From the NCBI RefSeq assembly GCF_900103715.1, contig NZ_FNHL01000003.1:62001-126000 (forward strand): a stretch of DNA of 64,000 nucleotides, in the 5' to 3' direction. Source of the DNA: Halogranum gelatinilyticum. Lineage in GTDB: Archaea > Halobacteriota > Halobacteria > Halobacteriales > Haloferacaceae. Positions 1 to 64,000 of this stretch are shown piece by piece (position 1 is the first letter of the stretch; every line of letters starts with the position of its first letter). The notes under the pieces are model-generated. The model worked only from the letters and a program-made list of their open reading frames with translations. It was not told the origin of the DNA and ran no database searches. Made by a program: the position numbers and the translations under genes.

Positions 1-494
1 TCGCGGATGACCTGTCGTGTCCCGTCGTCGACGAGATACTCGGTGACGCCCTCGTCGTCGGCGGTAATCATCGTCGTGATGGGACCGAAGAGAACGTACG
101 CGGCACCGACGAGGTCCGCGCCCGACGCGGGCAGCGGGGCGTCGTAGACAGCGACGATGGTCCCCATCGTGTTGTTCGACTGGAGGTTCGACGAGCCGTC
201 CAGCGGGTCGATGGCGACCGAGAGGTCGCCCGCGTCGTAGTTCTGGCCGTCGTCGTCGGTGTGGACCGCCTTCGTCCGCTCCTCGCTCGCGTACTCGACG
301 ACGCCGTCGAGGTCGCCGAGACGGTCGAGAAACAGTTCGTCCGCGTAGGAGTCGGCGGCGAGCTGTGTCTCGCCGCTAGGGTTGGTCTCGTCGCTCTTGA
401 CCCGTCGGCCGGGCAGTGCCTCGCGTATCTCGGGGGCGAGTGCCGCGACGGTGTCGAAGATTTCGGTCAGTCCCTCGGCGTGTTCCGTGGCCAT
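1..494 (-). CDS. fbp: Class I fructose-1,6-bisphosphatase (3' end beyond window)
   Basis: I read this from the complement, starting at the ATG ending at 494; the C-terminus lies beyond the left edge. The 164 visible residues contain the family's metal/phosphate motif DPLDGSSN (residues 96-103, Asp96 and Asp99 as metal ligands) and an upstream SEE acidic pair near residue 71. The enzyme hydrolyses fructose-1,6-bisphosphate to fructose-6-phosphate in gluconeogenesis. Its ATG overlaps the aldolase stop codon (TGATG), so the two are very probably co-transcribed and translationally coupled: the aldolase makes the substrate of this enzyme. Inositol monophosphatase is a distant alternative, but the context favours FBPase. 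Confidence 0.9.
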
Positions 495-1324
495 CAGTCG
501 GAGGTCGCGTCGACGCGGTCGGTCTCGGTACTCGACATCACGCTGAGGGCTTCCTCGGTCGTCTTGTCCTCGAAGATGACCTGCTCGAGTCCGTCGAGCA
601 ACGCCGTCGGGTTCTCGCGCTGGAAGACGTTGCGGCCGACGGCGAGACCGGAGGCACCGGCGTTCATCGCCGTCTCGACCGTCTCGAGGAAGTCGCGGTC
701 GCTCGCCTTCGAACCGCCGGACATGACGACCTTCGACTTGCCCGCCACGTCGCAGGCCCACTTCATCGCGTCGGCGGAGCCGGGATACTTGATCTTCGTG
801 ATGTCGGCCCCGAGTTCGAGACCGAGCCGGGAGGCGTAGGCGATGGTGCTCGCGCTGGTGTCGTTCTTGAGGCCCTGTCCGCGCGGGTAGGACCACATGA
901 CGACGCCCATGTCGTGATCGCGGGCGGCCTCCTGTGCCTGGCGGAACTCCTCGGCCATCTCGACTTCGTTGTTCGAGCCGCCGTAGAGCGTGAAGCCGAT
1001 GGCGTCCGCGCCCAGTTCGGCGGCGTTCTCGACGGACCAGTTGACCGCGGAGTCCGGCTCGCCCATCCACATGTTGGAGGTGCCGTTGAGCTTCGCGAGG
1101 AGCGTGATGTCGTCCTCGTAGGAGGGGTAGTAGGCCTCTGCGATGCCCTTCTGGACGGCGAGCGCCGTGACGGCGTCGTGGGTCGCGACGTCGAACACCG
1201 TCTCGGGGTCGGCCGATGCGGGGACGTCCGCGAAGTCGACGGGACCGTGCTCCAGCCCGTGGTCGTAGGCGAGAATCAGTGCTTTGTCGTCGCGCGTGAT
1301 CGCGTCGTCGGCGAGCGGGATCAT
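494..1324 (-). CDS. fba: Class I (archaeal, DhnA-type) fructose-bisphosphate aldolase
   Basis: 276 residues, the usual length for archaeal class I aldolase. It has the N-terminal signature [12 protein letters not shown] (residues 17-28), the Schiff-base lysine region TKIKYPG (residues 176-182), and the phosphate-binding ends VVMSGGSK and [10 protein letters not shown]. It condenses the triose phosphates to fructose-1,6-bisphosphate. The related 2-amino-3,7-dideoxyheptulosonate synthase belongs to the same family, but that paralogue normally sits with trp/aro genes; the overlap with fbp here argues for the gluconeogenic enzyme. A strong TATA element lies 29 bases upstream, giving a transcript with almost no leader. 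Confidence 0.92.
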
Positions 1325-1348
1325 CTACTACAATTTCCGGTAACCGTG

Positions 1349-1356
1349 TATAAAAA
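1349..1356 (-). promoter_or_regulatory. TATA box of the fba-fbp operon
   Basis: On the minus strand this reads TTTTTATA, centred about 29 bases ahead of the aldolase ATG, the spacing expected for a near-leaderless haloarchaeal transcript. Confidence 0.7.
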
Positions 1357-1531
1357 TCATTTGACCAGTCGCAAATACCGCGAACGCGAGAAATGTCCGT
1401 GTAGAACGCACCTCGCGTAAAGAAATGGGCGATTCGTTTGAGCAATCAACTTACTACTCAGATAGTAAAGAATCGGCCACGTCCGATGTGGGACCGCGTC
1501 GGGTCTCCGTCGAACGGAGCCGTCGTGTCCG

Positions 1532-2209
1532 TCAATCGCGGTGTCGCCGTGCAGTCGCCCGCCAGCGACGGACCGTCTCCTCGTCGAGCGCGAGCGCGTC
1601 GGCGACGGTGACGGCGTCGACCGTTGCGAGCCGTCTGACCGACCGGATGCCCCCCTCGTGGAAGCGGGCGACGAGGTCGGCGTCGATGTCGGGAAGCGTC
1701 GAGAGCGCTGTTGGCCGCGACAGCACCTCCCAGACGCTTCCGAGTTCGGGTGTGTCGGCGTCGTCGCCGGGGTGGTTACCGGCGGCCCGTTCGGACGCTT
1801 CCCAGTCGCCGGAGCTTGCCGCGACCCAAGCGCGTTCGGCGTCGCCAAGACCGCGAACCTGGGCGGACCGGCGTTCGAGATCCGCGCCGTCCGAGGTGAA
1901 CGACCACGAGAGCGAGTGTGCACGGCGGATGCGCGCGGCGACACCGGGATTGACGCCCGCGTCGACGAGGTCCGTGTACGAGACGCGCTTGTCGTCGATG
2001 TCACTCGCGTCTATACCGTCGTCGACGAGGAGGCGGGCCGTCTTGCGGCCGACGAACGCCACCGCAGTCAGCTCGGAGACGTCGGCCGACTCGGACGTAT
2101 CGGTCGACTCGGACGTATCGGACGTGTCGGTCGACTTGGACGTCTCGGCCGACTCTGACACGTCGGTCGACGCATCCGACTCGCTCGTCACGTCACGGCT
2201 CCCGGTCAC
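1532..2209 (-). CDS. Helix-hairpin-helix domain protein with Ser/Thr/Asp-rich N-terminus
   Basis: Function unknown. Residues from about 45 resemble helix-hairpin-helix DNA-binding segments (AVAFVGRKTARLLVDDGI; VNPGVAARIRRAH), and the C-terminal 60 residues contain another such repeat (LPDIDADLVARFHEGGIRSVRRLA). The first 40 residues are a degenerate Ser-Asp-Thr repeat. I placed the start at the GTG ending at 2209 (VTGSRDV); the frame stays open to 2263, so the N-terminus is uncertain. Homologues beside fba in other haloarchaea are what I recall as DUF7409. It may bind nucleic acid, but nothing in the sequence proves it. Confidence 0.75.
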   Translation of the reverse strand: MTGSRDVTSESDASTDVSESAETSKSTDTSDTSESTDTSESADVSELTAVAFVGRKTARLLVDDGIDASDIDDKRVSYTDLVDAGVNPGVAARIRRAHSLSWSFTSDGADLERRSAQVRGLGDAERAWVAASSGDWEASERAAGNHPGDDADTPELGSVWEVLSRPTALSTLPDIDADLVARFHEGGIRSVRRLATVDAVTVADALALDEETVRRWRATARRHRD

Positions 2210-2329
2210 GAGTTTACCACTCGGTCGGACGGTTTCGGTACGCCGACTTGAGCGTTTCCACACCTCTCACTCGGCGTGCACGTTCGGCATTGACAGTCCA
2301 CCCGGCTGAAGAACCGTGAACGACGTCGC

Positions 2330-2337
2330 TAAGCTTA
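2330..2337 (+). promoter_or_regulatory. TATA box for 3-hydroxyacyl-CoA dehydrogenase
   Basis: TAAGCTTA is centred 30 bases before the ATG at 2364. This supports that ATG over the upstream GTG at 2316, which would lie ahead of the transcription start. Confidence 0.55.
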
Positions 2338-2363
2338 CGTCCCCACCGGGTGCAGTCCCGGCC

Positions 2364-3221
2364 ATGCGTGGCATGGACGACATCCAGCGGATCGGCGTCA
2401 TCGGCGCGGGAACGATGGGCAACGGCATCGCACAGGTGGCCGCGACGGCGGGCTACGACGTCGTGATGCGCGACATCGAGCAGGAGTTCGTCGACCGCGG
2501 CCTCGACAGCATCGAGGACAGCCTCTCGCGGTTCGTCTCCAAGGACAAGATGAGCACCGAGGAGGCCGACGCAGTCCAGGGCCGCATCACCGGCACGACC
2601 GACCTCGACGACCTCGCTGACTGCGACTTCGTCGTCGAAGCAGCCGTCGAGAACATGGACGTCAAGCAGGACATCTTCGCGGACCTCGACGAGCTGATGC
2701 CCGAGGACGTCGTGCTCGCGACGAACACCTCGACACTCTCCATCACGACCATCGCGAGCGCGACCGAGCGACCCGAGATGGTCGTCGGCCTCCACTTCAT
2801 GAACCCCGTCCCCATTATGAAGGGCGTCGAACTCGTCGTCGGCGAGAAGACCGACCCCGCCGTCGTCGACCTCGCCCACGACCTCTCGGAGGAACTCGGC
2901 AAGGAGACCTGGGAGTCCGACGACAAGCCCGGCTTCGTCACCAACCGCATCCTCATGCCGTGGCTCAACGAGGGCATCCGCGCCTACGACGAGGGCGTCG
3001 CCTCCAAGGAGGACATCGACCGCGGGATGACACTCGGCACGAACGTCCCGATGGGACCGCTGACGCTCGCCGACCACATCGGCCTGGACATCTGTCTCGA
3101 CGCGTCCGAAACCTTGTTCGAGGAACTCGGTGACCGCTACAAGCCGGCCTACCTGCTCAAGCGCAAGGTCGACGCAGGCGACCTTGGCAAGAAGACGGGC
3201 AAGGGCTTCTACGAGTACTGA
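2364..3221 (+). CDS. hbd: 3-hydroxyacyl-CoA dehydrogenase
   Basis: NAD-dependent oxidation of 3-hydroxyacyl-CoA to 3-ketoacyl-CoA, used in fatty-acid beta-oxidation or C4 metabolism. The Rossmann motif [12 protein letters not shown] lies at the N-terminus. The family's catalytic histidine is in [10 protein letters not shown], followed by the substrate-binding [10 protein letters not shown], and the C-terminal dimerisation domain carries [13 protein letters not shown]. The length (285 residues) matches the stand-alone bacterial/archaeal enzyme rather than the fused FadB form. It stands alone; no thiolase or acyl-CoA dehydrogenase is next to it. A TATA box at 2330 supports the start used. Confidence 0.92.
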
Positions 3222-3302
3222 CGTCCTCGCTGGAATGCGAGAGAGTCGCGTTCACGTACGCTCGTTTTGCTGCTCCACGTAGCCGACCGGAGGCTTACCA
3301 CC

Positions 3303-3355
3303 TCTCCACGAAGATTGCCAGCCAAGTGCTTCTACACGACTTCAGTTCGTGGAGA
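3303..3355. repeat. 10-bp inverted repeat spanning the 3' end of the SatD-islet membrane gene
   Basis: TCTCCACGAA (3303-3312) and TTCGTGGAGA (3346-3355) are perfect inverted copies 33 bases apart, straddling the stop codon at 3342. It could form a 3'-end hairpin; there is no poly-T tract after it, so I do not call it a terminator. Confidence 0.4.
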
Positions 3356-3887
3356 CCATGCCGAGAACCCATACCGCAGTCAGCCCCACGACGATTGAGT
3401 ACGTGAAGTTGACCAGTGTGCCTGCAAGGTAGTACGTCGTGTTTCCGCTGGCTGTGTCCTCTTTTCGAACCCAAGACTTTGCGGCGAAGATGATACTCAA
3501 TGCTGTGTACTGTCCGGCGACGACCAAGGTCATGACCAGTATGTTTTCCAGCCGACCGATCAGCCATCCCGTGTCTACCTTGACATCGGAGTCCGTTTCG
3601 AGTGCCTTTCCGGAGAAAATCTGCCACCATCGGTCACGAAAACTGGTTGTACTCTTCTGATCTCCCTCGTCTTCGTCTCCCTCACCGAGCAGTACTCCCG
3701 TAAACTGTGTCAGACAGTACGTCACGACGGCAGTACTCGTTCCTAACAGTAGCGCGTGGAAACCGACGACGAGTGCGATCTCGTTTCCAAACAGTACGAA
3801 GACCGCAAACGAGAGAATCCCAACGACGACTGCGAATACGTTGGTTAGGGTCCGCCGCCGTGAAAGTTCGTGCACAGTTTCAGTCAT
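3342..3887 (-). CDS. Membrane protein, DUF3307-like partner of SatD
   Basis: 181 residues with about five hydrophobic segments: two N-terminal (residues 13-55), one after an acidic cytosolic loop of about 45 residues, and two at the C-terminus. The C-terminal stretch AAKSW...YYLAGTLVNF resembles the end of DUF3307 membrane proteins as I remember them (AKSI, then EYYLIGTLLS). DUF3307 genes commonly follow satD in bacteria. Its start overlaps the end of the upstream SatD-like gene by 8 bases, so the two are coupled. G+C is visibly lower than in neighbouring genes. Function unknown; a membrane effector or sensor controlled together with SatD is an inference. Confidence 0.75.
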   Translation of the reverse strand: MTETVHELSRRRTLTNVFAVVVGILSFAVFVLFGNEIALVVGFHALLLGTSTAVVTYCLTQFTGVLLGEGDEDEGDQKSTTSFRDRWWQIFSGKALETDSDVKVDTGWLIGRLENILVMTLVVAGQYTALSIIFAAKSWVRKEDTASGNTTYYLAGTLVNFTYSIVVGLTAVWVLGMVSTN

Positions 3888-4524
3888 ATAGTTTCTCTAT
3901 TGTATCGCGGAGGCTACGCCGAATTTTCTTCCGACGCTTATAATTCGCCCGGTGAAGCGTATCGGAGACTGCCTGCTGTCTGAGACCCAACTCTGCTCCA
4001 GCTTTCGACTGAGTCCCGTGTTTTTCGTAGGCGAGGATGGTTTCGACTTGCCGACTTGTGAGGTGCTCTCTTTCGAGGAGTAGGAGGTTTAGCGCGTTCG
4101 CAACCAACGCGTCCGTCTTCTGATTCGTCTTCACATCGACGTACAGGTCGGTCGCTTCGACCGATTCTAAGAGTTCACTGGCACGGTGGAATGCGGGACC
4201 GTCCATCTGCGCGACCGTCTCGCGTCCGGTGCCGATGTCGATTTCTCCGCTGGCGACGGCAAAGCGAGCGTACGCGGGGTATATCCGGTTGAGAACCTCG
4301 GGGATGATATCCGGTATCGGGGACAGCTTCCGGAGGACACACCCGAACTCGTCGATACCTTTCATCTGTGTGAACGGTGTCGAGACGTTCTCTGATTCGG
4401 TCTGGTTCACAAACCCCAACGCATCTTCAAGCTGTTCTTCGAATCTTTCTCGATTCGGTATCTCCCTCGAATCGACGACATCGACGAGAACGACGTACCG
4501 TGTGTCCGGTTTGGAGTCGGCCAT
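3880..4524 (-). CDS. SatD family protein with C-terminal HTH
   Basis: 214 residues. The N-terminus YVVLVDVVDSREIPNRE matches the SatD-family opening (a short strand, then D-V-x-D-S-R). The middle (about residues 55-125: KGIDEFGCVLR, ASGEIDIG, MDGPAFHRA) has a nucleotide-cyclase-like fold pattern seen in this family. Residues about 150-205 form a helix-turn-helix (LTSRQVETILAYEK, QSKAGAELGLRQQAVSDTL) followed by a basic tail. SatD was named for acid tolerance in Streptococcus, but its chemistry is not known to me. Two identical-arm palindromes at its promoter suggest autoregulation. The islet is AT-richer than its surroundings, hinting at transfer. Confidence 0.8.
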   Translation of the reverse strand: MADSKPDTRYVVLVDVVDSREIPNRERFEEQLEDALGFVNQTESENVSTPFTQMKGIDEFGCVLRKLSPIPDIIPEVLNRIYPAYARFAVASGEIDIGTGRETVAQMDGPAFHRASELLESVEATDLYVDVKTNQKTDALVANALNLLLLEREHLTSRQVETILAYEKHGTQSKAGAELGLRQQAVSDTLHRANYKRRKKIRRSLRDTIEKLYD

Positions 4525-4570
4525 ACTCTCTCCTACGGCTACAGTACAATCCCTGGTAACTGTATTGGTC

Positions 4571-4576
4571 TATAAC
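4571..4576 (-). promoter_or_regulatory. TATA element of the SatD-islet promoter
   Basis: Reads GTTATA on the minus strand, about 48 bases before the satD-like ATG. A GGAG element 6-10 bases ahead of the ATG serves as ribosome-binding site, so unlike most genes here this transcript has a leader of about 20 bases. Confidence 0.5.
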
Positions 4577-4621
4577 AAGCTTTTGAGCTTGTATCCTATC
4601 TTCACAAGCTCTTGAGCTTGT
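4575..4621. promoter_or_regulatory. Two tandem 18-bp palindromic operators upstream of satD-like gene
   Basis: ACAAGCTTTTGAGCTTGT (4575-4592) and ACAAGCTCTTGAGCTTGT (4604-4621). Each has perfect 7-bp arms (ACAAGCT/AGCTTGT) round a 4-bp spacer, and they differ at one spacer base. They start 29 bases apart. The proximal copy touches the TATA element, so a bound dimer would block TBP/TFB. The natural candidate ligand is the HTH of the adjacent SatD-like protein. Confidence 0.7.
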
Positions 4622-4787
4622 TTCTTGTCGGCAATCGAGTGTTTCTTCACGGCTGGAATCGCGTGGCTCAGGCATTTGCTGAACCGGTCGGGCTTCACTA
4701 CTAGACACTCGCTGTCTCTCAGTCGTTGGCGTGAGCGGAGAGAGAGATAGTGCGACGAAGAGAACCGGTGTCACCAGCATCCAGCAC

Positions 4788-4796
4788 GCTTAACCC
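4788..4796 (+). promoter_or_regulatory. TATA box of mvaD
   Basis: GCTTAACCC centred 27 bases before the ATG at 4819. It supports this ATG and a leaderless transcript; the frame is open upstream to 4750. Confidence 0.55.
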
Positions 4797-4818
4797 ACCA
4801 CCCGACAGCAACGAGAGT

Positions 4819-5796
4819 ATGAAAGCGACTGCACGTGCCCACCCCATCCAGGGCCTCGTGAAGTACCACGGGATGCGAGACGAGGAGCTCCGTCTCCCGT
4901 ACCACGACAGCATCAGCCTCTGTACCGCGCCGTCGAACACGACGACGACGGTCGAGTGGCTGCCCGAAGGTGACGAAGACACCTACGTCATCGACGGCGA
5001 GGAAGTCGAGGGTCGCGGCGCGGAGCGTATCGCGATGGTGCTCGACCACGTGCGCGAACTCGCCGACATCGACCACGCCGTTCGGATGGAGTCCGAGAAC
5101 TCCTTCCCGTCGAACGTCGGCTTCGGCTCGTCGTCGTCGGGCTTCGCGGCACTCGCCGTCGCTGCCGTGGAAGCCGCCGGACTCGACATGACGCTGCCCG
5201 AGATTTCGACGGTCGCGCGTCGCGGCTCGTCGTCCGCGGCCCGCGCTGTCACGGGTTCCTACTCGCATCTCCACACCGGTCTCAACGACTACGACTGCCG
5301 CTCCGAGCGTATCGAGACCGCCGACAACCTCGAAGAGGACATCCGCATCGTCGCCGGGCTCGTCCCGTCCTACAAGGAGACCGAGCAGGCGCACAAGGAA
5401 GCTGCCGAGAGCCATATGTTCGACGCGCGGATGGCCCACGTCCACGGCCAGATCGCGGAGATGCGCGACGCCCTGCGCGAGGGTGACTTCGACCGCGTCT
5501 TCGAGACGGCCGAGCACGACTCGCTCTCGCTGACCGCGACGACGATGACCGGTCCCGCGGGCTGGGTATACTGGCAGCCGGAGACCATCGCCATCTTCAA
5601 CGCCGTCCGCGAACTCCGCGAGGAGGGCGTCCCGGTCTACTTCTCGACTGACACGGGTGCCTCGGTCTACGTCAACACGACGAAGGAATATGTGGATGAA
5701 GTCGAGCAGGCCATCGCGGACTGCGACGTCGAGACGACGGTCTGGGAGATCGGCGGCCCGGCGCGGGTGCTCGACGAAGACGACGCGCTGTTCTAA
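4819..5796 (+). CDS. mvaD: Phosphomevalonate decarboxylase (haloarchaeal mevalonate pathway)
   Basis: 325-residue GHMP-fold enzyme. The ATP-binding motif is PSNVGFGSSSSGFAAL (about residues 94-109); the conserved active-site Asp sits in FSTDTGASV near residue 280; HPIQGLVKYHG at the N-terminus is the substrate side. In Haloferax volcanii the orthologue was shown to decarboxylate (R)-5-phosphomevalonate to isopentenyl phosphate, which isopentenyl phosphate kinase converts to IPP for archaeal ether lipids. Sequence alone cannot exclude the diphosphomevalonate substrate, but the haloarchaeal context favours the monophosphate. It stands alone in its own transcription unit. Confidence 0.9.
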   Translation: MKATARAHPIQGLVKYHGMRDEELRLPYHDSISLCTAPSNTTTTVEWLPEGDEDTYVIDGEEVEGRGAERIAMVLDHVRELADIDHAVRMESENSFPSNVGFGSSSSGFAALAVAAVEAAGLDMTLPEISTVARRGSSSAARAVTGSYSHLHTGLNDYDCRSERIETADNLEEDIRIVAGLVPSYKETEQAHKEAAESHMFDARMAHVHGQIAEMRDALREGDFDRVFETAEHDSLSLTATTMTGPAGWVYWQPETIAIFNAVRELREEGVPVYFSTDTGASVYVNTTKEYVDEVEQAIADCDVETTVWEIGGPARVLDEDDALF

Positions 5797-5818
5797 CTCG
5801 GTCTACGACTCTCTCTAT

Positions 5819-7090
5819 TCACGAGTCCTCGCTCTCGAACGCGTAGAGCGTCTGCCGCGTCGAGAGATATACGCCGCCGTCGCCGACCTCCCAGCCTCGC
5901 GTCAACTCCTCTTCACCCGTCGGCTCGAACCGCCAACGCACCGCACCGGACGCCGCGTCGAGTGCCCACGCCGCGTCAGCGGTGACGACGTAGAGCGCCC
6001 CGTCGTACAGGCGGACGCTCGGGGTGAGACTGTTCACGTCGAGTCCGGGCGCGGTGTCGTGGGTCCACCGTTCGCTGCCGTCCGCAGCGTCGAGGACGCT
6101 GACGACGCCCTCGGTAGAGACGAGACAGACGAGTCCGTCGGCGAGCACCTGGGGAGTGCTGTCGCCGTCTCGATTCCACCGTCGCTCCCCCGTCTGCGGG
6201 TCGAGCGCGGTCGTCGTTCCCTCGCGTTCCTCGGACCACGACCAGACGACGACGTGGTCGTCGCTCGCCAGTCGCGGGAAGGCACTGGTCGCCGAGCCAT
6301 CGGGGTCGAAGGTCCACCGTTCGCTCCCGTCAGTCGCGTCGAGTCCGGCCACGCGGGCACTGCCGTCGGCGACGCTGTCGCTGCCGACGACGAGCGTGTC
6401 GCCGGCGCGCATCGTCGGTCCCCAGGATGTCTCGATGGCCGTATGCCACCGTTCGCTCCCATCGGCGACGGAGACAGCGGAGACGCCGCGTGACTGCTCG
6501 GCGGAGTCCTCGGCGAACCAAACGTAGGCCGTGTCGGCGTCGGCGTCCGCGAGGGGTTCCGGGCCGGGTGTGGCGACCGACCACCGCGTCTCGCCGCTCC
6601 GGATGTCGACGGCGCGGAGACCACCCGTGTCGGTATACTCACCACTCCCTGCGTCGCTCGTGTCTCCCACCGAGAGGTAGGCCGTCCCGTCGACGGCCGT
6701 CGGCATCGTCCGGAGGTCGGTTGCCTCCCACGCAGGGGCGTAGCTATCGAGGTCGAAGACCCGGAGTTCGGGGTCAGCGTCGGGAGTCCACAGGAAGAAC
6801 ATCTCGTCGGCGACGTCGACCGACGGCTCGGTCGCACTCGTCTGCCAGTACTGTTGGCCCGTCTCCTGACTGAGCGCGAGCAGTTCGTCCGCGGCCGGAA
6901 CGAGGAGGTTCTGCGGGGCGACGGCGGGCCGACCAGCCAAGGGGTCGTCGAGCGCGAACCGCCAGCGTTCCGTCGGGGTCGGTGGCGACGAGTCGGTGGT
7001 CAGAGACGGGATGGCGACACAGCCAGCGAGGGCGACCGACAGGCTTCCGCCTGCCAGATGGAGGGCACTGCGGCGGCGCATAGCTGCCAT
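5819..7090 (-). CDS. Exported lipoprotein with PQQ-like beta-propeller repeats
   Basis: 423 residues. The N-terminus MRRRSALHLAGG...ALAGC combines a twin-arginine motif and a lipobox, so it is probably exported folded and lipid-anchored on the outer face. The rest consists of about seven repeats with the W-docking signature of BamB/PQQ-dependent dehydrogenase propellers (YWQTS, RWSVA, RWHTA, RWTFD, RWNRD, RWTHD, VRWRF). No calcium/PQQ catalytic residues are evident, so a binding or scaffold role is more likely than dehydrogenase activity. The frame continues upstream as a shadow of the opposite gene; the start at 7090 (or 7081) is set by the signal peptide. Confidence 0.85.
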   Translation of the reverse strand: MAAMRRRSALHLAGGSLSVALAGCVAIPSLTTDSSPPTPTERWRFALDDPLAGRPAVAPQNLLVPAADELLALSQETGQQYWQTSATEPSVDVADEMFFLWTPDADPELRVFDLDSYAPAWEATDLRTMPTAVDGTAYLSVGDTSDAGSGEYTDTGGLRAVDIRSGETRWSVATPGPEPLADADADTAYVWFAEDSAEQSRGVSAVSVADGSERWHTAIETSWGPTMRAGDTLVVGSDSVADGSARVAGLDATDGSERWTFDPDGSATSAFPRLASDDHVVVWSWSEEREGTTTALDPQTGERRWNRDGDSTPQVLADGLVCLVSTEGVVSVLDAADGSERWTHDTAPGLDVNSLTPSVRLYDGALYVVTADAAWALDAASGAVRWRFEPTGEEELTRGWEVGDGGVYLSTRQTLYAFESEDS

Positions 7091-7183
7091 GCTCGGGCGA
7101 CTGCCAAGTCGGTTGTGGTCGTCTCGCCCTCGCGAACCGCCCCTGCCCACACCCTCTTTGTCCTCCGGTCCTACCTGCCTCAT

Positions 7184-8491
7184 ATGCAAATCGCTGTCCT
7201 CGGCGCAGGCTACGCTGGGTTGACCCTCGCCCGCAGACTCGAAGACCGACTGCCCGACGCGGCCGACATCGTCGTCGTCGACGAGTCCGAGACCCATCTC
7301 GTCCAACACGAAGTCCACCGGGTCGTCCGCCAGCCCTCCATCGTCGACGCCATCACCGTCCCGCTGGACGAGGTGCTCGACCGCGCGGACGTCATCACCG
7401 CCCGGGTCGAGACCGTCGACGCCGACGCGGGGATGGCCGAACTCGACACCGGCGAGACGCTGGACTACGACTACGCCGCCGTCTGTCTCGGAGCCGAGAC
7501 GGCCTACTACGGCCTGCCGGGCGTCGAGGAGCACAGCACGCCCCTCAAGCGCGTCGCCGACGCCGAGCAGATCCGTGAGGACTTCCTCGACGTTTGTGAG
7601 ACGGGCGGCACCGTCGTCGTCGGCGGCGCGGGTCTCTCGGGCGTACAGATCGCGGGCGAACTCGCCGCGCTCGCCGACGAGGAGGGCGCGAGCGAGTCGG
7701 TCGACGTCGTCCTGCTCGAACAGCTGGACGCCGTCGCGCCCAACTTCCCCGAGAACTTTCAGGAGGCCGTTCACGACGAACTCGTCACTCGCAGTGTCGA
7801 CGTGCGGACCGGCCAGACGGTCGTCGAGGCGACGGCCGACGAGATCGAACTGGAGTCGGGGAGCCAGGCGTACGACCAGTTCGTCTGGACCGGGGGCATC
7901 ACCGGCTCCGAAGCGATGGACGGCGACCGGCCGACCGTCCGCAACGACCTTCGACTCAATCGCTCGACGTTCGTCGTCGGCGACGCGGCCCGCGCCGTCG
8001 ACGCCGACGGAGAAGCCGTCCCCGCCAGTGCCTCCGCGGCCATCCGCGAGGCGGGCACCGTCGCGGGCAACATCGCGAAGTTGGTCGACCACGACCTGAC
8101 GAACCCGGACGACTTCGCCCCCCGGATGAAGCCCTACCGGTTCGAGGTTCCGGGCTGGATCGTCTCCGTCGGCGACGGCGCGGTGGCACAGGTCGGCCCG
8201 ACGGTCGTCCGCGGCCCGGCCGCGCGAGCCATGAAGGCCACCGTCGGCGCGGGCTATCTCGGGTCGGTGAAGGCCATCAAGCAGGCCGCCGAGTTGGTCC
8301 GAGAGGAGTTGGGCCACGGCCACGGCGGTCTCGACGACCTCAACGACCTCGACGACCTCGCTCCCGAAGAGTTAGACGAGGTCTCGGCCGACGAGGTGTT
8401 CGACCGCGTCGACGAGGTCACCATCGACGTCCTCGGTGAAGACGACGAGGATGAGGACGAGAACGAGGACGAGGAAGGAGACGAGTTCTGA
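7184..8491 (+). CDS. FAD-dependent NADH dehydrogenase-like oxidoreductase (NDH-2 family)
   Basis: 435 residues. The FAD dinucleotide motif is IAVLGAGYAGLTLARRL at the N-terminus, the NADH motif TVVVGGAGLSGVQIAGELA near residue 145, and the second FAD motif STFVVGDAARAV near residue 262. It resembles type II NADH:quinone dehydrogenases and sulfide:quinone reductases; the SQR cysteines are absent. It would pass electrons from NADH to menaquinone at the inner face of the membrane. The last 35 residues are almost pure Asp/Glu, a halophilic extension beyond the family fold. It is divergent from the propeller lipoprotein, with an intergenic space of 93 bases. Confidence 0.85.
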   Translation: MQIAVLGAGYAGLTLARRLEDRLPDAADIVVVDESETHLVQHEVHRVVRQPSIVDAITVPLDEVLDRADVITARVETVDADAGMAELDTGETLDYDYAAVCLGAETAYYGLPGVEEHSTPLKRVADAEQIREDFLDVCETGGTVVVGGAGLSGVQIAGELAALADEEGASESVDVVLLEQLDAVAPNFPENFQEAVHDELVTRSVDVRTGQTVVEATADEIELESGSQAYDQFVWTGGITGSEAMDGDRPTVRNDLRLNRSTFVVGDAARAVDADGEAVPASASAAIREAGTVAGNIAKLVDHDLTNPDDFAPRMKPYRFEVPGWIVSVGDGAVAQVGPTVVRGPAARAMKATVGAGYLGSVKAIKQAAELVREELGHGHGGLDDLNDLDDLAPEELDEVSADEVFDRVDEVTIDVLGEDDEDEDENEDEEGDEF

Positions 8492-8533
8492 GGAGACGAC
8501 GGACCAACAGGGGATTCGGACGTTCAGCTATTT

Positions 8534-9346
8534 TCAGAGCCGCGACCGTGCAGCCTCGACGAGTGCCGAGACGCGCGTCTCGTCGACGGGATTCGTCGTC
8601 CGCCCGTCACGCTTGAGTGCTGTGCCGACGATCGCGCCGTCGGCGACGTCGAGTAACTCGGCGACCGTCTCCTCGGTCACGCCGCTGCCAACGAAGACGG
8701 GCGCGGCCACGTCGAGGCTCGCACTCCGCTCGGCGACGGCGGCGAGTCGGTCGACGTCGACCGCGTGGCCCGTTCCCGTCCCGGAGACGATGACGCCGTC
8801 CGCGAGCCCGCGCTCGACCGTCTCGGCGACGACCTCGGGGTCGAACGCCTGTCCACCGAGCGGCGTGGAGTGTTTGACGTCGACGTCGGCGAGGAGTTTC
8901 ACGTCGGTATCGAGCCGTTCGCGCAGACGTATCGTCTCATGTGCCCGACCCTCGACGACACCCTGGTCCGTCACTCGCGCGCCGGTGTGGACGTTGACTC
9001 GGACGAAGTCCGCGCCGGTCGCGGCGGCGACCGAGAGGGCCGCCTCGGCGTCGTTGCGGAGGACGTTGACGCCGACCGGGAGGTCGACGGCGTCGACGAC
9101 GGCCGAGACCGCGGTCGTCATCTCTGCCACGACGTGCTTCGGAACGTCGTCGGGGTAGAACGGCGCGTCGCCGAAATTCTCGACCATCACGCCGTCGACG
9201 CCGCCGGCTTCGAGGGCTTCGGCGTCGGCGACGGCGCGCTCGTGGACGGTCCGCCTGTCGTTGGCGTAGCCGGGCGCGCCGGGCAGCGCTTCGAGGTGGA
9301 CCATGCCGACGAGGGGCGTCTCGACGTCGAACACGTCGGTGTTCAT
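8534..9346 (-). CDS. BtpA/SgcQ family TIM-barrel protein
   Basis: 270 residues from the ATG ending at 9346 (MNTDVFDVETPL). A CTCTTTGCC element 29 bases upstream fits a leaderless transcript and argues against the longer start at 9373. BtpA signatures: VGMVHLEALPGAP, GVDGVMVENFGDAPFY, GVNVLRNDAEAAL, FVRVNVHTGARVTDQG, and the phosphate-binding end VFVGSGVTEE. BtpA was named for photosystem I accumulation in a cyanobacterium; homologues also occur in sugar and nucleoside gene clusters. The archaeal substrate is unknown. Confidence 0.87.
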   Translation of the reverse strand: MNTDVFDVETPLVGMVHLEALPGAPGYANDRRTVHERAVADAEALEAGGVDGVMVENFGDAPFYPDDVPKHVVAEMTTAVSAVVDAVDLPVGVNVLRNDAEAALSVAAATGADFVRVNVHTGARVTDQGVVEGRAHETIRLRERLDTDVKLLADVDVKHSTPLGGQAFDPEVVAETVERGLADGVIVSGTGTGHAVDVDRLAAVAERSASLDVAAPVFVGSGVTEETVAELLDVADGAIVGTALKRDGRTTNPVDETRVSALVEAARSRL

Positions 9347-9388
9347 GACGGTCGATTCGGCGGGGTGCGGCAAAGAGTGCGTGGGTCC

Positions 9389-9784
9389 TCAGCGGCTCGC
9401 CTTCAACTCGACGCGGTAGCCGAAGGGGTCACGGACGTAGACCGCGGGTGCGACGCCCGTCGCCCCGAGCGGTTCGAGTTCCTGTTCGACCTCGACGCCG
9501 CCCGCGTCCAGTCGGTCCTTCACGTCCGCGATATCCTCGGCCAGCCGGAGGGCGACGTGGTCGTAGTTCTCCCGTCGGTGGGGTACCTCGAACTCCGCGG
9601 TCGGCCAGAGATGGATGACAGAGTCGTCCGAGAGCCGGACGCTGAAGAAGGGTTTCTCCTCTGGGTACTTGTCGAAGCCCTCGACGGTGAAGCCGAGAAC
9701 GTCGACGTAGAACTCCGTCGCGCGCTCGACGCCGCCCTCTTTCGGGATACGCAGGTTCACGTGGTCGATTGCTTCGACATCCAT
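9389..9784 (-). CDS. Glyoxalase/VOC-family protein
   Basis: 131 residues from the ATG ending at 9784. It has the two beta-alpha-beta-beta-beta modules of the vicinal-oxygen-chelate fold. Metal-ligand candidates are His in IDHVNLRI (residue 7), Glu/His in the central strand (SVIHLWP), His in YDHVALRL, and Glu in FGYRVELKASR. The length equals a single-domain lyase or dioxygenase-like VOC protein. Substrate unknown; methylglyoxal detoxification or an aromatic-ring role are both possible. An 83-base gap separates it from the GNAT gene upstream on the same strand. Confidence 0.85.
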   Translation of the reverse strand: MDVEAIDHVNLRIPKEGGVERATEFYVDVLGFTVEGFDKYPEEKPFFSVRLSDDSVIHLWPTAEFEVPHRRENYDHVALRLAEDIADVKDRLDAGGVEVEQELEPLGATGVAPAVYVRDPFGYRVELKASR

Positions 9785-9867
9785 ACACGGGGGTAGCTTG
9801 CAGAGACCAAGAACGCGGTGGCCTCGGCGATTTGGTCCGTCTACGCGACCGGTGGCTCTCTCCAGAG

Positions 9868-10311
9868 CTACAGCGACTTGACCATCTTCACGTGCGGGAT
9901 GTCGGCTTCGAGGAACTCCTCGCCGACCTGCTCGTAGCCGAGTTTCTGGTAGAACTCGCGGGCACTGGTCTGGGCGTGGAGGAAGAAGCGGTCGAAGCCC
10001 GCCGCCTCGGCCTCGCCTTCGACGACCTCCATCAGCCGTCGGCCCCAGTCCTCGCCGCGAGCAGATTCGAGGACGGCGACGCGCTCGACCTTGCAGACGC
10101 GGTCGCCGTCGAGGTCGTAGTCGCGGAAGCGCGCCGCGCCGACCGGCTGCCCCTCGTCGTAGGCGACGACGTGCGTCGCCTCGTCCTCGTACTCGTCCCA
10201 CTCCAGGGATTCGGGGACGCCCTGCTCTTCGACGAACACCGCCCGCCGCACCTCGAACGCGTCGTCTCGGGTCTCCTCGTTGTCGACGACGACGACGCCG
10301 TCTCGTGTCAT
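9868..10311 (-). CDS. GNAT family N-acetyltransferase
   Basis: 147 residues from the ATG ending at 10311. GNAT features: an N-terminal RRAVFVEEQGVPESLEWDEYE segment typical of the ElaA/YitI-like subgroup, VGAARFRDYD, the acetyl-CoA loop ERVAVLESARGEDWGRRLM (R/Q-x-x-G-x-G/A variant), and ending FYQKLGYEQVGEEFLEADIPH. It transfers an acetyl group from acetyl-CoA to an unknown amine. It diverges from the HypE-like gene at 10402. Confidence 0.87.
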   Translation of the reverse strand: MTRDGVVVVDNEETRDDAFEVRRAVFVEEQGVPESLEWDEYEDEATHVVAYDEGQPVGAARFRDYDLDGDRVCKVERVAVLESARGEDWGRRLMEVVEGEAEAAGFDRFFLHAQTSAREFYQKLGYEQVGEEFLEADIPHVKMVKSL

Positions 10312-10401
10312 GCGTCGGCGTTGGCGACGCGGGACTTTCGCGTTTTGGGTTCCCGCCTCCACCTTCGGCAGGTCTATTCCGCTGGCCACTGGAGCGAGGA
10401 T

Positions 10402-11418
10402 ATGACCGACCTCGGCAAAGTCGACCGTGCGTTCTTCGACGAACACATCTATCCCAATCTGGGTGCCGAGCGCGACGACGTCGCCATCGGCCCGAAGCAC
10501 GGCGTCGACTTCGGGATGCTCGACCTCGACGGCACCGCGCTCGTCATGGCAACCGACCCCCTCTCGGTGCTCCCGCAGCTCGGCTTCGACCGTGCGGGCC
10601 GCTTCGCCCTCCACATCGTCCTCTCGGACGTCGCCGTCTCCGGTCTCCTGCCGACCCATCTCGCCGTCTCCTTCACCCTCCCGCCGGAGATGACCGACGC
10701 CCAGTTCGCCGAACTCTGGGGCGCGATTCACGAGGAGTGCGAGGAGTTGGGGATCAGCATCGTCACGGGCCACACCGCCCGCTACGGCGGCGTCGACTAC
10801 TCGTGGGTCGGCGGCGCGACGGCGATGGCCGTCGGCGACCCGGACGACGTGGTCCGCCCCGACGGCGCACGCCCCGGCGACAAAGTGCTCGTGACGAAGG
10901 GTCCGGCCGTCGAGGCGACGGGGCTGATGACGACACTCTTTCCCGACCAGTTCGACCTCCCGGCCGACGTGCTCGCGGACGCGCAGTCGCTTCTCGACGA
11001 GACGCGGACCGTCCGCGACGCGACGACCGCTGCGGCGGCAGGTCCCGTCACGGCGATGCACGACGCCACCGAGGGCGGCCTCTTCGGCGCGCTCGACGAG
11101 GTGGCAGAGGGGGCGGGCGTCTGCCTCGACGTCGACACCGACGCCGTGCCGATGCAGTCCGGCGTCCGCGAGGTCTGCGACTTCCTCGACATCGACCCCT
11201 GGTGCTCGACGAGTTCGGGGACGCTCGTGATGACCGTCGGTGCCGACGGCGTCGACGACGTGCTCGCGGAGTTGGACGCCAGAGGAACGCCCGTCGCCGT
11301 CGTCGGCGAGGTCACCGAGGGCGAGGGTGTCTACGTCGACGGCGACCTGTTGGAACACCCCGGCGTCGACCCGTCGTGGGCGGCCTACGAGCGGTTGGCG
11401 GCGCGGGCGGAGGAGTGA
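10402..11418 (+). CDS. AIR synthase-related protein (HypE/ThiL-like)
   Basis: 338 residues from the ATG at 10402, preceded by a GGAGCGAGG ribosome-binding site. It has the PurM/HypE fold: LVMATDPLSVLPQLGFDRAG (metal/ATP-binding Asp), LSDVAVSGLLPTHL, GHTARYGG, MHDATEGGLFGALDEVAEGAG and SSGTLVMTV. HypE proper ends in a cysteine that is carbamoylated (PRIC); this protein ends in ARAEE with no such cysteine. No other hyp or hydrogenase gene is in the window. It therefore belongs to the hydrogenase-independent AIR-synthase-like group of unknown substrate. It ends one base from the converging esterase gene. Confidence 0.85.
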   Translation: MTDLGKVDRAFFDEHIYPNLGAERDDVAIGPKHGVDFGMLDLDGTALVMATDPLSVLPQLGFDRAGRFALHIVLSDVAVSGLLPTHLAVSFTLPPEMTDAQFAELWGAIHEECEELGISIVTGHTARYGGVDYSWVGGATAMAVGDPDDVVRPDGARPGDKVLVTKGPAVEATGLMTTLFPDQFDLPADVLADAQSLLDETRTVRDATTAAAAGPVTAMHDATEGGLFGALDEVAEGAGVCLDVDTDAVPMQSGVREVCDFLDIDPWCSTSSGTLVMTVGADGVDDVLAELDARGTPVAVVGEVTEGEGVYVDGDLLEHPGVDPSWAAYERLAARAEE

Positions 11419-11419
11419 G

Positions 11420-12373
11420 TCACTCCGACAGCGACGACCGGACGCGTTCGGCCGCGGCGTCGAACGCCTCGTCGGCGACGGCGACGCTGTCGGCCAGACT
11501 CAGAAAGCCGTGGGCCATCGTCGGATAGTGCTGGTGGACGGCGTCGACACCGGCGTCGGCGAGGCGGTCAGCGTAGGCCGCTCCGTCGTCACGCAGCGGG
11601 TCGAACCCGCCGGTGACGACGGTCGCGGGCGGGAGGGTCGCGAGGGCGTCCTCGCCAGCGCGGAGGACTGAAGCGTAGGGGTTCGCGCCGTCGACCGGGC
11701 TACGGAGATACTGCTCCCAGAACCACACCATGTCGGCGCGAGTGAGCAGTGGCCCGTCGGCGTTCTCGGCGTAGGAGTCGGTGTCGAAGGCGTGGTCCGT
11801 GATGGGGTAGAGGAGCAGCTGGTGGCTCAGGTCGGGACCGTCGAACTCGCTGGCGCGGAGCGCGACTGCGGCCGCGAGATTTCCCCCGGCGGAGCTGCCC
11901 GCGACGCCGAGCCGCGCCGGGTCGCCGCCGAAGGTCTCGGCGGTGTCGGCGGCCCACTCCAGTGCGGCGTAGACGTCGTCGAGCGGAGTGGGAAAGGGAT
12001 GCTCGGGCGCGAGTCGGTAGTCGACGGAGACGACGACGCAGCCGACGCGCCGGGCGAGGTTGCGACAGAGGTCGTCCGCGGAGTCGAGCGTCCCGAGCGT
12101 CCAGCCGCCGCCGTGGGCGAAGACCAGCGTCGGCAGCGGCGTTTCACGGCCGTCGACACCGGGACGGTAGACCCGGACCGGAACCTCGCCGTGCGGTCCC
12201 GCGAAGGCCAGGTCGCGGACGAAGTCGATCTCCTGTCGGCTGTCGCTCGTGAACAGTTCGTCCTCGACGCGTCGGCCGCAGTCGACGCTCATCGCGTGCC
12301 ACTCGGGGACGCCCTCGGCTTCGATCTGCTCGATGACCGCTCGCAACTGCGGGTCGAGTTCCTCGTCGCTCAT
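11420..12373 (-). CDS. Alpha/beta hydrolase, hormone-sensitive-lipase (Aes) type
   Basis: 317 residues from the ATG ending at 12373. The oxyanion-hole motif HGGGW lies near residue 91, the nucleophile elbow GSSAGGN near residue 161, the acid in GFDPLRDDG, and the catalytic His in MAHGFLSL. This is the HSL/bacterial esterase family (Aes/LipN), with an N-terminal cap of about 50 residues. It would hydrolyse short- to medium-chain esters in the cytoplasm. It converges on the HypE-like gene with one base between stop codons, so the two transcripts must overlap. Confidence 0.9.
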   Translation of the reverse strand: MSDEELDPQLRAVIEQIEAEGVPEWHAMSVDCGRRVEDELFTSDSRQEIDFVRDLAFAGPHGEVPVRVYRPGVDGRETPLPTLVFAHGGGWTLGTLDSADDLCRNLARRVGCVVVSVDYRLAPEHPFPTPLDDVYAALEWAADTAETFGGDPARLGVAGSSAGGNLAAAVALRASEFDGPDLSHQLLLYPITDHAFDTDSYAENADGPLLTRADMVWFWEQYLRSPVDGANPYASVLRAGEDALATLPPATVVTGGFDPLRDDGAAYADRLADAGVDAVHQHYPTMAHGFLSLADSVAVADEAFDAAAERVRSSLSE

Positions 12374-12543
12374 TGGGGGCGGTTCGGGCAGTGCGGTGTT
12401 AAGGACACGTATCGCGGCCAGCCGGTTTCTGCCAGCTGTCACCACGGCGTGATTCAGTTCGGAGCGAGTAGAGAACACGCCACATACCGGCAAACCGCCC
12501 CAACACCACGCAGTTCAAACGTCCCAGTCGTCACAAGCTAGTC

Positions 12544-13854
12544 GTGGGTATCCTGCAGACGCTCTTCGGCGACGACGCGGCGGTCCTCTACGAGCGCGAC
12601 TTCCAACTCCTGCTCCTCGCGAGCCTCAGTTCGCCGCTCGGTGCGTCCGTCGTCTCGCCGATTCTCGAAGGTCTGACCGGGCCGCTCGGCGTGTCCAGTG
12701 CCCGAGCCGGTCTCTTGATGGCCGTCTTCACCGCGCCCGCCATCGTCCTCATCCCGCTGGTCGGCGTGCTCTCTGACCGCGTAGGACGCAAACCCGTCCT
12801 GACCGGCGGGCTGCTCCTGTTCGGTCTCGCCGGGCTGGCCGTCACCCTGACAACCGACTTCCGGTCGGTCCTCGGGCTGCGGTTCCTCCAGGGCGTCGGC
12901 TACACCGGTATCGCGCCGGTGCTCATCACGAGCGTCGGCGACATCTTCGCCGACGACGCCGACGCCGAAGCCTCCGCACAGGGCCTCCGGTTCACCGCCG
13001 TCGGCGTCTCCTTGACCGTCTTTCCCGTCCTCTCGGGCGCGCTCGTCGTCCTCGCGTGGCAGTATCCGTTCTACCTCTACGGGCTGGCCGTGCCGACGGC
13101 ACTCGTCGTCTGGGCACTGTTCGAGGAGCCGACGGCCGCCGACGCGGTCGGGCCGAACGGGGCCGACGCCGGGCACGCCGACGATGCGGACAAACCGGTG
13201 CGCGACGGCTCCACCCGCGCGCTCCTCTCGCTCACGACCCATCCGCGGGTCGCGGCGACCCTCGTCGGCCGCGCCGTGCCCTCGTTTCTCTGGTTCGTCT
13301 TCCTGACGTACAACTCGGTCGTCGTCGTGCGGTTCCTGGGCGGCTCTGCGGGCGTCGCCGGTCTCCTCGTCGCCGCCGCGAGCGTCGCCTCCTCCGTGAG
13401 TTCGACGCAGTCCGGCCGCATCACGGCGGCATTCGACACCCGCGTCGTCCCGATGTTCGCCTCGACGACCGCCATCGGCGCGGGCGTGCTGGCTCTCGTG
13501 TTCGCCCCCTCGACACTCGTCGCGGGCGTCGGGGTCGTCTTCGCGGGCGCAGGGTTCGGACTCGGGCTGACGCTCTACCGCAGCGCGCTGACCGGCAGCG
13601 CGCCCGTCGAACTCCGGGGCGGGCTGGTCAGCCTCGGCGAGTCCGCGGGCCGCCTCGGCAGCACCGTCGCACCGGTCCTGACGGGTGCAGTGGTCGCGGT
13701 CGCCGCGCCCACGCTCGGGCCGGTCGACTCGGTCCGGTGGGGCGTCGTCGGCGTCGTCGCCGCCGCCGTCCTCGTCGGCGTCGTCAGCGTGGCCGTGGTC
13801 GACCGGTTCGACGCGCCGGCACGGTCGCGAGCGGGCACGTCGACGGCCGACTGA
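12544..13854 (+). CDS. Major facilitator superfamily transporter
   Basis: 436 residues, about 12 membrane segments. The MFS loop 2-3 signature is GVLSDRVGRKPVL (residues 75-87), and a charged central loop of about 35 residues (DADKPVRDGSTRAL region) divides the halves. The start is a GTG with no good upstream ATG. The most similar group is DHA1-type drug/metabolite efflux. Kynureninase follows 85 bases downstream on the same strand, so the two may be co-expressed, but the substrate cannot be read from the sequence. Confidence 0.87.
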   Translation: MGILQTLFGDDAAVLYERDFQLLLLASLSSPLGASVVSPILEGLTGPLGVSSARAGLLMAVFTAPAIVLIPLVGVLSDRVGRKPVLTGGLLLFGLAGLAVTLTTDFRSVLGLRFLQGVGYTGIAPVLITSVGDIFADDADAEASAQGLRFTAVGVSLTVFPVLSGALVVLAWQYPFYLYGLAVPTALVVWALFEEPTAADAVGPNGADAGHADDADKPVRDGSTRALLSLTTHPRVAATLVGRAVPSFLWFVFLTYNSVVVVRFLGGSAGVAGLLVAAASVASSVSSTQSGRITAAFDTRVVPMFASTTAIGAGVLALVFAPSTLVAGVGVVFAGAGFGLGLTLYRSALTGSAPVELRGGLVSLGESAGRLGSTVAPVLTGAVVAVAAPTLGPVDSVRWGVVGVVAAAVLVGVVSVAVVDRFDAPARSRAGTSTAD

Positions 13855-13939
13855 GTCGTCGCTCCGTCCTGGCGGCGTCACCCGCCAGGACCGGGACACG
13901 AGGCGTAACGACCAACACGGCTCCCGCCGAGTGAGAGCC

Positions 13940-15229
13940 ATGGACGCAGACGACTTCGACCCGAGTCGCGAGGCGGCCGTCGCCCGCGACGACGAGGACC
14001 CCCTCGCGACCTTCCGCGAGCGGTTCACCCTCCCCGACGAGTTCTACATGGACGGCAACTCGCTGGGGCCGATTTCCACCGACGCCGAGGCGACGCTCGA
14101 CCGCGTCGTCGACGAGTGGCGCGACCTTGGTATCAGAGGCTGGACCGACACCGACCCCGACTGGTTCAACTACGGCGAACATCTCGGCGCGAAACTCGCG
14201 CCGCTCGTCGGTGCCGAGGACGACGAGGTGGTCATCACCAACTCGACGACGACGAACATCCACACGCTCGTGGGAACGTTCCTCGACAAACTCGGAGAAG
14301 AGGGGAGACCCCAGACCGTCCTCGCCAACGACCTCGACTTCCCGACGGACCACTACGCCATCCGCGCCCAGTTGCGCCAGCGCGGCCTCGACCCCGACGA
14401 CCACCTGCTCACCGTCGAGAGTCGCGACGGCCGGACGGTCGCAACCGAGGACGTCGTGGACGCCATCGAAGAGCGCGAGGTGGGCATCGTGTTCATGCCC
14501 TCGGTACTCTACCGCAGTGGACAACTGTTCGACCTCGAACGCATCACCGAGGTCGCCCACGACAACGACGCCTACGCGGGCTTCGACCTCGCGCACTCGG
14601 TCGGCGTCGTCGACCACGACCTCTCGGCGGTCGGCGTCGACTTCGCCGTCTGGTGTACCTACAAATATCTCAACGCCGGTCCCGGCTCGGTCGGGGGGCT
14701 GTACGTCAACGAGCGACATTTCGGCTCGATGCCCGGGCTCGCGGGCTGGTGGGGCCACGACAAGGAGACGCAGTTCGACATGGAGCTGACCTACACGCCC
14801 GCCGACAGCGCGGGCGCGTGGCAGATCGGGACCGTCCATATGCTCTCGGCCGCGCCCCTGGAGGGCGCGCTCGACATCCACGAGGAGGCAGGTATCGACG
14901 CCATCCGCGAGAAATCCGTCGCGCTGACCGACTATCTCGTCGCGCTCGTCGACGAGCGACTCTCGGGCTGTACGGTCGGCACACCGCGTGACGCGGCAGC
15001 CCGCGGCGGCCACGTCGCCATCGAACATCCGGAAGCCTACCGACTCAGCGAGGCCCTGAAAGACCGCGGTGTCGTCGTCGACTACCGCCAGCCGAACGTC
15101 GTGCGGGTCTGTCCCGCCCCGCTCTACACGGGCTTCGCCGACGTGTGGGACGTCGTGGAGATTCTCCGCGAGATTCTCGACGAGGAGGTCTACGCCGACT
15201 ACGACCCGCGCGGGGCGGGCGTCACCTGA
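13940..15229 (+). CDS. kynU: Kynureninase
   Basis: 429-residue aspartate-aminotransferase-fold PLP enzyme that cleaves kynurenine to anthranilate and alanine. FYMDGNSLGP opens the domain; GEHLGAKLAPLVGA and NSTTTNIHTLVGTF line the cofactor pocket; DLAHSVG carries the PLP-ring Asp; the Schiff-base lysine is Lys242 in WCTYKYLNAGPG; AGWWGHD and the C-terminal RVCPAPLYTGF are kynureninase-specific. No tryptophan dioxygenase or kynurenine formamidase is in the window, so the pathway context is incomplete here. Anthranilate could feed tryptophan recycling. Confidence 0.92.
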   Translation: MDADDFDPSREAAVARDDEDPLATFRERFTLPDEFYMDGNSLGPISTDAEATLDRVVDEWRDLGIRGWTDTDPDWFNYGEHLGAKLAPLVGAEDDEVVITNSTTTNIHTLVGTFLDKLGEEGRPQTVLANDLDFPTDHYAIRAQLRQRGLDPDDHLLTVESRDGRTVATEDVVDAIEEREVGIVFMPSVLYRSGQLFDLERITEVAHDNDAYAGFDLAHSVGVVDHDLSAVGVDFAVWCTYKYLNAGPGSVGGLYVNERHFGSMPGLAGWWGHDKETQFDMELTYTPADSAGAWQIGTVHMLSAAPLEGALDIHEEAGIDAIREKSVALTDYLVALVDERLSGCTVGTPRDAAARGGHVAIEHPEAYRLSEALKDRGVVVDYRQPNVVRVCPAPLYTGFADVWDVVEILREILDEEVYADYDPRGAGVT

Positions 15230-15235
15230 ATCACC

Positions 15236-18049
15236 CTACTTCGTCCGAACCTCGAAGCGCGCCCCGCCGGAGTCCGCCTCCGTCGCCGTAATCTCCCAGC
15301 CGTGGGCGTGGACGACGCGCTCGACGATGGCGAGACCGAAGCCCGTGCCGTCGCGCTCGGTCGAGTAGCCGTACTCGAAGACCTGCTCTCGCGTCTCGGC
15401 GTCGATACCGGGACCGTCGTCCTCGACGTAGAAGCCGTCGGGGAGGCTGCCGACGCGAATCGAGACGTCCTCTCTCCCGTGCTCCAACGCGTTACGAAAC
15501 AGGTTCTCGAAGACGGTCCGACAGCGTTCGGCGTCGGCGGAGACGACCCCGAGGTTGTCGACGATGTCGAGCGTCGCCTTCGGCCCGGTGTCGACGGTCC
15601 GCCACGCCTGTCTGACCACGGTTTCGAGGGTCATCGTCGTCGGGTCGTTGACTGTCCGCCCCTGTTTCGCCAGCGAGAGGAAGTCGCCGATGAGTCCCTC
15701 CATCCGGTCGAGTGCCGCCTGTGCGGTGTCGATTCGGCTGTAGTCCTCCAACTCCTTGGCGAGTTCGAGGTTGCCCATCGCGACGTTGAGCGGGTTGCGC
15801 AGGTCGTGGGTGACGAGGCTCGTGAACTCCGCGAGCCGGTCGTTTTGTCTGCTGAGTTCCCGCTCGCGGTGTTTCTGCTCGGAGATGTCGTTGTAGATGA
15901 CGTAGCCGTCGCTGCTGAAGCCGTCGAGGTCGACCGGGATGATGGTCACGTGGAAGTCTCTGACGCCGTGTTTCGTCCGTCTTCGGACCTCGGTCTGAAT
16001 CGTCTTGCCGACGTAGAGCGTCTCTTCGAGGGTGATGGGGTCGTCCCCGTCGGGGATCACGTAGTCGTCGATGTTCTCGCCGACGATCTCTTCCGGCGCG
16101 TAGCCGAAGACGCGCTCGAACTCCGTGTTGATGTCGTCGACGACCGGTCCCTCCGATCCGGCGTGACACGCCGCGGCGGGTTCCGGCAGGTTCTCGAACA
16201 GCGCGGCGACCCGGTCGCGTTCGTCACGCAGTTTCGTCTCGTATTCGAGCCGGTGGAGTGCCTCGGTCACGTGCGAGAGGAGCAGTTCCGTCAACTCGAC
16301 GTCGCGGTCGTCGAAGTCGGCCGTCAACGCCGACGCAGCCTGGAAGACGCCGAACTCGCCGATGGGGACGGTGATTCCCGACTCGAAGCGCTCGTCCTCG
16401 TCGTCGACCGCGGCGGCGGGATCGTCGGCGAGGCGGTCGGTCACCCGCGGTTCGCCCGCCTGAATCACGTCCCCGGCGACGCTCCCGTCGTAGGGGATGG
16501 GCGCGGGTTCGTCGACGCCGTGGACGGCCTTCGGCACGATACAGCCCCCCTCGCGGAGTCCGACGTAACAGACGTCGAAATCGAGAATACGCTCTGCGGC
16601 CTCCGCGGTTCGCTGACAGACGGTGTCGACGCTGTCGCAGGCGGCGACGTCGCGCGCGAAGCCGTGGATGGCCTCCATCTTCGCCTTCGTCTCTCTGAGG
16701 TTCTGCTCGGTTTCGACGCGGTCCTCGATGTCACGGACGACGCCGACTGTTCCACGGAAGCCGTCGCCGAGGTCCGGCAGGAGTGTGATGTTGTCCTCAC
16801 AGCGAACCGTCCCGCCATCGGCGGTGTGAACGTCGATCTCGCGGCGCGTCCGCGTCCGGCTGGGGTCGTCGAGCAACGATTCGACGTCTCGCCGTAATGC
16901 GGCGACGTCGTCGTCGGCGAGGAGCGTCGAGCCGTGCTTGCCGAGGAGTTCGGTCTCGTCGTAGCCGGTGATGGTCTCGAACGCCTCGTTGACGTAGGTC
17001 AGATTCCCCTCGGCGTCGAGCGCGTAGACCGGGTCGGCGAGCACGTCGAGGATGGTCTCGTAGCGCGTGAGCGTCCGCTCGCGTTCCAAGAGCGTCTGGC
17101 GGGTTCGAGTCGCCGAGATGGCCTGTGCGACCGTCCACGACAGTTCGATGAGCACGTCGGCCTCTGTCTCACCGAACTCGTAGTCCGCGGCGGCGTAGAC
17201 GAAGAGGACGCCGAACACGCCGTCCTCGTGAAGAAGCGGGACCGCGAGCAGCTCCCAGTCGGTGGTCGTCACCGACACAGAGGGACTCGTTTCATTGGTC
17301 GCCGTTGTGTCACTGTCCGTCGTTGAGGTATCACCACCGGCTGCCACGGTGGCCGTCTGAACGCGCGTCTCGTTGTCGCTCACACAGTCCGCGACGAACG
17401 CCCAGTCGTCGTCGGTGAGGTCGAGTGTCGCTCCCCGCAGTGTGTCGCCCCGACCGGCACTCCCGTGGTGGGTGACGGTCACCGTCTCGGGGTCGTACTC
17501 GCCGAGCCACGCGCCCTCGTAGGCTGCCGCGTCGGTCAGCGACTGACAGACGCCGTCACAGATCTCCGTGACCGTCGACGCGCCGACGAGTTCGCGCTGG
17601 GTGGTCCGGATGACGTCGGTGATCTGCTGGAGTCGCTCGGCCTCGCGGACCGCCCACTGCCGGGAGACCGCGTTGCGGACGCGGTTTGCGAGCACCTCGT
17701 AGCGGTCGCTACCCGCACGTTTCTGGAGGTAGTCGGTGACACCGGCGGAGATGGCCTCGCTCGCGATCTCCTCGCTTCCCTTGCCGGTGAAGAGGATGAA
17801 GGGCATCCGCGGATCCGCCGCGCGGACCTGTTCGAGCAGGTCGAGACCGGTCCAGACGGGCATGTCGTAGTCGCTGACGATACAGTCGACGCGTTCGGAC
17901 TCAATTCGGTCTAGGACCGCCGTCGGATCGGTCTCCGTGCTGACGGTCGCCTCCGTGAGTAGCCGTGAGAGGTGCGTTGCGGTGAGTTCGGCCATCGCCT
18001 CGTCGTCGTCGACTACGAGCACACCGAACTCTTCCGAGTCGTCCGCCAT
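15236..18049 (-). CDS. Hybrid sensor histidine kinase: REC-GAF-PAS-GAF-PAS-HisKA-HATPase
   Basis: 937 residues from the ATG ending at 18049. A receiver domain comes first (phospho-acceptor Asp60 in SDYDMP, Lys110 in DYLQKR). Then come a GAF domain (about 150-345, with a Thr/Ser-rich insert), a PAS domain (about 360-480, VYALDAEGNLTYVNEAF), a second GAF (about 490-640) and a second PAS (about 650-760, FGYAPEEIVGENIDD). The HisKA H-box THDLRNPLNVA, N-box ENLFRNALEHG and G-box DDGPGID are all intact. No transmembrane segment is present, so it senses inside the cell. It shares its kinase core with the partial gene at 62790 and the degenerate one at 50876. No partner regulator gene is adjacent. 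Confidence 0.9.
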   Translation of the reverse strand: MADDSEEFGVLVVDDDEAMAELTATHLSRLLTEATVSTETDPTAVLDRIESERVDCIVSDYDMPVWTGLDLLEQVRAADPRMPFILFTGKGSEEIASEAISAGVTDYLQKRAGSDRYEVLANRVRNAVSRQWAVREAERLQQITDVIRTTQRELVGASTVTEICDGVCQSLTDAAAYEGAWLGEYDPETVTVTHHGSAGRGDTLRGATLDLTDDDWAFVADCVSDNETRVQTATVAAGGDTSTTDSDTTATNETSPSVSVTTTDWELLAVPLLHEDGVFGVLFVYAAADYEFGETEADVLIELSWTVAQAISATRTRQTLLERERTLTRYETILDVLADPVYALDAEGNLTYVNEAFETITGYDETELLGKHGSTLLADDDVAALRRDVESLLDDPSRTRTRREIDVHTADGGTVRCEDNITLLPDLGDGFRGTVGVVRDIEDRVETEQNLRETKAKMEAIHGFARDVAACDSVDTVCQRTAEAAERILDFDVCYVGLREGGCIVPKAVHGVDEPAPIPYDGSVAGDVIQAGEPRVTDRLADDPAAAVDDEDERFESGITVPIGEFGVFQAASALTADFDDRDVELTELLLSHVTEALHRLEYETKLRDERDRVAALFENLPEPAAACHAGSEGPVVDDINTEFERVFGYAPEEIVGENIDDYVIPDGDDPITLEETLYVGKTIQTEVRRRTKHGVRDFHVTIIPVDLDGFSSDGYVIYNDISEQKHRERELSRQNDRLAEFTSLVTHDLRNPLNVAMGNLELAKELEDYSRIDTAQAALDRMEGLIGDFLSLAKQGRTVNDPTTMTLETVVRQAWRTVDTGPKATLDIVDNLGVVSADAERCRTVFENLFRNALEHGREDVSIRVGSLPDGFYVEDDGPGIDAETREQVFEYGYSTERDGTGFGLAIVERVVHAHGWEITATEADSGGARFEVRTK

Positions 18050-18160
18050 TTGCCAGCAAAACAGCAGCAGGGTAAATGTGTGTTTCGTGTTGACAACCGA
18101 ATTCCAGTGTCGGCGGACGCTCGTCCGCCTCGGGAATATCAATAGAAATGAACGAACGGC

Positions 18161-18655
18161 TCACTCGGTGTGTGCGTCGTCGGTCCCGTCCGGCTCGTTC
18201 ATCTCGCTCGTCTCGTCGTCGCTCCCGTCCATCCCGTCCGGTTCGTCGTCGCTCCCGTCCGACTCGTCGGCCGCACGCTCCTCACGCGGCAGCCGACGTG
18301 CGAGCCGTCGGAAGCGACCCTGCGCGCGGTCCCGACGGTTCGTCGTCTCCTCGGCGTCGACCGTCGCGGCGGCGAGCTTGCCGTCCTCGACGACGACCTC
18401 CAGCACCGTGTCGGCCGCGCGTCCCTCGGAGGGGAGCGCGTCGAGTGCGACCACGAGGTCGCCGACAGCCCGACCGTCGCGTTCGAGGACGAGCACCGCC
18501 AACTCCTCGTCACTCCCCGTCTCGATACGGTCGAGTACTGCCGTGTAGCTGCCGTCGTCCGCGTCTGTGTGTGTCTCGTTCGCGTCGGCCGCGTCGTTCG
18601 TGTTGTCCGTGTCGTTGGTGTCGTTGGTGTCGTTGGTGTCGTTCGTATCGTCCAT
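18161..18655 (-). CDS. DUF3006-like protein paired with MBL lipoprotein
   Basis: 164 residues from the ATG ending at 18655. The first 20 residues are a run of Asn-Asp-Thr tripeptides (a 9-bp DNA repeat). Residues about 30-95 (YTAVLDRIETG..ELAVLVLERDG, LPSEGRAADTVLEVVVEDGKL) match the DUF3006 pattern: a short beta domain often encoded beside ComEC-like hydrolases. The tail is acidic and Met/Gly/Asp-rich. Its ATG overlaps the stop of the upstream metallo-beta-lactamase gene (TGATG), so the two are coupled. Function unknown; a partner or regulator of the hydrolase is the obvious inference. Confidence 0.8.
   Translation of the reverse strand: MDDTNDTNDTNDTNDTDNTNDAADANETHTDADDGSYTAVLDRIETGSDEELAVLVLERDGRAVGDLVVALDALPSEGRAADTVLEVVVEDGKLAAATVDAEETTNRRDRAQGRFRRLARRLPREERAADESDGSDDEPDGMDGSDDETSEMNEPDGTDDAHTE
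18593..18646. repeat. 9-bp tandem repeat encoding Asn-Asp-Thr
   Basis: Six units of GTCGTTGGT or one- to three-base variants run without interruption at the 5' end of the DUF3006 gene and keep its frame. Confidence 0.7.
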
Positions 18656-20124
18656 CAGTAGGCCTCCTGAATGACCACGTCGCCCGCGGCGGTCGCCACC
18701 GTGACGACGTCGCCATCGTTGTTCCAGACGGGCGACTCCCGGCCCCAGTGGAGTTCGGTCTCGGTGTCCGTCCCCGAGCCGGTTCGGAGCGTCAGCCGCT
18801 CGCCCGCAGCGAGCGTCACGCCGTCGGGAACGGTGTAGGTCGCGCCCGCCTCGTCCGAGACGGTCCACCCCGAGAGATCCAGCGGGCCGTCGCCGACGTT
18901 CTCGAAGACGACGTACTCGTCGCCGAGGTTGTCGCGGTCGTCGCCGTCGGCGTCAGCGTGGACGTCCACGAGCGCGAGTGAGTCCGTCGCCCCGCTCGTC
19001 GAACCGTCGGTTTCGCTGCCACCGTCAGTCGCGACGGCCGTCACCGGACTGTCCGACGCACTCCCCGTCGTCACGTCGAGGGTGACGCGGGTCTCGACCG
19101 GGTCGGTCGTTCCGGGTTCGACGGCCGGGGCGTCGCGCAGGCGACTCGGGTCCGTCGGCGCGTCGCGCTGGGTCGCCACCGTCAGTCGCTCCCCGTCGGT
19201 GCGGACGACCACGTCGCCGTGGGTACCCGTCCAGTAGGTCGGGAGTTCCCGCGCGGCGAGTTTGTCGAGCGTCTCCTGGTGGGGGTGGCCGAACCGCGAG
19301 TCGTAGGCACTGGAGATCACGACGACCTGCGGCCCGGTGGCGTCGAGCAGCCCCGCGCTCGTGCTCGTCCGGCTGCCGTGGTGGCCCGCCGTCAGGACCG
19401 ACGCCCGGAGCTCCGAGCCGTAGGTCTCGACGAGATACTCTTCGGCGGCGTCCTCGCCGTCGCCCGTGAGGAGGAACCGCGCCTCGCCGAAGGCCACGTG
19501 GAGGACGACGCTGTTCTCGTTGCGCTCGTCGTTAGCGAGATAGTCCTCCGGCGGCGCGAGCACGCGGACCTCCGCGCCGTCGAACGGGAGCACGTCGTCC
19601 GCGCGGACCTCGTAGAGCGGCACGTCGTGCTCCTCGACGGCGTCGAGATAGCGGCCGTAGGTCGCCGTCGACGCGGCGATACCGGGGTCGTAGATCGCAC
19701 CGACACCCTCCCCGTCTGTTTCGTAATGGTCGATGACGGCTGCGTGGCCGCCGATGTGGTCGGCGTCGTTGTGGGTCGTCACGAGATGGTCGATACGGTC
19801 GACACCGACGCGGTCGAGATACGCGAGTACCTCCTCGCCGTCGTCGGTGAAGTCGCCCGTGTCGACGAGCATCGTCTCGCCGTCCGGCCCGACGACGAGC
19901 GTCGCCGACGACTGGCCGACGTTGATGAAGTGGACTTCGAGTGTACCGCCCGGTGCGGCAGGCGAGGATGGCGGGCTGTCGGCGTCGGTCGTCGCGGGGG
20001 TCGCCGTCGCGTCGTTCGTCGCGCCGTCGGAAACGGGCGAGCCGGTGTCGCCAGCGGGAGACGCACAGCCCGCGAGGACGACGAGGGCGGCGAACGCGAC
20101 GACGACGAGTCGGTGGGAGTCCAT
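18655..20124 (-). CDS. Secreted metallo-beta-lactamase-fold hydrolase (ComEC/Rec2 C-terminal type) with lamin-tail domain
   Basis: 489 residues. Lipobox VLAGC at residues 15-19, then a Ser/Thr/Asp linker, so it is anchored outside the cell. The MBL domain (about 65-320) has LEVHFINVGQSSATLV, the metal motif THNDADHIGG, LTGDGEDAAEEYL and TAGHHGSRTSTS, as in the soluble domain of ComEC/Rec2. The C-terminal 105 residues form a lamin-tail/LTD immunoglobulin-like domain (EYVVFENVGDGPLDLSGWTVSDEAG). LTD domains are frequent on extracellular nucleases, so extracellular DNA degradation or uptake is plausible. I placed the start at the signal peptide. It is coupled to the DUF3006 gene downstream. Confidence 0.88.
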   Translation of the reverse strand: MDSHRLVVVAFAALVVLAGCASPAGDTGSPVSDGATNDATATPATTDADSPPSSPAAPGGTLEVHFINVGQSSATLVVGPDGETMLVDTGDFTDDGEEVLAYLDRVGVDRIDHLVTTHNDADHIGGHAAVIDHYETDGEGVGAIYDPGIAASTATYGRYLDAVEEHDVPLYEVRADDVLPFDGAEVRVLAPPEDYLANDERNENSVVLHVAFGEARFLLTGDGEDAAEEYLVETYGSELRASVLTAGHHGSRTSTSAGLLDATGPQVVVISSAYDSRFGHPHQETLDKLAARELPTYWTGTHGDVVVRTDGERLTVATQRDAPTDPSRLRDAPAVEPGTTDPVETRVTLDVTTGSASDSPVTAVATDGGSETDGSTSGATDSLALVDVHADADGDDRDNLGDEYVVFENVGDGPLDLSGWTVSDEAGATYTVPDGVTLAAGERLTLRTGSGTDTETELHWGRESPVWNNDGDVVTVATAAGDVVIQEAY

Positions 20125-20313
20125 CACCCCACAGAGGACCCCCAGGGAGACAATCCTTCTGCTCGTCACAGCAGTCTGTGCGTGCGATACGTCGGAGCGG
20201 AGACTCCGCTGACGGAGCCTGGCGGTTACGATGCATCCCGCCTCTCTCCCCGTCAGCCTCGTCGTCGGGGCGCAGGAGCGACACTCCGTCCCCTCAGGAA
20301 GTGCTGAGTCCGA

Positions 20314-21549
20314 CTATACGGGCTCGCGGAGTGCCCATACGTCCGTCGTCGGGTCGAGATTCGAGGGCTCGGCTCCGCGTTCGGTGAGGATTCCCTTGTG
20401 GTAGCACATCGCCTTCAGCTGGAAGACCGTCGGCGAGTGGTAGACGTTGCCGTCGGTGAGTTCTCCGGTCCTGAGGTCCCCGTCTTCCGTCAGCAGCCGC
20501 GACCGCACGTCGTCGTTCCCGCGGAGGAACAGTTCGACGGTGAACGACGGATGCAGTTCGTGGAGGTAGGTGACGAACTCGACGAGCGTCGGTTCGCGGA
20601 CACGGTCCTCGTGCAGATGCTGGAGCTCCTCGACGAGCAACTGCGTCGCTGGATGGCTGAGGACGACCTGCCGTGCGAGCAGCCCCCATCGCGGCGCGAG
20701 GTCGCAAAACCGCGTCGGTGACCCCTTCCAGTCGTCGAAGGCGTCGAGTGCCGCGTCGACGGAGCCGTACTCGCGGCGGGCGAACCGGACGACCTCCCGA
20801 CCGAGTTGGGTGAGCCGGTCGCCGGCCGGATGGGACTCGATTAGCCCGAGCGAGACGGCCCCTTTCCGAGCACTGTCGACCGCACCGACGACACGCTCCG
20901 AGAGGACGGCTGCGGTGTCAGCTGGATGGGCCACCGCGAGCGGGTAGCCGAGGTAGTTCTTCGGGTGGTTGAGGCCGAACGAGCGGTCGGTGAGTGCCTG
21001 TGGTCCCGCTCGCAACTGCACCGCGTCGGTCTCGCTCGTCGTGTGCGTCCCGACGAGTCGGGGCACCTCCATCGGCTGCACGTCGCCGTCGCCGGCGACC
21101 CCGAGGACGCCGACGTTCAACTCACGAGCGAGGGTGCGAGCCGACTGGCTCACGGCCTCGACCGGGGCGGCGACGTAGGCCGCGTTGGCCTCGTGGAGCC
21201 GGTCGTAGGCCTGCACGACGCCGCGTTCCACGTCGACGCCGCCGCGCTGGGTGTAGCCCTTCGCCTCGACGACGACGAGCGGGGGCGTGTCGCCGAAGCG
21301 CTCGACTGCGAGCATGTCGGCGTCGAGGACGCGCGCGCCGACGAGGTCGGGGTAGCCCGAACCGACGTGGACGTGGTTGAACGGCGCGAGTGCCTCGCGG
21401 ACGTCGGCGTCGATGCTGACATCCGCCAGCCACTGGTCGGTCGCGAACTGCGTGTCGACGACGGCGTATCCCTCGTCGTCGGGGAAGAGCCGACGCTTCG
21501 CGTAGGCGAGGACGTGTGGCTCCGTCAATCCCCGCGCCGCACTGGACAT
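20314..21549 (-). CDS. PD-(D/E)XK nuclease-like protein of unknown function
   Basis: 411 residues. I do not recognise a named family. Residues 60-100 hold a PD-(D/E)XK pattern: GYPDLVGAR (Asp68), then LVVVEAKGYT (Glu95-Ala-Lys97), followed by QRGGVDVERGVVQAYDRLH, which fits the helix after the nuclease core. The segment GAVSLGLIESHPAGDRLTQLGREVV near residue 250 looks like a winged helix, and the last 130 residues are a separate helical domain. This architecture (nuclease fold plus winged helix) suggests a restriction-like or DNA-repair enzyme. No methylase or other defence gene is adjacent. Confidence 0.75.
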   Translation of the reverse strand: MSSAARGLTEPHVLAYAKRRLFPDDEGYAVVDTQFATDQWLADVSIDADVREALAPFNHVHVGSGYPDLVGARVLDADMLAVERFGDTPPLVVVEAKGYTQRGGVDVERGVVQAYDRLHEANAAYVAAPVEAVSQSARTLARELNVGVLGVAGDGDVQPMEVPRLVGTHTTSETDAVQLRAGPQALTDRSFGLNHPKNYLGYPLAVAHPADTAAVLSERVVGAVDSARKGAVSLGLIESHPAGDRLTQLGREVVRFARREYGSVDAALDAFDDWKGSPTRFCDLAPRWGLLARQVVLSHPATQLLVEELQHLHEDRVREPTLVEFVTYLHELHPSFTVELFLRGNDDVRSRLLTEDGDLRTGELTDGNVYHSPTVFQLKAMCYHKGILTERGAEPSNLDPTTDVWALREPV

Positions 21550-21612
21550 ACGCTCGCTTCAGGCGAGCGGGAGAAGAAACTACCGAGCGTTGGGGTTCAC
21601 TCCTGCGTCGGT

Positions 21613-21657
21613 TCGTCGGCGTGGTCGGCGCGGTCGGTGCGGTCGGCGCGGTCGGCG
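21613..21657. repeat. 9-bp tandem repeat (CGGTCGGCG)
   Basis: Four clean and one degenerate copy of CGGTCGGCG lie between the start of the PD-(D/E)XK gene and the stop of arsC; non-coding as far as I can see. Confidence 0.6.
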
Positions 21658-21668
21658 ACGCCGACGTC

Positions 21669-22106
21669 TTAGTTCCCTACGTCGTCGTGGCCTGCGTCCG
21701 CGAGAATCTCGTCGAAGAGGGCGACGACGCGCTCGCGGATTTCGTCGCGAATCCCCCGCACTGCATCGAGGTCCTGGCCGTCGGGGTCGTCGAGTCCCCA
21801 GTCGCGGTTCTCGCCGTCCCACGTTGCCGGACAGACGTCCTCCGCGGAGCAGCCCATCGTGATCACCATGTCGACCGCCTGCAGCTCCTCGAACGTGACC
21901 TCTCGGGGCGTCCGCTCGGAGAGGTCGAGACCGACCTCGTTCATGACCGTGACGACCTCCTCGTGGACGTGGTCTGCGGGCTGCGTGCCGCCGGTGACGA
22001 CGCCAATTTCGTCCTCGACGCCACGGCGACGACGCTCCTGTTCGGCGAATGCGGTGGCCATCTGACTCCGCCCGGCGTTCTGGACGCAGACGAATGCGAC
22101 GTTCAT
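21669..22106 (-). CDS. arsC: Arsenate reductase / low-molecular-weight phosphatase family
   Basis: 145 residues. The P-loop VCVQNAGRSQMA (Cys7, Arg13) opens the protein, and ITMGCSAEDVCP with two further cysteines and DWGLDDPDGQD near residue 100 carry the general-acid Asp. This Cys triad and length match thioredoxin-linked ArsC, which reduces arsenate to arsenite; a protein-tyrosine phosphatase role is less likely given the extra cysteines. No arsenite exporter or ArsR is next to it, so it is an orphan in this window. Confidence 0.87.
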   Translation of the reverse strand: MNVAFVCVQNAGRSQMATAFAEQERRRRGVEDEIGVVTGGTQPADHVHEEVVTVMNEVGLDLSERTPREVTFEELQAVDMVITMGCSAEDVCPATWDGENRDWGLDDPDGQDLDAVRGIRDEIRERVVALFDEILADAGHDDVGN

Positions 22107-22233
22107 ACGAACTGGTGGGAGAAGCCCTCACAAATCGGTTCTGGTCAGAATCTACTGTGCGGGATATAGTCGTAGGCAGGACTCTCTTGGCTGCACAGAC
22201 CGACTTATCCCGTCGCAAAGCCTCGTGTGACCG

Positions 22234-23100
22234 ATGCTTTCGCACCACCGACTTCTCACCATCCTGCTCGTCACCCTCGTCGTCCTCGCCGGCTGTCTCG
22301 GGGGCGCAGGAACCGACACGGGCACCGATACCCCTGACGCCTCGCCGACTACAACGGCTCCGACTACTGGCGAGTCGACTGGCGACGACGCGCCGGCGGC
22401 TGGCACACATCCGCTCGAATCGACGACACTCGCTACGTCGCACACGACTGCTCTCCGCGACGCCGAGAGCTTCAAGCTCGACTACTCGATACGGACGACT
22501 CGGAGCACACCGAACGAGACCCAAGAGTTCGCGTTCGACTGGACGGTCCGCGCCGACGTCGACAGCGGCGCGCAGCTGATTCACGCCAATCTATCGGGTA
22601 TCGGCGACCGGCCGGACACGACGATGGTCTTCGACCTCTACGTCGCCCCCGACGGCACGGCCGTCCAGCGTTCGTCGTTCGGCGACTCCGTCCAGTACCA
22701 GCGAGTACCCGCCGACGAGTACAACCTCTCGACCTACCTCTCGGCGATGAACGTGACGACCGATCTCGACGCCGAATCCGAGAACGTCACGTACGAAGGC
22801 ACGACCACCGTCGACGGCGAGACGCTCCACGTCTACACCGTCTCGGACGTCGACCAACTCTCGCTTCCGGACAGCACGGCTTCGACGGCCGAGTTCGACA
22901 CGAGCTCGGTGGGCGTCTTCGACCTCCGACTACTCGTCGACGACGCGGGCGTGATTCGACAGCTGAGCTACGACGTCGAAGTCGCCGAAGGTGGCGAGAC
23001 TGTTCGGCTCCAGTTCGAGCTCCGCTACTCGGATATCGGAACGACGGTCGTTGAAGAACCTGAATGGGTGTCGGAGGCGACGACGCAGAGCGACTACTGA
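22234..23100 (+). CDS. Haloarchaeal lipoprotein (LolA/LppX-like) of unknown function
   Basis: 288 residues. Signal peptide with lipobox VLAGC (residues 17-21), a Thr/Asp/Ser-rich tether to about residue 55, then a beta-rich domain (DYSIRTTRS, VYTVSDVDQLSLPDSTA, LLVDDAGVIRQLSYDV). It resembles what I recall as haloarchaeal DUF7537 lipoproteins, with a curved-sheet fold like LolA. A GACTTATC element 28 bases ahead of the ATG fits a leaderless transcript. It is divergent from arsC. Confidence 0.8.
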   Translation: MLSHHRLLTILLVTLVVLAGCLGGAGTDTGTDTPDASPTTTAPTTGESTGDDAPAAGTHPLESTTLATSHTTALRDAESFKLDYSIRTTRSTPNETQEFAFDWTVRADVDSGAQLIHANLSGIGDRPDTTMVFDLYVAPDGTAVQRSSFGDSVQYQRVPADEYNLSTYLSAMNVTTDLDAESENVTYEGTTTVDGETLHVYTVSDVDQLSLPDSTASTAEFDTSSVGVFDLRLLVDDAGVIRQLSYDVEVAEGGETVRLQFELRYSDIGTTVVEEPEWVSEATTQSDY

Positions 23101-23169
23101 GAACGAGACGAGTAGCGGGCGGTGTTCTCGACTTCGATGCGACTCGTCACGTAGTTTTTCGCAGAATCA

Positions 23170-23244
23170 TGGGCGCTGCAGGATTTGAACCCACGGCAAC
23201 TTGGTCCGAAGCCAAGCACTCTGTCCAGACTGAGCTAAGCGCCC
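23170..23244 (-). tRNA. tRNA-Arg (anticodon TCG)
   Basis: On the minus strand a 75-nt cloverleaf: acceptor GGGCGCT/AGCGCCC with discriminator A, D-arm GCTC..GAGT, anticodon stem CTTGG/CCAAG with loop CTTCGGA (anticodon TCG, reading CGA), T-arm loop TTCAAAT. CCA is not encoded (TGAT follows). No intron. A TATA box lies 26-30 bases upstream. Confidence 0.95.
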
Positions 23245-23269
23245 TCACCACCTTCTACATCCGGCTTTG

Positions 23270-23278
23270 GTTTTAAAC
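23270..23278 (-). promoter_or_regulatory. TATA box of tRNA-Arg
   Basis: GGTTTAAAA on the minus strand, centred about 30 bases before the mature tRNA 5' end. Confidence 0.65.
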
Positions 23279-23317
23279 CCCCGGATTCGTGTCGGCAGTG
23301 CGACCGAGAGACACACC

Positions 23318-24601
23318 TCAGCGGTCGGTGCTCAGATGTGAGACGGGGAGCCGTCCGTCGATATCGAGACCGAGACGACGGGCCAGCACGTCGACCGCCA
23401 CTGAGCGTGCCATCGCCTCGGGATGCTTGCACATCGACTCGTCGAGGTAGCGCGCCCCCGGCAGATTCCCGGCGTCGTCGACGGCCGCGCGAAGCTCCGC
23501 ACGGGTCGACGGCTCGGCTTCCGAGACCTGCTCGGCCAGCCCGTCGAGTTCGAGCGCGGTTCGGACCGACGCGACGAGCGCGTCTTCGGCGGTCGACGTC
23601 GGGTCCGCGACCGAGGGGACCGTCGAGAGATAGCGTGCGGCCGCGGAGTCGGCGACGTCGACCGTCTCGGTCAGCCACTCGCGGACGGCCGTCTCGTCGG
23701 CGTCCGTCGCGAGCGTCTCGGTCGCTGCCGCGACCAACTCGGCTTCCTCGTCGGCGACGTCGTGGAAGGCGTTGCCGACGACGACCGTGTCGGCCCCGGC
23801 GTCGAGCATCGCTTCGACGCCTTCCCGCGAGTCGAGACCGCCGCCGTACCAGAGCCGCGACCAGTCGAGACCCTCCGAAACCGCGTCGAGGATAGCCGTT
23901 GCCTCCTCGTCGCCGTAGGTTCCCGAGTACTCCAGATAGACGAGTTCGCTGTCGAGGTGGCGTTCGGCGGCCATCGCGTGCTGTTTCGCTTCCGTCGGCG
24001 AGAGTAGGTCGTCGGGACCGACGTTGGCCTCACGAGCCGCCGCGCTGTCGGGGTTCTGGATGATGTAGGCCTCGAAGACGGCCTCCGAGAGCAGCACGGA
24101 GGTAGCGACGTTGGCGAGCGCGTCGACGATTCGCTCGGGTGTCCACCGTGGCAGGGCATCGTCGAGCAGTTCGGGCGCGAGCTGTTCGCGGATGTGTTCG
24201 ATACCGACGCCGAGCGTGCCGACGAGCGACTCGGAGTCGCCGTTGAGCACCTCGGGGATGGCGATGAAGGCCGCCGCGTCGCGGGTGCGGTGGGTGATGT
24301 GGCGCGGGCCGCTCGGTTCGTGGAAGACGGGGACGGTGAGCGGCGAGAGCAGTGTGAAGGTCTCCTCGGTGTTCGCGGCGGTGACGTCGCTGGAGCCGCC
24401 GACGGAGACGGCACTCGTGTGTTGGAGATAGAGCGGGTAGAGCAGCGGGAGCTTCTTGGCGTGTTCGGGGTCGAGTTTGGTGACGTGCGTCCAGTCGGTC
24501 GGGACGGGGTTGGAGTCGACCGGCCCGAGCGTCCGCACACCGCTACGGACGACGCTGGCGAGACGGCCGACCGCGCGGGCGACGTCGTCGAGGGCAGCCA
24601 T
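23318..24601 (-). CDS. Extended GGGP-synthase-like (heptaprenylglyceryl phosphate synthase family) protein
   Basis: 427 residues; the family is normally about 230-250. Phosphoglycerol prenyltransferase motifs of the PcrB/GGGPS TIM barrel are present: THVTKLDP (residues 39-45), SAVSVGGSSDVT (63-74), VYLEYSGTYGD (221-231), YGGGLDSREG (252-261), VVVGNAFHD (273-281). Between strands 3 and 6 there is an enlarged helical segment (residues 100-220), and residues 290-427 form an added helical domain unlike the core enzyme. It would couple a prenyl diphosphate to glycerol-1-phosphate, the first ether-lipid step, but a haloarchaeon normally has a short GGGPS elsewhere. This may be a paralogue with a different prenyl chain or role. 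Confidence 0.75.
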   Translation of the reverse strand: MAALDDVARAVGRLASVVRSGVRTLGPVDSNPVPTDWTHVTKLDPEHAKKLPLLYPLYLQHTSAVSVGGSSDVTAANTEETFTLLSPLTVPVFHEPSGPRHITHRTRDAAAFIAIPEVLNGDSESLVGTLGVGIEHIREQLAPELLDDALPRWTPERIVDALANVATSVLLSEAVFEAYIIQNPDSAAAREANVGPDDLLSPTEAKQHAMAAERHLDSELVYLEYSGTYGDEEATAILDAVSEGLDWSRLWYGGGLDSREGVEAMLDAGADTVVVGNAFHDVADEEAELVAAATETLATDADETAVREWLTETVDVADSAAARYLSTVPSVADPTSTAEDALVASVRTALELDGLAEQVSEAEPSTRAELRAAVDDAGNLPGARYLDESMCKHPEAMARSVAVDVLARRLGLDIDGRLPVSHLSTDR

Positions 24602-24739
24602 TACTCCGAGAGGCCGCTGCAGCGGCTAAATAGCTCACGGGTTGTCGTCAGCGGCGTGGGCGACGCACTGCGAGCGTCGGCGACGCAGTAGGTACGGTGA
24701 CATGAGTGAGAGCCACGGCCGTCGGGTCGTTCACAACCC

Positions 24740-24747
24740 ATATGTAT
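24740..24747 (+). promoter_or_regulatory. TATA box for gene at 24770
   Basis: ATATGTAT centred 26 bases before the ATG at 24770 and only 14 before the ATG at 24758; the spacing favours 24770. Confidence 0.55.
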
Positions 24748-24769
24748 CGGGTCGTGTATGACACAACCA

Positions 24770-25906
24770 ATGCAGGACTTAGCAGTCGCGGTCCGGTCGC
24801 GGACGCCGCCCATCGCGCGGGCGTTCCTCCGCTACGTCGGCCGCTCCCGCGACCCGAGTGTGGTCCCGATGCTCCTGTTGCGGTCGGAGGTCGACGACGA
24901 CATCGAGGCGATGACCGCGCGGATGTTCCGCGAGGTCGAACTCGACCTCGAACGCGCGGTCGACGAGGGAGCCATCGAGACGGTCGGCGTCGGCGACACG
25001 GTGCGGTTCGACTACGACACCCGGCTCGTGCTCCCGGCACTCTTGACGCTCGGACGGCTCTGTCTCGTCGCCAACGACGTTCCCGTACTGCGGCACGTCC
25101 GCGACGTCGACGACGACCTCGCCCGCGAGAGTCGGGCGACGACCTACAACATCGTCCAGGCACTCGTCGACGGCGACATGCGCGACGCCATCAACGACGC
25201 CGAGTACGAGGACTTCGAGACGAACGCGCGGCCGAAGTCGACGGTCGCCGAGCGGGCGCAGGCGACGCTGGCCGAGAACGTCCAGGCGTGGTTCGAGGAG
25301 CCGGACACCCCCGCCGCCGTCCGCGAGTCCTACCAGCACGCCGTCGACCTCTCCGAGGGTCACCAAGACGACGACGAGGCGTTCCGCGACCTCTTGGAGC
25401 GGTATCACGCCGCCAACGAGGACGGCACGGAGGAGCAGCGAGCGACCGTCGCCGACGAGATCCGCGAGCGGTACAAGTTCGCCGAGCCGGAGGAGCCGCT
25501 TGACCTCTTCGCGGCCGACGCCGACCTGCCGTACTTCCTGACGCAGTATCTCCGGGTCGGCATCCTCTACGAGGATATGCTGAACATGTACGAGGCGGAC
25601 CTCGACGTGGAACTCGGTGAGGGATTCAAGCGTTCCATCGTCCTCATGGTCATCGCCGCACAGGTCGGTCTCGACGACACCGACGACTACCCCGAGGACC
25701 GTCGGACGCAGCTGACGCCCGTGACGGCGGAGTTGAACCTCGCGGCCGACCGCGAGACGGGCGTCGAGAACCTCCGTGAGGTGGTCGTCGAATATCTCGA
25801 CCGGGCCGAGGCGTGTTCGCCCGACCATCTGACCAACATGGCAATCGAGTACATCAGACAGCAGTCACTCGACCGACTGGCCGCGCTGGCTGCCACCGAC
25901 CAGTGA
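24770..25906 (+). CDS. Conserved haloarchaeal protein of unknown function
   Basis: 378 residues, predicted soluble and largely helical, very acidic. No motif that I recognise. Features: an N-terminal helical region (IARAFLRYVGRSRDPSVVPML), a central block AELAQATLAENVQAWF-like with charged helices, and a C-terminal part (LPYFLTQYLRVGILYEDML, FKRSIVLMVIAAQVGLDDTDDY) whose hydrophobic helix is too short for a confident membrane segment. The DDTDDY motif near residue 310 recalls the acidic pairs of polyprenyl synthase-type folds, and the neighbour is a prenyltransferase-like gene; this is suggestive only. The start was chosen by TATA spacing. Confidence 0.75.
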   Translation: MQDLAVAVRSRTPPIARAFLRYVGRSRDPSVVPMLLLRSEVDDDIEAMTARMFREVELDLERAVDEGAIETVGVGDTVRFDYDTRLVLPALLTLGRLCLVANDVPVLRHVRDVDDDLARESRATTYNIVQALVDGDMRDAINDAEYEDFETNARPKSTVAERAQATLAENVQAWFEEPDTPAAVRESYQHAVDLSEGHQDDDEAFRDLLERYHAANEDGTEEQRATVADEIRERYKFAEPEEPLDLFAADADLPYFLTQYLRVGILYEDMLNMYEADLDVELGEGFKRSIVLMVIAAQVGLDDTDDYPEDRRTQLTPVTAELNLAADRETGVENLREVVVEYLDRAEACSPDHLTNMAIEYIRQQSLDRLAALAATDQ

Positions 25907-26209
25907 GTCGGCGTCGCCTCCGGGCACCGACGCCGACCGGGTCAACGGACCACCGGCGGCCGCCGCCGTCTCTCGGCCGACAGTGGTGGCTATCGACGGA
26001 CGGAGACCGACAGAGATATTGTCGAGACGGCCATTGTTTCGCCAACGACACATCCGTGAACAGACACTCCTGGCACTCCTCGTGGCACCCTCTTAATCAA
26101 AAAGAATATTACCGGCTCACGGGATGTTGCTATCAGTTGATGACTCCCGGCGAGACGGAGCGTCATATGGTCGGCCACCGGAGAGCCCGGCGGCTGGCGG
26201 AGGCGCCAC
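25907..26209. other. 303-bp intergenic region with AT-rich promoter block
   Basis: No supported gene. The only distinct signal is the AT-rich stretch at about 26092-26113 (TCTTAATCAAAAAGAATATT), a likely BRE/TATA for the RecA-like gene at 26210, with a GGAGG ribosome-binding site 8 bases ahead of that ATG. The transcript would have a leader of about 80 bases. Confidence 0.45.
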
Positions 26210-26821
26210 ATGTATGACCTCGGTCCAGACCTCGGTGCCGAGGTCGAGCCGGGAACGAACATCTTGGTCACCGGGCCGCCGCTGACCGGCAAGCGGTCGC
26301 TGGCACTCGACATCCTCGCCGAAGGGACCCGTGAGGGCAACGGTGCCATCGTCGTCACGACCAAAGACAGTGCCGACCGTGTCCTCGACGACTACGCCAA
26401 ACGCGTCCCCTACGAGGGCAACCCCGTCGCCGTCGTCGACTGCGTCACCCGCCAGCAGGGCGTCAGCGACATCCGCGACGACGACCGCATCAAGTACACC
26501 TCCTCGCCGGTGGACATGACCGGCATCGGAATCAAGCTCTCGGAGTTCCTCCAGGCGTTCTACCAGGACCAGGGCATCGAGCGCAACCGCATCATGGTCC
26601 ACTCGCTGTCGACGCTCCTGATGTATTCGAACCTCCAGACCGTCTTCCGGTTCCTCCACGTCTTCACCGGCCGCATCCAGAGCGTCGACGGGCTCGGGCT
26701 GTTCTGTATCGACTCGACGGCCCACGACGACCGGACGATGAACACGCTCAAACAGCTGTTCGACGGCATCGTCACGACCCACGAGGACGGTGAACCCACG
26801 CTCCGACTCGCGAGCGACTGA
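26210..26821 (+). CDS. RecA-superfamily (KaiC/RAD55-like) ATPase domain protein
   Basis: 203 residues. VEPGTNILVTGPPLTGKRSLALDIL contains a Walker A motif (GPPLTGKR, about residues 23-30; Arg in place of Ser/Thr is used by some archaeal RAD55-like proteins). GLGLFCIDSTAHD near residue 162 sits where Walker B is expected. VTTKDSADRVLDDYAKRV and MVHSLSTLLMYS follow KaiC/GvpD-like patterns. The protein is a single minimal domain without a DNA-binding extension. These haloarchaeal proteins are of unknown role; signalling or regulation is more likely than recombination. It starts with GGAGG and a leader, unlike its leaderless neighbours. Confidence 0.8.
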   Translation: MYDLGPDLGAEVEPGTNILVTGPPLTGKRSLALDILAEGTREGNGAIVVTTKDSADRVLDDYAKRVPYEGNPVAVVDCVTRQQGVSDIRDDDRIKYTSSPVDMTGIGIKLSEFLQAFYQDQGIERNRIMVHSLSTLLMYSNLQTVFRFLHVFTGRIQSVDGLGLFCIDSTAHDDRTMNTLKQLFDGIVTTHEDGEPTLRLASD

Positions 26822-26910
26822 GTCGTCGCCGACGCGGTGCGGTGTCGTCGTGTGTACCGCCCCCGCCCACCGGACGAAGCCTTTTGCCGTTCTCGCGTCT
26901 CTCTTCAGTC

Positions 26911-27333
26911 ATGCCCATCACTGACGACGACGGTCTGCGCGAGCTGCTCGACCTCCAAACCATCGCGGTCGTCGGCTGCTCGACCACCCCCGGCAAGGCC
27001 GCCCACGAGATTCCGGCGTACCTCCAGCGACACGGCTACGACGTGATTCCGGTCAACCCCTTCGCCGACGAGATCCTCGGCGAACACGCCTACGACAGCC
27101 TGGCCGACATCGAGGAAGACGTCGATCTCGTCAACGTCTTCCGGCCGAGCGAGGAGGTGCCCGACATCGTCGACGACGTGCTCGCCCGCCACGAGGACCG
27201 CGGTGACGTCCAGGCCGTCTGGCTCCAACTCGGTATCGAACACGACGAGGCCGCCGCGCGGGCCGAGGAGGCTGGACTACGCGTGGTGCAAGACAAGTGT
27301 ATGAAGGTCGAACACGGCATGTTGGTTCGGTAG
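26911..27333 (+). CDS. CoA-binding domain protein (YccU-like)
   Basis: 140 residues from the ATG at 26911. The Rossmann CoA-binding pattern is IAVVGCSTTPGKAAHEIPAYLQRHGYDVIPVNP (residues 16-48), then DLVNVFRPSEEVPDIV and AVWLQLGIEHDEAAARAEEAGLRVVQDKCMKVEH, as in succinyl-CoA synthetase alpha N-termini and stand-alone YccU proteins. It probably binds CoA or an acyl-CoA in the cytoplasm. The reaction, if any, is unknown. A weak TATA (CCTTTTGCC) 29 bases upstream fits a leaderless mRNA. Confidence 0.87.
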   Translation: MPITDDDGLRELLDLQTIAVVGCSTTPGKAAHEIPAYLQRHGYDVIPVNPFADEILGEHAYDSLADIEEDVDLVNVFRPSEEVPDIVDDVLARHEDRGDVQAVWLQLGIEHDEAAARAEEAGLRVVQDKCMKVEHGMLVR

Positions 27334-27353
27334 ACAGAATCGCGGTCTACGCA

Positions 27354-27460
27354 CCGACTGGCCCCGTATGTCGACGGCTATCCTGTACGCTGCCGACTGG
27401 CTCCGCGTGTCGGCGGCTATCCCTGCATGCCGCCGACTGGCACCGCGTGTCGACGGCTAG
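27354..27460. repeat. Three tandem 39/40-bp repeats between converging genes
   Basis: The core CCGACTGG then CCGYRTGTCGRCGGCTA recurs starting at 27354, 27393 and 27433. The third copy runs into the cysteine synthase stop codon. It fills most of the intergenic space and may serve as the shared 3' end of both genes. Confidence 0.7.
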
Positions 27461-28437
27461 CCTTGCCACTCCTCGTACTCACCGTACACACCCTTCGAGA
27501 GGTAGCGTTCGCTGGAGTCGGCGAAGACCGTGACGACGGAGTCGTAGGGGGCGTCGGTCTCGCCGTCGCGGATGTCGCGGGCGACCTGCTGGGCGACGAG
27601 GCTGTTGGCCGCGGCACTCGACGCGACGAGCTGCCCCTCCTCGCTGGCGAGCCGCTGCATCTCGGTGTGGGTGTCGCGGTCCGGCACCTGCACGACCTCG
27701 TCGACGAGCTCGGGGTCGAACAGCTCGTTCGTCGACGTGTCGTGCGTTCCGATGCCCTCGGTCTTGTACTCGGCCTCTTCGGCGTCCGTCCCCTTCAGCG
27801 TCGCGTAGAGCGAGCCCTCGGGTTCGACGGCGACGACGTAGGTGTCTTCGTGCATCTCGCGCCCGTAGCGCGCCATCCCCATCAGCGTGCCCGCGGTCCC
27901 GCAGCCCGCGACGATGGCTCCGACTTCGGCGTCGAGCGCGTCGTAGACCTCCGGAGCCGTGGTTTCGTAGTGTGCCTCGGCGTTGAGCGGGTTCTGGAAC
28001 TGCTGGGGGACGACGGCACCGTCGAGTTCCTCGGCGAGTTGGTGGGCGCGGTCGATCGCACCGCCCATCCCGTCGGCCGTGGGCGTGTTGATGACCTCCG
28101 CGCCGAGCGCGCGCATGAGCTGCTGTTTCTCGACGCTGAACCGCTCGGGAACCACGAATATGGCGTTCACGTCCAACTGGCCCGCCGCGACGGCGAAGCC
28201 GATGCCCGTGTTGCCCGCAGTCGGCTCGATGACCGTCCCACCGGGGGAGATGGTTCCCTGTTCGAGCATCTGTTCGAGCATGTACTTCCCGATGCGGTCT
28301 TTGATGCTCGCACCGGGGTTGAACGACTCCAGTTTCGCGTAGACGGGAACCTCGTCCGGCGCGGCGTGGACCGAGACGAGCGGCGTCTCGCCGACCGTGT
28401 CGAGGACGGAGTCAAGGGGGGCTCGATGGGTCGTCAT
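27457..28437 (-). CDS. cysK: PLP-dependent cysteine synthase family
   Basis: 326 residues. The PLP lysine lies in NPGASIKDRIG (residues 40-50), the phosphate/substrate loop is EPTAGNTGIG, the PLP-phosphate loop is AGCGTAGTLMG, and the C-terminal SSAAANSLVAQQVA holds the pyridine-nitrogen Ser. This is the OASS/CBS fold II family; it would form cysteine from O-acetylserine (or O-phosphoserine) and sulfide. Cystathionine beta-synthase cannot be excluded, but it lacks the haem and CBS domains. The upstream CTTAACCAA element gives a very short leader. Confidence 0.9.
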   Translation of the reverse strand: MTTHRAPLDSVLDTVGETPLVSVHAAPDEVPVYAKLESFNPGASIKDRIGKYMLEQMLEQGTISPGGTVIEPTAGNTGIGFAVAAGQLDVNAIFVVPERFSVEKQQLMRALGAEVINTPTADGMGGAIDRAHQLAEELDGAVVPQQFQNPLNAEAHYETTAPEVYDALDAEVGAIVAGCGTAGTLMGMARYGREMHEDTYVVAVEPEGSLYATLKGTDAEEAEYKTEGIGTHDTSTNELFDPELVDEVVQVPDRDTHTEMQRLASEEGQLVASSAAANSLVAQQVARDIRDGETDAPYDSVVTVFADSSERYLSKGVYGEYEEWQG

Positions 28438-28591
28438 TACCGAGGCAAATGTTGCCCCAGTTGGTTAAGGTTGCCATCCGATTGTCGGCGACCGGCGACT
28501 GGCGACTAGCGGTCGACCATTAGCGGCCGAGGACTGGTGGCCGAAGATAGCGGTCGCTCGCGAGGAACGGCGTCGAGTGAGAAAGAGCGGC

Positions 28592-28975
28592 TCAGTTCGC
28601 GTCCCGTCCGCCGTCGGACGCCGGGGTCGTCTCCGTCTCGTCCGCCGACTCGGCTCCGTCGCCGTCCGCGTCCGACGCGCCGTCTTTCGCGCTCTCGGTC
28701 TCGCTGTCCGCCTCGGCTGCTTTGCGCTCGGCTTCCGTGATGTGTGCCTTCGCCGTGACGGCGTCGAGGTCGATGCCCTGCTCCTCGGCGATGGCTTCGA
28801 GCAACGCCCGCTGTTCGGCGTTCTCGGCTTCGAGTGCCTCGACGCGGGCTTTCGTGTCCTTGACCGTCACCTGCATCTCCGTGACCTGGTCGCGGACCTC
28901 GTTGAGTCTCTGGTAGAGTTCCTCCGCCATCTTCGCGACCTTCTGGAGATTTTTGGCCGTGCTTCCGAGTCCCAT
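28592..28975 (-). CDS. Small coiled-coil protein (DUF5798-like)
   Basis: 127 residues. Residues 1-70 are an amphipathic coiled coil (KNLQKVAKMAEELYQRLNEVRDQVTEMQVTVKDTKARVEALEAE pattern over residues 9-52), followed by a short AEEQGIDLDAV helix and a 45-residue acidic Ser/Asp/Glu/Ala tail. It matches haloarchaeal proteins I recall as DUF5798. No catalytic motif; possibly structural or a partner protein. It begins with MGLGSTAKN, with no signal peptide. Confidence 0.8.
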   Translation of the reverse strand: MGLGSTAKNLQKVAKMAEELYQRLNEVRDQVTEMQVTVKDTKARVEALEAENAEQRALLEAIAEEQGIDLDAVTAKAHITEAERKAAEADSETESAKDGASDADGDGAESADETETTPASDGGRDAN

Positions 28976-29078
28976 GGTCGGAGGATACACGCGCTCCCTT
29001 GTGTGCGTTCCGGCTTGCGTCGCCGACTCGCTCATCTGCCTCCGGCGTCGCCGACGACCCACTCACCCGCCTCCGGTG

Positions 29079-29768
29079 TCAGCGACGACCCGCTCGTCCC
29101 GACGGCTCTTGGCCGCCGTAATCACCACCGTACTTCAGGAAGAAGTACGCGAGGGCGACGACCGAGACGAGTGCCGTCGTCGTCGCCAGTGCCAGCGACT
29201 TCGCCGAATCCGGGACCGTCGGGACGTTCACCGCAGGCTCCGGCGTCGCTCCACCGGGGACGACGGAGATCTCGCCGACCATTCCGACGGTCTCGTGAGG
29301 GATGCAGAAGTACTCGTAATCGCCTTCGACCTCGAACGTGTGGCTGTACTCTTCGCCGCCAGTGACGTCGCCGCGCTGCGGATAGCCGCTCCGAGCGGCC
29401 GACTCGGTCTCGAAGTCGCCGCTGGCGAAGAACGCGGCGTCGTCGGGGATGCCGTCTTCGTAGGCGGTGACACTGTGGCCGACACCGCCGACGTTGACCC
29501 AGCGGACGGTGTCGCCGGGCGCGACCGTCAGCGTCTCGGGGTCGAAGATCAGGTCGTCGGTCATGTCGACGACGTGTTCGGTCCCCCCGCTCGACCCGTC
29601 TTCCTGGGCAGCGACCGGGGTGGCCGCGGGACCGGCGACCGCGGCCGCGCCAGCGACACCGACTCCGCGCAGAAATCCACGCCGTGTCGTCGACGACTGT
29701 TCCGAGGAGGGCTGTCTGTCGGACCGAAGCGCTTCCGTCGTCGCTCGGTGGATGGTGGAGGAACGCAT
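29079..29768 (-). CDS. Halocyanin-type blue copper protein with C-terminal membrane anchor
   Basis: 229 residues from the ATG ending at 29768. A twin-arginine signal (TTRRGFLRGVGVAGAAAVAG, residues 28-47) precedes a plastocyanin domain. The copper ligands are His in GVGHSVTAY and Cys-His-Met in YFCIPHETVGMVG. A final membrane helix (about residues 190-212, LALATTTALVSVVALAYFFL) tethers it outside. Halocyanins carry electrons between the membrane bc-type complex and terminal oxidases. This form, with Tat signal plus C-terminal anchor, stays membrane-bound. No oxidase gene is adjacent. A TATA box at 29793 makes it leaderless. Confidence 0.9.
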   Translation of the reverse strand: MRSSTIHRATTEALRSDRQPSSEQSSTTRRGFLRGVGVAGAAAVAGPAATPVAAQEDGSSGGTEHVVDMTDDLIFDPETLTVAPGDTVRWVNVGGVGHSVTAYEDGIPDDAAFFASGDFETESAARSGYPQRGDVTGGEEYSHTFEVEGDYEYFCIPHETVGMVGEISVVPGGATPEPAVNVPTVPDSAKSLALATTTALVSVVALAYFFLKYGGDYGGQEPSGRAGRR

Positions 29769-29792
29769 GACGGAACTACGGGAGGAGACCGA

Positions 29793-29798
29793 ATAAAT
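29793..29798 (-). promoter_or_regulatory. TATA box of halocyanin gene
   Basis: ATTTAT on the minus strand, 28 bases before the ATG. Confidence 0.6.
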
Positions 29799-29844
29799 GC
29801 ACGTTCCGAACCGAGACGGCCGTCTGCCGATGCCGACGACCGAG

Positions 29845-29854
29845 AAATATATTA
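29845..29854 (+). promoter_or_regulatory. TATA box of PRC-barrel gene
   Basis: AAATATATTA, centred about 31 bases ahead of the ATG at 29880; back-to-back with the halocyanin promoter in a 111-bp divergent region. Confidence 0.65.
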
Positions 29855-29879
29855 CGGCTCGTTGAGATGTGCGACTGTC

Positions 29880-30314
29880 ATGGTCCCTGACACGATAGGC
29901 CGACCGGTCACCGAGTTCGTCGGCCGCGACGTCTACACGACGAACGGTACACACGTCGGCACTGCGACAGGTGTCGCCGTCGACTTGGAGGGCGGGCTCG
30001 CGACGAGTCTCGCGCTCGCCGACCTCAACACCGACCTCTTCGGCACCTATCCGCGCGACGCCCGCGGCGTCCACGTTCCCTTCCGCTGGGTCGTCGCCGT
30101 CGACGACATCGTCGTCGTCGCCGCTGCGGTCGAGCGGTTCTCGCCGCCGGGCGCGGCCGACTCGGGCGGCGGTCCCGCCGATGCTTCCGATACTGCCGAC
30201 GTTGCTGACACTGCCGACGCACCCGACGTTTCTGGTGCTGCTGACGCTGCCGACGGTACCGACACGACCGACACGAACGATGTCGACAGCGGGGGGAGAC
30301 GGCCGATCGAGTAG
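29880..30314 (+). CDS. PRC-barrel domain protein with low-complexity acidic tail
   Basis: 144 residues. Residues 1-80 form a PRC barrel (FVGRDVYTTNGTHVGTATGVAVDL, GVHVPFRWVVAVDDIVVV), a small beta-barrel found in photosynthetic H subunits, RimM and CdpB-type archaeal cell-division proteins. The haloarchaeal division adaptors CdpB1/CdpB2 are PRC-barrel proteins of about this size, so a division link is possible, but CdpB identity cannot be decided from sequence reading. Residues 90-140 are an Ala/Asp/Thr repeat (TADVADTADAPD). Confidence 0.8.
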   Translation: MVPDTIGRPVTEFVGRDVYTTNGTHVGTATGVAVDLEGGLATSLALADLNTDLFGTYPRDARGVHVPFRWVVAVDDIVVVAAAVERFSPPGAADSGGGPADASDTADVADTADAPDVSGAADAADGTDTTDTNDVDSGGRRPIE

Positions 30315-30355
30315 CAGTCTGCCGTCTCGCGTCGCCACCCCTACCCTGTAATCAT

Positions 30356-30371
30356 TGAAAGTATTGATATG
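30356..30371 (+). promoter_or_regulatory. AT-rich promoter of gene at 30399
   Basis: GAAAGTATTGATATGC; ATTGATA is 30-36 bases ahead of the ATG at 30399. Confidence 0.5.
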
Positions 30372-30398
30372 CTTCGCGGGGGAACTGTCCGGTAGCCA

Positions 30399-30782
30399 AT
30401 GGCGAGTAAGATAGACGAACTGGCGACGACGCTCCGCGACGAAGTCGGTGACGAGCTCCGAACGGTGTTCTACGGCGACTTCAAGACGCGTGAGTACCAG
30501 GTCGTCTACGCCGACGAGGAGATTCTCTCACAGTACTCGCCGGAGGACACGAAACAGATCGTCGACGACATCTCCCTCGAACAGGTCGGCGCGTCCCGAC
30601 AGGAGTCGCTCTTCGAGCCGATCGGCTCGTTGGAGTTCACCGTCCGCTACTTCGAGGACGGCATCAACGTCATGGCCTGGGGCTTCGACGACATCCCGAC
30701 CATCTACATCGGTCTCGGCGACGACGAAGCGACCGTCCCGAGGGTCATCGAGATAGTCCGAAGCCTTTCGGACGACGACTGA
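30399..30782 (+). CDS. Small conserved haloarchaeal protein, paralogue of 50361
   Basis: 127 residues, soluble, acidic, no signal. It shares layout and several positions with the product at 50361-50753: an N-terminal helix ending in D-E-L-R-T/S-x-x-Y, then Y-Q/E-x-V-Y-x-x-E/D-x-(I/L), and a C-terminal F/Y-T-V/I-R-x-F-E-(D/N)-G strand. I recall this group as DUF7522. Unknown function; possibly a small sensory or regulatory domain. It is followed by a 9-bp tandem repeat. Confidence 0.78.
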   Translation: MASKIDELATTLRDEVGDELRTVFYGDFKTREYQVVYADEEILSQYSPEDTKQIVDDISLEQVGASRQESLFEPIGSLEFTVRYFEDGINVMAWGFDDIPTIYIGLGDDEATVPRVIEIVRSLSDDD

Positions 30783-30790
30783 CTCCACCG

Positions 30791-30844
30791 GTCGAACCGG
30801 CCAAACCGGCCGAACCGTCCGAACCGTCCGAACCGTCCGAACCT
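30791..30844. repeat. 9-bp tandem repeat (TCCGAACCG), six units
   Basis: GTCGAACCG, GCCAAACCG, GCCGAACCG, TCCGAACCG, TCCGAACCG, TCCGAACCT in exact 9-base steps between the gene ending at 30782 and surE; non-coding. Confidence 0.75.
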
Positions 30845-30925
30845 TCCTGTCCATCCGGGTTTCGGAGACGGCGCACGGACAGCCCCCACCGGTGTGTTTT
30901 TGCGGCCGCCGTCACAGGTTCAGCC

Positions 30926-31708
30926 ATGGACACACCCCGCATCCTTCTGACCAACGACGACGGCATCGAGAGCGTTGGCTTTCGCGCACTCTACGACGCG
31001 CTCGACGAGTTCGCCGACGTGACGGCGGTCGCCCCCGCCGACGACAAGAGTGCCGTCGGGCGGGCGATGTCACACGAGGCCGACGTCGCGGAGCACGAAC
31101 TCGGCTACGCCATCCACGGGACACCCGCCGACTGTACGGTGGCGGGCCTCGGATCGCTCTGTCCCGACGTCGACATGGTCGTCGCGGGCTGTAACAAGGG
31201 CGCGAACCTCGGCGCGTACGTCCTCGGCCGCTCGGGCACCGTCAGTGCCGCCGTCGAGGCCGCCTTCTTCGATGTCCCTGCCATCGCCGTCTCGCTGTAC
31301 GTCCCCGAGGGCGAGGGCGACTGGCGCGAGCGGGCCAACGAACCCGAAGATTACCGCGAGGCGACCGACGCGGCGACCTTCCTCGTCAAACACGCCATCG
31401 ACGGCGGCGTCTTCGAGCAGGCGGAGTATCTGAACGTCAACGCGCCGATGCCGGGTGAGGAACCCGCGGACATGGTCATCACCGAGCCGTCGACGCTCTA
31501 CGACATGACGGCCGAACACGAGAACTCGACCGTCCGCCTCGTCGACCGTATCTGGGAGCGGATGCGCGACGGCGACATCCCCGACCCCGAGGGCACCGAC
31601 CGCCGGACGCTCGTCGAGGGGAACGTCAGCGTCTCGCCGTTGACCGCGCCGCACACGACCGAACACCACGAGTCGCTGGACGGTCTCGCCGCGGCCTACC
31701 GCGACTGA
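30926..31708 (+). CDS. surE: 5'/3'-nucleotidase SurE
   Basis: 260 residues. The SurE signature ILLTNDDGIESVGFRALYDAL has the metal-binding TNDDG at residues 9-13. VAPADDKSAVGRAMS, GTPADCTVAGL and VVAGCNKGANLGAYVLGRSGTVSAAVEA complete the active site. It dephosphorylates nucleoside monophosphates and may salvage nucleotides in stationary phase. A GTGTTTTT element 28 bases upstream fits a leaderless mRNA. The Asn of the catalytic loop (GCNKGAN) is intact. Confidence 0.92.
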   Translation: MDTPRILLTNDDGIESVGFRALYDALDEFADVTAVAPADDKSAVGRAMSHEADVAEHELGYAIHGTPADCTVAGLGSLCPDVDMVVAGCNKGANLGAYVLGRSGTVSAAVEAAFFDVPAIAVSLYVPEGEGDWRERANEPEDYREATDAATFLVKHAIDGGVFEQAEYLNVNAPMPGEEPADMVITEPSTLYDMTAEHENSTVRLVDRIWERMRDGDIPDPEGTDRRTLVEGNVSVSPLTAPHTTEHHESLDGLAAAYRD

Positions 31709-31719
31709 CCTACTTCTCG

Positions 31720-34700
31720 CTACTGCCGACTCTCTCGTCGCGCTGCCACCGCGACGAGCAACAGCGCGAGCAGTGCCGCGAGCGGCCCCAACCCCGGACT
31801 CCGCGTCTCGGTTCTGGTAGCCGTCGTCGGCGGTGCGGGACTCGTCGGCTCGGCTGTCGCGGTTGGCGACGCCGTGACCGTCGGCGTCGACGTCGGCGAC
31901 TCGGCTGTCGTCGTCGCCGACGCGGGCGTGGCGGTCGACGTGGCTTCGACGTCCTCGGTCCCGTCGTCGATGTCACTGCTACTGCCATCGTCACCACCGC
32001 TACTACCGCCATCTCCGCCGCCACTACCACCACCACCGCCGCCACCGCCACCACCACGGCGCGACTCGCGCACGCCCACGGCGAACACCGACAGTCCGGG
32101 CGAGTCCGTCTCGAAGACGTACTGCGTCGGCGTCTCGCGGACGAGCGTCGTCGACAACGCCGTCGGCGAGCCGCCGACGTAGCGGTAGAGTCGCAGGTCG
32201 CTCGGCGACGCGCTTGCGTCGGCGAGCGTCGACTTGTTCACCCGGAACCGGAAGACGGCACCGTCGATCTGCGAGTCGGGCACCGAGTGGTCGACCGTGA
32301 GATAGCCGAGCGTCGGTCCCGACCCGGTCGCGAGCCGCTGGGTCCCGGCCGGTGCCGCGTCGCTCGCGGTCGTGCTGAGCGTGAAGTCGCCGCCAGCGGT
32401 CGTCAGCCGCAGGCTCTCGAAGGTCGTGTTCGCCGCCGCCGACATCCCGCTCGCGCCGCCATCGACGAGCACCGACTGGCCGGAGCCGGCGTTCGAGACG
32501 GTCGCGTCGAACTGCCCGTCGGTCTTGACCGTCTGGACGACCGAGCCGGTCACTTTGACCGTGTACCAGTCGTTGTCGGTAGTCGTCTCTCCGAGGGAGT
32601 TCACCCCGGACGCGTCGACCTCGTAGTCGTACGTCCCGTCGACGATTGGCGCGGTCAGCGTCGCCTCGGTGCCGACGATGGAGCCGCGGGGGAGTCCCGA
32701 GCCGGAGTTCTGCAGGCTCGCCCCGGTCTCCGAGTCGGTCAGCTCGTAGCTGGGATAGGTCCGGTCGTCGCCGTTCCACAGTTCGTAACGGATTGCGACC
32801 TCCTCGCCGGGGTCGACGGTCACCTCGTCGGTGGCGTCGGCGAAGGTACAGCTGTCGGCGTCGGTGGGGTCTGGACAGGTCGAGAGTGCCTGGACCCGGA
32901 CGTCGAGGAGGAGACCGGCCTCGAAGAGCGTCTGGAAGTGCCCCCCGGAGCTGTCGCCGACGGCGGTGTTCAGTCTGGTCGAGTTGGCCCGGCGGCGCGC
33001 GTCGTCGTACCACATCGGGGCGTACTCACCGCTCGGGTCGTGGAACCGGAGGCGCGTGCCGACCGTGGACTCGCCGTACGGCGCGGGCACGTCGAACCGG
33101 TACTGGCCGGTGACGTCCCGCGTCGTGGTGGTGGCGTACGGCTCCGACGCCCCGACGCCGTCGTGCCGGTAGAGCGTCACCTCGATACCGCTCAGCCGGT
33201 TGCCGTATCTGTCGGTCACCGCGCCGCTGACCGTCGCCGTCTCGTCGCGGGCGAGTCGCGTCCCGTACAGCAGGAAGGAGTTGCCGACGCTGGCGGCTTT
33301 CACGTCTGCGGTCGCCTCGCTTGGGGCGTCGAACTCCCACTCCTCGACGAACTTCCCCGTCTCGTCGCGGTAGCGTATCTTCACGGCGACCTCGGACTCG
33401 CCTTCGGGCGGGTAGACGTCGGTCTCCCAGTAGCCGTTCTCGTCGGTCCGGACGTTGGTCCACTCGCGGAACGTACCGGTGCCGTCGTCGCGGAAGATCG
33501 TCACCCGGACGTCCTCAAGCGGCGTCGACTGGTCCGCCCCGTCGTAGACCGACCCCAAGTAGCGGACGGACACGTCTTGTCTGGGCGAGAGCGTCCCCGG
33601 CACGTTCGGAAGTTTCGTCCCGCTGACGTATTCGAGGACTTCGGCGTTGTCGGGGTTGAGCGCGTCGCGGTAGAAGATCCGACCGTAGTCATCGCCGGGG
33701 TCGGAGAACTTGACGCGGAAGCGGACCGTCGACTCGCCGGGCAGCGGCGCGACTTCGGTGGTGTACCGCCCCGAACTGTCGGTCGTCGTGGTCGCGGGGC
33801 TGTAGAGGACGAACTGTCCCGTCCCGTCGTCGCGGTAGACGCGCACGCTGATGCCCTCCAACCGCTCGTTCTCCGCGTTGTCGACGATGCCGCCGACCGT
33901 GACGACGTTGTCCTGTAGCTCCTCGTCGAGGTCGATGAGACCGTTGCCGACAGCGGCGGTGACGGCCTCGGCGTCGCTGCCGCTCCGGGCGTTGACCGTC
34001 CCGCTCTTGTACCACTCGGTCGCGTACTCCTCGTCGGGGTCGGAGAACCGGAGCTTGGCGTCGACCGACGCGTCGGATTGACTGACCGGCCGGACGGCGA
34101 TGTCGTACTCGCCGTTCGCATCCGTCCGCTCGGTCGTCCACTCGCGGAAGGTCCCGGTCCCGTCGTCGCGGAAGACCGTCACGTCGATCCCGGAGACCGG
34201 CGCGCCGGATTCGTCGGTCAGCGTCCCGAGGAACCGCCCAGTCACGTCGTCTTCGAGGAGCAAGTCCTCGTCGACGGTACCCGTCGTGCCAGCGGGGACG
34301 GTGACCGTCGTCGCGTCGTCGGGGTCGAGCGCGTCGTCGTAGGACTCGGAGGCGTAGACGTCGTCGGCGTCGACAAACCGAACCCGCAGGTCGACGCTCG
34401 ACTGACCCGAGGGCACGTCGGCCTCGAACGAATACCGCCCCGTCGAGAGCGTGTTGGTCGTGCCGACGTCGGTGAACGACCCGGTGCCGTCGTCGCGGGA
34501 GACGACGACGAGGATGCCGTCCAGCGGATCGCCCGCCTCGTCGGTCACGGTCCCCGCGACGGTGGCGACGCTCGCGTCGCCGAGCGAGACGTCCAGATTC
34601 GACTGCGCGCTCCCGACCGCGGCCGTGACCGCCTCGGCGTCGGACTGCGTCGCGGCCTCGCCGACGCTCTCGTACCACTCGGTCGCGTAGAGGCCGGAGG

Positions 34701-36558
34701 GGTCGACGAACCGCAGTTTGGCGGTGACGTCGGCGTCGGACTGGCTGACCGGCCGGACCGCGATGTCGTACTCGCCGTTCGCGTCCGTCCGCTCGGTCGT
34801 CCACTCGCGGAAGGTCCCGGTCCCGTCGTCGCGGAACACCGTCACCTCGACGCCCGACAGCGGGTCGCCCGCGTCGGTCGTCACGGTCCCGGCGAAGCCG
34901 CCGGTCACGTCGTCCTCGACGAGCAGATCCTCGTCGACAGTGACGGTCGTCCCCGCCTTGACGGGGACCGTCGTCGCGTCGTTGGGGTCGAGTGCCTCGT
35001 CGTAGGACTCGGAGGCGTAGACGTCGTCGGCGTCGACGAAGCGGACGCGGACGTCGACGTTCGTCTGGCCGGAGGGAACGTCCACCTCGGCACTGTACTG
35101 TCCGTTGGCGTCGGTGCCGACACCCGGCAGATCGACGAACGACCCGGTGCCGTCGTCGCGGGAGACGACGACGAGGATCCCGTCGAGCGGCGTGCCCGAC
35201 GCGTCCGTGACCGTCCCCGCGACAGTGGCCGTCGTGGGCGGGGTCGTCCCCGGTGCCGACGGGAGCGGCGACGAGCAGTCGACGTTGCCGACGCACTGGG
35301 TCCCCGTGGGACCGCTCGCCTGCCCCCACCAGTTGCCGGTGGCGTCGCCGGTGTAGTCGCCGCCTTCGGCGTCGATGCCGCCGTTGGCGTTGCCGACGAT
35401 ACTGGTGTTGTCGATGGCCCAGGCACCTTCGGTGTACTTTGCTTCGATGGCGTCGAGACCGCGGTAGTCGCCGTTGTTTTCGATTGTCGAGTCGTCGATG
35501 CGCCAGTTACCTTCCGTGCCCTGCACGGAGATGCCGCCCCAGCTGTTGTCGCGGACGGTGACGTTGCGGAGACGCCAGTCGTCGGGTGCGTTCGGGACGT
35601 AGACACCGAAGTCGTAGTTGCTCTCGGTGACGGTGTCTCGGATTTCCCAGTCGCCGGCGATGCCGCCGCCGTTGCCGATACCCGACCCCTGGTTGTTCGA
35701 GAGCGTCGAGTTGTGGACCGTCCACGCGTCGCTGAAGCTTCCGGCGACGTCGATGCCCGTCGCGCCGTTGCCCGTCGCGGTGTGCCGACCGATGGTCCAC
35801 GTGCTGTCGCGGCTGGTGATGTAGACGCCCGCGTTGTCGTTGTCGTCCGTCGTCGAGTCGAGTATCGACCACGTGCCGGTCGAGAGGCTGACGAAGATAC
35901 CCTTGTCGCCGTTCCGGGAGGACTCGACCGAATCCATCGTCCACGCGACGGAGCCACCGGGACCGCCGATTTCGATACCCTCGTCGCCGTTGTCGACGGC
36001 GGTGACGCCAGTCATCGTCCACGCCGACCCGGTCGCCGCGGCGACGTCGAGTCCGTCGTCGGCGTTGTTCCGGACGGTCACGTCCTGAATCGTCCAGCCG
36101 CCGACGATCTCCGTCTCGCCGGTGTCGCCGTAGCTCGCGTCGCCGGTCGTCCCGCCGACGCTGATGCCGTCGCCGTAGCCCTCGACGGTGAAGCCCTCGA
36201 CGAGGAGCCCCGACGACAGACTCGGGTCGATGTCGATGCCGACGCTGTCGGTCCCGAAACTCGACCCGTCGAGCGTCGCCCCCGACGGCGCGGTCAGCGT
36301 GACGGCCGTCGAGATGGCCACCTCCTCGGGGTAGGTTCCCGGCCGGACTTCGACCGTGTCGCCGTCGCTCGACGCGTCGAGTGCCGCTTGGACCGTGTCG
36401 TACGCGCTCGGGTCAGCCGGGTCGACGACGAGCGTGTTGCCGGCTGCTGCCGCCGGTCCGACGCCGACGAACCCGACGAACCCGACGAACCCACCGGTGA
36501 CGACGAGCACCGTCACGACGAGCGCGAAGTAGGATCTGACACTGTCGGTCGACGACAT
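31720..36558 (-). CDS. Giant secreted surface protein: beta-helix, seven carboxypeptidase-regulatory-like repeats, PGF-pre-PGF domain and PGF-CTERM-like anchor
   Basis: 1612 residues from the ATG ending at 36558 (Sec signal peptide residues 1-39 ending AAAA). About residues 40-430 are a right-handed beta-helix with NosD-like turns (WTIQDVTVRNNADDGLDV). Then come seven Ig-like repeats of about 110 residues (DNA 35230 down to about 32930), each opening G-T-V-x-D-x-x-G-x-P-L-x-G-I/V and centred on RDDGTG. Next is a PGF-pre-PGF domain (FRFRVNKSTLADA...LRLYRY...SPGLSVFAVG), then poly-Gly and Thr/Pro/Ser stretches, and finally SPGLGPLAALLALLLVAVAARR, an archaeosortase target in which PGF is PGL. 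It should be glycosylated and lipid-attached at the S-layer; adhesion is likely. Confidence 0.9.
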   Translation of the reverse strand: MSSTDSVRSYFALVVTVLVVTGGFVGFVGFVGVGPAAAAGNTLVVDPADPSAYDTVQAALDASSDGDTVEVRPGTYPEEVAISTAVTLTAPSGATLDGSSFGTDSVGIDIDPSLSSGLLVEGFTVEGYGDGISVGGTTGDASYGDTGETEIVGGWTIQDVTVRNNADDGLDVAAATGSAWTMTGVTAVDNGDEGIEIGGPGGSVAWTMDSVESSRNGDKGIFVSLSTGTWSILDSTTDDNDNAGVYITSRDSTWTIGRHTATGNGATGIDVAGSFSDAWTVHNSTLSNNQGSGIGNGGGIAGDWEIRDTVTESNYDFGVYVPNAPDDWRLRNVTVRDNSWGGISVQGTEGNWRIDDSTIENNGDYRGLDAIEAKYTEGAWAIDNTSIVGNANGGIDAEGGDYTGDATGNWWGQASGPTGTQCVGNVDCSSPLPSAPGTTPPTTATVAGTVTDASGTPLDGILVVVSRDDGTGSFVDLPGVGTDANGQYSAEVDVPSGQTNVDVRVRFVDADDVYASESYDEALDPNDATTVPVKAGTTVTVDEDLLVEDDVTGGFAGTVTTDAGDPLSGVEVTVFRDDGTGTFREWTTERTDANGEYDIAVRPVSQSDADVTAKLRFVDPSGLYATEWYESVGEAATQSDAEAVTAAVGSAQSNLDVSLGDASVATVAGTVTDEAGDPLDGILVVVSRDDGTGSFTDVGTTNTLSTGRYSFEADVPSGQSSVDLRVRFVDADDVYASESYDDALDPDDATTVTVPAGTTGTVDEDLLLEDDVTGRFLGTLTDESGAPVSGIDVTVFRDDGTGTFREWTTERTDANGEYDIAVRPVSQSDASVDAKLRFSDPDEEYATEWYKSGTVNARSGSDAEAVTAAVGNGLIDLDEELQDNVVTVGGIVDNAENERLEGISVRVYRDDGTGQFVLYSPATTTTDSSGRYTTEVAPLPGESTVRFRVKFSDPGDDYGRIFYRDALNPDNAEVLEYVSGTKLPNVPGTLSPRQDVSVRYLGSVYDGADQSTPLEDVRVTIFRDDGTGTFREWTNVRTDENGYWETDVYPPEGESEVAVKIRYRDETGKFVEEWEFDAPSEATADVKAASVGNSFLLYGTRLARDETATVSGAVTDRYGNRLSGIEVTLYRHDGVGASEPYATTTTRDVTGQYRFDVPAPYGESTVGTRLRFHDPSGEYAPMWYDDARRRANSTRLNTAVGDSSGGHFQTLFEAGLLLDVRVQALSTCPDPTDADSCTFADATDEVTVDPGEEVAIRYELWNGDDRTYPSYELTDSETGASLQNSGSGLPRGSIVGTEATLTAPIVDGTYDYEVDASGVNSLGETTTDNDWYTVKVTGSVVQTVKTDGQFDATVSNAGSGQSVLVDGGASGMSAAANTTFESLRLTTAGGDFTLSTTASDAAPAGTQRLATGSGPTLGYLTVDHSVPDSQIDGAVFRFRVNKSTLADASASPSDLRLYRYVGGSPTALSTTLVRETPTQYVFETDSPGLSVFAVGVRESRRGGGGGGGGGGSGGGDGGSSGGDDGSSSDIDDGTEDVEATSTATPASATTTAESPTSTPTVTASPTATAEPTSPAPPTTATRTETRSPGLGPLAALLALLLVAVAARRESRQ
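32930..35230 (-). repeat. Seven ~320-340-bp coding repeats in the surface protein
   Basis: Repeat starts lie near 35226, 34905, 34563, 34244, 33902, 33570 and 33243. Copies 1 and 3 (type A, VVVSRDDGTG) resemble each other more than copies 2 and 4 (type B, VTVFRDDGTG with FREWTTERTDANGEYD), so the ancestral unit that duplicated was an A-B pair. Copies 5-7 are more diverged. Confidence 0.8.
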
Positions 36559-36691
36559 CGTCACCACTGCTCCGTCGTCGGTCGCGTACGCCACCACTCT
36601 CTCGTCGTCGGCCGTGTCGCCGCCCACCGCTGTACCGCCCGTGACCCATCGGAGTTCGAGTCACTCTCTCTTCTAATCATGTTTTCACAGC

Positions 36692-36743
36692 GTGAACGAG
36701 AGACGTTACCTTACCGCGTGAACGGCCGTTCACGGTGTGAACG
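36692..36743. promoter_or_regulatory. 18-bp perfect palindrome with flanking half-sites (operator candidate)
   Basis: CGTGAACGGCCGTTCACG at 36717-36734 is perfectly self-complementary. Extra GTGAACG half-sites lie at 36692-36698 and 36737-36743. They sit between the HTH regulator (stop at 36786) and the surface protein it precedes on the same strand, about 135-185 bases ahead of the surface protein ATG. Confidence 0.65.
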
Positions 36744-36785
36744 GGGCATTCAGGGGTCGAAGCGGCGAGAATCGGTCAGACTCGG

Positions 36786-37583
36786 TCAGGACGTGAAGCG
36801 GTCGGGCTGCTGCGGCGTCGCCTCGGCAGCGAGGTCGTCGAGGGTGGCGTCGACCCACGCGAGGAGGGTCGCGTCCGTCGACTCGACGGCACCCTGCGGG
36901 ACGCCCTCGTCGTCGGTGACGCCGACGAACGCGCGGCCGTCGAAGCGAGCGAGGAACGGGACCGGCGGTCCCTCGTCGACCGTCGAGACGGTCGCGTTCT
37001 CCGCCGCAACGATGTCGCGGAACCCCGCACGGACCTGCTCGTCGTCGAGGCTGTCGTCGAAGCCCTGCTGGCTGAGCAGGAGTTCGCACCGCTGTCCGTC
37101 CGTACAGACCGCCTGTCGGTGGATTTCGGTCGCTTCGCGCGTCACCCCGTGTGAGTACATCCGCGCCTCGGCGGCGGCGGCACCGACGGTCCCGATGCGG
37201 CGGTGGTGTCGGTTCGGCGCGGTCGCGTCGGGAACGGTCACCTCGGCGTCGGCGAAGGCTTCGAGCGGGACGTCGAGGCGGTCGGCGGGGAAGTGTGCGA
37301 GGACGGGATCGAGTCGGTCGATGGCGTCGAGCCGTTCGCGGAGCGACGAGAGGCTCTCGGCGACCAGTCGGCCGCGCGTCGTCGTCTCGTAGGTCGGGCC
37401 GTCGCGGGCGACCCAGCCGCGGGTGTCGAGGTCGCGCAGGATACGGCCGACGGTCACCCGTGAGGCACCCGTCGCCTCGACGAGTTCGTGTCTGCGCTGC
37501 GGCCCGCTCGCGAGCGCGGCCAACACGGCCACCCGGTTCGGCGACCGCGTGAGAAACGCGACGTCCTCGAGAGCTGTTGACAT
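36786..37583 (-). CDS. Winged-helix transcriptional regulator
   Basis: 265 residues from the ATG ending at 37583. The N-terminal winged helix is FLTRSPNRVAVLAALASGPQRRHELVEATGASRVTVGRILRDLDTRGWV (residues 8-56, recognition helix SRVTVGRILRDL). The C-terminal part (about residues 110-250) resembles the effector-binding domain of haloarchaeal and methanogen FilR1-type regulators (COG4742 group): ATEIHRQAVCTDGQRCELLL, DEGPPVPFLARFDGRAFVGVTDD. It lies upstream of the surface-protein gene and divergent from the dehydrogenase, so it may control either. A TATA box at 37609 makes it leaderless. Confidence 0.87.
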   Translation of the reverse strand: MSTALEDVAFLTRSPNRVAVLAALASGPQRRHELVEATGASRVTVGRILRDLDTRGWVARDGPTYETTTRGRLVAESLSSLRERLDAIDRLDPVLAHFPADRLDVPLEAFADAEVTVPDATAPNRHHRRIGTVGAAAAEARMYSHGVTREATEIHRQAVCTDGQRCELLLSQQGFDDSLDDEQVRAGFRDIVAAENATVSTVDEGPPVPFLARFDGRAFVGVTDDEGVPQGAVESTDATLLAWVDATLDDLAAEATPQQPDRFTS

Positions 37584-37608
37584 ACCCACCCCATTCGACT
37601 ACGGTGAC

Positions 37609-37614
37609 ATATAT
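37609..37614 (-). promoter_or_regulatory. TATA box of HTH regulator gene
   Basis: ATATAT, 28 bases ahead of the ATG ending at 37583; rules out the GTG at 37589 as the better start. Confidence 0.65.
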
Positions 37615-37717
37615 CCCCCGCGCAGTTCGTCAGGGACACCACGTCCTGCGGCCGCTGACCACGCGAACCGACGCCGACGCACGCGAGTTTTTCTCCGTCG
37701 ACGTCGACGAGTGGAGC

Positions 37718-38578
37718 ATGACCGCACAGTCAGTGACTCGTGCTGACCTCTCCGACACGGTCGCGCTCATCACGGGCGCGAGCCGTGGCGTCGGCCGCGG
37801 TGTCGCTCTCGAACTCGGCAGTGCCGGCGCGACAGTGTACGTCACGGGTCGAAGCGTCGACGACGACCGGACCGAGGACCTCCCGGGCACCGTCACCGAG
37901 ACGGCCGACCTCGTCACCGAGCGTGGCGGCGAGGGCGTCGCCGTCCACTGTGACCACACCGTCGACGGCGACGTGGCGGCACTGTTCGAGCGAATCGCCG
38001 ACGAACAGGGACGACTCGACGTGCTCGTCAACAACGTCTGGGGCGGCTACGAGGGTCACGACGAGACCTTCGCCGACCCCTTCTGGGAGCAGTCGTTGGA
38101 CCGGTGGCCGGGGATGTTCGACGCCGGCGTCCGCGCACACTACACCGCCACGCGACTCGCCGCGCCGACGATGATCGAGGAAGGCGACGGCCTCGTCGTC
38201 TTCGTCTCTGCCGGTGACGGCGAGAAGTACAGAGGCAGCGTGATGTACGACGTTGCGAAGACCGCCGTCGACCGCATGGGCAAGGCCGTCGCCCACGAAC
38301 TTCGGCCGCACGGCGTCGCCTCGGTCGTCCTGCATCCCGGCTTCGTCAGCACGGAGCGCGTCGAGCGGGCGTTCGCGGAGATGGACGAGGACGTGCCCGA
38401 CACGACCCACTCGCCGGAGTTCGTCGGCCGCGCGGTCGTCGCACTCGCCGGCGACGACGGGGTGATGGGGAAGTCGGGGGGTGTCTACAAGACTGCCGAC
38501 CTCGGGACCGAGTACGGCTTCACCGACGTCGACGGGTCACAGCCCGAGCCGTTCTACTTGGACACCGAGCTGCTGTGA
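37718..38578 (+). CDS. Short-chain dehydrogenase/reductase (SDR)
   Basis: 286 residues from the ATG at 37718. The cofactor motif is ALITGASRGVGRGVALEL (residues 15-32), followed by NNVWGGYE, a catalytic Ser in VFVSAGDG, and YDVAKTA carrying the YxxxK pair. It reads like the DHRS1-type subfamily (NNVWGGYEG is a signature). NAD(P)H-dependent oxidoreductase of unknown substrate. The frame continues upstream to 37577, but a GTTTTTC element about 30 bases before the ATG supports this start. Confidence 0.87.
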   Translation: MTAQSVTRADLSDTVALITGASRGVGRGVALELGSAGATVYVTGRSVDDDRTEDLPGTVTETADLVTERGGEGVAVHCDHTVDGDVAALFERIADEQGRLDVLVNNVWGGYEGHDETFADPFWEQSLDRWPGMFDAGVRAHYTATRLAAPTMIEEGDGLVVFVSAGDGEKYRGSVMYDVAKTAVDRMGKAVAHELRPHGVASVVLHPGFVSTERVERAFAEMDEDVPDTTHSPEFVGRAVVALAGDDGVMGKSGGVYKTADLGTEYGFTDVDGSQPEPFYLDTELL

Positions 38579-38607
38579 GCGTCCGCTGGTTGCGGGAGCA
38601 CCAACCA

Positions 38608-38615
38608 CTATATCC
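38608..38615 (+). promoter_or_regulatory. TATA box of carbonic anhydrase gene
   Basis: CTATATCC, 25-26 bases before the GTG at 38637; selects that GTG as a leaderless start. Confidence 0.65.
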
Positions 38616-38636
38616 TCCGACGTGTGTGTCTCACCA

Positions 38637-39326
38637 GTGAATCAGCTGGTCGTCGACCTGCTCCGTGTCAATCTACGCCACGTCCGGGAGTTCCGCGACC
38701 GGTTCGACACGGTACAGGACGCGCAGTTTCCCGGTGCGGTGACGGTCTGCTGTTCGGACTCGCGCGTCCTTCAAGACCACATCTGGGGCAACGACGAACC
38801 CGGACAGGTCTTCACGGTCGGCAACATCGGCAACCGCGTGATTCAGCGGACCGAGGCCGGCCCGGTCGTCTCGGGCGACGTGCTCTATCCCGTCGCCCAC
38901 ACGGGGACGGAGACAGTGGTCGTCGTCGGCCACACGGGCTGTGGGGCCGTGACGGCGACGTACGACGCACTCACTGGCCGCCTCCCCGAAGGCTCCGAGC
39001 CGGCCGGTATCGAATACTGTCTCGACCTCCTGAAGCCGCATCTGCGACCCGGCGTCGAGACGCTTCCCGACGACGTCGGCCGCGCCGGAGCGGTCAACCG
39101 GCTCGTCGAGTACAACGTCGACCGACAGGTCGAGTTTCTGTGCGACAGCGACGACGTCCCCGACGGCGTGAGCGTCGTCGGCGTCGTCTACGACTTTCAG
39201 GACGTCTACGGCGGCGAACGCGGCGAGGTCCAGCTCGTCAACGTCGACGGCGAGACCGACGTCGACAGCTTGCGCGAGTCCCACCCCGAGGTCGAAGACC
39301 GCATCAACCGCCTCTGGACGTACTGA
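38637..39326 (+). CDS. Beta-class carbonic anhydrase
   Basis: 229 residues from a GTG (VNQLVVDLL). Zinc ligands: Cys in VTVCCSDSR with the Asp-Arg dyad, and His/Cys in VVGHTGCGAV (His-x-x-Cys). VFTVGNIGN completes the beta-CA pattern. It interconverts CO2 and bicarbonate, for anaplerotic carboxylation or pH balance. One zinc per monomer, cytosolic, no signal peptide. It is in its own transcription unit. Confidence 0.9.
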   Translation: MNQLVVDLLRVNLRHVREFRDRFDTVQDAQFPGAVTVCCSDSRVLQDHIWGNDEPGQVFTVGNIGNRVIQRTEAGPVVSGDVLYPVAHTGTETVVVVGHTGCGAVTATYDALTGRLPEGSEPAGIEYCLDLLKPHLRPGVETLPDDVGRAGAVNRLVEYNVDRQVEFLCDSDDVPDGVSVVGVVYDFQDVYGGERGEVQLVNVDGETDVDSLRESHPEVEDRINRLWTY

Positions 39327-39332
39327 TTCTGG

Positions 39333-40169
39333 TCACTCGCTCGCTTCGTAGAGAGCGACGCGCTCGCGCAGGAACCGACGGACGGTGTCGGTGAACTCGT
39401 CGGGCGCGTCGAGGTTCGAGGCGTGGCCAGCGTCAGGAATCACGTCGACCGCGACGTCGCGGAGTCGTGCGGCCAGCTCGGCCGCGTGGTGCCGCACGAA
39501 CGGCAGTTCGTGCTCGCCGTAGAGGACGAGCGTCGGCACAGCGATGGCCGCGAGGTCGACGCGCTCCTCGTGGAACCGCGTCATCGAGTGAATCACCTTC
39601 GCGAACTCGTCGGTGGTCATCTTCGGCCCGGTCGCACGGAGCTGTTCGATCTGCTCGTAGTCGCCGCCGGAGCCGCGGAAGACACGTTCAGTCAGCCAGA
39701 CGTTTGCCTTCTCGACACGCTCGTAGCCGACGAGCCGGACCGGATACACGAGCGCGTTCAGGACGACGCGTCGCAGGAACCACTCCCCGCGAGAGAGGAT
39801 GGGTGGGGTGAACGTGTCGGCGAGAACGAGCCCCGACAGGTCGTCTGGATACCGCGCCGCGTAGGACTGTGCGACGAGGCCGCCGAGCGAGAGACCGCAG
39901 ACGACCGGGCGGTCCAGCCCGAGACCCGTCACGAGCGCGTGGAGGTCGTCGGCGAGCAGTTCGACGGCGTACTGCTCCCGTGTCGACCCGCCGGTCCGGC
40001 CGTGGCCGCGGAGGTCGTAGACGACGGTCGTATACTCGTCGGCGAGTGCCTCGGCTTGGGCGTCCCACAGCGAGTGGTCGAGGATGGCCGCGTGGACGAA
40101 GACGACCGGCGGGCCGTCGCCGCGCTGCTCGTAGTACGTCCGGCTGTCGCCGGTCTGGACGAAGGGCAT
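39333..40169 (-). CDS. Alpha/beta hydrolase (3-oxoadipate enol-lactonase-like)
   Basis: 278 residues. VVFVHAAILDHSLWDAQ carries the oxyanion hole, VCGLSLGGLVAQSYA the nucleophile Ser (about residue 94), LVLYGEHELPFVRHH the acid region, and IPDAGHASNLDAPDEF the catalytic His. The closest recognisable group is PcaD-like esterases/lactonases and haloperoxidase-type hydrolases. Substrate unknown; no aromatic pathway gene adjoins. It converges on carbonic anhydrase with 6 bases between them. Confidence 0.85.
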   Translation of the reverse strand: MPFVQTGDSRTYYEQRGDGPPVVFVHAAILDHSLWDAQAEALADEYTTVVYDLRGHGRTGGSTREQYAVELLADDLHALVTGLGLDRPVVCGLSLGGLVAQSYAARYPDDLSGLVLADTFTPPILSRGEWFLRRVVLNALVYPVRLVGYERVEKANVWLTERVFRGSGGDYEQIEQLRATGPKMTTDEFAKVIHSMTRFHEERVDLAAIAVPTLVLYGEHELPFVRHHAAELAARLRDVAVDVIPDAGHASNLDAPDEFTDTVRRFLRERVALYEASE

Positions 40170-40275
40170 AGCCCTCTAGAGGGGCGAGACGAGCATGAAC
40201 TGGCGGCTGACGAGTGGGCCGAACGTATCTTGTCGTCGTCGCGGGCGAAGCCCGGTCGCGGGGGCACGGGGTGGG

Positions 40276-40833
40276 TTAGAACACACCCCAGAGCGCGAGG
40301 AGCCCGAACCCGACGACGACTGCGCCCGCCAGCTGGTTCACCCGACGCATGACCGGCCGCGTGAACCGTGACCGGAAGAAGCTCACACCGAGGCTCAGGA
40401 CGAACCACCACAGTGCCGACCCGAGGAAGACGCCCCCGACCAGCACGGCGGCGTCGGTGGTGTCACCCGACGCGCCGACACCCAGTCCGGCGAAGATGCC
40501 GACGAAGGCGAGGACGGTGAGCGGGTTGGTCACCGTCAACAGGAACGTGGACCCGTAGTCACCGGCGAGACCCCGTACGTCCGCGGCCGAGGCCGCCGTC
40601 TCCGCCGGTTCCGCACGGAACGACTGGACGCCGAGAGCCAGGAGCAAGAGTCCCCCACCGACGCGGATTCCCGTCCGGTAGTCGAGCAGGAGCGAGGACA
40701 GTGCCGTGACTCCGAAGCCCGCAATCGCCCCGTAGACGGCGTCCGCAGACGCCGCTCCGAGACCGCTGACGAAGCCGGAGCGTCTCCCCTTAGAAAGCGT
40801 TCGCTGGATGCACAGGATGCCGATTGGACCCAC
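40276..40833 (-). CDS. LysE family translocator, N-terminus unresolved
   Basis: From the only standard start codon in frame (GTG ending at 40833) the product is 185 residues with five membrane segments and the LysE/RhtB pattern GPIGILCIQRTLSKGRRSGFVSGLGAASADAVY. The same frame remains open to 40902 and encodes a further 23 codons (IGILIQGIVLGFSIAAPV) that complete the family's first membrane helix, without ATG/GTG/TTG. An ATG ending at 40903 is one base out of frame. Either a rare start is used or there is a single-base frameshift. Exporter of amino acids or related solutes by homology. Confidence 0.75.
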   Translation of the reverse strand: MGPIGILCIQRTLSKGRRSGFVSGLGAASADAVYGAIAGFGVTALSSLLLDYRTGIRVGGGLLLLALGVQSFRAEPAETAASAADVRGLAGDYGSTFLLTVTNPLTVLAFVGIFAGLGVGASGDTTDAAVLVGGVFLGSALWWFVLSLGVSFFRSRFTRPVMRRVNQLAGAVVVGFGLLALWGVF

Positions 40834-41056
40834 CGGGGCCGCAATCGAGAACCCGAGAACGATACCCTGAATCAGGATGCCGATTGTCGTCGTTAATACG
40901 CATCACCTACGACCGCTCGGAGGCGACTCTCCGCGATATAGCTTCTGCTGGTGTGTCATGTGCTACCGAACTTGCTCCGTTCGACCTCGCTCAGGCTGCT
41001 GAGAGCGGACACGGACCGTCGACCGCTGGATTCCGGAGTGAACATTCTGTACTAGA

Positions 41057-41066
41057 TTTATAAATA
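41057..41066 (+). promoter_or_regulatory. TATA box of anomalous lipoprotein gene
   Basis: TTTATAAATA; transcription would start near 41087, after the ATG at 41072, so the ATG at 41102 is the first usable start. Confidence 0.65.
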
Positions 41067-41101
41067 TACTTATGATTACGCCGCCCGTCTATCAGTCCAT
41101 C

Positions 41102-42490
41102 ATGAGTTCACGAAGACCGGTCGGTATCTCGCGAGATATGTCACACGCTACCACGAGTCGTCGTCGCCTGCTCACGGGAGTCGGTGCGGTCGCGCTCGGG
41201 TCGCTCGCCGGCTGTCTGAACCGCGTCGCGTCGTCGGTGACGAATACGGCCGCGTCGCCTGCGGCGGTGTTCGCAGGGACGCAGGGAGAGAGTGTCGGCG
41301 AGTTCGCCGTCGGTGAGCCACACGTGAGTCGGCTGACGCCGACGCTGGCCGAGCGGGTCGAGATGGAGGGCTGGGTCACCTCCTCGCCGCTTTTCGCGCA
41401 GAATCACAACTCGTCGCGGAGTAACCGTCACTCGCTGCGGGGGTCGGATGAAGATTCCGACGACGACGGCGTGGCTGATGCTGACGAGGACGACGAACTC
41501 GTCGCGTATCTGGACGGAAACCCGATGGTCGCCGAGCGGTTTACCGTCTGCCTGCCCGACGCCGCGGTTCCGGGTGGGAACGGGAGTATCCGGGAAGCGG
41601 TGACGCCGGAGCGGCTGGTCGCGTATCTCACGGGTAAATCCAGCGGCGAAGGCCGGGTGTACTCGTGGGGGACGCCGAAGGCCGGTCAGGATGGAGGAGG
41701 TGATTGCGATGATAACGACCCGGAGGTGTTCCCGGGAGCGGTTTGTGGGACAACGCCGCACTTCGTTGCGGAGGTGACGGGACCGGTGTCGACGGGCGGG
41801 AGTCTGGAGGCCATTCGGGCGGAGGATGGGTCGGTGTTGGTTGTGAGTTCGCCGCCGGGCTCGGGCCGTGGCTCTGAGCAGGTTTGTAGTGTCCAATGGC
41901 CTTTTGAACTGGAACGGTGCGGGTCGGGTGGCTGGGCGCGGACGACGGAGGTTGGTTCGTCGACTGGGGTGTCGGTGTTTCAGGTGATGGTACAGCCGCC
42001 GCGGTGTCCGAAGTCGTTCCCAGCGTTGTTGTACGTTCAGCGGTGTGAGAGCAACGACCAGCTCGTGTACACGGGTGGGTGGGTCATCGACGACGCCGCG
42101 CTGTACGAGAACTCGGTGACGGTGGTTTCGATAGCCGGCCCGACGAGTGTTGTTCCTGTTGGGGGCGGGGACTTGGATGGGGACGGGCTGGAGGATGTGG
42201 TGAAGCGGTCAAGTTCTGGTGAGCGTGCGCTGCGGGGGGCACGGATTGATTCGGGTACTGTGGAGGAGTTCGTTGAGCGAGGAGTCGACGGCTTGGCGGA
42301 GGACATCATCGATGTCATCACCAGTCGAGGTGGGGAGACCAGAGTTGATGACGGTGTGAACGGAGAGAATCACCGGTTCGTGACCCACGTGTCGGTAGAC
42401 GCGCCGGTGCTTCACCTGACCAGCGCGAGTCGGGCGTCTCAGGACGTGAAGTTCAAGGCGGGAGCTGAGCTGTCGAAGGCGGTCAACTAG
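41102..42490 (+). CDS. Tat lipoprotein with MopE-type metal-binding motif and Ca-binding Asp repeats; atypical composition
   Basis: 462 residues from the ATG at 41102. A twin-arginine motif (SRRRLLTGVG) and a lipobox (SLAGC, near residue 37) follow a 20-residue n-region. Then come an Asp/Glu stretch (DEDSDDDGVADADEDDEL, near residue 118), the motif DCDDNDPEVFPGAVC (near residue 205) typical of the MopE copper-binding family, and DLDGDGLEDVV (near residue 360), a DxDxDG calcium loop. Three Asp-rich motifs plus many cysteines suggest metal binding at the cell surface. Codon use is unlike its neighbours (many GTG, GGG, TTG, GTT), pointing to transfer. I do not recognise the family as a whole. 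Confidence 0.75.
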   Translation: MSSRRPVGISRDMSHATTSRRRLLTGVGAVALGSLAGCLNRVASSVTNTAASPAAVFAGTQGESVGEFAVGEPHVSRLTPTLAERVEMEGWVTSSPLFAQNHNSSRSNRHSLRGSDEDSDDDGVADADEDDELVAYLDGNPMVAERFTVCLPDAAVPGGNGSIREAVTPERLVAYLTGKSSGEGRVYSWGTPKAGQDGGGDCDDNDPEVFPGAVCGTTPHFVAEVTGPVSTGGSLEAIRAEDGSVLVVSSPPGSGRGSEQVCSVQWPFELERCGSGGWARTTEVGSSTGVSVFQVMVQPPRCPKSFPALLYVQRCESNDQLVYTGGWVIDDAALYENSVTVVSIAGPTSVVPVGGGDLDGDGLEDVVKRSSSGERALRGARIDSGTVEEFVERGVDGLAEDIIDVITSRGGETRVDDGVNGENHRFVTHVSVDAPVLHLTSASRASQDVKFKAGAELSKAVN

Positions 42491-42492
42491 CC

Positions 42493-42789
42493 CTACCGAC
42501 TCTCGCGCTGTTCGGCCTTGTTCATCTCGATGAGCAGCCGGAAGATGGCCTTCACGAGGTTCGAGTCGACCTCGAAATGCGCCGCGTTCGTCCCGGCGCG
42601 TTCCATCACGCGCTCCTCCTGGGACTCGTCGGTCGTCGGCAGGTCCTTCTCGGCTTTGACCTGCGCGACGGTGTCGGCGACGTAGGTCCGCCGGGCGATG
42701 AGTTCGACGATCTCCCGGTCGATGTCTTCGATCTCCTCGCGCAGTTCGTCCAGATTCATCTCTTCGGGTCGTGCTTCGTTCTGTGTCAT
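42493..42789 (-). CDS. aroQ: Chorismate mutase (AroQ class)
   Basis: 98 residues, all helical, from the ATG ending at 42789. It has the AroQ helix pattern NLDELREEIEDIDREIVELIARRTYVADTVAQVK (residues 12-45, with the two active-site Arg and Lys) and MERAGTNAAHFEVDSNLVKAIFRLLIEMNKAEQ. It converts chorismate to prephenate for Phe/Tyr synthesis. It overlaps the shikimate kinase stop by ATGA (42786-42789), so both aromatic enzymes are made from one transcript. Confidence 0.9.
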   Translation of the reverse strand: MTQNEARPEEMNLDELREEIEDIDREIVELIARRTYVADTVAQVKAEKDLPTTDESQEERVMERAGTNAAHFEVDSNLVKAIFRLLIEMNKAEQRESR

Positions 42790-43637
42790 AGGATGCGTGC
42801 TCCGTCGTTCCGTGTGGTGGTCAGCCGTGTCGTGCCGTCTCGTTCGTCCCAGCGGTCCTTCACCGTCTCCAACTGCTCGCGCTCGCCGACGGCGACGACG
42901 CTCGGGCCGGTGCCCGACAGCGAGACGCCGTCGACGTGGGGCATCGCCTCGACCGCGGGGTCCGTCGGAAAGTCCAGTGCGGCCGAGAAGGCCAGCCCGT
43001 TGACCGTCATCGCCTCGCCGTACCGGCCGTCGAGCGCGAGGTCGTAGACGAGATCCGCCATCGGCGCGACGTCGTGACAGCGGTCGACGTCGGCGTCGGC
43101 CGAGAACGCCTGTTCGGGCGGCGTCCAGACGAGGACGTCCCACTCGACGGGTTCGTGCTTGCGCAGGTCGTCCTCGGCGTTGTCGGTGACGGTGACGCCG
43201 CCGAGCATACTCGCCGAGGCGTCGTCGAACGCGCCGGTGACGGTCACACCGGCGTCGCGGGCGGCCTGCACACCGAGGCGACAGGCGGCCTCTCTCGACA
43301 GTTCGTCGGCGGCGTCGAGCGCGTCGAGCGTCGCCAACACGGTCGCGTTCGCGGCCGCGCTGGAACTCTTCAGCCCCGCGGCCATCGGCACGTCGCTCTC
43401 CGTTCGGACGTGGCCGCCCTGGCCGTTGCCGAACTCCTCGACGACGAGTTCGACGCAGCGTTCGATCAGTCGCGTGTCGGCGTCGGGGACGCCGTCGACC
43501 GCGCCGTCGACCGTCCCGGTGTCGTCGAGTTCGACGGTCGCGCGCGTCTCGGCGTCGATGGCGAACGCCGACCCGAAGCCGGTCGCGAGGGCGTTCAACA
43601 CGGTTCCCGCCCCGAGGGCGGCCGCTCGGCCGTTCAT
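42786..43637 (-). CDS. aroK: Archaeal shikimate kinase (GHMP type)
   Basis: 283 residues. This is the archaeal replacement for bacterial AroK, with a GHMP fold: AAALGAGTVLNALATGFGSAFAID at the N-terminus, the ATP loop VPMAAGLKSSSAAANATVLA (residues 84-103), VTGAFDDASASMLGG and GVSLSGTGPSVVAVGE near the end. It phosphorylates shikimate in the chorismate pathway. CCTAAACC 28 bases upstream is its TATA box. The next gene in the operon is chorismate mutase. Confidence 0.92.
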   Translation of the reverse strand: MNGRAAALGAGTVLNALATGFGSAFAIDAETRATVELDDTGTVDGAVDGVPDADTRLIERCVELVVEEFGNGQGGHVRTESDVPMAAGLKSSSAAANATVLATLDALDAADELSREAACRLGVQAARDAGVTVTGAFDDASASMLGGVTVTDNAEDDLRKHEPVEWDVLVWTPPEQAFSADADVDRCHDVAPMADLVYDLALDGRYGEAMTVNGLAFSAALDFPTDPAVEAMPHVDGVSLSGTGPSVVAVGEREQLETVKDRWDERDGTTRLTTTRNDGARIL

Positions 43638-43706
43638 ACGTGGGGACTGCCGTAGACCGGTTTAGGTGTGGCGGTCGGTGCCGTTTTCGCCCGGTCGGAC
43701 AGCAAA

Positions 43707-44375
43707 TCAGCGGTAGGCGACGCGTCGGTAGGCGATGTCGAACGAGAAGCGGCTGTCGTCACTCGACCGGCCCGCTCGGCCGTCGGTCTCGAAGCGGACC
43801 CGCTCGGTGAACTCGTAGGTCTCGCCCGGTGCGAAGCCCTGGTCGACCCGGTTTCGCTCCTCTCTGGGCCACCGTCGTTCGACGTAGCCCGACCCGATCT
43901 CCCGCGGCTCGCCGTCGACGGGGTCGTAACTGACGGTGACGCGGAACTCCAGTTGGGTGAACGTCACGTCGCTCGTGTTCTCCAGTTCGAGACGGACGTC
44001 GACGTAGGTGTAGTAGTCGTCCTGGCGCACCGACAGGCCGCGCTCGACGACCTGGAGCGCGTTCGGCGGCGGCACCGGGACGACCGTCGGCGTCCCGGTC
44101 GGCTCCGACTCGGTGGGCGCGTCGGTCGTCGCGGCGGAGTCGCCGCCGCTCCCGCCACTTCCGCTGCCTCCGTTGCCACCACTGTCTCCCGTCGGCGTCG
44201 CAGTATCCGACCCTCCGTCGCCGTCGCCGCTCCCGGCGTCGCCACCGACGAGCGGTTCCGCCGTCTCAGTGGTCGTCGTGTCCTCTGGCGTCGTCTCACA
44301 GCCAGCGACCGCCACGGCGACGCCCGTGCTCACGAGTCCGAGCAGCCGCCGTCGCGTCGTCCCCCCGTCAGGCAT
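43707..44375 (-). CDS. Tat lipoprotein with FxLYD-like domain
   Basis: 222 residues. TTRRRLLGLVSTGVAVAVAGC is a twin-arginine signal with lipobox (Cys26). Residues 30-95 are a Gly/Ser/Asp/Thr tether. The C-terminal 120 residues form one immunoglobulin-like beta domain (DYYTYVDVRLELENTSDVTFTQLEFRVTVSY, GSGYVERRW, FAPGETYEFTERVRF) of the FxLYD kind common in haloarchaeal lipoproteins. Extracellular; function unknown. ACTTAACT 28 bases ahead of the ATG is its TATA box. Confidence 0.85.
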   Translation of the reverse strand: MPDGGTTRRRLLGLVSTGVAVAVAGCETTPEDTTTTETAEPLVGGDAGSGDGDGGSDTATPTGDSGGNGGSGSGGSGGDSAATTDAPTESEPTGTPTVVPVPPPNALQVVERGLSVRQDDYYTYVDVRLELENTSDVTFTQLEFRVTVSYDPVDGEPREIGSGYVERRWPREERNRVDQGFAPGETYEFTERVRFETDGRAGRSSDDSRFSFDIAYRRVAYR

Positions 44376-44462
44376 ACGGGAGATGGTTTCGGCGGAGTGA
44401 CTTAACTGTACAGTTCGGGGTGGTGTGGAGCGACCCTGTTGTGGTGGTGGTAGTAGTCATCG

Positions 44463-44942
44463 TCATGCGTTCGTCGCCGACCCGAGTACGCCGCCCGCCG
44501 CGCCGACGACGAGCGTCGGGACGCCCGCGACGAGGAGTGTTCCGAAGACCTGTCCGACGCCGTAGACCTGTTCGGTGCCCGCACCCGACAGCCCGGCGAC
44601 GACGCCGCCGACGGCGCAGAGCGCGAGGACGTAGAAGCCGAGGAGCGAGCCGCCACCGGTGACGACGGCCGCAGTGCTGCCGACGGTGTAGCGCGAGCCG
44701 ACGAGGAAGCCGAGCACCCCGGCGAGCACCGGCCCGACGAGGAAGGCCGTCACGGTCGTCTGGACGGCAACGGCGGCGACGAAGACCGGGCCGAAGGTCT
44801 CGGGGGACGCACCGGCGGCGTCCGTCACGAACTGGAGGCGTGCCCAGCCCATCGAGACGTAGGCGGTGAGCGCGAGCCCGACGCCGACGGCGGTGAAGAC
44901 GCCGACGACGAGCGCGAGATGGCTCTTGAGTTGGCCGCGCAT
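44463..44942 (-). CDS. Integral membrane protein, four to five helices
   Basis: 159 residues, hydrophobic throughout: segments near residues 8-30, 48-66, 70-92, 96-125, 132-154, rich in Gly/Val/Ala. No charged signature or known family seen. Its ATG overlaps the stop of the upstream lipoprotein gene (TGATG at 44942), so the two products are made together and may form a complex: a membrane base with an extracellular lipoprotein. Confidence 0.8.
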   Translation of the reverse strand: MRGQLKSHLALVVGVFTAVGVGLALTAYVSMGWARLQFVTDAAGASPETFGPVFVAAVAVQTTVTAFLVGPVLAGVLGFLVGSRYTVGSTAAVVTGGGSLLGFYVLALCAVGGVVAGLSGAGTEQVYGVGQVFGTLLVAGVPTLVVGAAGGVLGSATNA

Positions 44943-46099
44943 CACTGCCACAGCCACGTGTGCTCGAACGGGACGCTCCAGTCGACGCGCTCCTCCCACG
45001 CCGTCAGCGACGGCGCGGCGGTGAGCACGTACGGTCCGGCCTGAACGAGGAAGGCGTAGAGCGCGTCGTCGGGTTCGCGGGCGTAGACCCGTCGCCACGC
45101 CGTCGACCCGAAGTCGTAGCTGCCTTCCTGGGTGAGCGGGCCAGCGAGCAACGCGTCGACGGCAGCGGTCGCCTCGGCGACGCCTGCGTACTCCTGAACG
45201 TAGAGTTCGTTGCCGTCGAGGCGACCCGCGTTGCCCCGGCGGAAGCCGTCGGGCAGCAGGCGGGCGACGAGGACCGTCTCGTCGACCCGTCCCTCGGCGT
45301 AGCCGAACGGGACGAACGCCTCGGCCGTGTCGACGCCCTCGGCGTCGGCGGCGGGCGTGCTGGAGAAGTCGCGGCGGCCGTCGGCGGTGCCGCTGTAGGC
45401 GTAGGCCCGAAAGCCCGTCGCGAGGTGGGAGACGCCGAGCAACAGCCGCTCGTCGTCGTCGGTCGGCGCGCCCGCCGCGAGCCGGACCAGCCGGTTCTGA
45501 ATCGGGCCGTCCGAGAGCACCTCGTCGACGAAGGTGTCGGTCGTCCGGGCGGTGTAGAAGCCGCGCCAGCGGGTCAGTTCCTCCCGTGCGCGGTCCATGT
45601 CGCCGCGGGCGACGAACTTCCGGGTGACTGAGCTGTGGTAGTCGTTCTCGTCGGCGACCGTGTTGTGTAGCCCGAAATGCGGGGCGAGCGCGGTCTCGAC
45701 GGTCCCGGTGACTTCACCGAGGTTGTCGTCGACCCAGTCGAGCGTCTCGCCGTCGAGCGTCGCCTGCGACTCGGCTTCCTCGACGACGGCGGCACCGCGA
45801 CGCATCGCCGCTTTCGTCGTCGCAATGGCGGCGTCGTAGTCGCGGGCGAACCACGCGATCTCGTCGACGACGCGGCCGGTCGCATCGGCGAGGGCGGGGT
45901 TCGGAACCGACCGCGTCGTCGACTCGTTGGCACTGGCGTCGGTCTCGTCGTCCGACTGGACCGCCTGCGCGCCGTCACCGACGGCGTCGGGCGCGCCCTC
46001 CGCGGGATAGCGGACGTTCGAGCCGCCGCCGAGACAGCCCGCCGTCGCCGACCCTGCGGCGAGTGCGGCTGCCAACAGCCTGCGTCGAGAGAGAGTCAT
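44942..46099 (-). CDS. Tat lipoprotein of unknown function, coupled to membrane protein
   Basis: 385 residues from the ATG ending at 46099. TLSRRRLLAAALAAGSATAGC is a twin-arginine signal with lipobox. The remaining domain is mixed and acidic, with no motif I recognise; the stretch EIAWFARDYDAAIATTKAAM suggests long helices, and VDWSVPFEHTWLWQ ends the protein. ATAAATAT 28 bases upstream is a TATA box, making the mRNA leaderless. It forms an operon with the membrane protein that follows. Confidence 0.82.
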   Translation of the reverse strand: MTLSRRRLLAAALAAGSATAGCLGGGSNVRYPAEGAPDAVGDGAQAVQSDDETDASANESTTRSVPNPALADATGRVVDEIAWFARDYDAAIATTKAAMRRGAAVVEEAESQATLDGETLDWVDDNLGEVTGTVETALAPHFGLHNTVADENDYHSSVTRKFVARGDMDRAREELTRWRGFYTARTTDTFVDEVLSDGPIQNRLVRLAAGAPTDDDERLLLGVSHLATGFRAYAYSGTADGRRDFSSTPAADAEGVDTAEAFVPFGYAEGRVDETVLVARLLPDGFRRGNAGRLDGNELYVQEYAGVAEATAAVDALLAGPLTQEGSYDFGSTAWRRVYAREPDDALYAFLVQAGPYVLTAAPSLTAWEERVDWSVPFEHTWLWQ

Positions 46100-46123
46100 A
46101 CCGTCTGACACGGCGCGAAGCCG

Positions 46124-46131
46124 ATAAATAT
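46124..46131 (-). promoter_or_regulatory. TATA box of lipoprotein/membrane-protein operon
   Basis: ATATTTAT on the minus strand, 28 bases from the ATG ending at 46099. Confidence 0.6.
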
Positions 46132-46193
46132 GTTGGGCCGAAGCCGGTGGACGAGACGCGACGCTTTTCCCCGCGCCGTGGAAACCACAATCC

Positions 46194-46625
46194 ATGAGCG
46201 CACGCAACGACGTCTCGCCGAGCACTCTCGGCGTCGAACTCCGCGAGGAGGGCGTTGTCGTCGAGTATCTCGACGGCCGGACGACCCTCTACCGCGGTGC
46301 CCCGCAGAAAGTCACCGACACGCTGACCACCGGGCCGGGCAAGGAGACGCACATCCTCGTCACCGACCCGACGGAGACCGAGGGCGTGCTCATCTACGTC
46401 AACGACCTCAAGACGCACGACGACATCCTCGACGGGAGCGGCGTCGGCCGCGTCATCCTGGACCAGGGCGAAGAGGAGGAGCTGTTCCCCGGCGTCGTCG
46501 TCCGCCGGACGGGCGGGATGCGCAACGAGGTCGAGGCCGACCCCGAGGTCGCTCGCGGCCGCGTCTTCGCCTTCGTCGAGGACGACTGGGGCGAGGAGAG
46601 CTACGAGTTCGTCGCCGAGGACTGA
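46194..46625 (+). CDS. Conserved haloarchaeal protein (DUF5796-like)
   Basis: 143 residues, soluble, acidic, beta-rich (GVELREEGVVVEYLDGRTTLYRG, THILVTDPTETEGVLIYVNDL, RGRVFAFVEDDWGEESYEF). No catalytic motif. It matches small proteins restricted to haloarchaea that I recall as DUF5796. A CGCTTTTCC element 29 bases upstream suggests a leaderless mRNA. A 77-residue gene follows after one base. Confidence 0.8.
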   Translation: MSARNDVSPSTLGVELREEGVVVEYLDGRTTLYRGAPQKVTDTLTTGPGKETHILVTDPTETEGVLIYVNDLKTHDDILDGSGVGRVILDQGEEEELFPGVVVRRTGGMRNEVEADPEVARGRVFAFVEDDWGEESYEFVAED

Positions 46626-46626
46626 G

Positions 46627-46860
46627 ATGGCACTGGCTAAGCAGTGGCGCGACCTCTCTCGGAAGACGGTCGCCCGCGCGCCGGACCGCCCCGGCTACTA
46701 CGAACTCGGCGACGACGAGGGAACCGTCGTCGACAGCGGTACGGGCGTCCTCCGCGACTCGCTGAAGGACGCGCTGGCCTACAGCCGTGCCAGCAAGGTC
46801 CGGTGGGTCGAGGCGACGTCGCTCGACCACGCCGAGCGGCTGGCCGAGGAACACGAGTAG
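46627..46860 (+). CDS. Small protein resembling a reduced GIY-YIG fold
   Basis: 77 residues. PGYYELGDDEGTVVDSGTGVLRDSLKDAL (residues 23-51) follows the GIY-YIG layout: first motif GYY, second-motif position VDSG in place of YIG, then a conserved Arg; and AERLAEEHE ends with the Glu position. The second catalytic Tyr is missing, so nuclease activity is doubtful. It begins one base after the DUF5796-like gene, so it is translated with it. I recall such haloarchaeal proteins as DUF7508. Confidence 0.7.
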   Translation: MALAKQWRDLSRKTVARAPDRPGYYELGDDEGTVVDSGTGVLRDSLKDALAYSRASKVRWVEATSLDHAERLAEEHE

Positions 46861-46961
46861 CCCGGTGTCGACGAGACCGATGTCGACGAAACTACGTCGA
46901 CGAGACCAGTGTCAACGAACCCAGCGTCGACGAAATCGGTGTCGGCGACGCAGTACCCCTA

Positions 46962-47096
46962 TCACCAGCAGTACGACGGCAAGTCTCCTGCACACCACTC
47001 CTCGTGCTGTTCGGCGTCCAATTTGGTGGCGAGGACTAGTCCACACTTCTCACAGCGGTACCACGTCGTCTGCTCGACCTGTGTCGCGGCAACCAT
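46962..47096 (-). CDS. 44-residue C2HC zinc-finger protein
   Basis: Short gene on the minus strand, ATG ending at 47096 and TGA at 46962. After MVAATQVEQTTWYR the product has CEKC (Cys15, Cys18), then His31 and Cys35 (H-x3-C), then GDLPSYCW. C-x2-C-x12-H-x3-C is a complete zinc knuckle. It looks like the small haloarchaeal zinc-finger proteins I recall as DUF7128 (TWYxCExCGLxF...HEE.C). Such micro-proteins are frequent in Haloferax and affect adaptation and biofilm in some cases; this one's role is unknown. Confidence 0.75.
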   Translation of the reverse strand: MVAATQVEQTTWYRCEKCGLVLATKLDAEQHEEWCAGDLPSYCW

Positions 47097-47142
47097 GGTA
47101 TGAGATGAGCTAGCACGGGAGATAGCCGCTCTGCTGTTGCGG

Positions 47143-47238
47143 CGGACAGTCTGGGAGGATGAGCGGTCCCACGACGGACAGTCTGGGAGAACAATCTATC
47201 CCACAGCGGACAGTCCGCGGGGACAGTCTGTCCCACGG
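47143..47238. repeat. Three exact-period 32-bp repeats upstream of cdc48
   Basis: Units begin CGGACAGT at 47143, 47175 and 47207 and each ends near TCCCA. Units 1 and 2 share CGGACAGTCTGGGAG. Unit 3 contains the palindrome GGACAGTCTGTCC (47221-47233). They lie 65-160 bases ahead of the Cdc48 ATG. Confidence 0.75.
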
Positions 47239-47302
47239 TGAATCGCCGACGTCGCCCCGACGCTGGGGAAGGGTAAAGGCCCGGCCACGCCAAGCCGGTG
47301 CC

Positions 47303-49483
47303 ATGAGCGACGACACGGCCCTCCAACTCACCGTACGGGGTGCGGAGAAGCGCGACGCCGGGCGGGGTATCGCCCGCCTGCCGGAGACGGCCCGGCAGCG
47401 ACTCGGCGTCCTCTCCGGCGACACGGTGGTCATCGAGGGCGAGCGCGAGACGGTGGCGAAAGTCTGGCCCGCTCGCGGGGCCGACGACGGCAGCATCCAG
47501 GTCGACGCCGACACCCGGATGAACGCGGGCGTCAAGATCGGCGAGACGGTCCGTATCCGTCGGCAGGCGGTCGAGGAAGCCGTCCGCGTGACGCTCGCCG
47601 CCCCCGACGACCTCGGCTTCGACGACAGCGACCTCGTCCGACAGAGCGTCAAACAGGACCTGTTGGACCGGCCGCTTCACCAGGGCGAGCGCGTCCGTAT
47701 CGAGCGATTGGGTGGGAGTGCGTTCGTCGTCACGAAGACCGTTCCCGACGGCACCGTCCGCGTCACCGAGGATACGACCGTGACCGTCACGCGGTCGTCG
47801 GGGTCGAGCGCGTCGGAGACCGTCGGCAAGGCCGTCGAGCGCGTCACCGGCGGGTCCTCGAAACCGAACGCCGAAGACCGCACGGGCGTCACCTACGAGG
47901 ACATCGGTGGACTCGACGACGAACTGGACCTCGTCCGCGAGATGATCGAACTGCCGCTGTCGGAGCCGGAGGTGTTCGCCCGCCTCGGCATCGAGCCGCC
48001 GAAGGGCGTTCTCCTGCACGGGCCGCCGGGGACAGGGAAGACGCTCATCGCCAAGGCCGTCGCCAACGAGGTCGACGCGACGTTTCTCACCATCTCGGGG
48101 CCCGAGATCATGTCGAAGTACAAGGGCGAATCCGAGGAAAAATTGAGAGAAAAGTTCGAGGAGGCCGAGGCGAACGCGCCAGCCATCGTCTTTTTCGACG
48201 AGATCGACTCCATCGCGGGCAAACGCGAGGACGGCGGCGACGTCGAGAACCGCGTCGTCGGCCAGCTGCTGACGCTGATGGACGGACTGGACGCCCGCGG
48301 CGACGTCATCGTCATCGGCGCGACGAACCGGGTGGACTCGCTGGACCCCGCGCTCCGCCGTGGCGGCCGCTTCGACCGCGAGATCGAGATCGGCGTGCCC
48401 GGTGAGACGGGGCGACGTGAGATTCTGGACGTCCACACGCGCCGGATGCCGCTGGCCGAGGACGTCGACGTCGGCCGCATCGCCTCGCGGACGCACGGCT
48501 TCGTCGGCGCGGACCTCGAATCGCTCGCCAAGGAGGCGGCGATGACCGCGCTGCGTCGCGTGCGCCGGGAGGGCGAGCGGGTCGCGCTGGACGAACTGGA
48601 GGTGCTGCGCGCCGACTTCGAGGCCGCGATGGCCTCCGTCGAGCCGAGCGCGATGCGCGAGTACGTCGCCGAGACGCCGACGACGACGTTCGAGAACGTC
48701 GGTGGCTTGCAGGACGCCAAAGACACCCTCGAACGCGCCGTCACGTGGCCCTTGACCTACGGGCCGCTGTTCGAGTCCGCCAACACCGCCCCGCCGTCGG
48801 GTGTCCTGCTCTACGGGCCGCCCGGCACGGGCAAGACGCTCTTGGCGCGGGCTATCGCGGGCGAGAGCGGCGTCAACTTCATCCACGTCGCCGGGCCGGA
48901 ACTGCTGGACAGATACGTCGGCGAGTCCGAGAAAGCCGTCCGCGAGGTCTTCGAACGCGCCCGACAGGCCGCGCCAGCCATCGTCTTCTTCGACGAGATC
49001 GACGCCGTCGCGACCGACCGCGACAGCATGGGCAGCGACTCGGGCGTCGGCGAGCGCGTCGTCTCCCAACTTCTCACTGAACTGGACCGCCTGACCGACA
49101 ACCCCAACTTGGTCGTCCTTGCGGCCACCAACCGCCGCGACGCGCTCGACCCGGCTCTCCTGCGTCCCGGCCGGCTCGAATCGCACGTCGAGGTGCCCGC
49201 GCCGGACCACGACGCCCGGCGGGCGATTCTGGACGTCCACACCCGCGACAAGCCCGTTGACGACGACGTCGACCTCGACGACCTCGCAGGGCAGCTGGAG
49301 GGCTACTCCGGTGCCGACCTGACGGCAGTCTGTCGAGAGGCCGCCATGTCGGCGATTCGGGAAGTCGCCGACGCCTACGAGACGCCCGAAGAGGCCAACG
49401 AGCACCGCGACGAGGTGCTGATCACGCGGGAGCACTTCGACCGGGCAGTCGAGTCGGTGCGGCCGTCACTCGGGGCGATCTAG
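47303..49483 (+). CDS. cdc48: Cdc48/VAT family AAA+ ATPase
   Basis: 726 residues from the ATG at 47303. N-domain (double-psi barrel, residues 1-180) followed by two AAA modules: D1 with GPPGTGKT and [10 protein letters not shown], and D2 with GPPGTGKT and [10 protein letters not shown]; both have second-region-of-homology arginines ([14 protein letters not shown]). This hexameric unfoldase segregates proteins for the proteasome. Linker [25 protein letters not shown] near residues 165-190 is longer than in VAT, suggesting the haloarchaeal Cdc48c/d type. No HbYX tail: it ends SLGAI. A GGGTAAAGG element 28 bases upstream may be its TATA box. Confidence 0.92.
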
Positions 49484-49494
49484 GTCGCCCGACG

Positions 49495-50211
49495 TCACTT
49501 CTCCAAGACGGCGCAGTAGTGGCCGCCGTCGCGCTCGTGGACGTCCCTCACCGTCCACGGCGTTCCGACGGTTGCGTCCTGCAGTCTGTCGGGTCCGAAC
49601 AACACGAACGAGAGCGTCCGCCCGACCAGCCGCTCGCCGTCGCGCTCGTACTCGAAGTGGAAGGCGCGGCGGGCGACGCCCTCGCGCAGGTCGGAGCGGT
49701 AGCCCACCATCGTGTCGGTGTCGACGTGGCGGGGATCGTAGCCGTCGACGACGGCAGTACCCTCCCCGTCGGTGACGACCGCGAGATTCGCGAGGATCGC
49801 CGAAACGCCCGCCAACGACCCCGCGAGGCCGAGTTGCGTTCCCCACATCCAGACCGAGCGGAAGCTGTCGCGGGCGAAGGGAAGAGCGAACATATCGGCG
49901 ACAACGGCGACTTCGACACCGCGCTCGCGGGCGGCGGCCACGGCCCCAGGGCTGACGTCGGCGGCGACGCATTCTCCTCGACTTTGCAAGTAGAGTGCGT
50001 GGTTGCCCGCGCCACAGCCGAGGTCGAGTACCGGCCCGTCGAGCGAGTCGAGCAGCCGCCGCGTCGGCTCGGGCCACCGCTGTGGGTCGCCGAAGTAGTT
50101 CTCACGAACCTGACCGTCGGCCGTCTCCGCGCCGTCGACGTAGCGACACGGCCCGCGGAGACCGCCGCGCTGGTAGTCGAGCATCGCCAGTCCGAGCGCG
50201 TCTGTGGGCAT
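49495..50211 (-). CDS. SAM-dependent methyltransferase
   Basis: 238 residues. SAM motif I is VLDLGCGAGNHALYL (residues 61-75), then CVAADVSPGAVAAARERG (motif II acidic) and ADMFALPFARDSFRSVWMWG (motif IV). Class I Rossmann methyltransferase of the UbiE/Methyltransf_11 type. The N-terminal segment MLDYQRGGLRGPCRYVDG may bind the substrate, which is unknown. It lies alone, convergent with cdc48. Confidence 0.87.
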   Translation of the reverse strand: MPTDALGLAMLDYQRGGLRGPCRYVDGAETADGQVRENYFGDPQRWPEPTRRLLDSLDGPVLDLGCGAGNHALYLQSRGECVAADVSPGAVAAARERGVEVAVVADMFALPFARDSFRSVWMWGTQLGLAGSLAGVSAILANLAVVTDGEGTAVVDGYDPRHVDTDTMVGYRSDLREGVARRAFHFEYERDGERLVGRTLSFVLFGPDRLQDATVGTPWTVRDVHERDGGHYCAVLEK

Positions 50212-50327
50212 GGTGTCACAGTCGATACCACACGTAATAAATCTGTCACGACGCTACGTGATAGCATTACGTGGGCTGTCGGTCGGTCCGCTCGTGGCGG
50301 CCGCGTCCCGCGGTCGCATCGCCGCCG

Positions 50328-50337
50328 GATATATGAG
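50328..50337 (+). promoter_or_regulatory. TATA box of gene at 50361
   Basis: GATATATGAG, centred 29 bases before the ATG at 50361, favouring it over the ATG at 50349. Confidence 0.6.
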
Positions 50338-50360
50338 GGTGCGTCACCGTGTGTCGGACA

Positions 50361-50753
50361 ATGGAGAACCAGTTACTCCCCGACAAGGCGAAGGACCGCC
50401 TGACACGCACCTGCCGAACCGCCGTCGGCGACAGCCTCCGGTCGCTCACGTACATCAACCGGTTCGACTACGAGCAGGTCTATCTGCGTGAGGACCTCGA
50501 ACGCGACGCCGACCTCAACTCCTTCATCGGTAACGAATGGCACGACTTCAAGATGACCCAGGACGCCTACCGCGGCTCCGAGTTGGGCGACTACCGCTAC
50601 ACGATTCGCGTCTTCGAGAACGGCTATCTCGTCCGCATCACCATCGAGGACTCCGGCGTGTTCATCACGACCGACGGCATCACCATGCAGGACTTCGAAG
50701 CCCTGTCGCAGGCGGTCGAGGGCGTCCTCGACGAATGGGCCGTCGCCGAGTGA
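50361..50753 (+). CDS. Small conserved haloarchaeal protein, paralogue of 30399
   Basis: 130 residues from the ATG at 50361 (MENQLLPDKAK). Soluble. Shares with 30399-30782 the helix TxxxxVGDxLRxLTY, the YxQVY strand, and the pattern Y-T-I-R-V-F-E-N-G with a following helix ending at the C-terminus. I recall the group as DUF7522. It precedes the PAS/kinase-like gene by 122 bases on the same strand, so a signalling role is possible but unproven. Confidence 0.78.
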   Translation: MENQLLPDKAKDRLTRTCRTAVGDSLRSLTYINRFDYEQVYLREDLERDADLNSFIGNEWHDFKMTQDAYRGSELGDYRYTIRVFENGYLVRITIEDSGVFITTDGITMQDFEALSQAVEGVLDEWAVAE

Positions 50754-50875
50754 CCACGGGCGAGTGAGCACAGGCGAGTGAGAGACAGCCGCGACGGCGG
50801 CGGCTTCGGCGTCGAATAAGTGCCTGAGCCAGGGTGAGCGTCTGAGCCAAGTAGTTTGCACGCGTAGGAGTTCGT

Positions 50876-51898
50876 ATGGGAACTTCAGACGCGAACCGTG
50901 GGGGGCGGACGTTCGCTCAGGCGGCACTCCATCTGTTTCCCGCAGAGATCGCGGTACTCGACAGAGACGGCGTCATCGTCTCGACGAACCTCGCGTGGCG
51001 GATGTTCGGCGAGGCCAACGGGCTGACCGAGGGTGCCGACATGGTCGGCGTCAACTACCTCGACGTCTGTGACGCCGCCGCGTCCGACGACCCCGTCTCG
51101 GCGACCGCAGCAGCCGGCATCCGCGACGTCTTCGACGGCATTCGAGACGAGTTCCGCCTCGAATACCCCTGTCACAGCCCCGACGAGAAGCGGTGGTTCG
51201 TCATGCGCGTCATCCCCTTCAGCGTCGGCGAGGCGACGTACGCCCTCGTCGCCCACATGGACGTGACCGACCGGAAGCTCGCCGAGTTGGACGTCCAGAC
51301 CCGAACCGACCAGTTCGAGGCCATCGCGACGCTCCTCTCGGAAGACCTCCAAGACACCCTCTCGACGGCCATCAGCCGCGTGATCGTCCTCAGCAGCGAG
51401 GTCGACTCCGAGGAGACCGTCCGGCTCGAAGCGTCGCTCCAGCGGATGAGCGCGCTCCTCACCGACGCGCTCGCGCTCCTCCGCGGCGAGACGCTGGACG
51501 TCACCGACGTCAGTCTCGAAGCGACCACGTTGGCGGCGTGGGGGCGGACCGACACGCTCGACGCGACGCTGGACGTCGAAGAGTCGGGCGTCCTCGAAGC
51601 CGACCTCAGCCTGTTCGGCCAGCTGTTCCAGCATCTCTTCCAGAGCGCGCTCATCCAGGGCGGGACGAAAGTCGACATCCGTGTCGGCGTCGCGAACGAC
51701 GCAATCTACTTCGAGTACCACCGGAGTTCGGTCCCGCAAGCGGTCGTCGAGGGGGGCGCGAGAAGTGGGAGCAGTGCGATCGACCCCGACGTGGCCGTCG
51801 CCGCCCGTATCGCCGAAGTCCACGGCTGGGAGTTCTCGACGGTTGCGGAGGACGGGACGATGCGGTACGAGATATCGGGTATCCAGTGGCGGGGCTGA
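50876..51898 (+). CDS. PAS-domain histidine-kinase-like protein lacking catalytic residues
   Basis: 340 residues. A PAS domain (about 15-135, AEIAVLDRDGVIVSTNLAWRMFG) precedes a region alignable with HisKA-HATPase. The H-box THDLRNPL becomes LLSEDLQDTL, with Glu156 in place of the phosphorylated His. The N-box ENLFRNALEHG becomes QHLFQSALIQG, losing both Asn, and the G1 box DDGPGI becomes EYHRSSV. The fold is probably kept (RIAEVHGWEFSTVAEDG aligns to the end of the kinase domain), but no ATP or phosphoryl chemistry is expected. It may act as an adaptor that senses through PAS. No partner is adjacent except the small DUF7522-like gene upstream. Confidence 0.85.
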   Translation: MGTSDANRGGRTFAQAALHLFPAEIAVLDRDGVIVSTNLAWRMFGEANGLTEGADMVGVNYLDVCDAAASDDPVSATAAAGIRDVFDGIRDEFRLEYPCHSPDEKRWFVMRVIPFSVGEATYALVAHMDVTDRKLAELDVQTRTDQFEAIATLLSEDLQDTLSTAISRVIVLSSEVDSEETVRLEASLQRMSALLTDALALLRGETLDVTDVSLEATTLAAWGRTDTLDATLDVEESGVLEADLSLFGQLFQHLFQSALIQGGTKVDIRVGVANDAIYFEYHRSSVPQAVVEGGARSGSSAIDPDVAVAARIAEVHGWEFSTVAEDGTMRYEISGIQWRG

Positions 51899-51901
51899 CT
51901 C

Positions 51902-52438
51902 TCAGTATTCGAGCACCGCGACGGCGATGCCGACCGTCTGGCCGACGCCGACGACGGCGAGTGAGAGCAGCGTCAGGTCGATACCCGCGAAGAGCGTCGT
52001 GAACGGCCCGGCGACGGCTGCGTCGACGAAGAACAGCGCGCCGAGTCCCGACAGCCAGCCGCCGACGGTGTACGCGGCCGCCCGCTCCTCGGCCGGGAGG
52101 ACCTGTCCGGTGTAGTAGAGTGCCACGGCGGGCACGAGCATCCAGCCGAAGACCGTCGCCCGGAGGAGCGTCTCGTCGCCCCCCGTCACCAGGGCGTACG
52201 TGCCGACGAGCGTGATACCGAACCCGGCGGCGATGACGGCCAGCCACGCCTTGAGGACCGGATGAGCCTGCATATCGCGCCACGAGAGCGCGGCGAAGCC
52301 GAAGAGAAGCACGTCCATGACGACGTGGGCGATGAGAACAGTGCGTAGTTCGAGATACTGGAGATGTGCCGCTGTCGCAAAGAGCCACGCGAGCGGGACG
52401 AGTACGACCGGACCAGTCTCACGGAGTCGGCGGAGCAT
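51902..52438 (-). CDS. Integral membrane protein, six helices
   Basis: 178 residues with six membrane segments (near residues 9-28, 33-52, 66-87, 92-112, 122-142, 150-175), mostly Leu/Ala/Val/Gly. A repeated pattern of a charged residue just before each segment is the only signature. No family recognised. It stands downstream of the DUF8108-like gene with a 48-base gap and may share its transcript. Confidence 0.8.
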   Translation of the reverse strand: MLRRLRETGPVVLVPLAWLFATAAHLQYLELRTVLIAHVVMDVLLFGFAALSWRDMQAHPVLKAWLAVIAAGFGITLVGTYALVTGGDETLLRATVFGWMLVPAVALYYTGQVLPAEERAAAYTVGGWLSGLGALFFVDAAVAGPFTTLFAGIDLTLLSLAVVGVGQTVGIAVAVLEY

Positions 52439-52486
52439 TGGTGAGGTTTTCGGCGCGGCCTGACAAGAGTGTGCGTGGCCCAGAAG

Positions 52487-53092
52487 TCAGCGTTCGTCCA
52501 CCGTCGCGACGGACCGTGTGTCGTGGTCGTCAGTGTCGGTGTCGGATTCGTCGGTTTCAGTATCGAGGTCGTTGGCGTCGGCTGCGGGACGCGTCACGCT
52601 CTCCGCGGCGACGCCAGAGCGGTCGGCCGTCGCACACGCTAGACAGTAGTAGTTGTGGTCTTCCGAAGCTGTGTAGACCGGCACACCGGCGACGACGAAC
52701 TCCGAACGGTACCGACGGTCCAGTCCTCGGTCGACACGGTCCTCGCAGACGACACACCGCTCGCGGCAGTCCTCGTCGGCGTGGACGACGCGATCGTCGA
52801 CGCTCCGGACCCATCCGAAGCGACTCGGCGCGTGGCGACGGTCGAGTCGTCGCCGGAACCGAGGGTTGACGAACATGCCGAACGTGACGAACAGGAGCGA
52901 GAACAGCGTTAAGAACGGGATGACGGCCGGGTTCGGAGCGGGTGACGCACCACCGACCAGTTGGACCACCGAGCCGCCGGCACTGAGCAGGCCGGCAACG
53001 CCGAAACCGACCAGCAGCCACCCGGCGATGCCGTTCAGCAGGTCCGAGACCGAGTCGGCGAGCGCGACGACGGAGGAGGGCTCGTCTGACAT
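52487..53092 (-). CDS. Membrane protein with cytosolic zinc-ribbon-like module
   Basis: 201 residues from the ATG ending at 53092. Two membrane helices (about residues 25-50 and 60-85), then a cytosolic domain with HADEDCRERCVVCEDRV and YYCLACAT: Cys pairs spaced as in a zinc ribbon. The last 35 residues are an acidic Asp/Thr repeat. This resembles what I recall as the haloarchaeal DUF8108 group. Function unknown; it lies between the Lhr helicase and another membrane protein. Confidence 0.8.
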   Translation of the reverse strand: MSDEPSSVVALADSVSDLLNGIAGWLLVGFGVAGLLSAGGSVVQLVGGASPAPNPAVIPFLTLFSLLFVTFGMFVNPRFRRRLDRRHAPSRFGWVRSVDDRVVHADEDCRERCVVCEDRVDRGLDRRYRSEFVVAGVPVYTASEDHNYYCLACATADRSGVAAESVTRPAADANDLDTETDESDTDTDDHDTRSVATVDER

Positions 53093-53134
53093 ACGCCGAC
53101 GTTGTTTGTCTGGTGACAAAAGCGCGACGGCGAG

Positions 53135-55975
53135 TCAGTCCCAGAACGACTTCGTCCGCGCGAACTGCCGCTCTTGGGCCAGGATGTCCCGGTAGAAGTC
53201 GTCTTCGTCCTCGCGCAACTTGGAGATGATGCGCGCGGCGTTGTGTGGGCCGACCCCGCGGGCCGCGAGCGCGACGACGGCACGCTTGCCGTGACTTTGG
53301 ACCAGATTCGCCGATTTGTAGGCGCGCTGGACCAACTCCTCCTGCTCCTCGTCTCTATCCTGCGATTTGACGGCCTGGACGGTGTCGTCGGCCCAGGGAT
53401 TCAACGCCGCGACGCGCGTCGACTCGCAGTTCGGACACTCGGGTTGCTCGCGGACGCGCCGGACCTTCGTCTTCCGCGACCACTCCCGGCAGTGCAGACA
53501 GACGAGGATGACGCGGTCGTTCTGGATGCGCTCTCTGACCGTCTCGATGACACTCGCATCGGCGTTCTCGGGAACGAGGAAGTCCCGGCCGCTGGAGTTG
53601 CCCGCGATACCGACGGGCGTCCGCTCGCGGGCGACGACGAGGTCGATGTCACCCGACTGCATCTGGGCCAGGATTTCGGCCGTCTCCTCGACCGCGAGGT
53701 CGGTGTGGAAGACCTCCCTGACTGCCTCGTCGTAGACGGGCGTGTCCTTCAGTGCTGCGAGCAGGCGGTCGCCGCCGAAGCGCTTGCGCCCCTGATACCG
53801 CTTCAGCGACCCGAACTTCGCGGCGACCTGCGCCAGCGTGAACTTCAACGAGTCGGCGTTCTTCAACGCGAGTTCGAGTAGCCCCTCGATGTGGGCGGGG
53901 TCGGTCGATTCGAGGACTTCCACGAACTCGTTCGGGCCGACCTTCGAGGGCACCTCGAACTCGATACGGTAGGGGTCGACCTCCATCCCGACCGACGAGC
54001 CGGTGCGCTGGGCGATGAGTGCCGAGAGGAGGCGTCCGAAGGTCTCGTTGATTTTGTGGCCGAAACAGGCGTTGACGACGACGGTTCTGCCCTGTCCCTC
54101 GACGACGACGCGGTCGTGCGTCGGTATCGGCGTGCCGGCCTCGGCCTGCCGTTCGAGCAGTTCCAACGCCTCGCTGACGGTGTAGTCGTCCGTCGGATAC
54201 CGCCGGACGAACTCGGACGTGACGCCCGCTCGCGGCGCGCCGCGCTCGAACTGCGGCCCGGCGACGCCGCGCATCTCGCCGACCTCTTGGGCGACGGGTT
54301 TCGGGACCGGAATCTCCGATCCGACCCACGAGGGGACCTCGCCCGTGGGGTCCTCGATGGGCGTGACGTTGACCTCGCCCTCGTCCTCGTCGATGTCGTT
54401 GATGCGCCACATCTCGCCGCGCTGGATGAACACCTCGCCCGGTTCGGCGAAGTTGACGACGAACTTCTCGTCGAGCGTGCCGATCTGCTTCCGTGAGGAG
54501 ATGTCGTGGACGTCGTAGGTCTCCTCGTCGGGAATCATCGACAGATTGGCGTAGAAATACTGCCACGTCCCGCCGGACTTCTCCAGCAGGTCCTTCTCCT
54601 CGTTCAGCCAGAGCAAACGATTCCCGTGGAGTTCGCGGACGACCTCGCGGAACTGTTCTTCCGACAAGTCACGGAAGGGATAGGCGTCGGTGAGGAGGTC
54701 GTAGGTCTCGCGAGCACTCACCTCGCCGTGGTCCATCACGCAGCCGACGATCTGGTTCGCGACGACGTCGAGACTGCCGTGGTGGATGTGGGCCGGTTCG
54801 ACCTCCCCCGCTTCGGCGCGGCGGGCGATGGCCAGTGCCTCGAAGGTGTCGTCGGCGTCGCTGGTGACGACGGTCCCCTCGCTGACGAGACCGAGGCGGT
54901 GGCCCGCGCGGCCGACTCGCTGGAGTAAGCGAGCGACCTCCCGAGGGCTGCCGTACTGGACGACGTGGTCGACCCGGCCCACGTCGATGCCGAGTTCCAT
55001 CGAGGAGGTACAGATGAGCCCGTCCAGCTCGCCGGATTTGAATGCGTCTTCGACCTCGATACGGGCCTCTTTCGAGAGCGACCCGTGGTGGACGCCGACG
55101 GGTGCGTCGAGTTTCTTGAAGTGCGCGCCGAGTGCTTCGGCGGTCTGACGCGTGTTGACGAAGACGAGCGTCGAGGTGTGTTCCTCGACCAAGTTGCGAA
55201 TCGCCCGCACGTGGCTGGCGAGTTCCGCGTCGGTCGCGAGTTTCCCCGAGAGCCGTTCGTCCTCGTCGGTCACGCGCGGATGGGTAACGGTGAAGTCGAC
55301 GCGGTTGTCGACGTCGACCTCGACGATGGTGAAGTCGCAGTCGCCGGTGAGGAACTTCGCGACCTCCGCGGGCGAGCCGACCGTCGCCGAGAGGCCGATA
55401 CGCTGGTAGTCGCCGGCGAGTTGGCCGAGTCGCTCGAAGGCGACGGTCAACTGCGCACCGCGCTTCGAGGAGGCGAGTTCGTGGACCTCATCGACGACGA
55501 CGTGGTGAACGTCCGAGAGTGCCGTCCGGAGTTTCTTCCCGGTCAGCATCGCCTGGAGGGTTTCGGGCGTCGTCACGAGCACGTCCGGCGGGTCGTCGGC
55601 CTGCTTGCCCCGCTGGTACTGCGTGGTGTCGCCGTGCCGAACATCGATATCGAGGTCGAGATAGTCGCCCCACCAGTCGAGGCGATCGCGCATATCACGG
55701 TTGAGCGCGCGGAGCGGCGTGATGTAGAGCGCGGAGATACCGAAGCGGTCCTCGGCCTCCGCAATCGAGTCGAAGACCGGCAGCATCGCCGTCTCCGTCT
55801 TCCCCGTGCCGGTGGGGGCGATGACGAGCGCGTTGTCTCCGGCGGCGAGCGGCGGGATGGCTCGTCGCTGCGGCTCCGTCGGCGTCGAGAACCCACGCTC
55901 GGAGAGCGCGCCGCGGACGGCGTCGCCGAGATGCGTGAAGGCGTCGACACCGGTCTGCGTCTCGCCGTCTGGCAT
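53135..55975 (-). CDS. lhr: Lhr-type DNA/RNA helicase (DEAD/DEAH family)
   Basis: 946 residues. Motifs: Walker A APTGTGKTET (residues 53-62), Ia TPLRALN, II DEVH, III SATVG, IV-VI HHGSLSKEAR, ICTSSMELGID and QRVGRAGHRLG. The Lhr core continues with a winged helix and a beta-barrel (PGEVFIQRGEMWRINDID). A zinc cluster CLHCREW...CPNCES (near residue 840) and a helical C-terminus follow, which the shorter bacterial Lhr-core lacks. It translocates 3' to 5' on DNA and unwinds forks and hybrids in other archaea. A TATA box at 56000 is 28 bases from the ATG. It lies near the RPA operon, but in a separate unit. Confidence 0.92.
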   Translation of the reverse strand: MPDGETQTGVDAFTHLGDAVRGALSERGFSTPTEPQRRAIPPLAAGDNALVIAPTGTGKTETAMLPVFDSIAEAEDRFGISALYITPLRALNRDMRDRLDWWGDYLDLDIDVRHGDTTQYQRGKQADDPPDVLVTTPETLQAMLTGKKLRTALSDVHHVVVDEVHELASSKRGAQLTVAFERLGQLAGDYQRIGLSATVGSPAEVAKFLTGDCDFTIVEVDVDNRVDFTVTHPRVTDEDERLSGKLATDAELASHVRAIRNLVEEHTSTLVFVNTRQTAEALGAHFKKLDAPVGVHHGSLSKEARIEVEDAFKSGELDGLICTSSMELGIDVGRVDHVVQYGSPREVARLLQRVGRAGHRLGLVSEGTVVTSDADDTFEALAIARRAEAGEVEPAHIHHGSLDVVANQIVGCVMDHGEVSARETYDLLTDAYPFRDLSEEQFREVVRELHGNRLLWLNEEKDLLEKSGGTWQYFYANLSMIPDEETYDVHDISSRKQIGTLDEKFVVNFAEPGEVFIQRGEMWRINDIDEDEGEVNVTPIEDPTGEVPSWVGSEIPVPKPVAQEVGEMRGVAGPQFERGAPRAGVTSEFVRRYPTDDYTVSEALELLERQAEAGTPIPTHDRVVVEGQGRTVVVNACFGHKINETFGRLLSALIAQRTGSSVGMEVDPYRIEFEVPSKVGPNEFVEVLESTDPAHIEGLLELALKNADSLKFTLAQVAAKFGSLKRYQGRKRFGGDRLLAALKDTPVYDEAVREVFHTDLAVEETAEILAQMQSGDIDLVVARERTPVGIAGNSSGRDFLVPENADASVIETVRERIQNDRVILVCLHCREWSRKTKVRRVREQPECPNCESTRVAALNPWADDTVQAVKSQDRDEEQEELVQRAYKSANLVQSHGKRAVVALAARGVGPHNAARIISKLREDEDDFYRDILAQERQFARTKSFWD

Positions 55976-55999
55976 TGACTCCGCTAACGGCGCGACGGG

Positions 56000-56006
56000 A
56001 TTAAGC
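56000..56006 (-). promoter_or_regulatory. TATA box of lhr
   Basis: GCTTAAT on the minus strand, 28 bases from the ATG ending at 55975. Confidence 0.55.
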
Positions 56007-56029
56007 GCACTGTTCGCGGCCGACGAGGG

Positions 56030-56155
56030 TTAAGACCCGAGCTTTCGTGCCGCCAACGCGGCGACGATGACCAGCCCGCCGGTCACGAACGTGCCGGGGA
56101 CCGGAAGCACGAACAGCCCGATACCGAACGCGAGTGCGATGGTGGATGCGTTCAC
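56030..56155 (-). CDS. 41-residue membrane protein
   Basis: From the GTG ending at 56155: VNASTIALAFGIGLFVLPVPG, then TFVTGGLVIVAALAARKLGS. Almost the whole chain is one hydrophobic hairpin or two short helices round a Pro-Gly turn, with a basic end. Haloarchaeal single-domain membrane mini-proteins of this kind are common. Function unknown. The frame also continues upstream to an ATG at 56245, with no membrane-protein character in that part. Confidence 0.65.
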   Translation of the reverse strand: MNASTIALAFGIGLFVLPVPGTFVTGGLVIVAALAARKLGS

Positions 56156-56287
56156 GGGGGAGGGTTGTCGCGGGCGACGGGAATGGATTGTGGCCAGTCC
56201 GACGAGAAGCGTCTGACTCACTCGTTCGGCAGACTTCCCGTGCAAGCGGAACAGGCGTTCATGCCGCTGGCGAGCAAAATGTTATCA

Positions 56288-56593
56288 ATGAGCAAAGTGA
56301 CGACACTCGGCGGACTGGAGCCGTTCGACTACGTGCAGATCCTCCTGAGCGACGAGCGGCAGATCGAAGGACGGGCGACCGCCATCGACTACGTCCCGAA
56401 CGAGAGTCTCCGGCTGGAACTCCGACCGCGGCACTCCGGGGTCCGGTACGAACTCGTCGCCGAACACGGCGGGACGCGCTGGAGTCCGGTTCACGTTCGG
56501 CGGTGCGACACCGAGGCCGACGAGACGGAGTGGGAGGACCTCAGCAACGTGAGGGGCGTCACGGTGCGCGAGGACACGCCTGCGTCGGTGTGA
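56288..56593 (+). CDS. Small soluble conserved protein
   Basis: 101 residues from the ATG at 56288 (MSKVTTLGG). A compact all-beta domain resembling a small barrel: PFDYVQILLSDERQIEGRATAIDYVPNESLRLELRPRH (residues 12-49), then GVRYELVAEHGGTRWSPVHVRRC. Layout is reminiscent of Sm/Hfq or SH3-like barrels, with no strong motif. No family recognised. Confidence 0.65.
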   Translation: MSKVTTLGGLEPFDYVQILLSDERQIEGRATAIDYVPNESLRLELRPRHSGVRYELVAEHGGTRWSPVHVRRCDTEADETEWEDLSNVRGVTVREDTPASV

Positions 56594-56627
56594 CAGGGTT
56601 CATGACGCCGTACAAACAATCGCCGCT

Positions 56628-56891
56628 GTGAACGTCCCCCGCCTCTACCGCGTCGCGCTCGCCGTCGTCGGCGCGAGCCTGGCCGCGAACGGTCTCGACA
56701 CCCTCCGGACGAGCGGTCTCTCCGTTCCAACTGTCGTCGTCATCGTCGGCGGAAGCTTCCTCGCAGTCACCTCGCTGCTCGTGCGCGACCCCGACGAGCA
56801 CGGCATCCCGACCGAGCCGGGATGGCAGCTGTATCTCGTGCTCCTCGCCGCAGTCCTCACGGTCGTGGGCCTCGCGCTCACGCTCGCCTGA
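56628..56891 (+). CDS. Small membrane protein with three helices
   Basis: 87 residues beginning at a GTG. Three hydrophobic segments (about residues 6-24, 32-51, 66-86) with the short loops RTSGLS and VRDPDEHGIPTEPGW. No family recognised. It converges on rpe with 8 bases between. Confidence 0.7.
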   Translation: MNVPRLYRVALAVVGASLAANGLDTLRTSGLSVPTVVVIVGGSFLAVTSLLVRDPDEHGIPTEPGWQLYLVLLAAVLTVVGLALTLA

Positions 56892-56899
56892 GTCGAGAT

Positions 56900-57664
56900 T
56901 CAGACCCGACGGTAGTCACCCAAGCGCGTCCCGTCAAGCAGGTAGGCTTCGCCGTCGACGAGACCTTCGGGAAGGAACGGCGAGAGAAATCCCTGACCCT
57001 CGACGTTGACGTACGTCCCGCCCGAGCGGTCGTTGAACGCCGGGAAGACGACGAGGTCCGGGTCGTGCCAGTCCAAGTCGGCGGCGTCGACACCGAGACC
57101 CTCGGCGAAGACGTCCCTCGCCAGCGAGCCACGGAGCCACGCCTTCTCGGTCCGGCTGCCGCCGACGGCGTCGGTCAGGCGAACCGTCGGATGCTCGTGG
57201 CCCGTACAGACCGTCGGCGCGCTCAGGACCGCTTCGCTCGGCCAGGTGTGGCCGTGGGCGAAGCCGACGTCACCCAGCCTGACGCCCGAGCCGGGCGTCA
57301 CGTCGACGCGGGCGGCGACGACGTCGGCGAGACCAGCGTCGTGGTTGCCCGTCACGAGCGTCATCGCCACGCGGTCCGTGACGGCGTCGACGAGCGTGTT
57401 CAACTCCGCGAGTTCGTCGCCCTTCGGGTCGCCGATGCGGTGGCCGAGGTCGCCGAGGACGACGAGCCTGTCCGCACCGGTTTCGGCGAGCAGCGACAGC
57501 AGTCGCTCACGGCGGCTGTCGGCGTCGCTCGGGAGTTCGACCCCGCGCTCGTAGCGCAACGCGGCTTCGATGCCGACGTGGACGTCGGCGACGACGAGTG
57601 CCCGCTCGTGGCCGAGGTCGGCGACGGCGGCGGGCTGGCGGGGGAGCGGTTCGACCGTGGGCAC
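56900..57664 (-). CDS. rpe: RPA-associated phosphoesterase
   Basis: 254 residues, calcineurin-type metallophosphoesterase. Motifs: VADVHVG (residues 25-31), VLGDLGH (about 69-75), TGNHDAG (about 103), HGHTWP (about 135) and GHEHP (about 154). It is the third gene of an operon rpa1-rpap1-rpe that is known from Haloferax volcanii, where this enzyme is named for its association with RPA1. Only 3 bases separate it from rpap1. It is homologous to the PdeM/SbcD-like nucleases that accompany Lhr and DNA ligases in bacteria; nuclease activity on ssDNA is a fair guess. Confidence 0.9.
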   Translation of the reverse strand: MPTVEPLPRQPAAVADLGHERALVVADVHVGIEAALRYERGVELPSDADSRRERLLSLLAETGADRLVVLGDLGHRIGDPKGDELAELNTLVDAVTDRVAMTLVTGNHDAGLADVVAARVDVTPGSGVRLGDVGFAHGHTWPSEAVLSAPTVCTGHEHPTVRLTDAVGGSRTEKAWLRGSLARDVFAEGLGVDAADLDWHDPDLVVFPAFNDRSGGTYVNVEGQGFLSPFLPEGLVDGEAYLLDGTRLGDYRRV

Positions 57665-57667
57665 GGC

Positions 57668-59497
57668 TCAGATGGCCTTCAGCTGGTCCTCGTTCGGCTC
57701 GTAGCACTGGCCGTTCATCAGCGCGTCCTGAATCGCGTCCTCGACGGCTCCGGGGTCGACGCCGTACTCGTCGACGACGGCCGCGACGACCGCCTCGCGG
57801 GAGGCACCGTCGCCGTCGTCGAGGTCGCTCATCGCCGCGACCGCGGCGTCTTCGAGGTCGACGTCCGCGGCGTCGGCGGTGTCAGCGGCGTCCGCGGTGT
57901 CGTCCGCGCTGTCTGCGTCGGCATCTGCCGACGGTGCTGCGGTGGCCGGTTCGTCCTCTTCGGCCTCTTCGGTCTCGGAGTCGGCTGCGTCCAACTCGGA
58001 TTCGAGGTCGTCGGCGTCGGGCACGTCGATATCCGCCTCGCCGGGTTCGCCGACCTCGCTGCCGGTCGAGAACTCGGTACCGAACTCGGCTTCGACCTCT
58101 TTGCGCTCCTCCTCGGGCAGTTCGTACATCCCGCTGTCGTCGGTTTCCCCCGTTTCGGTCCCTGAGTCCGCTGGTTCTGTCGTCCCGTCTTCGTCGTCGA
58201 AGTCGCCGAGACCACTCTCCGTGTCTGCGTCGTCGTCGAAGTCTCCCAGGTCGTCGTCGAAGTCGCTGAGTCCGGAGTCCGTGCTGGTTTCGGCTTCGCT
58301 CTCAGTGTCGTCGAAGTCACCCAGACCAGAGTCGGCGGTCCCGGTGGCTTCCGCGGGTTCGGCCGCCACGTCGTCCGCTTCGGTGGCGGAGTCGTCGACG
58401 AGCGTCTCGGTCGAACCGGCAGCGTCGGTCTCCGCCGCAGCCGACTCGGTCGGTGTCTCGGCGACCGGTTCGGCGTCCGTCTCCTCGACCGGGTCGGGGT
58501 CGGTGGCGGTGTCGGACGTCGGCTCTGCCCCGGTGTCGGTCGCGCTGACGGCTTCCGCAGGTTCGGCAGCGGTCTCAGCGGTCTCGTCCGCTTCTTCGCT
58601 GGCAGCCTCGTCGACGAGCGTCTCTGTCGATGCAGCGGCGTCCGTCTCGGCCGCGACGGAGTCGTCGACTTGCGGTTCGTCGGGTTCGTCGACCGGTTCG
58701 TCAGGCTCGACTGCCGGTTCGGAGACTTCCGCGGGCGTCTCGATCTCCGGCGCGTCGCCGAGGTCGACCGCGGGCAGCGGACCGAGCACCACGTCGCCGC
58801 CCTCGCCGGGTGCGAAGTCGAGCGAGCGGACCTCTTCGCGGTCGCCGGTGACGACCTCCAGCGCGTCGACGGCGAGCTGTCGGACGGCTTCGAGGTAGGC
58901 GCGGCTAGTACCGTAGTGGTCGATGGCGAGCGGGATGCCCGAGGCCAGCGACGGCGTCACGCCGCGGGCTTCGAGTTCGCGGGCGAGCGCGTCGCCGCGG
59001 TTCTCGGAGTCGAGTGCTTCGTCGAAGACGGCGACCCGTTCGAGCGTTGCTCTCGCGGTCGTGACGACCCACCGGTCGCGGGTGTCGCCGTCGACGTCGT
59101 TCAGACTCTCGGGGCGGACCGAGGTGAACACGCGGTCGGAGTCCTCCGGTTCGAACGTCCGGGCCTTCCCGGTCAGCGCGAGGAACGCTGGCGGAGTCGT
59201 GCGGTCGAGGAACGCCATCTCGTCGGGCTGGTACTGCCCGGCGTAGCTGACGAACGCGCCCGTCGGGTCGGCGAGCCGCCCTCGGAGCACGTCGTCGTTG
59301 ACGGGTTCTTTCTCGGTCAGGACGCCCACTGCGAAGAGGCGGTTGACGCGAGCACCCGTCGGGGTGACGACGTAGTTCGGCGCGCGCTCCTCGTCGCTCT
59401 CGGAGTACGAGAGGGAGGCGTCGTCGAACTCGGCGGCGAAGAGACGGTGGGCGACCTCGCGGCGGCCCGGACCGTTGTCCCCGTCGTCCGCGCTCAT
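57668..59497 (-). CDS. rpap1: RPA-associated protein with long acidic linker
   Basis: 609 residues. N-terminal domain (1-215, RREVAHRLFAAEFDDASLSY; GQYQPDEMAFLDRT) is the COG3390/RPA41-type OB domain that partners RPA1. Residues about 225-540 are a disordered acidic linker of Asp/Glu/Ser/Thr/Ala, holding four F-containing repeats of the form GLGDFDD (about residues 390-440). The last 60 residues (REAVVAAVVDEYGVDPGAVEDAIQDALMNGQCYEPNEDQLKAI) form a winged-helix like that at the end of RPA32. Co-translated with rpa1 (ATGA overlap at 59494-59497). Rpap1 binds RPA1 and is needed for its function in Haloferax. Confidence 0.9.
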   Translation of the reverse strand: MSADDGDNGPGRREVAHRLFAAEFDDASLSYSESDEERAPNYVVTPTGARVNRLFAVGVLTEKEPVNDDVLRGRLADPTGAFVSYAGQYQPDEMAFLDRTTPPAFLALTGKARTFEPEDSDRVFTSVRPESLNDVDGDTRDRWVVTTARATLERVAVFDEALDSENRGDALARELEARGVTPSLASGIPLAIDHYGTSRAYLEAVRQLAVDALEVVTGDREEVRSLDFAPGEGGDVVLGPLPAVDLGDAPEIETPAEVSEPAVEPDEPVDEPDEPQVDDSVAAETDAAASTETLVDEAASEEADETAETAAEPAEAVSATDTGAEPTSDTATDPDPVEETDAEPVAETPTESAAAETDAAGSTETLVDDSATEADDVAAEPAEATGTADSGLGDFDDTESEAETSTDSGLSDFDDDLGDFDDDADTESGLGDFDDEDGTTEPADSGTETGETDDSGMYELPEEERKEVEAEFGTEFSTGSEVGEPGEADIDVPDADDLESELDAADSETEEAEEDEPATAAPSADADADSADDTADAADTADAADVDLEDAAVAAMSDLDDGDGASREAVVAAVVDEYGVDPGAVEDAIQDALMNGQCYEPNEDQLKAI

Positions 59498-60777
59498 GCC
59501 TTCACCTCCGTGACGCCGACTTCAGCAAGCAGCTCGCGGGCGCGGTCGGCCGGGTCGTCGTCGGACTCGGCGAACTCCTCGGCGTCGAGGTTCGCGCCGT
59601 ACTCGTCGACCGAGAGGTTGCCCCGGACCCGGAACTCCAGGCCGACGATCTCCTCTCGGATGGCGTCGGCGACGACCTCCTTGTCCATCGCGTCGCGGGC
59701 GGCTTCCTTCGCGTCGGTGACGTCGCCGCCGTAGACGCGCTCGGTGAGGTCGGCGTCGAGCACGACGGTGACGGTGTCGGTGCCGTCGTCGAGGATGCCT
59801 TTCACGCGCAGGTCGTCCTCACCCTCGACCGCACCGTGGCTCCGGCACTGGCCGTTCTGGATGACGCGGGCGCACTCCGGACAGCGCTCGATGAGGCCCG
59901 AGCCGTCGCGCACCGCCAGGAGATTGCCGACGACTTCGACGTCGAACATCCCGCCGCTGTCGACGGCCTCGCGGACCGAGAGCTTGGGCGCGGAGTCGTT
60001 GACTGCGACCGGGCTCGCGAGTTCGGTGACCGTCGAGAACTCGGAGAGGTTGACCGAGGGAACGCCGCGGAACTCACGGATGTAGACGTCCTCGATACGG
60101 AGGCTCGCACCCTCTTCGATCTCTGTGTGGGGGTCCCAGTCGGTGAACGGCAGTCGGGCACTCTCATCGCCGACGACGCCCGAGAGGATGTCGGTGTCGC
60201 CATCGCGGCCGTTGATGGTCCGCTCTTCGACTTCGAGCACTTGGACCTCGACGTTGCGGCCGCGGTCGCCGGGTTCGAGGTCGAGCAGGTCGGCGTCGCC
60301 GCCGACGGGGTACTCGACGTCGACCTCCTCGGACGCCATCGCGACGGTCGAACTGTCGTTGAGGTTCAGTTCGGGTTTGCCGTCCCATTCGCGGATGCCC
60401 GCGTTGCCGATGGTGATGGAGTCGCCGGCCTCGAAGCCGAAGTCCTGCCACGCGGTGTAGGAGACCTTCCCCGTCCCGTCGGCGAGTTCGCCTTCGCGGA
60501 TGGTGATGTCGTCGCCCTGATACCGGATGGTCCGGGTCCCGGCGGTCAACACCCGGACGGTCACGTTGACGCTGCCGTCCTCGGTGGTGATGTCGGCGAC
60601 GTCCTTCGACGAGGGTGTGCTGCCGCCACCACCACCGCCGTGTTTCCGTCGGATGCTCTGTTTCGCCTCGTCCAGCGGCACGCTGTACTGGACCAGGTTC
60701 TCTAAGTCTTCCTTGACCTCCTCTTTGTCAACGCCGAGAGCGGAGGCGAGCTCCTCGGCATGGTCGTCTAACTGCAT
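59494..60777 (-). CDS. rpa1: Replication protein A, multi-OB-fold ssDNA-binding subunit
   Basis: 427 residues from the ATG ending at 60777. N-terminal helices (DDHAEELASALGVDKEEVKEDLENLV), then OB folds near residues 60-160, 165-265 and 270-370, and a zinc finger CPECARVIQNGQCRSHG (near residue 297). This multi-OB-plus-zinc architecture is the RPA1 type. It protects single-stranded DNA in replication and repair. A TATA box 28 bases upstream (60802) makes the second Met the start; the ATG at 60798 would precede transcription. The operon continues with rpap1 and rpe. Confidence 0.92.
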   Translation of the reverse strand: MQLDDHAEELASALGVDKEEVKEDLENLVQYSVPLDEAKQSIRRKHGGGGGGSTPSSKDVADITTEDGSVNVTVRVLTAGTRTIRYQGDDITIREGELADGTGKVSYTAWQDFGFEAGDSITIGNAGIREWDGKPELNLNDSSTVAMASEEVDVEYPVGGDADLLDLEPGDRGRNVEVQVLEVEERTINGRDGDTDILSGVVGDESARLPFTDWDPHTEIEEGASLRIEDVYIREFRGVPSVNLSEFSTVTELASPVAVNDSAPKLSVREAVDSGGMFDVEVVGNLLAVRDGSGLIERCPECARVIQNGQCRSHGAVEGEDDLRVKGILDDGTDTVTVVLDADLTERVYGGDVTDAKEAARDAMDKEVVADAIREEIVGLEFRVRGNLSVDEYGANLDAEEFAESDDDPADRARELLAEVGVTEVKA

Positions 60778-61214
60778 CAGCCACGGCTTGGTCCCCATGC
60801 GTTAAAAACCGTTGCACGCGGGAAGCCGGCCCACACCATTGGACGGAGACACGACGGCGTGAGACTGGGCCACCGGTACGGCGCGTGGCTTCGTGCCGTC
60901 TCGTCGGCGCGAGCCACTCGTGCGAGGGATGAGCGAACGAGCCTGCGAGTGAGCGAATCGGCTGGTGAGGGTGTGGCCGTGCCGTCGGGTGGGACTGAAA
61001 GGGGACGCGTTCTCGACGAAGGCAGGCGACGTAAGCACTGGAGCGAACGAAGTGAGCGAAGCGCGCAGCGAGCCTCCCGAGTCGAGAACGCGTGGGCTTT
61101 CTGAATGTTTTCGACTCCACTGACCACAACCGAGTCAGCACCGAGTCTGACGAAAGCCACCAAAAACTCATCTCGGCACGAACTGCTAAGTGCCCTCGCC
61201 TTCGACACGACTCC
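60778..61214. other. 437-bp region without a supported gene, containing a 13-bp inverted repeat
   Basis: The only clear structure is ACGCGTTCTCGAC (61005-61017) inverted as GTCGAGAACGCGT (61081-61093). Between them is a GAGCGAACGAAGTGAGCGAAGCGCG-type segment (about 61041-61070) typical of haloarchaeal intergenic DNA. Open frames across it look like shadows. The left end is the rpa1 promoter and the right end the promoter of the gene at 61215 (GCTAAGTG 28 bases ahead). Confidence 0.55.
60802..60808 (-). promoter_or_regulatory. TATA box of the rpa1 operon
   Basis: TTTTTAA on the minus strand, 28 bases from the second in-frame ATG (60777) and only 7 from the first. Confidence 0.6.
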
Positions 61215-61559
61215 ATGACCGAACACGAGTTCGACTGCGACGTGCGCGTCGCCGACGGGAAGACCGAAATCGCCATCAGCGGCACCCAAGAGGCCGCTGT
61301 CGTCGTCCGCTCAGAGTCGGGCGAGCGCGTCTACCTGCCGCCGGAGGGCTTCGACGCCGACGCCGACCTCGACAGCCCGTATCAAGCAGCCAGAAGCGAC
61401 AGCCCGTACCAGTCGGTCGACAGCGACAGTCCGTACCAGTCGGCCCGCGACGACAGTCCGTACCAGTCCATCCGACGCGGTCCCGGCGTGACGAAGACCG
61501 CCGACGGCTTCACCATCGTCCACGGCGAGGAAGTGACCGAGTACAGCGTCTACCGGTAG
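61215..61559 (+). CDS. Small protein with four DSPYQ octad repeats
   Basis: 114 residues. A beta-rich first part (FDCDVRVADGKTEIAISGTQEAAVVVRSESGERVYLP) is followed by four copies of D-S-P-Y-Q-(S/A) spaced by 8-9 residues (residues 55-86), and VTKTADGFTIVHGEEVTEYSVYR. The repeated PY motif looks like a short linear binding site or a target for tyrosine or Gln modification. I recall such proteins as DUF7510 in haloarchaea. A GCTAAGTG element 28 bases before the ATG makes it leaderless. Confidence 0.75.
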   Translation: MTEHEFDCDVRVADGKTEIAISGTQEAAVVVRSESGERVYLPPEGFDADADLDSPYQAARSDSPYQSVDSDSPYQSARDDSPYQSIRRGPGVTKTADGFTIVHGEEVTEYSVYR

Positions 61560-61601
61560 TCTCAGACGCTCGAAAACTAACAAGTCCGACTGCCGCCCTT
61601 T

Positions 61602-62669
61602 TCAGAAGTCGCCCGCGGCGACCCGCTCGTAGACCTCGATGGTCTCGTCGACGACCTCGTCCCACGTCCGCGGTTCGTACTCCGGCGGTCCCTCGCGGGC
61701 CAGTGCCTCCTCGATGCCGTCGGCGATGGAGTAGGAGTCGATCTCGACCTCGACCACACAGCCCTCGGGCAGGCATTCGATGACGCCCGCGGGCGTCGAG
61801 ACGACCTGCGTCCCGGCGGCCAGTGCCTCCGTGACCGTGATGCCGAACGGTTCCGAGAGCGACGGCGAGACGAACACGTCCGCCGAGGCGTAGTAGTCGC
61901 CCAGCTCCTCTTCGGGGATGTAGCCGACGAACTCCACCTGATCCGCCACGCCGATGAGTTCGACGAACTTCTTCAACTGCTCGGTCAGATGCCCCTTGCC
62001 GCCGACGACGAGCGTCACGTCGGGGTTCCGGAGATGCTTCATCGCATAGAGCAGATGCGAGATACCCTTCTGGTCGGTGTGGCGGCCGACGAAGAAGAGC
62101 ATATCGCCGTCGATACCCAGTTCGTCCTTCATGTCGCGGCCGGTGATGTGCGGCTCCGTGAAGCCGTTGTGGACGATTGTCGATTCACCGCCGTACTCGC
62201 GGTTGAGTTTGTCCGCGAGCAGGTGGCTCACGGAGATGAGGAAGTCCGAGCGGTTGGTGACGCGCTGTTCGGTCTCGACCTCACGCTGCGGCGGGTCGAC
62301 GTTACGGTCCGACGACAGTGAGTGGAACGAGGTGATCCACTCGATGTCGGCGTCGGCCTGCTGTGCGCGCGATCCCGGCCCGTAGCCGAACCAGTCGTGC
62401 GTGTGGACGACGTCGAAGTCGCCCTCGTCGGCCTTCTCGGCGAAGCGCTTGCTCAGCCGCCCGATGCGGGTGATGATGTCGCCGTCACCCGTCGCGACGC
62501 CCTCGATGTTCTCGCGGCCTTCCGGCGCGTACTCCGCGGGCAGAATCAGCTCCGCCTCGACGTCGTCGCGCTCTTCCATCCGGTCGAACACTTCGCCGAC
62601 GTGTGTGTCCAGCCCACCCGTCACGTTCGGTGGGTATCCCCACCCGAGCATCAACACTCGTGGAACCAT
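61602..62669 (-). CDS. GT4-family glycosyltransferase
   Basis: 355 residues. N-terminal domain: MLGWGYPPNVTGGLDTHVGEV and HTHDWFGYG; the C-terminal domain has VGRHTDQKGISHLLYA and the family 4 signature SEPFGITVTEALAAGTQVVSTPAGVIECL (E-x7-E). GT-B fold; retains the sugar's anomeric configuration. The long GGLDTHVGEVFDRM opening recalls glycogen/starch synthases and sucrose-phosphate synthase relatives. The acceptor is unknown (trehalose, glycogen-like or surface glycans). TATA box at 62694 makes it leaderless. Confidence 0.9.
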   Translation of the reverse strand: MVPRVLMLGWGYPPNVTGGLDTHVGEVFDRMEERDDVEAELILPAEYAPEGRENIEGVATGDGDIITRIGRLSKRFAEKADEGDFDVVHTHDWFGYGPGSRAQQADADIEWITSFHSLSSDRNVDPPQREVETEQRVTNRSDFLISVSHLLADKLNREYGGESTIVHNGFTEPHITGRDMKDELGIDGDMLFFVGRHTDQKGISHLLYAMKHLRNPDVTLVVGGKGHLTEQLKKFVELIGVADQVEFVGYIPEEELGDYYASADVFVSPSLSEPFGITVTEALAAGTQVVSTPAGVIECLPEGCVVEVEIDSYSIADGIEEALAREGPPEYEPRTWDEVVDETIEVYERVAAGDF

Positions 62670-62693
62670 CTTGGGCTACCTTGCCAGTCACAT

Positions 62694-62701
62694 TATTTAA
62701 A
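62694..62701 (-). promoter_or_regulatory. TATA box of glycosyltransferase
   Basis: TTTAAATA, 28 bases ahead of the ATG ending at 62669. Confidence 0.65.
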
Positions 62702-62789
62702 AGCCCGCCCCGGTGACTCCTCGCGGAGCCGACGCCGGGTCCGGTACTCGGCCTGAGCCTCGCGACGAGTCCGCATACCGCCGCGTCAC

Positions 62790-64000
62790 TCACTCGTTGT
62801 CTTCGAACTCGACACCAGTAAACTCGAACCGTGCCCCACCCGCTTCGCTCTCGGTGATCTGGATCGCCCAGCCGTGGTCGTCGGCGATCTCGCGGACGAT
62901 GGCGAGACCGAAGCCCGTTCCGTCGGATTTCGTCGTGTAGCCCGAGTCGAACACCTGCTCGCGGCTCTCCGCAGGAATCCCAGGGCCGTCGTCGGCAACG
63001 TAGAAGCCATCAGCGAAGGTCCCGACGGTGACGGTCACGTATTCACCGCCGTGCTCGACCGAGTCGCCGGATTCCGTCCGGCTGCTCGTGGAACCGTGTT
63101 CCACGCTGTTGCGCAGCAGGTTCTCCAAGAGCTGTCGAAGCCGCGTCTCGTCGGCACGTACCGTCCGGACGGTGTCGACGACGAGTGTCGCGTCGCCGGT
63201 CGCGACGCCCTGCCAACAGTCCCGGACGAGCTCGGCAAGGGCGACAGGACTGACCTCGTCGACGCCGCGGCCGACGCGTGCGAGCAGGAGCATATCCTCG
63301 ATGAGCGTCTGCATCCGGCCGTGTGCGCGTTCGACGACCGCGAGATGGTCGTTGTCGCACTCCTCGCGCCCCAATTCGAGTCGCCCCTGCGCGACGTTGA
63401 GCGGGTTCCGGAGGTCGTGAGAGACGAGCGACGCGAACTCCTCCAGCCGTTCGTTCTGTCGCTTGAGTCGCTGGTTCGCCTCCCGACGCTGGAGTTCGTA
63501 GCCGACCCAGCCGCTCATGAGGTCGACGAGCGTCACCTCCCACTCGGTGAACTGCTCAGCGTGGGTGTCGGTATCGTAGAAACAGAACGTCCCGTAGACG
63601 TCGCCGTCGACAAAGACAGGCGCGCCGAGGTAACAGCCAATCCCCCACTCGGCGTTTCCGCCCCGCTCGAGGAGTTCGGGTGCGTCCCGCTCGATGTCGC
63701 CGAGGACGAGCGTCTGCTCCGTGCTCACGGCAACCTCGCAGTTCGTCATCGACAGCGGAATCGTGTCGCCTGCCTCGAGTTGGAATTCGGCGTCGGGGGC
63801 GGCGTCAACAACTTCGAACAGATACTCGTCGCCACAGACCTTCGAGAGGGTGCCGTAGGAGACGCCGAGGACGTCCCGGCCGAGCGCGAGCAACGCCTCG
63901 ACCTGCTCGGTGAACGACTTCTCGCGTGCCGAGATGAGTTCGTACATCTCTTTGAGCACCCGTTCGCGGCCTTCGAGGAGTTCGCGCTGTCGATGCTGTT
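62790..64000 (-). CDS. GAF-domain sensor histidine kinase (5' end beyond window)
   Basis: The frame runs off the right edge; upstream of the apparent GTG at 63959 it continues as QHRQRELLEGRERVL, a coiled-coil helix linking to an unseen N-terminal domain. Visible: GAF domain (about 15-160 of the 403 codons, IGCYLGAPVFVDGDVYGTFCFYDTD), HisKA H-box SHDLRNPLNVA, N-box ENLLRNSVEHG, G-box DDGPGI, and GTGFGLAIV. All catalytic residues are present. Close to the kinase core of the hybrid protein at 15236-18049. Probably a cytosolic sensor. Confidence 0.9.
   Translation of the reverse strand, partial: QHRQRELLEGRERVLKEMYELISAREKSFTEQVEALLALGRDVLGVSYGTLSKVCGDEYLFEVVDAAPDAEFQLEAGDTIPLSMTNCEVAVSTEQTLVLGDIERDAPELLERGGNAEWGIGCYLGAPVFVDGDVYGTFCFYDTDTHAEQFTEWEVTLVDLMSGWVGYELQRREANQRLKRQNERLEEFASLVSHDLRNPLNVAQGRLELGREECDNDHLAVVERAHGRMQTLIEDMLLLARVGRGVDEVSPVALAELVRDCWQGVATGDATLVVDTVRTVRADETRLRQLLENLLRNSVEHGSTSSRTESGDSVEHGGEYVTVTVGTFADGFYVADDGPGIPAESREQVFDSGYTTKSDGTGFGLAIVREIADDHGWAIQITESEAGGARFEFTGVEFEDNE

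Follow-up and report, generated by a model that had tools for sequence, protein, structure and literature searches.

A candidate docking peptide, LG[DE]F[DE], in the acidic linker insertion of the haloarchaeal RPA32-type subunit Rpap1

We describe a short peptide, LG[DE]F[DE], in the long acidic linker of Rpap1, the haloarchaeal Rpa2/RPA32-type subunit encoded beside rpa1. The starting point was a 64-kb stretch of the Halogranum gelatinilyticum genome (hereafter, the window), in which rpap1 is a single open reading frame (ORF) of 609 aa (57668-59497, minus strand). The motif is conserved among orthologues far beyond what the composition of the linker yields, and the linker that carries it stands as an insertion between an OB fold and a winged helix. 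We put forward, as a tentative proposal, that LG[DE]F[DE] is an archaeal docking peptide that has not been described before, class-wide and multivalent, which evolved within the inserted linker of the haloarchaeal RPA32 subunit, is convergent with the bacterial SSB tail, and has as neighbors the winged helix and another docking element (the “MYEL island”).

Haloarchaea are a main genetic model for archaeal replication, and little has been reported, to our knowledge, on partner recruitment by their RPA complexes. The exact positions of a defined motif, together with an even better conserved island, make the linker tractable to mutagenesis and pull-down. Should the motif prove to dock, the Rpap1 linker would clearly exemplify the insertion of a prokaryotic linear motif into a replication hub, as a convergent counterpart of the bacterial SSB tail.

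In the window protein, the acidic linker comprises residues 241-543 (57869-58777, minus strand), with 37% Asp and Glu and only two Lys or Arg. The sequence-only reading of this DNA had described four GLGDFDD-type motifs in an acidic linker of roughly 300 residues, and all four are there, in a linker of 303 residues: GLGDFDD at residues 391-397 (58307-58327), GLSDFDD at 409-415 (58253-58273), DLGDFDD at 416-422 (58232-58252) and GLGDFDD at 429-435 (58193-58213), each on the minus strand. Six Phe occur in the whole linker, four within these motifs and two within the conserved island. The Leu and Gly codons differ from copy to copy; for this reason, and because the TRF arrays are short (units of 9-24 bases) and none covers the four copies, tandem duplication of DNA was rejected as the source of the repeat. 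A second repeat, A[AG]STE[TS][LMV]VD ... AAEPAEA, is found twice in the window linker (58340-58660, minus strand), and a form of it appears in 8 of 97 orthologues, all from the window's family.

Conservation was measured in these 97 orthologues, of which 57 belong to the window's family and 40 to seven further families. The Rpap1 sequences of two congeners of the host are identical to those of Halogranum amylolyticum and Halogranum rubrum, in line with the genus of the window. The former represent 57 of 60 loci (L175 and L177 are truncated or frameshifted and L178 is unassembled; in genome G012 only a paralogue was found), and the latter were taken from 71 matching genomes and picked for spread over genera. 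Entry to the set required the conserved island, and the motif statistics exclude, as biased, the loci from a search whose six seed patterns included DFDDTESE. First and second linkers were counted separately; 300 composition-preserving shuffles served as the chance baseline for LG[DE]F[DE]. The pattern occurs 63 times, in 50 of the 97 first linkers, against a shuffle mean of 0.03 and a maximum of 1 in 300, counts that are not independent events since the orthologue sequences are related. Second linkers hold 10 occurrences (10/97), and over the whole region from core to winged helix 64 of the 97 proteins have the motif. A looser form, [LIV]G.[FW], is present in 81 proteins (shuffle mean 2.37, maximum 7); the 16 that lack any such match show that the motif is dispensable for the family as a whole.

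A word count, which involves no prior choice of pattern, gives the same answer. Among the four-residue words of the linkers, LGDF is enriched most strongly, with 62 of the 97 proteins having it versus 0.05 expected; of the eight words ranked next, all but LDDF belong to the same extended motif. Phe accounts for 1% of the residues in the linkers, and around the 201 linker Phe of the orthologue set Leu stands at -3 in 58%, Gly at -2 in 61%, Asp at -1 in 61% and Asp at +1 in 56%, with Asp at +2 in only 29%. Altogether 111 of these 201 Phe lie within [LIV]G.F, and Trp and Tyr are nearly absent from the linkers. Copy number per protein runs from 0 to 5, with 100 copies upstream of the island and 17 downstream. 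By family, LG[DE]F[DE] is present in 42/57 (f1), 5/8 (f2), 5/11 (f3), 11/14 (f4), 0/1 (f6), 0/3 (f7), 1/2 (f8) and 0/1 (f9) proteins. Individual copies differ in how well they align: the Phe of the window protein is matched by orthologues at a fraction of 0.02 for copy 1, 0.05 for copy 2, 0.51 for copy 3 (the best-aligned) and 0.46 for copy 4, and across genera copies 1 and 2 have no alignment with an orthologue Phe.

These data bear on how the motif should be written. The sequence-only reading had staked its case on GLGDFDD being conserved rather than a product of random acidic linker, and for the core, kept in 64 of 97 proteins, that expectation holds. The DFDD form fares much worse: it is found in only 14 of 97 orthologues (1.82 expected), all in the window's family, and comes close to being unconserved. 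From the orthologue sequences, the motif is therefore better stated as LG[DE]F[DE] than as GLGDFDD. It has the properties of a short linear motif, being a conserved, composition-independent peptide in a region predicted to be disordered, and literature searches, by motif letters among others, found no account of it.

Within the host genome, both strands together, four sites match the LGDF[DE][DE] codon pattern: three lie in rpap1, and the fourth is antisense to another ORF, which by eye we take to be a thermosome subunit. A shorter pattern, LGDF[DE] with CTN Leu codons only (TTA and TTG fall outside it), has 13 sites, of which three are in Rpap1; none of the other 10, judged by eye, lies in an acidic linker, and several are antisense or out of frame. 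The DNA pattern for LGDFD[DE] is present in 47 of 60 genomes of the window's family, and among 29 such sites that we read, two are Rpap1 and most others apparently antisense. Paralogues were rejected as further carriers, the motif being absent from the ORFs read for the Rpap3-like gene of the host and for OB-only paralogues of two other genomes.

The protein around the linker resembles the archaeal Rpa2 subunit. Its N-terminal OB fold and helical region (residues 11-234; 58796-59467, minus strand) were modeled with AlphaFold using 65 orthologues; the model has strands and helices as far as residue 217, most of them at high confidence, and disorder after that. The best structural match of this core is P. 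abyssi Rpa2 (8aas_B; Z 16.0, 173 residues aligned, rmsd 2.4), followed by Stn1 and human RPA32 (2pi2_D, Z 11.9). The C-terminal winged helix (residues 544-609; 57671-57868, minus strand) is confident from about residue 548, with pLDDT above 90, in two structure predictions. It matches P. abyssi Rpa2 (9f27) at Z 10.1, a score reached equally by winged helices of MCM and linker histone H1; by sequence, P. abyssi RPA32 accounts for each of its five top PDB matches, at weak E values of 0.1-0.16. The predicted structure thus has the N-terminal OB fold with an adjoining helix and the C-terminal winged helix by which Rpa2/RPA32 is recognized. On this modeled fold, Rpap1 is the haloarchaeal Rpa2/RPA32-type subunit of a putative Rpa1-Rpap1 single-stranded DNA (ssDNA)-binding complex. 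The names Rpap1 and Rpe are those of the sequence-only reading. Published remote-homology work on the H. volcanii protein, for which the name Rpap1 is also in use, agrees with this fold, and binding between Rpa1 and Rpap1 is reported there as well (PMC8329085).

Rpap1 of the window shares with archaeal Rpa2/RPA32 proteins (P. abyssi, H. volcanii Rpap1) the OB core, the following helix, the C-terminal winged helix and the adjacent rpa1. The Thermococcales protein is also described as having an acidic linker ahead of its winged helix (PMC11686378); relative to the archaeal Rpa2/RPA32 described there, the window linker is about 10 times longer and differs in carrying the repeated LG[DE]F[DE] and the conserved island. 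For P. abyssi, the Rpa2 winged helix is reported to bind the primase PriSL and also PolD, and alanine in place of the 12 glutamates of the linker to weaken primase stimulation, with long primase products down by 15-45% (PMC11686378). The effect of that mutant suggests that the linker is plausibly a working part and not mere rope.

Most of the linker has pLDDT below 50, and the motif copies are unstructured in both structure predictions. The only helices predicted within it, at residues 462-472 and 495-503, fall inside the conserved island (residues 453-505; 57983-58141, minus strand; MYELPEEERKEVEAEFGTEFSTGSEVGEPGEADIDVPDADDLE). This element of 53 residues, with the pattern MYEL-x-EEER...EFGTEFSTG...PGEADIDVPD, occurs in 97 of 99 ORFs having the OB core, the two misses being truncated or frameshifted; its profile was trained on 82 of the 97, which leaves just 15 out-of-sample finds. 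Against the window protein, mean identity is 0.61 and 0.59 for the two halves of the island, 0.22 for the motif zone and 0.66 for the winged helix. By this alignment, the island is better conserved than the motifs. The sequence-only reading made no mention of it. In some orthologues a motif copy lies directly against the island, for instance in L055 (“...DDLGDFDPEFELDEDERE”) and L193, and four of the eight f2 proteins (L180, L182, L184 and L186) have a further pattern, DDLDDFTE-x-x-YDE, on its C-terminal side.

Relatives outside the haloarchaea, from the same phylum, bear on the origin of the linker. Of 11 such loci, 10 were readable, and we measured the distance to the winged-helix Cys from a landmark within the final helix of the core. 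It is 84-120 residues in nine loci (the tenth, L303, is similar by eye) versus 261-499 residues, with a median of 372, in the 84 of 97 haloarchaeal proteins in which the landmark pattern was found; haloarchaeal linkers are very roughly 170-400 residues long. The motif is absent from the nine non-haloarchaeal relatives. Because the junction between core and winged helix is short and lacks the motif outside the haloarchaea, sequence comparison makes the linker, with its motif, an insertion by haloarchaea between the two domains. The domains also occur in other combinations: in the host genome, a 392-aa protein (L003, C2:487617-487817) has an unrelated N-terminal part fused to a terminal Rpap1-like winged helix, two genomes encode several extra OB-only Rpap paralogues (L261, L262, L263, L264, L265), and at L263 an Rpa1-like reading frame is joined to an OB-only paralogue.

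The genes around rpap1 are on the same strand. Upstream, rpa1 (59494-60798, minus strand; NF005554, E 3.3e-197), for the partner ssDNA-binding protein, overlaps rpap1 by ATGA; rpe, for a calcineurin-like phosphoesterase (56900-57664, minus strand; PF00149, E 2.8e-6), follows rpap1, and beyond it lies an Lhr-type helicase gene (53135-55975, minus strand; WH_Lhr PF19306, E 4.6e-17), given here as context only. Among the 80 haloarchaeal loci whose flanks we fetched, rpa1 adjoins rpap1 in all 80, and the order rpa1-rpap1-rpe is kept in 77, the remaining three contigs stopping before rpe.

That LG[DE]F[DE] is a selected short linear motif docking a putative partner in trans, with avidity from copy number, is our best reading, to which we give even credence. 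The linker carries between 0 and 5 copies of (D/G)-L-G-[DE]-F-[DE], whose Leu and Phe, spaced i and i+3, would fit into a small, basic-rimmed hydrophobic pocket of the partner; acidic flanks would supply long-range attraction and copy number avidity, so that the linker could tether a replication or repair factor to RPA-coated ssDNA, alongside whatever the winged helix binds. Several observations argue for this: the excess of LGDF and LG[DE]F[DE] over expectation, a peptide that is kept while its copies shift in position and number, as docking motifs do, the differing codons, host coding sites of LGDF[DE][DE] found only in Rpap1, and the predicted disorder. The core and winged helix typical of RPA hub subunits, the P. 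abyssi winged-helix and linker data and the kept rpa1-rpap1-rpe order point the same way. Against it stand the 16 proteins without the motif, the unaligned copies 1 and 2, the failure of the motif to track Rpe or Lhr, and the unstructured state of the motifs in the predictions. Of the earlier suggestion that Rpa1's partner subunit supplies several copies of a recruitment peptide, the selected, repeated motif stands; recruitment, as docking, is its most economical reading.

The main rival of docking in trans is self-binding to RPA, which we consider unlikely, if still a serious contender. Here the acidic Leu/Phe peptides would mimic DNA and dock in the OB-fold DNA grooves of Rpa1 or Rpap1, in their own or a neighboring complex, and thus weaken ssDNA binding or cluster RPA until DNA displaces them. 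There are precedents, in that the E. coli SSB tip is reported to bind, in DNA-free protein, the DNA-binding domain of SSB itself (PMC7145534), and the archaeal acidic domain AROD, on OB-1, to cut the ssDNA affinity of isolated domains by a factor of about ten (PMC10122647); Rpa1 is also a constant neighbor. Like the motif zone, AROD is an acidic element of archaeal RPA, described as taking part in protein-protein contacts (PMC10122647), but it folds as a domain of three helices and belongs to Rpa1, whereas the motif zone is a disordered linker on the Rpa2-type subunit. However, AlphaFold of whole Rpap1 (with Rpa1 absent) showed no ordered docking to the OB fold of the same chain, and we rejected intramolecular docking, which neither structure prediction contains. 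Moreover, a pure DNA mimic requires acid and aromatics, not L-G at -3 and -2, yet Leu and Gly are among the most constrained positions.

It is improbable that the Phe residues are mainly stickers in an acidic spacer, whose repeats would adjust how far the winged helix reaches, or a multivalent, condensate-like clustering, without any one receptor. A copy number of 0 to 5 in a long disordered acidic spacer is what such a role would look like, but other contexts and aromatics should then be tolerated, and the near absence of Trp and Tyr and the concentration of Phe in [LIV]G.F speak against it.

The likeness to the tip of bacterial SSB, which the sequence-only reading had placed at the center, survives as a local GDFDD(D) resemblance. 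Both are acidic, disordered, Phe-bearing peptides on an ssDNA-binding protein and possibly serve the same role of recruitment handle. The SSB tip, however, is reported as the end of the chain, its last Phe filling a pocket on the partner (PMC4846377; PMC7145534), whereas the Rpap1 motif is internal (the last copy ends at residue 435 of 609), repeated, has L-G before Asp-Phe and lacks I/L-P-F. No [ILVM]PF was found in the linker regions of the 97 orthologues, the DFDDD-type Asp run after the inner Phe is present in the window and not general among orthologues, and the C-terminus is Ile in 97/97, reading LKAI, LKPI or LKSI in 93/97. Since the copies are internal, I/L-P-F is absent and DFDD is rare, in one family only, we reject the SSB tip as the family of this motif, which is an SSB tip neither in ancestry nor by definition. 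It is accordingly very doubtful that these are internal copies of a bacterial-type tail recruiting Rpe or Lhr. Rpe is adjacent wherever readable, yet it lies beside rpap1 in loci with and without the motif, so synteny cannot single it out; Lhr is not always adjacent and falls within the fetched flank at just 25 of 80 loci, and many Halorubrum loci have the motif and no Lhr in that flank (it may lie farther off). Across the 80 loci there was no usable correlation between the motif and the presence of Rpe or Lhr, and the proposal of either as the recruited partner is not borne out.

That the motif is a by-product of salt adaptation, with an acidic, low-complexity linker that non-haloarchaeal relatives lack drifting by chance onto DFD, is scarcely credible, and for the motif core it is ruled out by the shuffle and word counts (LGDF in 0.05 proteins for linkers of the same composition), the more so as the motif adds hydrophobic Leu and Phe, contrary to salt adaptation.

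Several features of the locus were seen along the way. The rpap1 stop and the rpe start are tightly spaced in most of loci L033-L112, often at -1, +2, +8 or +17 bases, which suggests translational coupling. The Lhr-type helicase (53135-55975) and the phosphoesterase (56900-57664) each give a sub-cut-off match to NCBIfam models (TIGR04121, TIGR04123) of a ligase-associated DNA damage response set. No match to Rpap1 was found among phages. Rpap1 is also encoded on haloarchaeal plasmids of about 160-400 kb (records H1-H11, L272), which presumably come mostly from Natrialbaceae genera, and on a plasmid of Natronorubrum daqingense the order rpa1-rpap1-phosphoesterase is intact.
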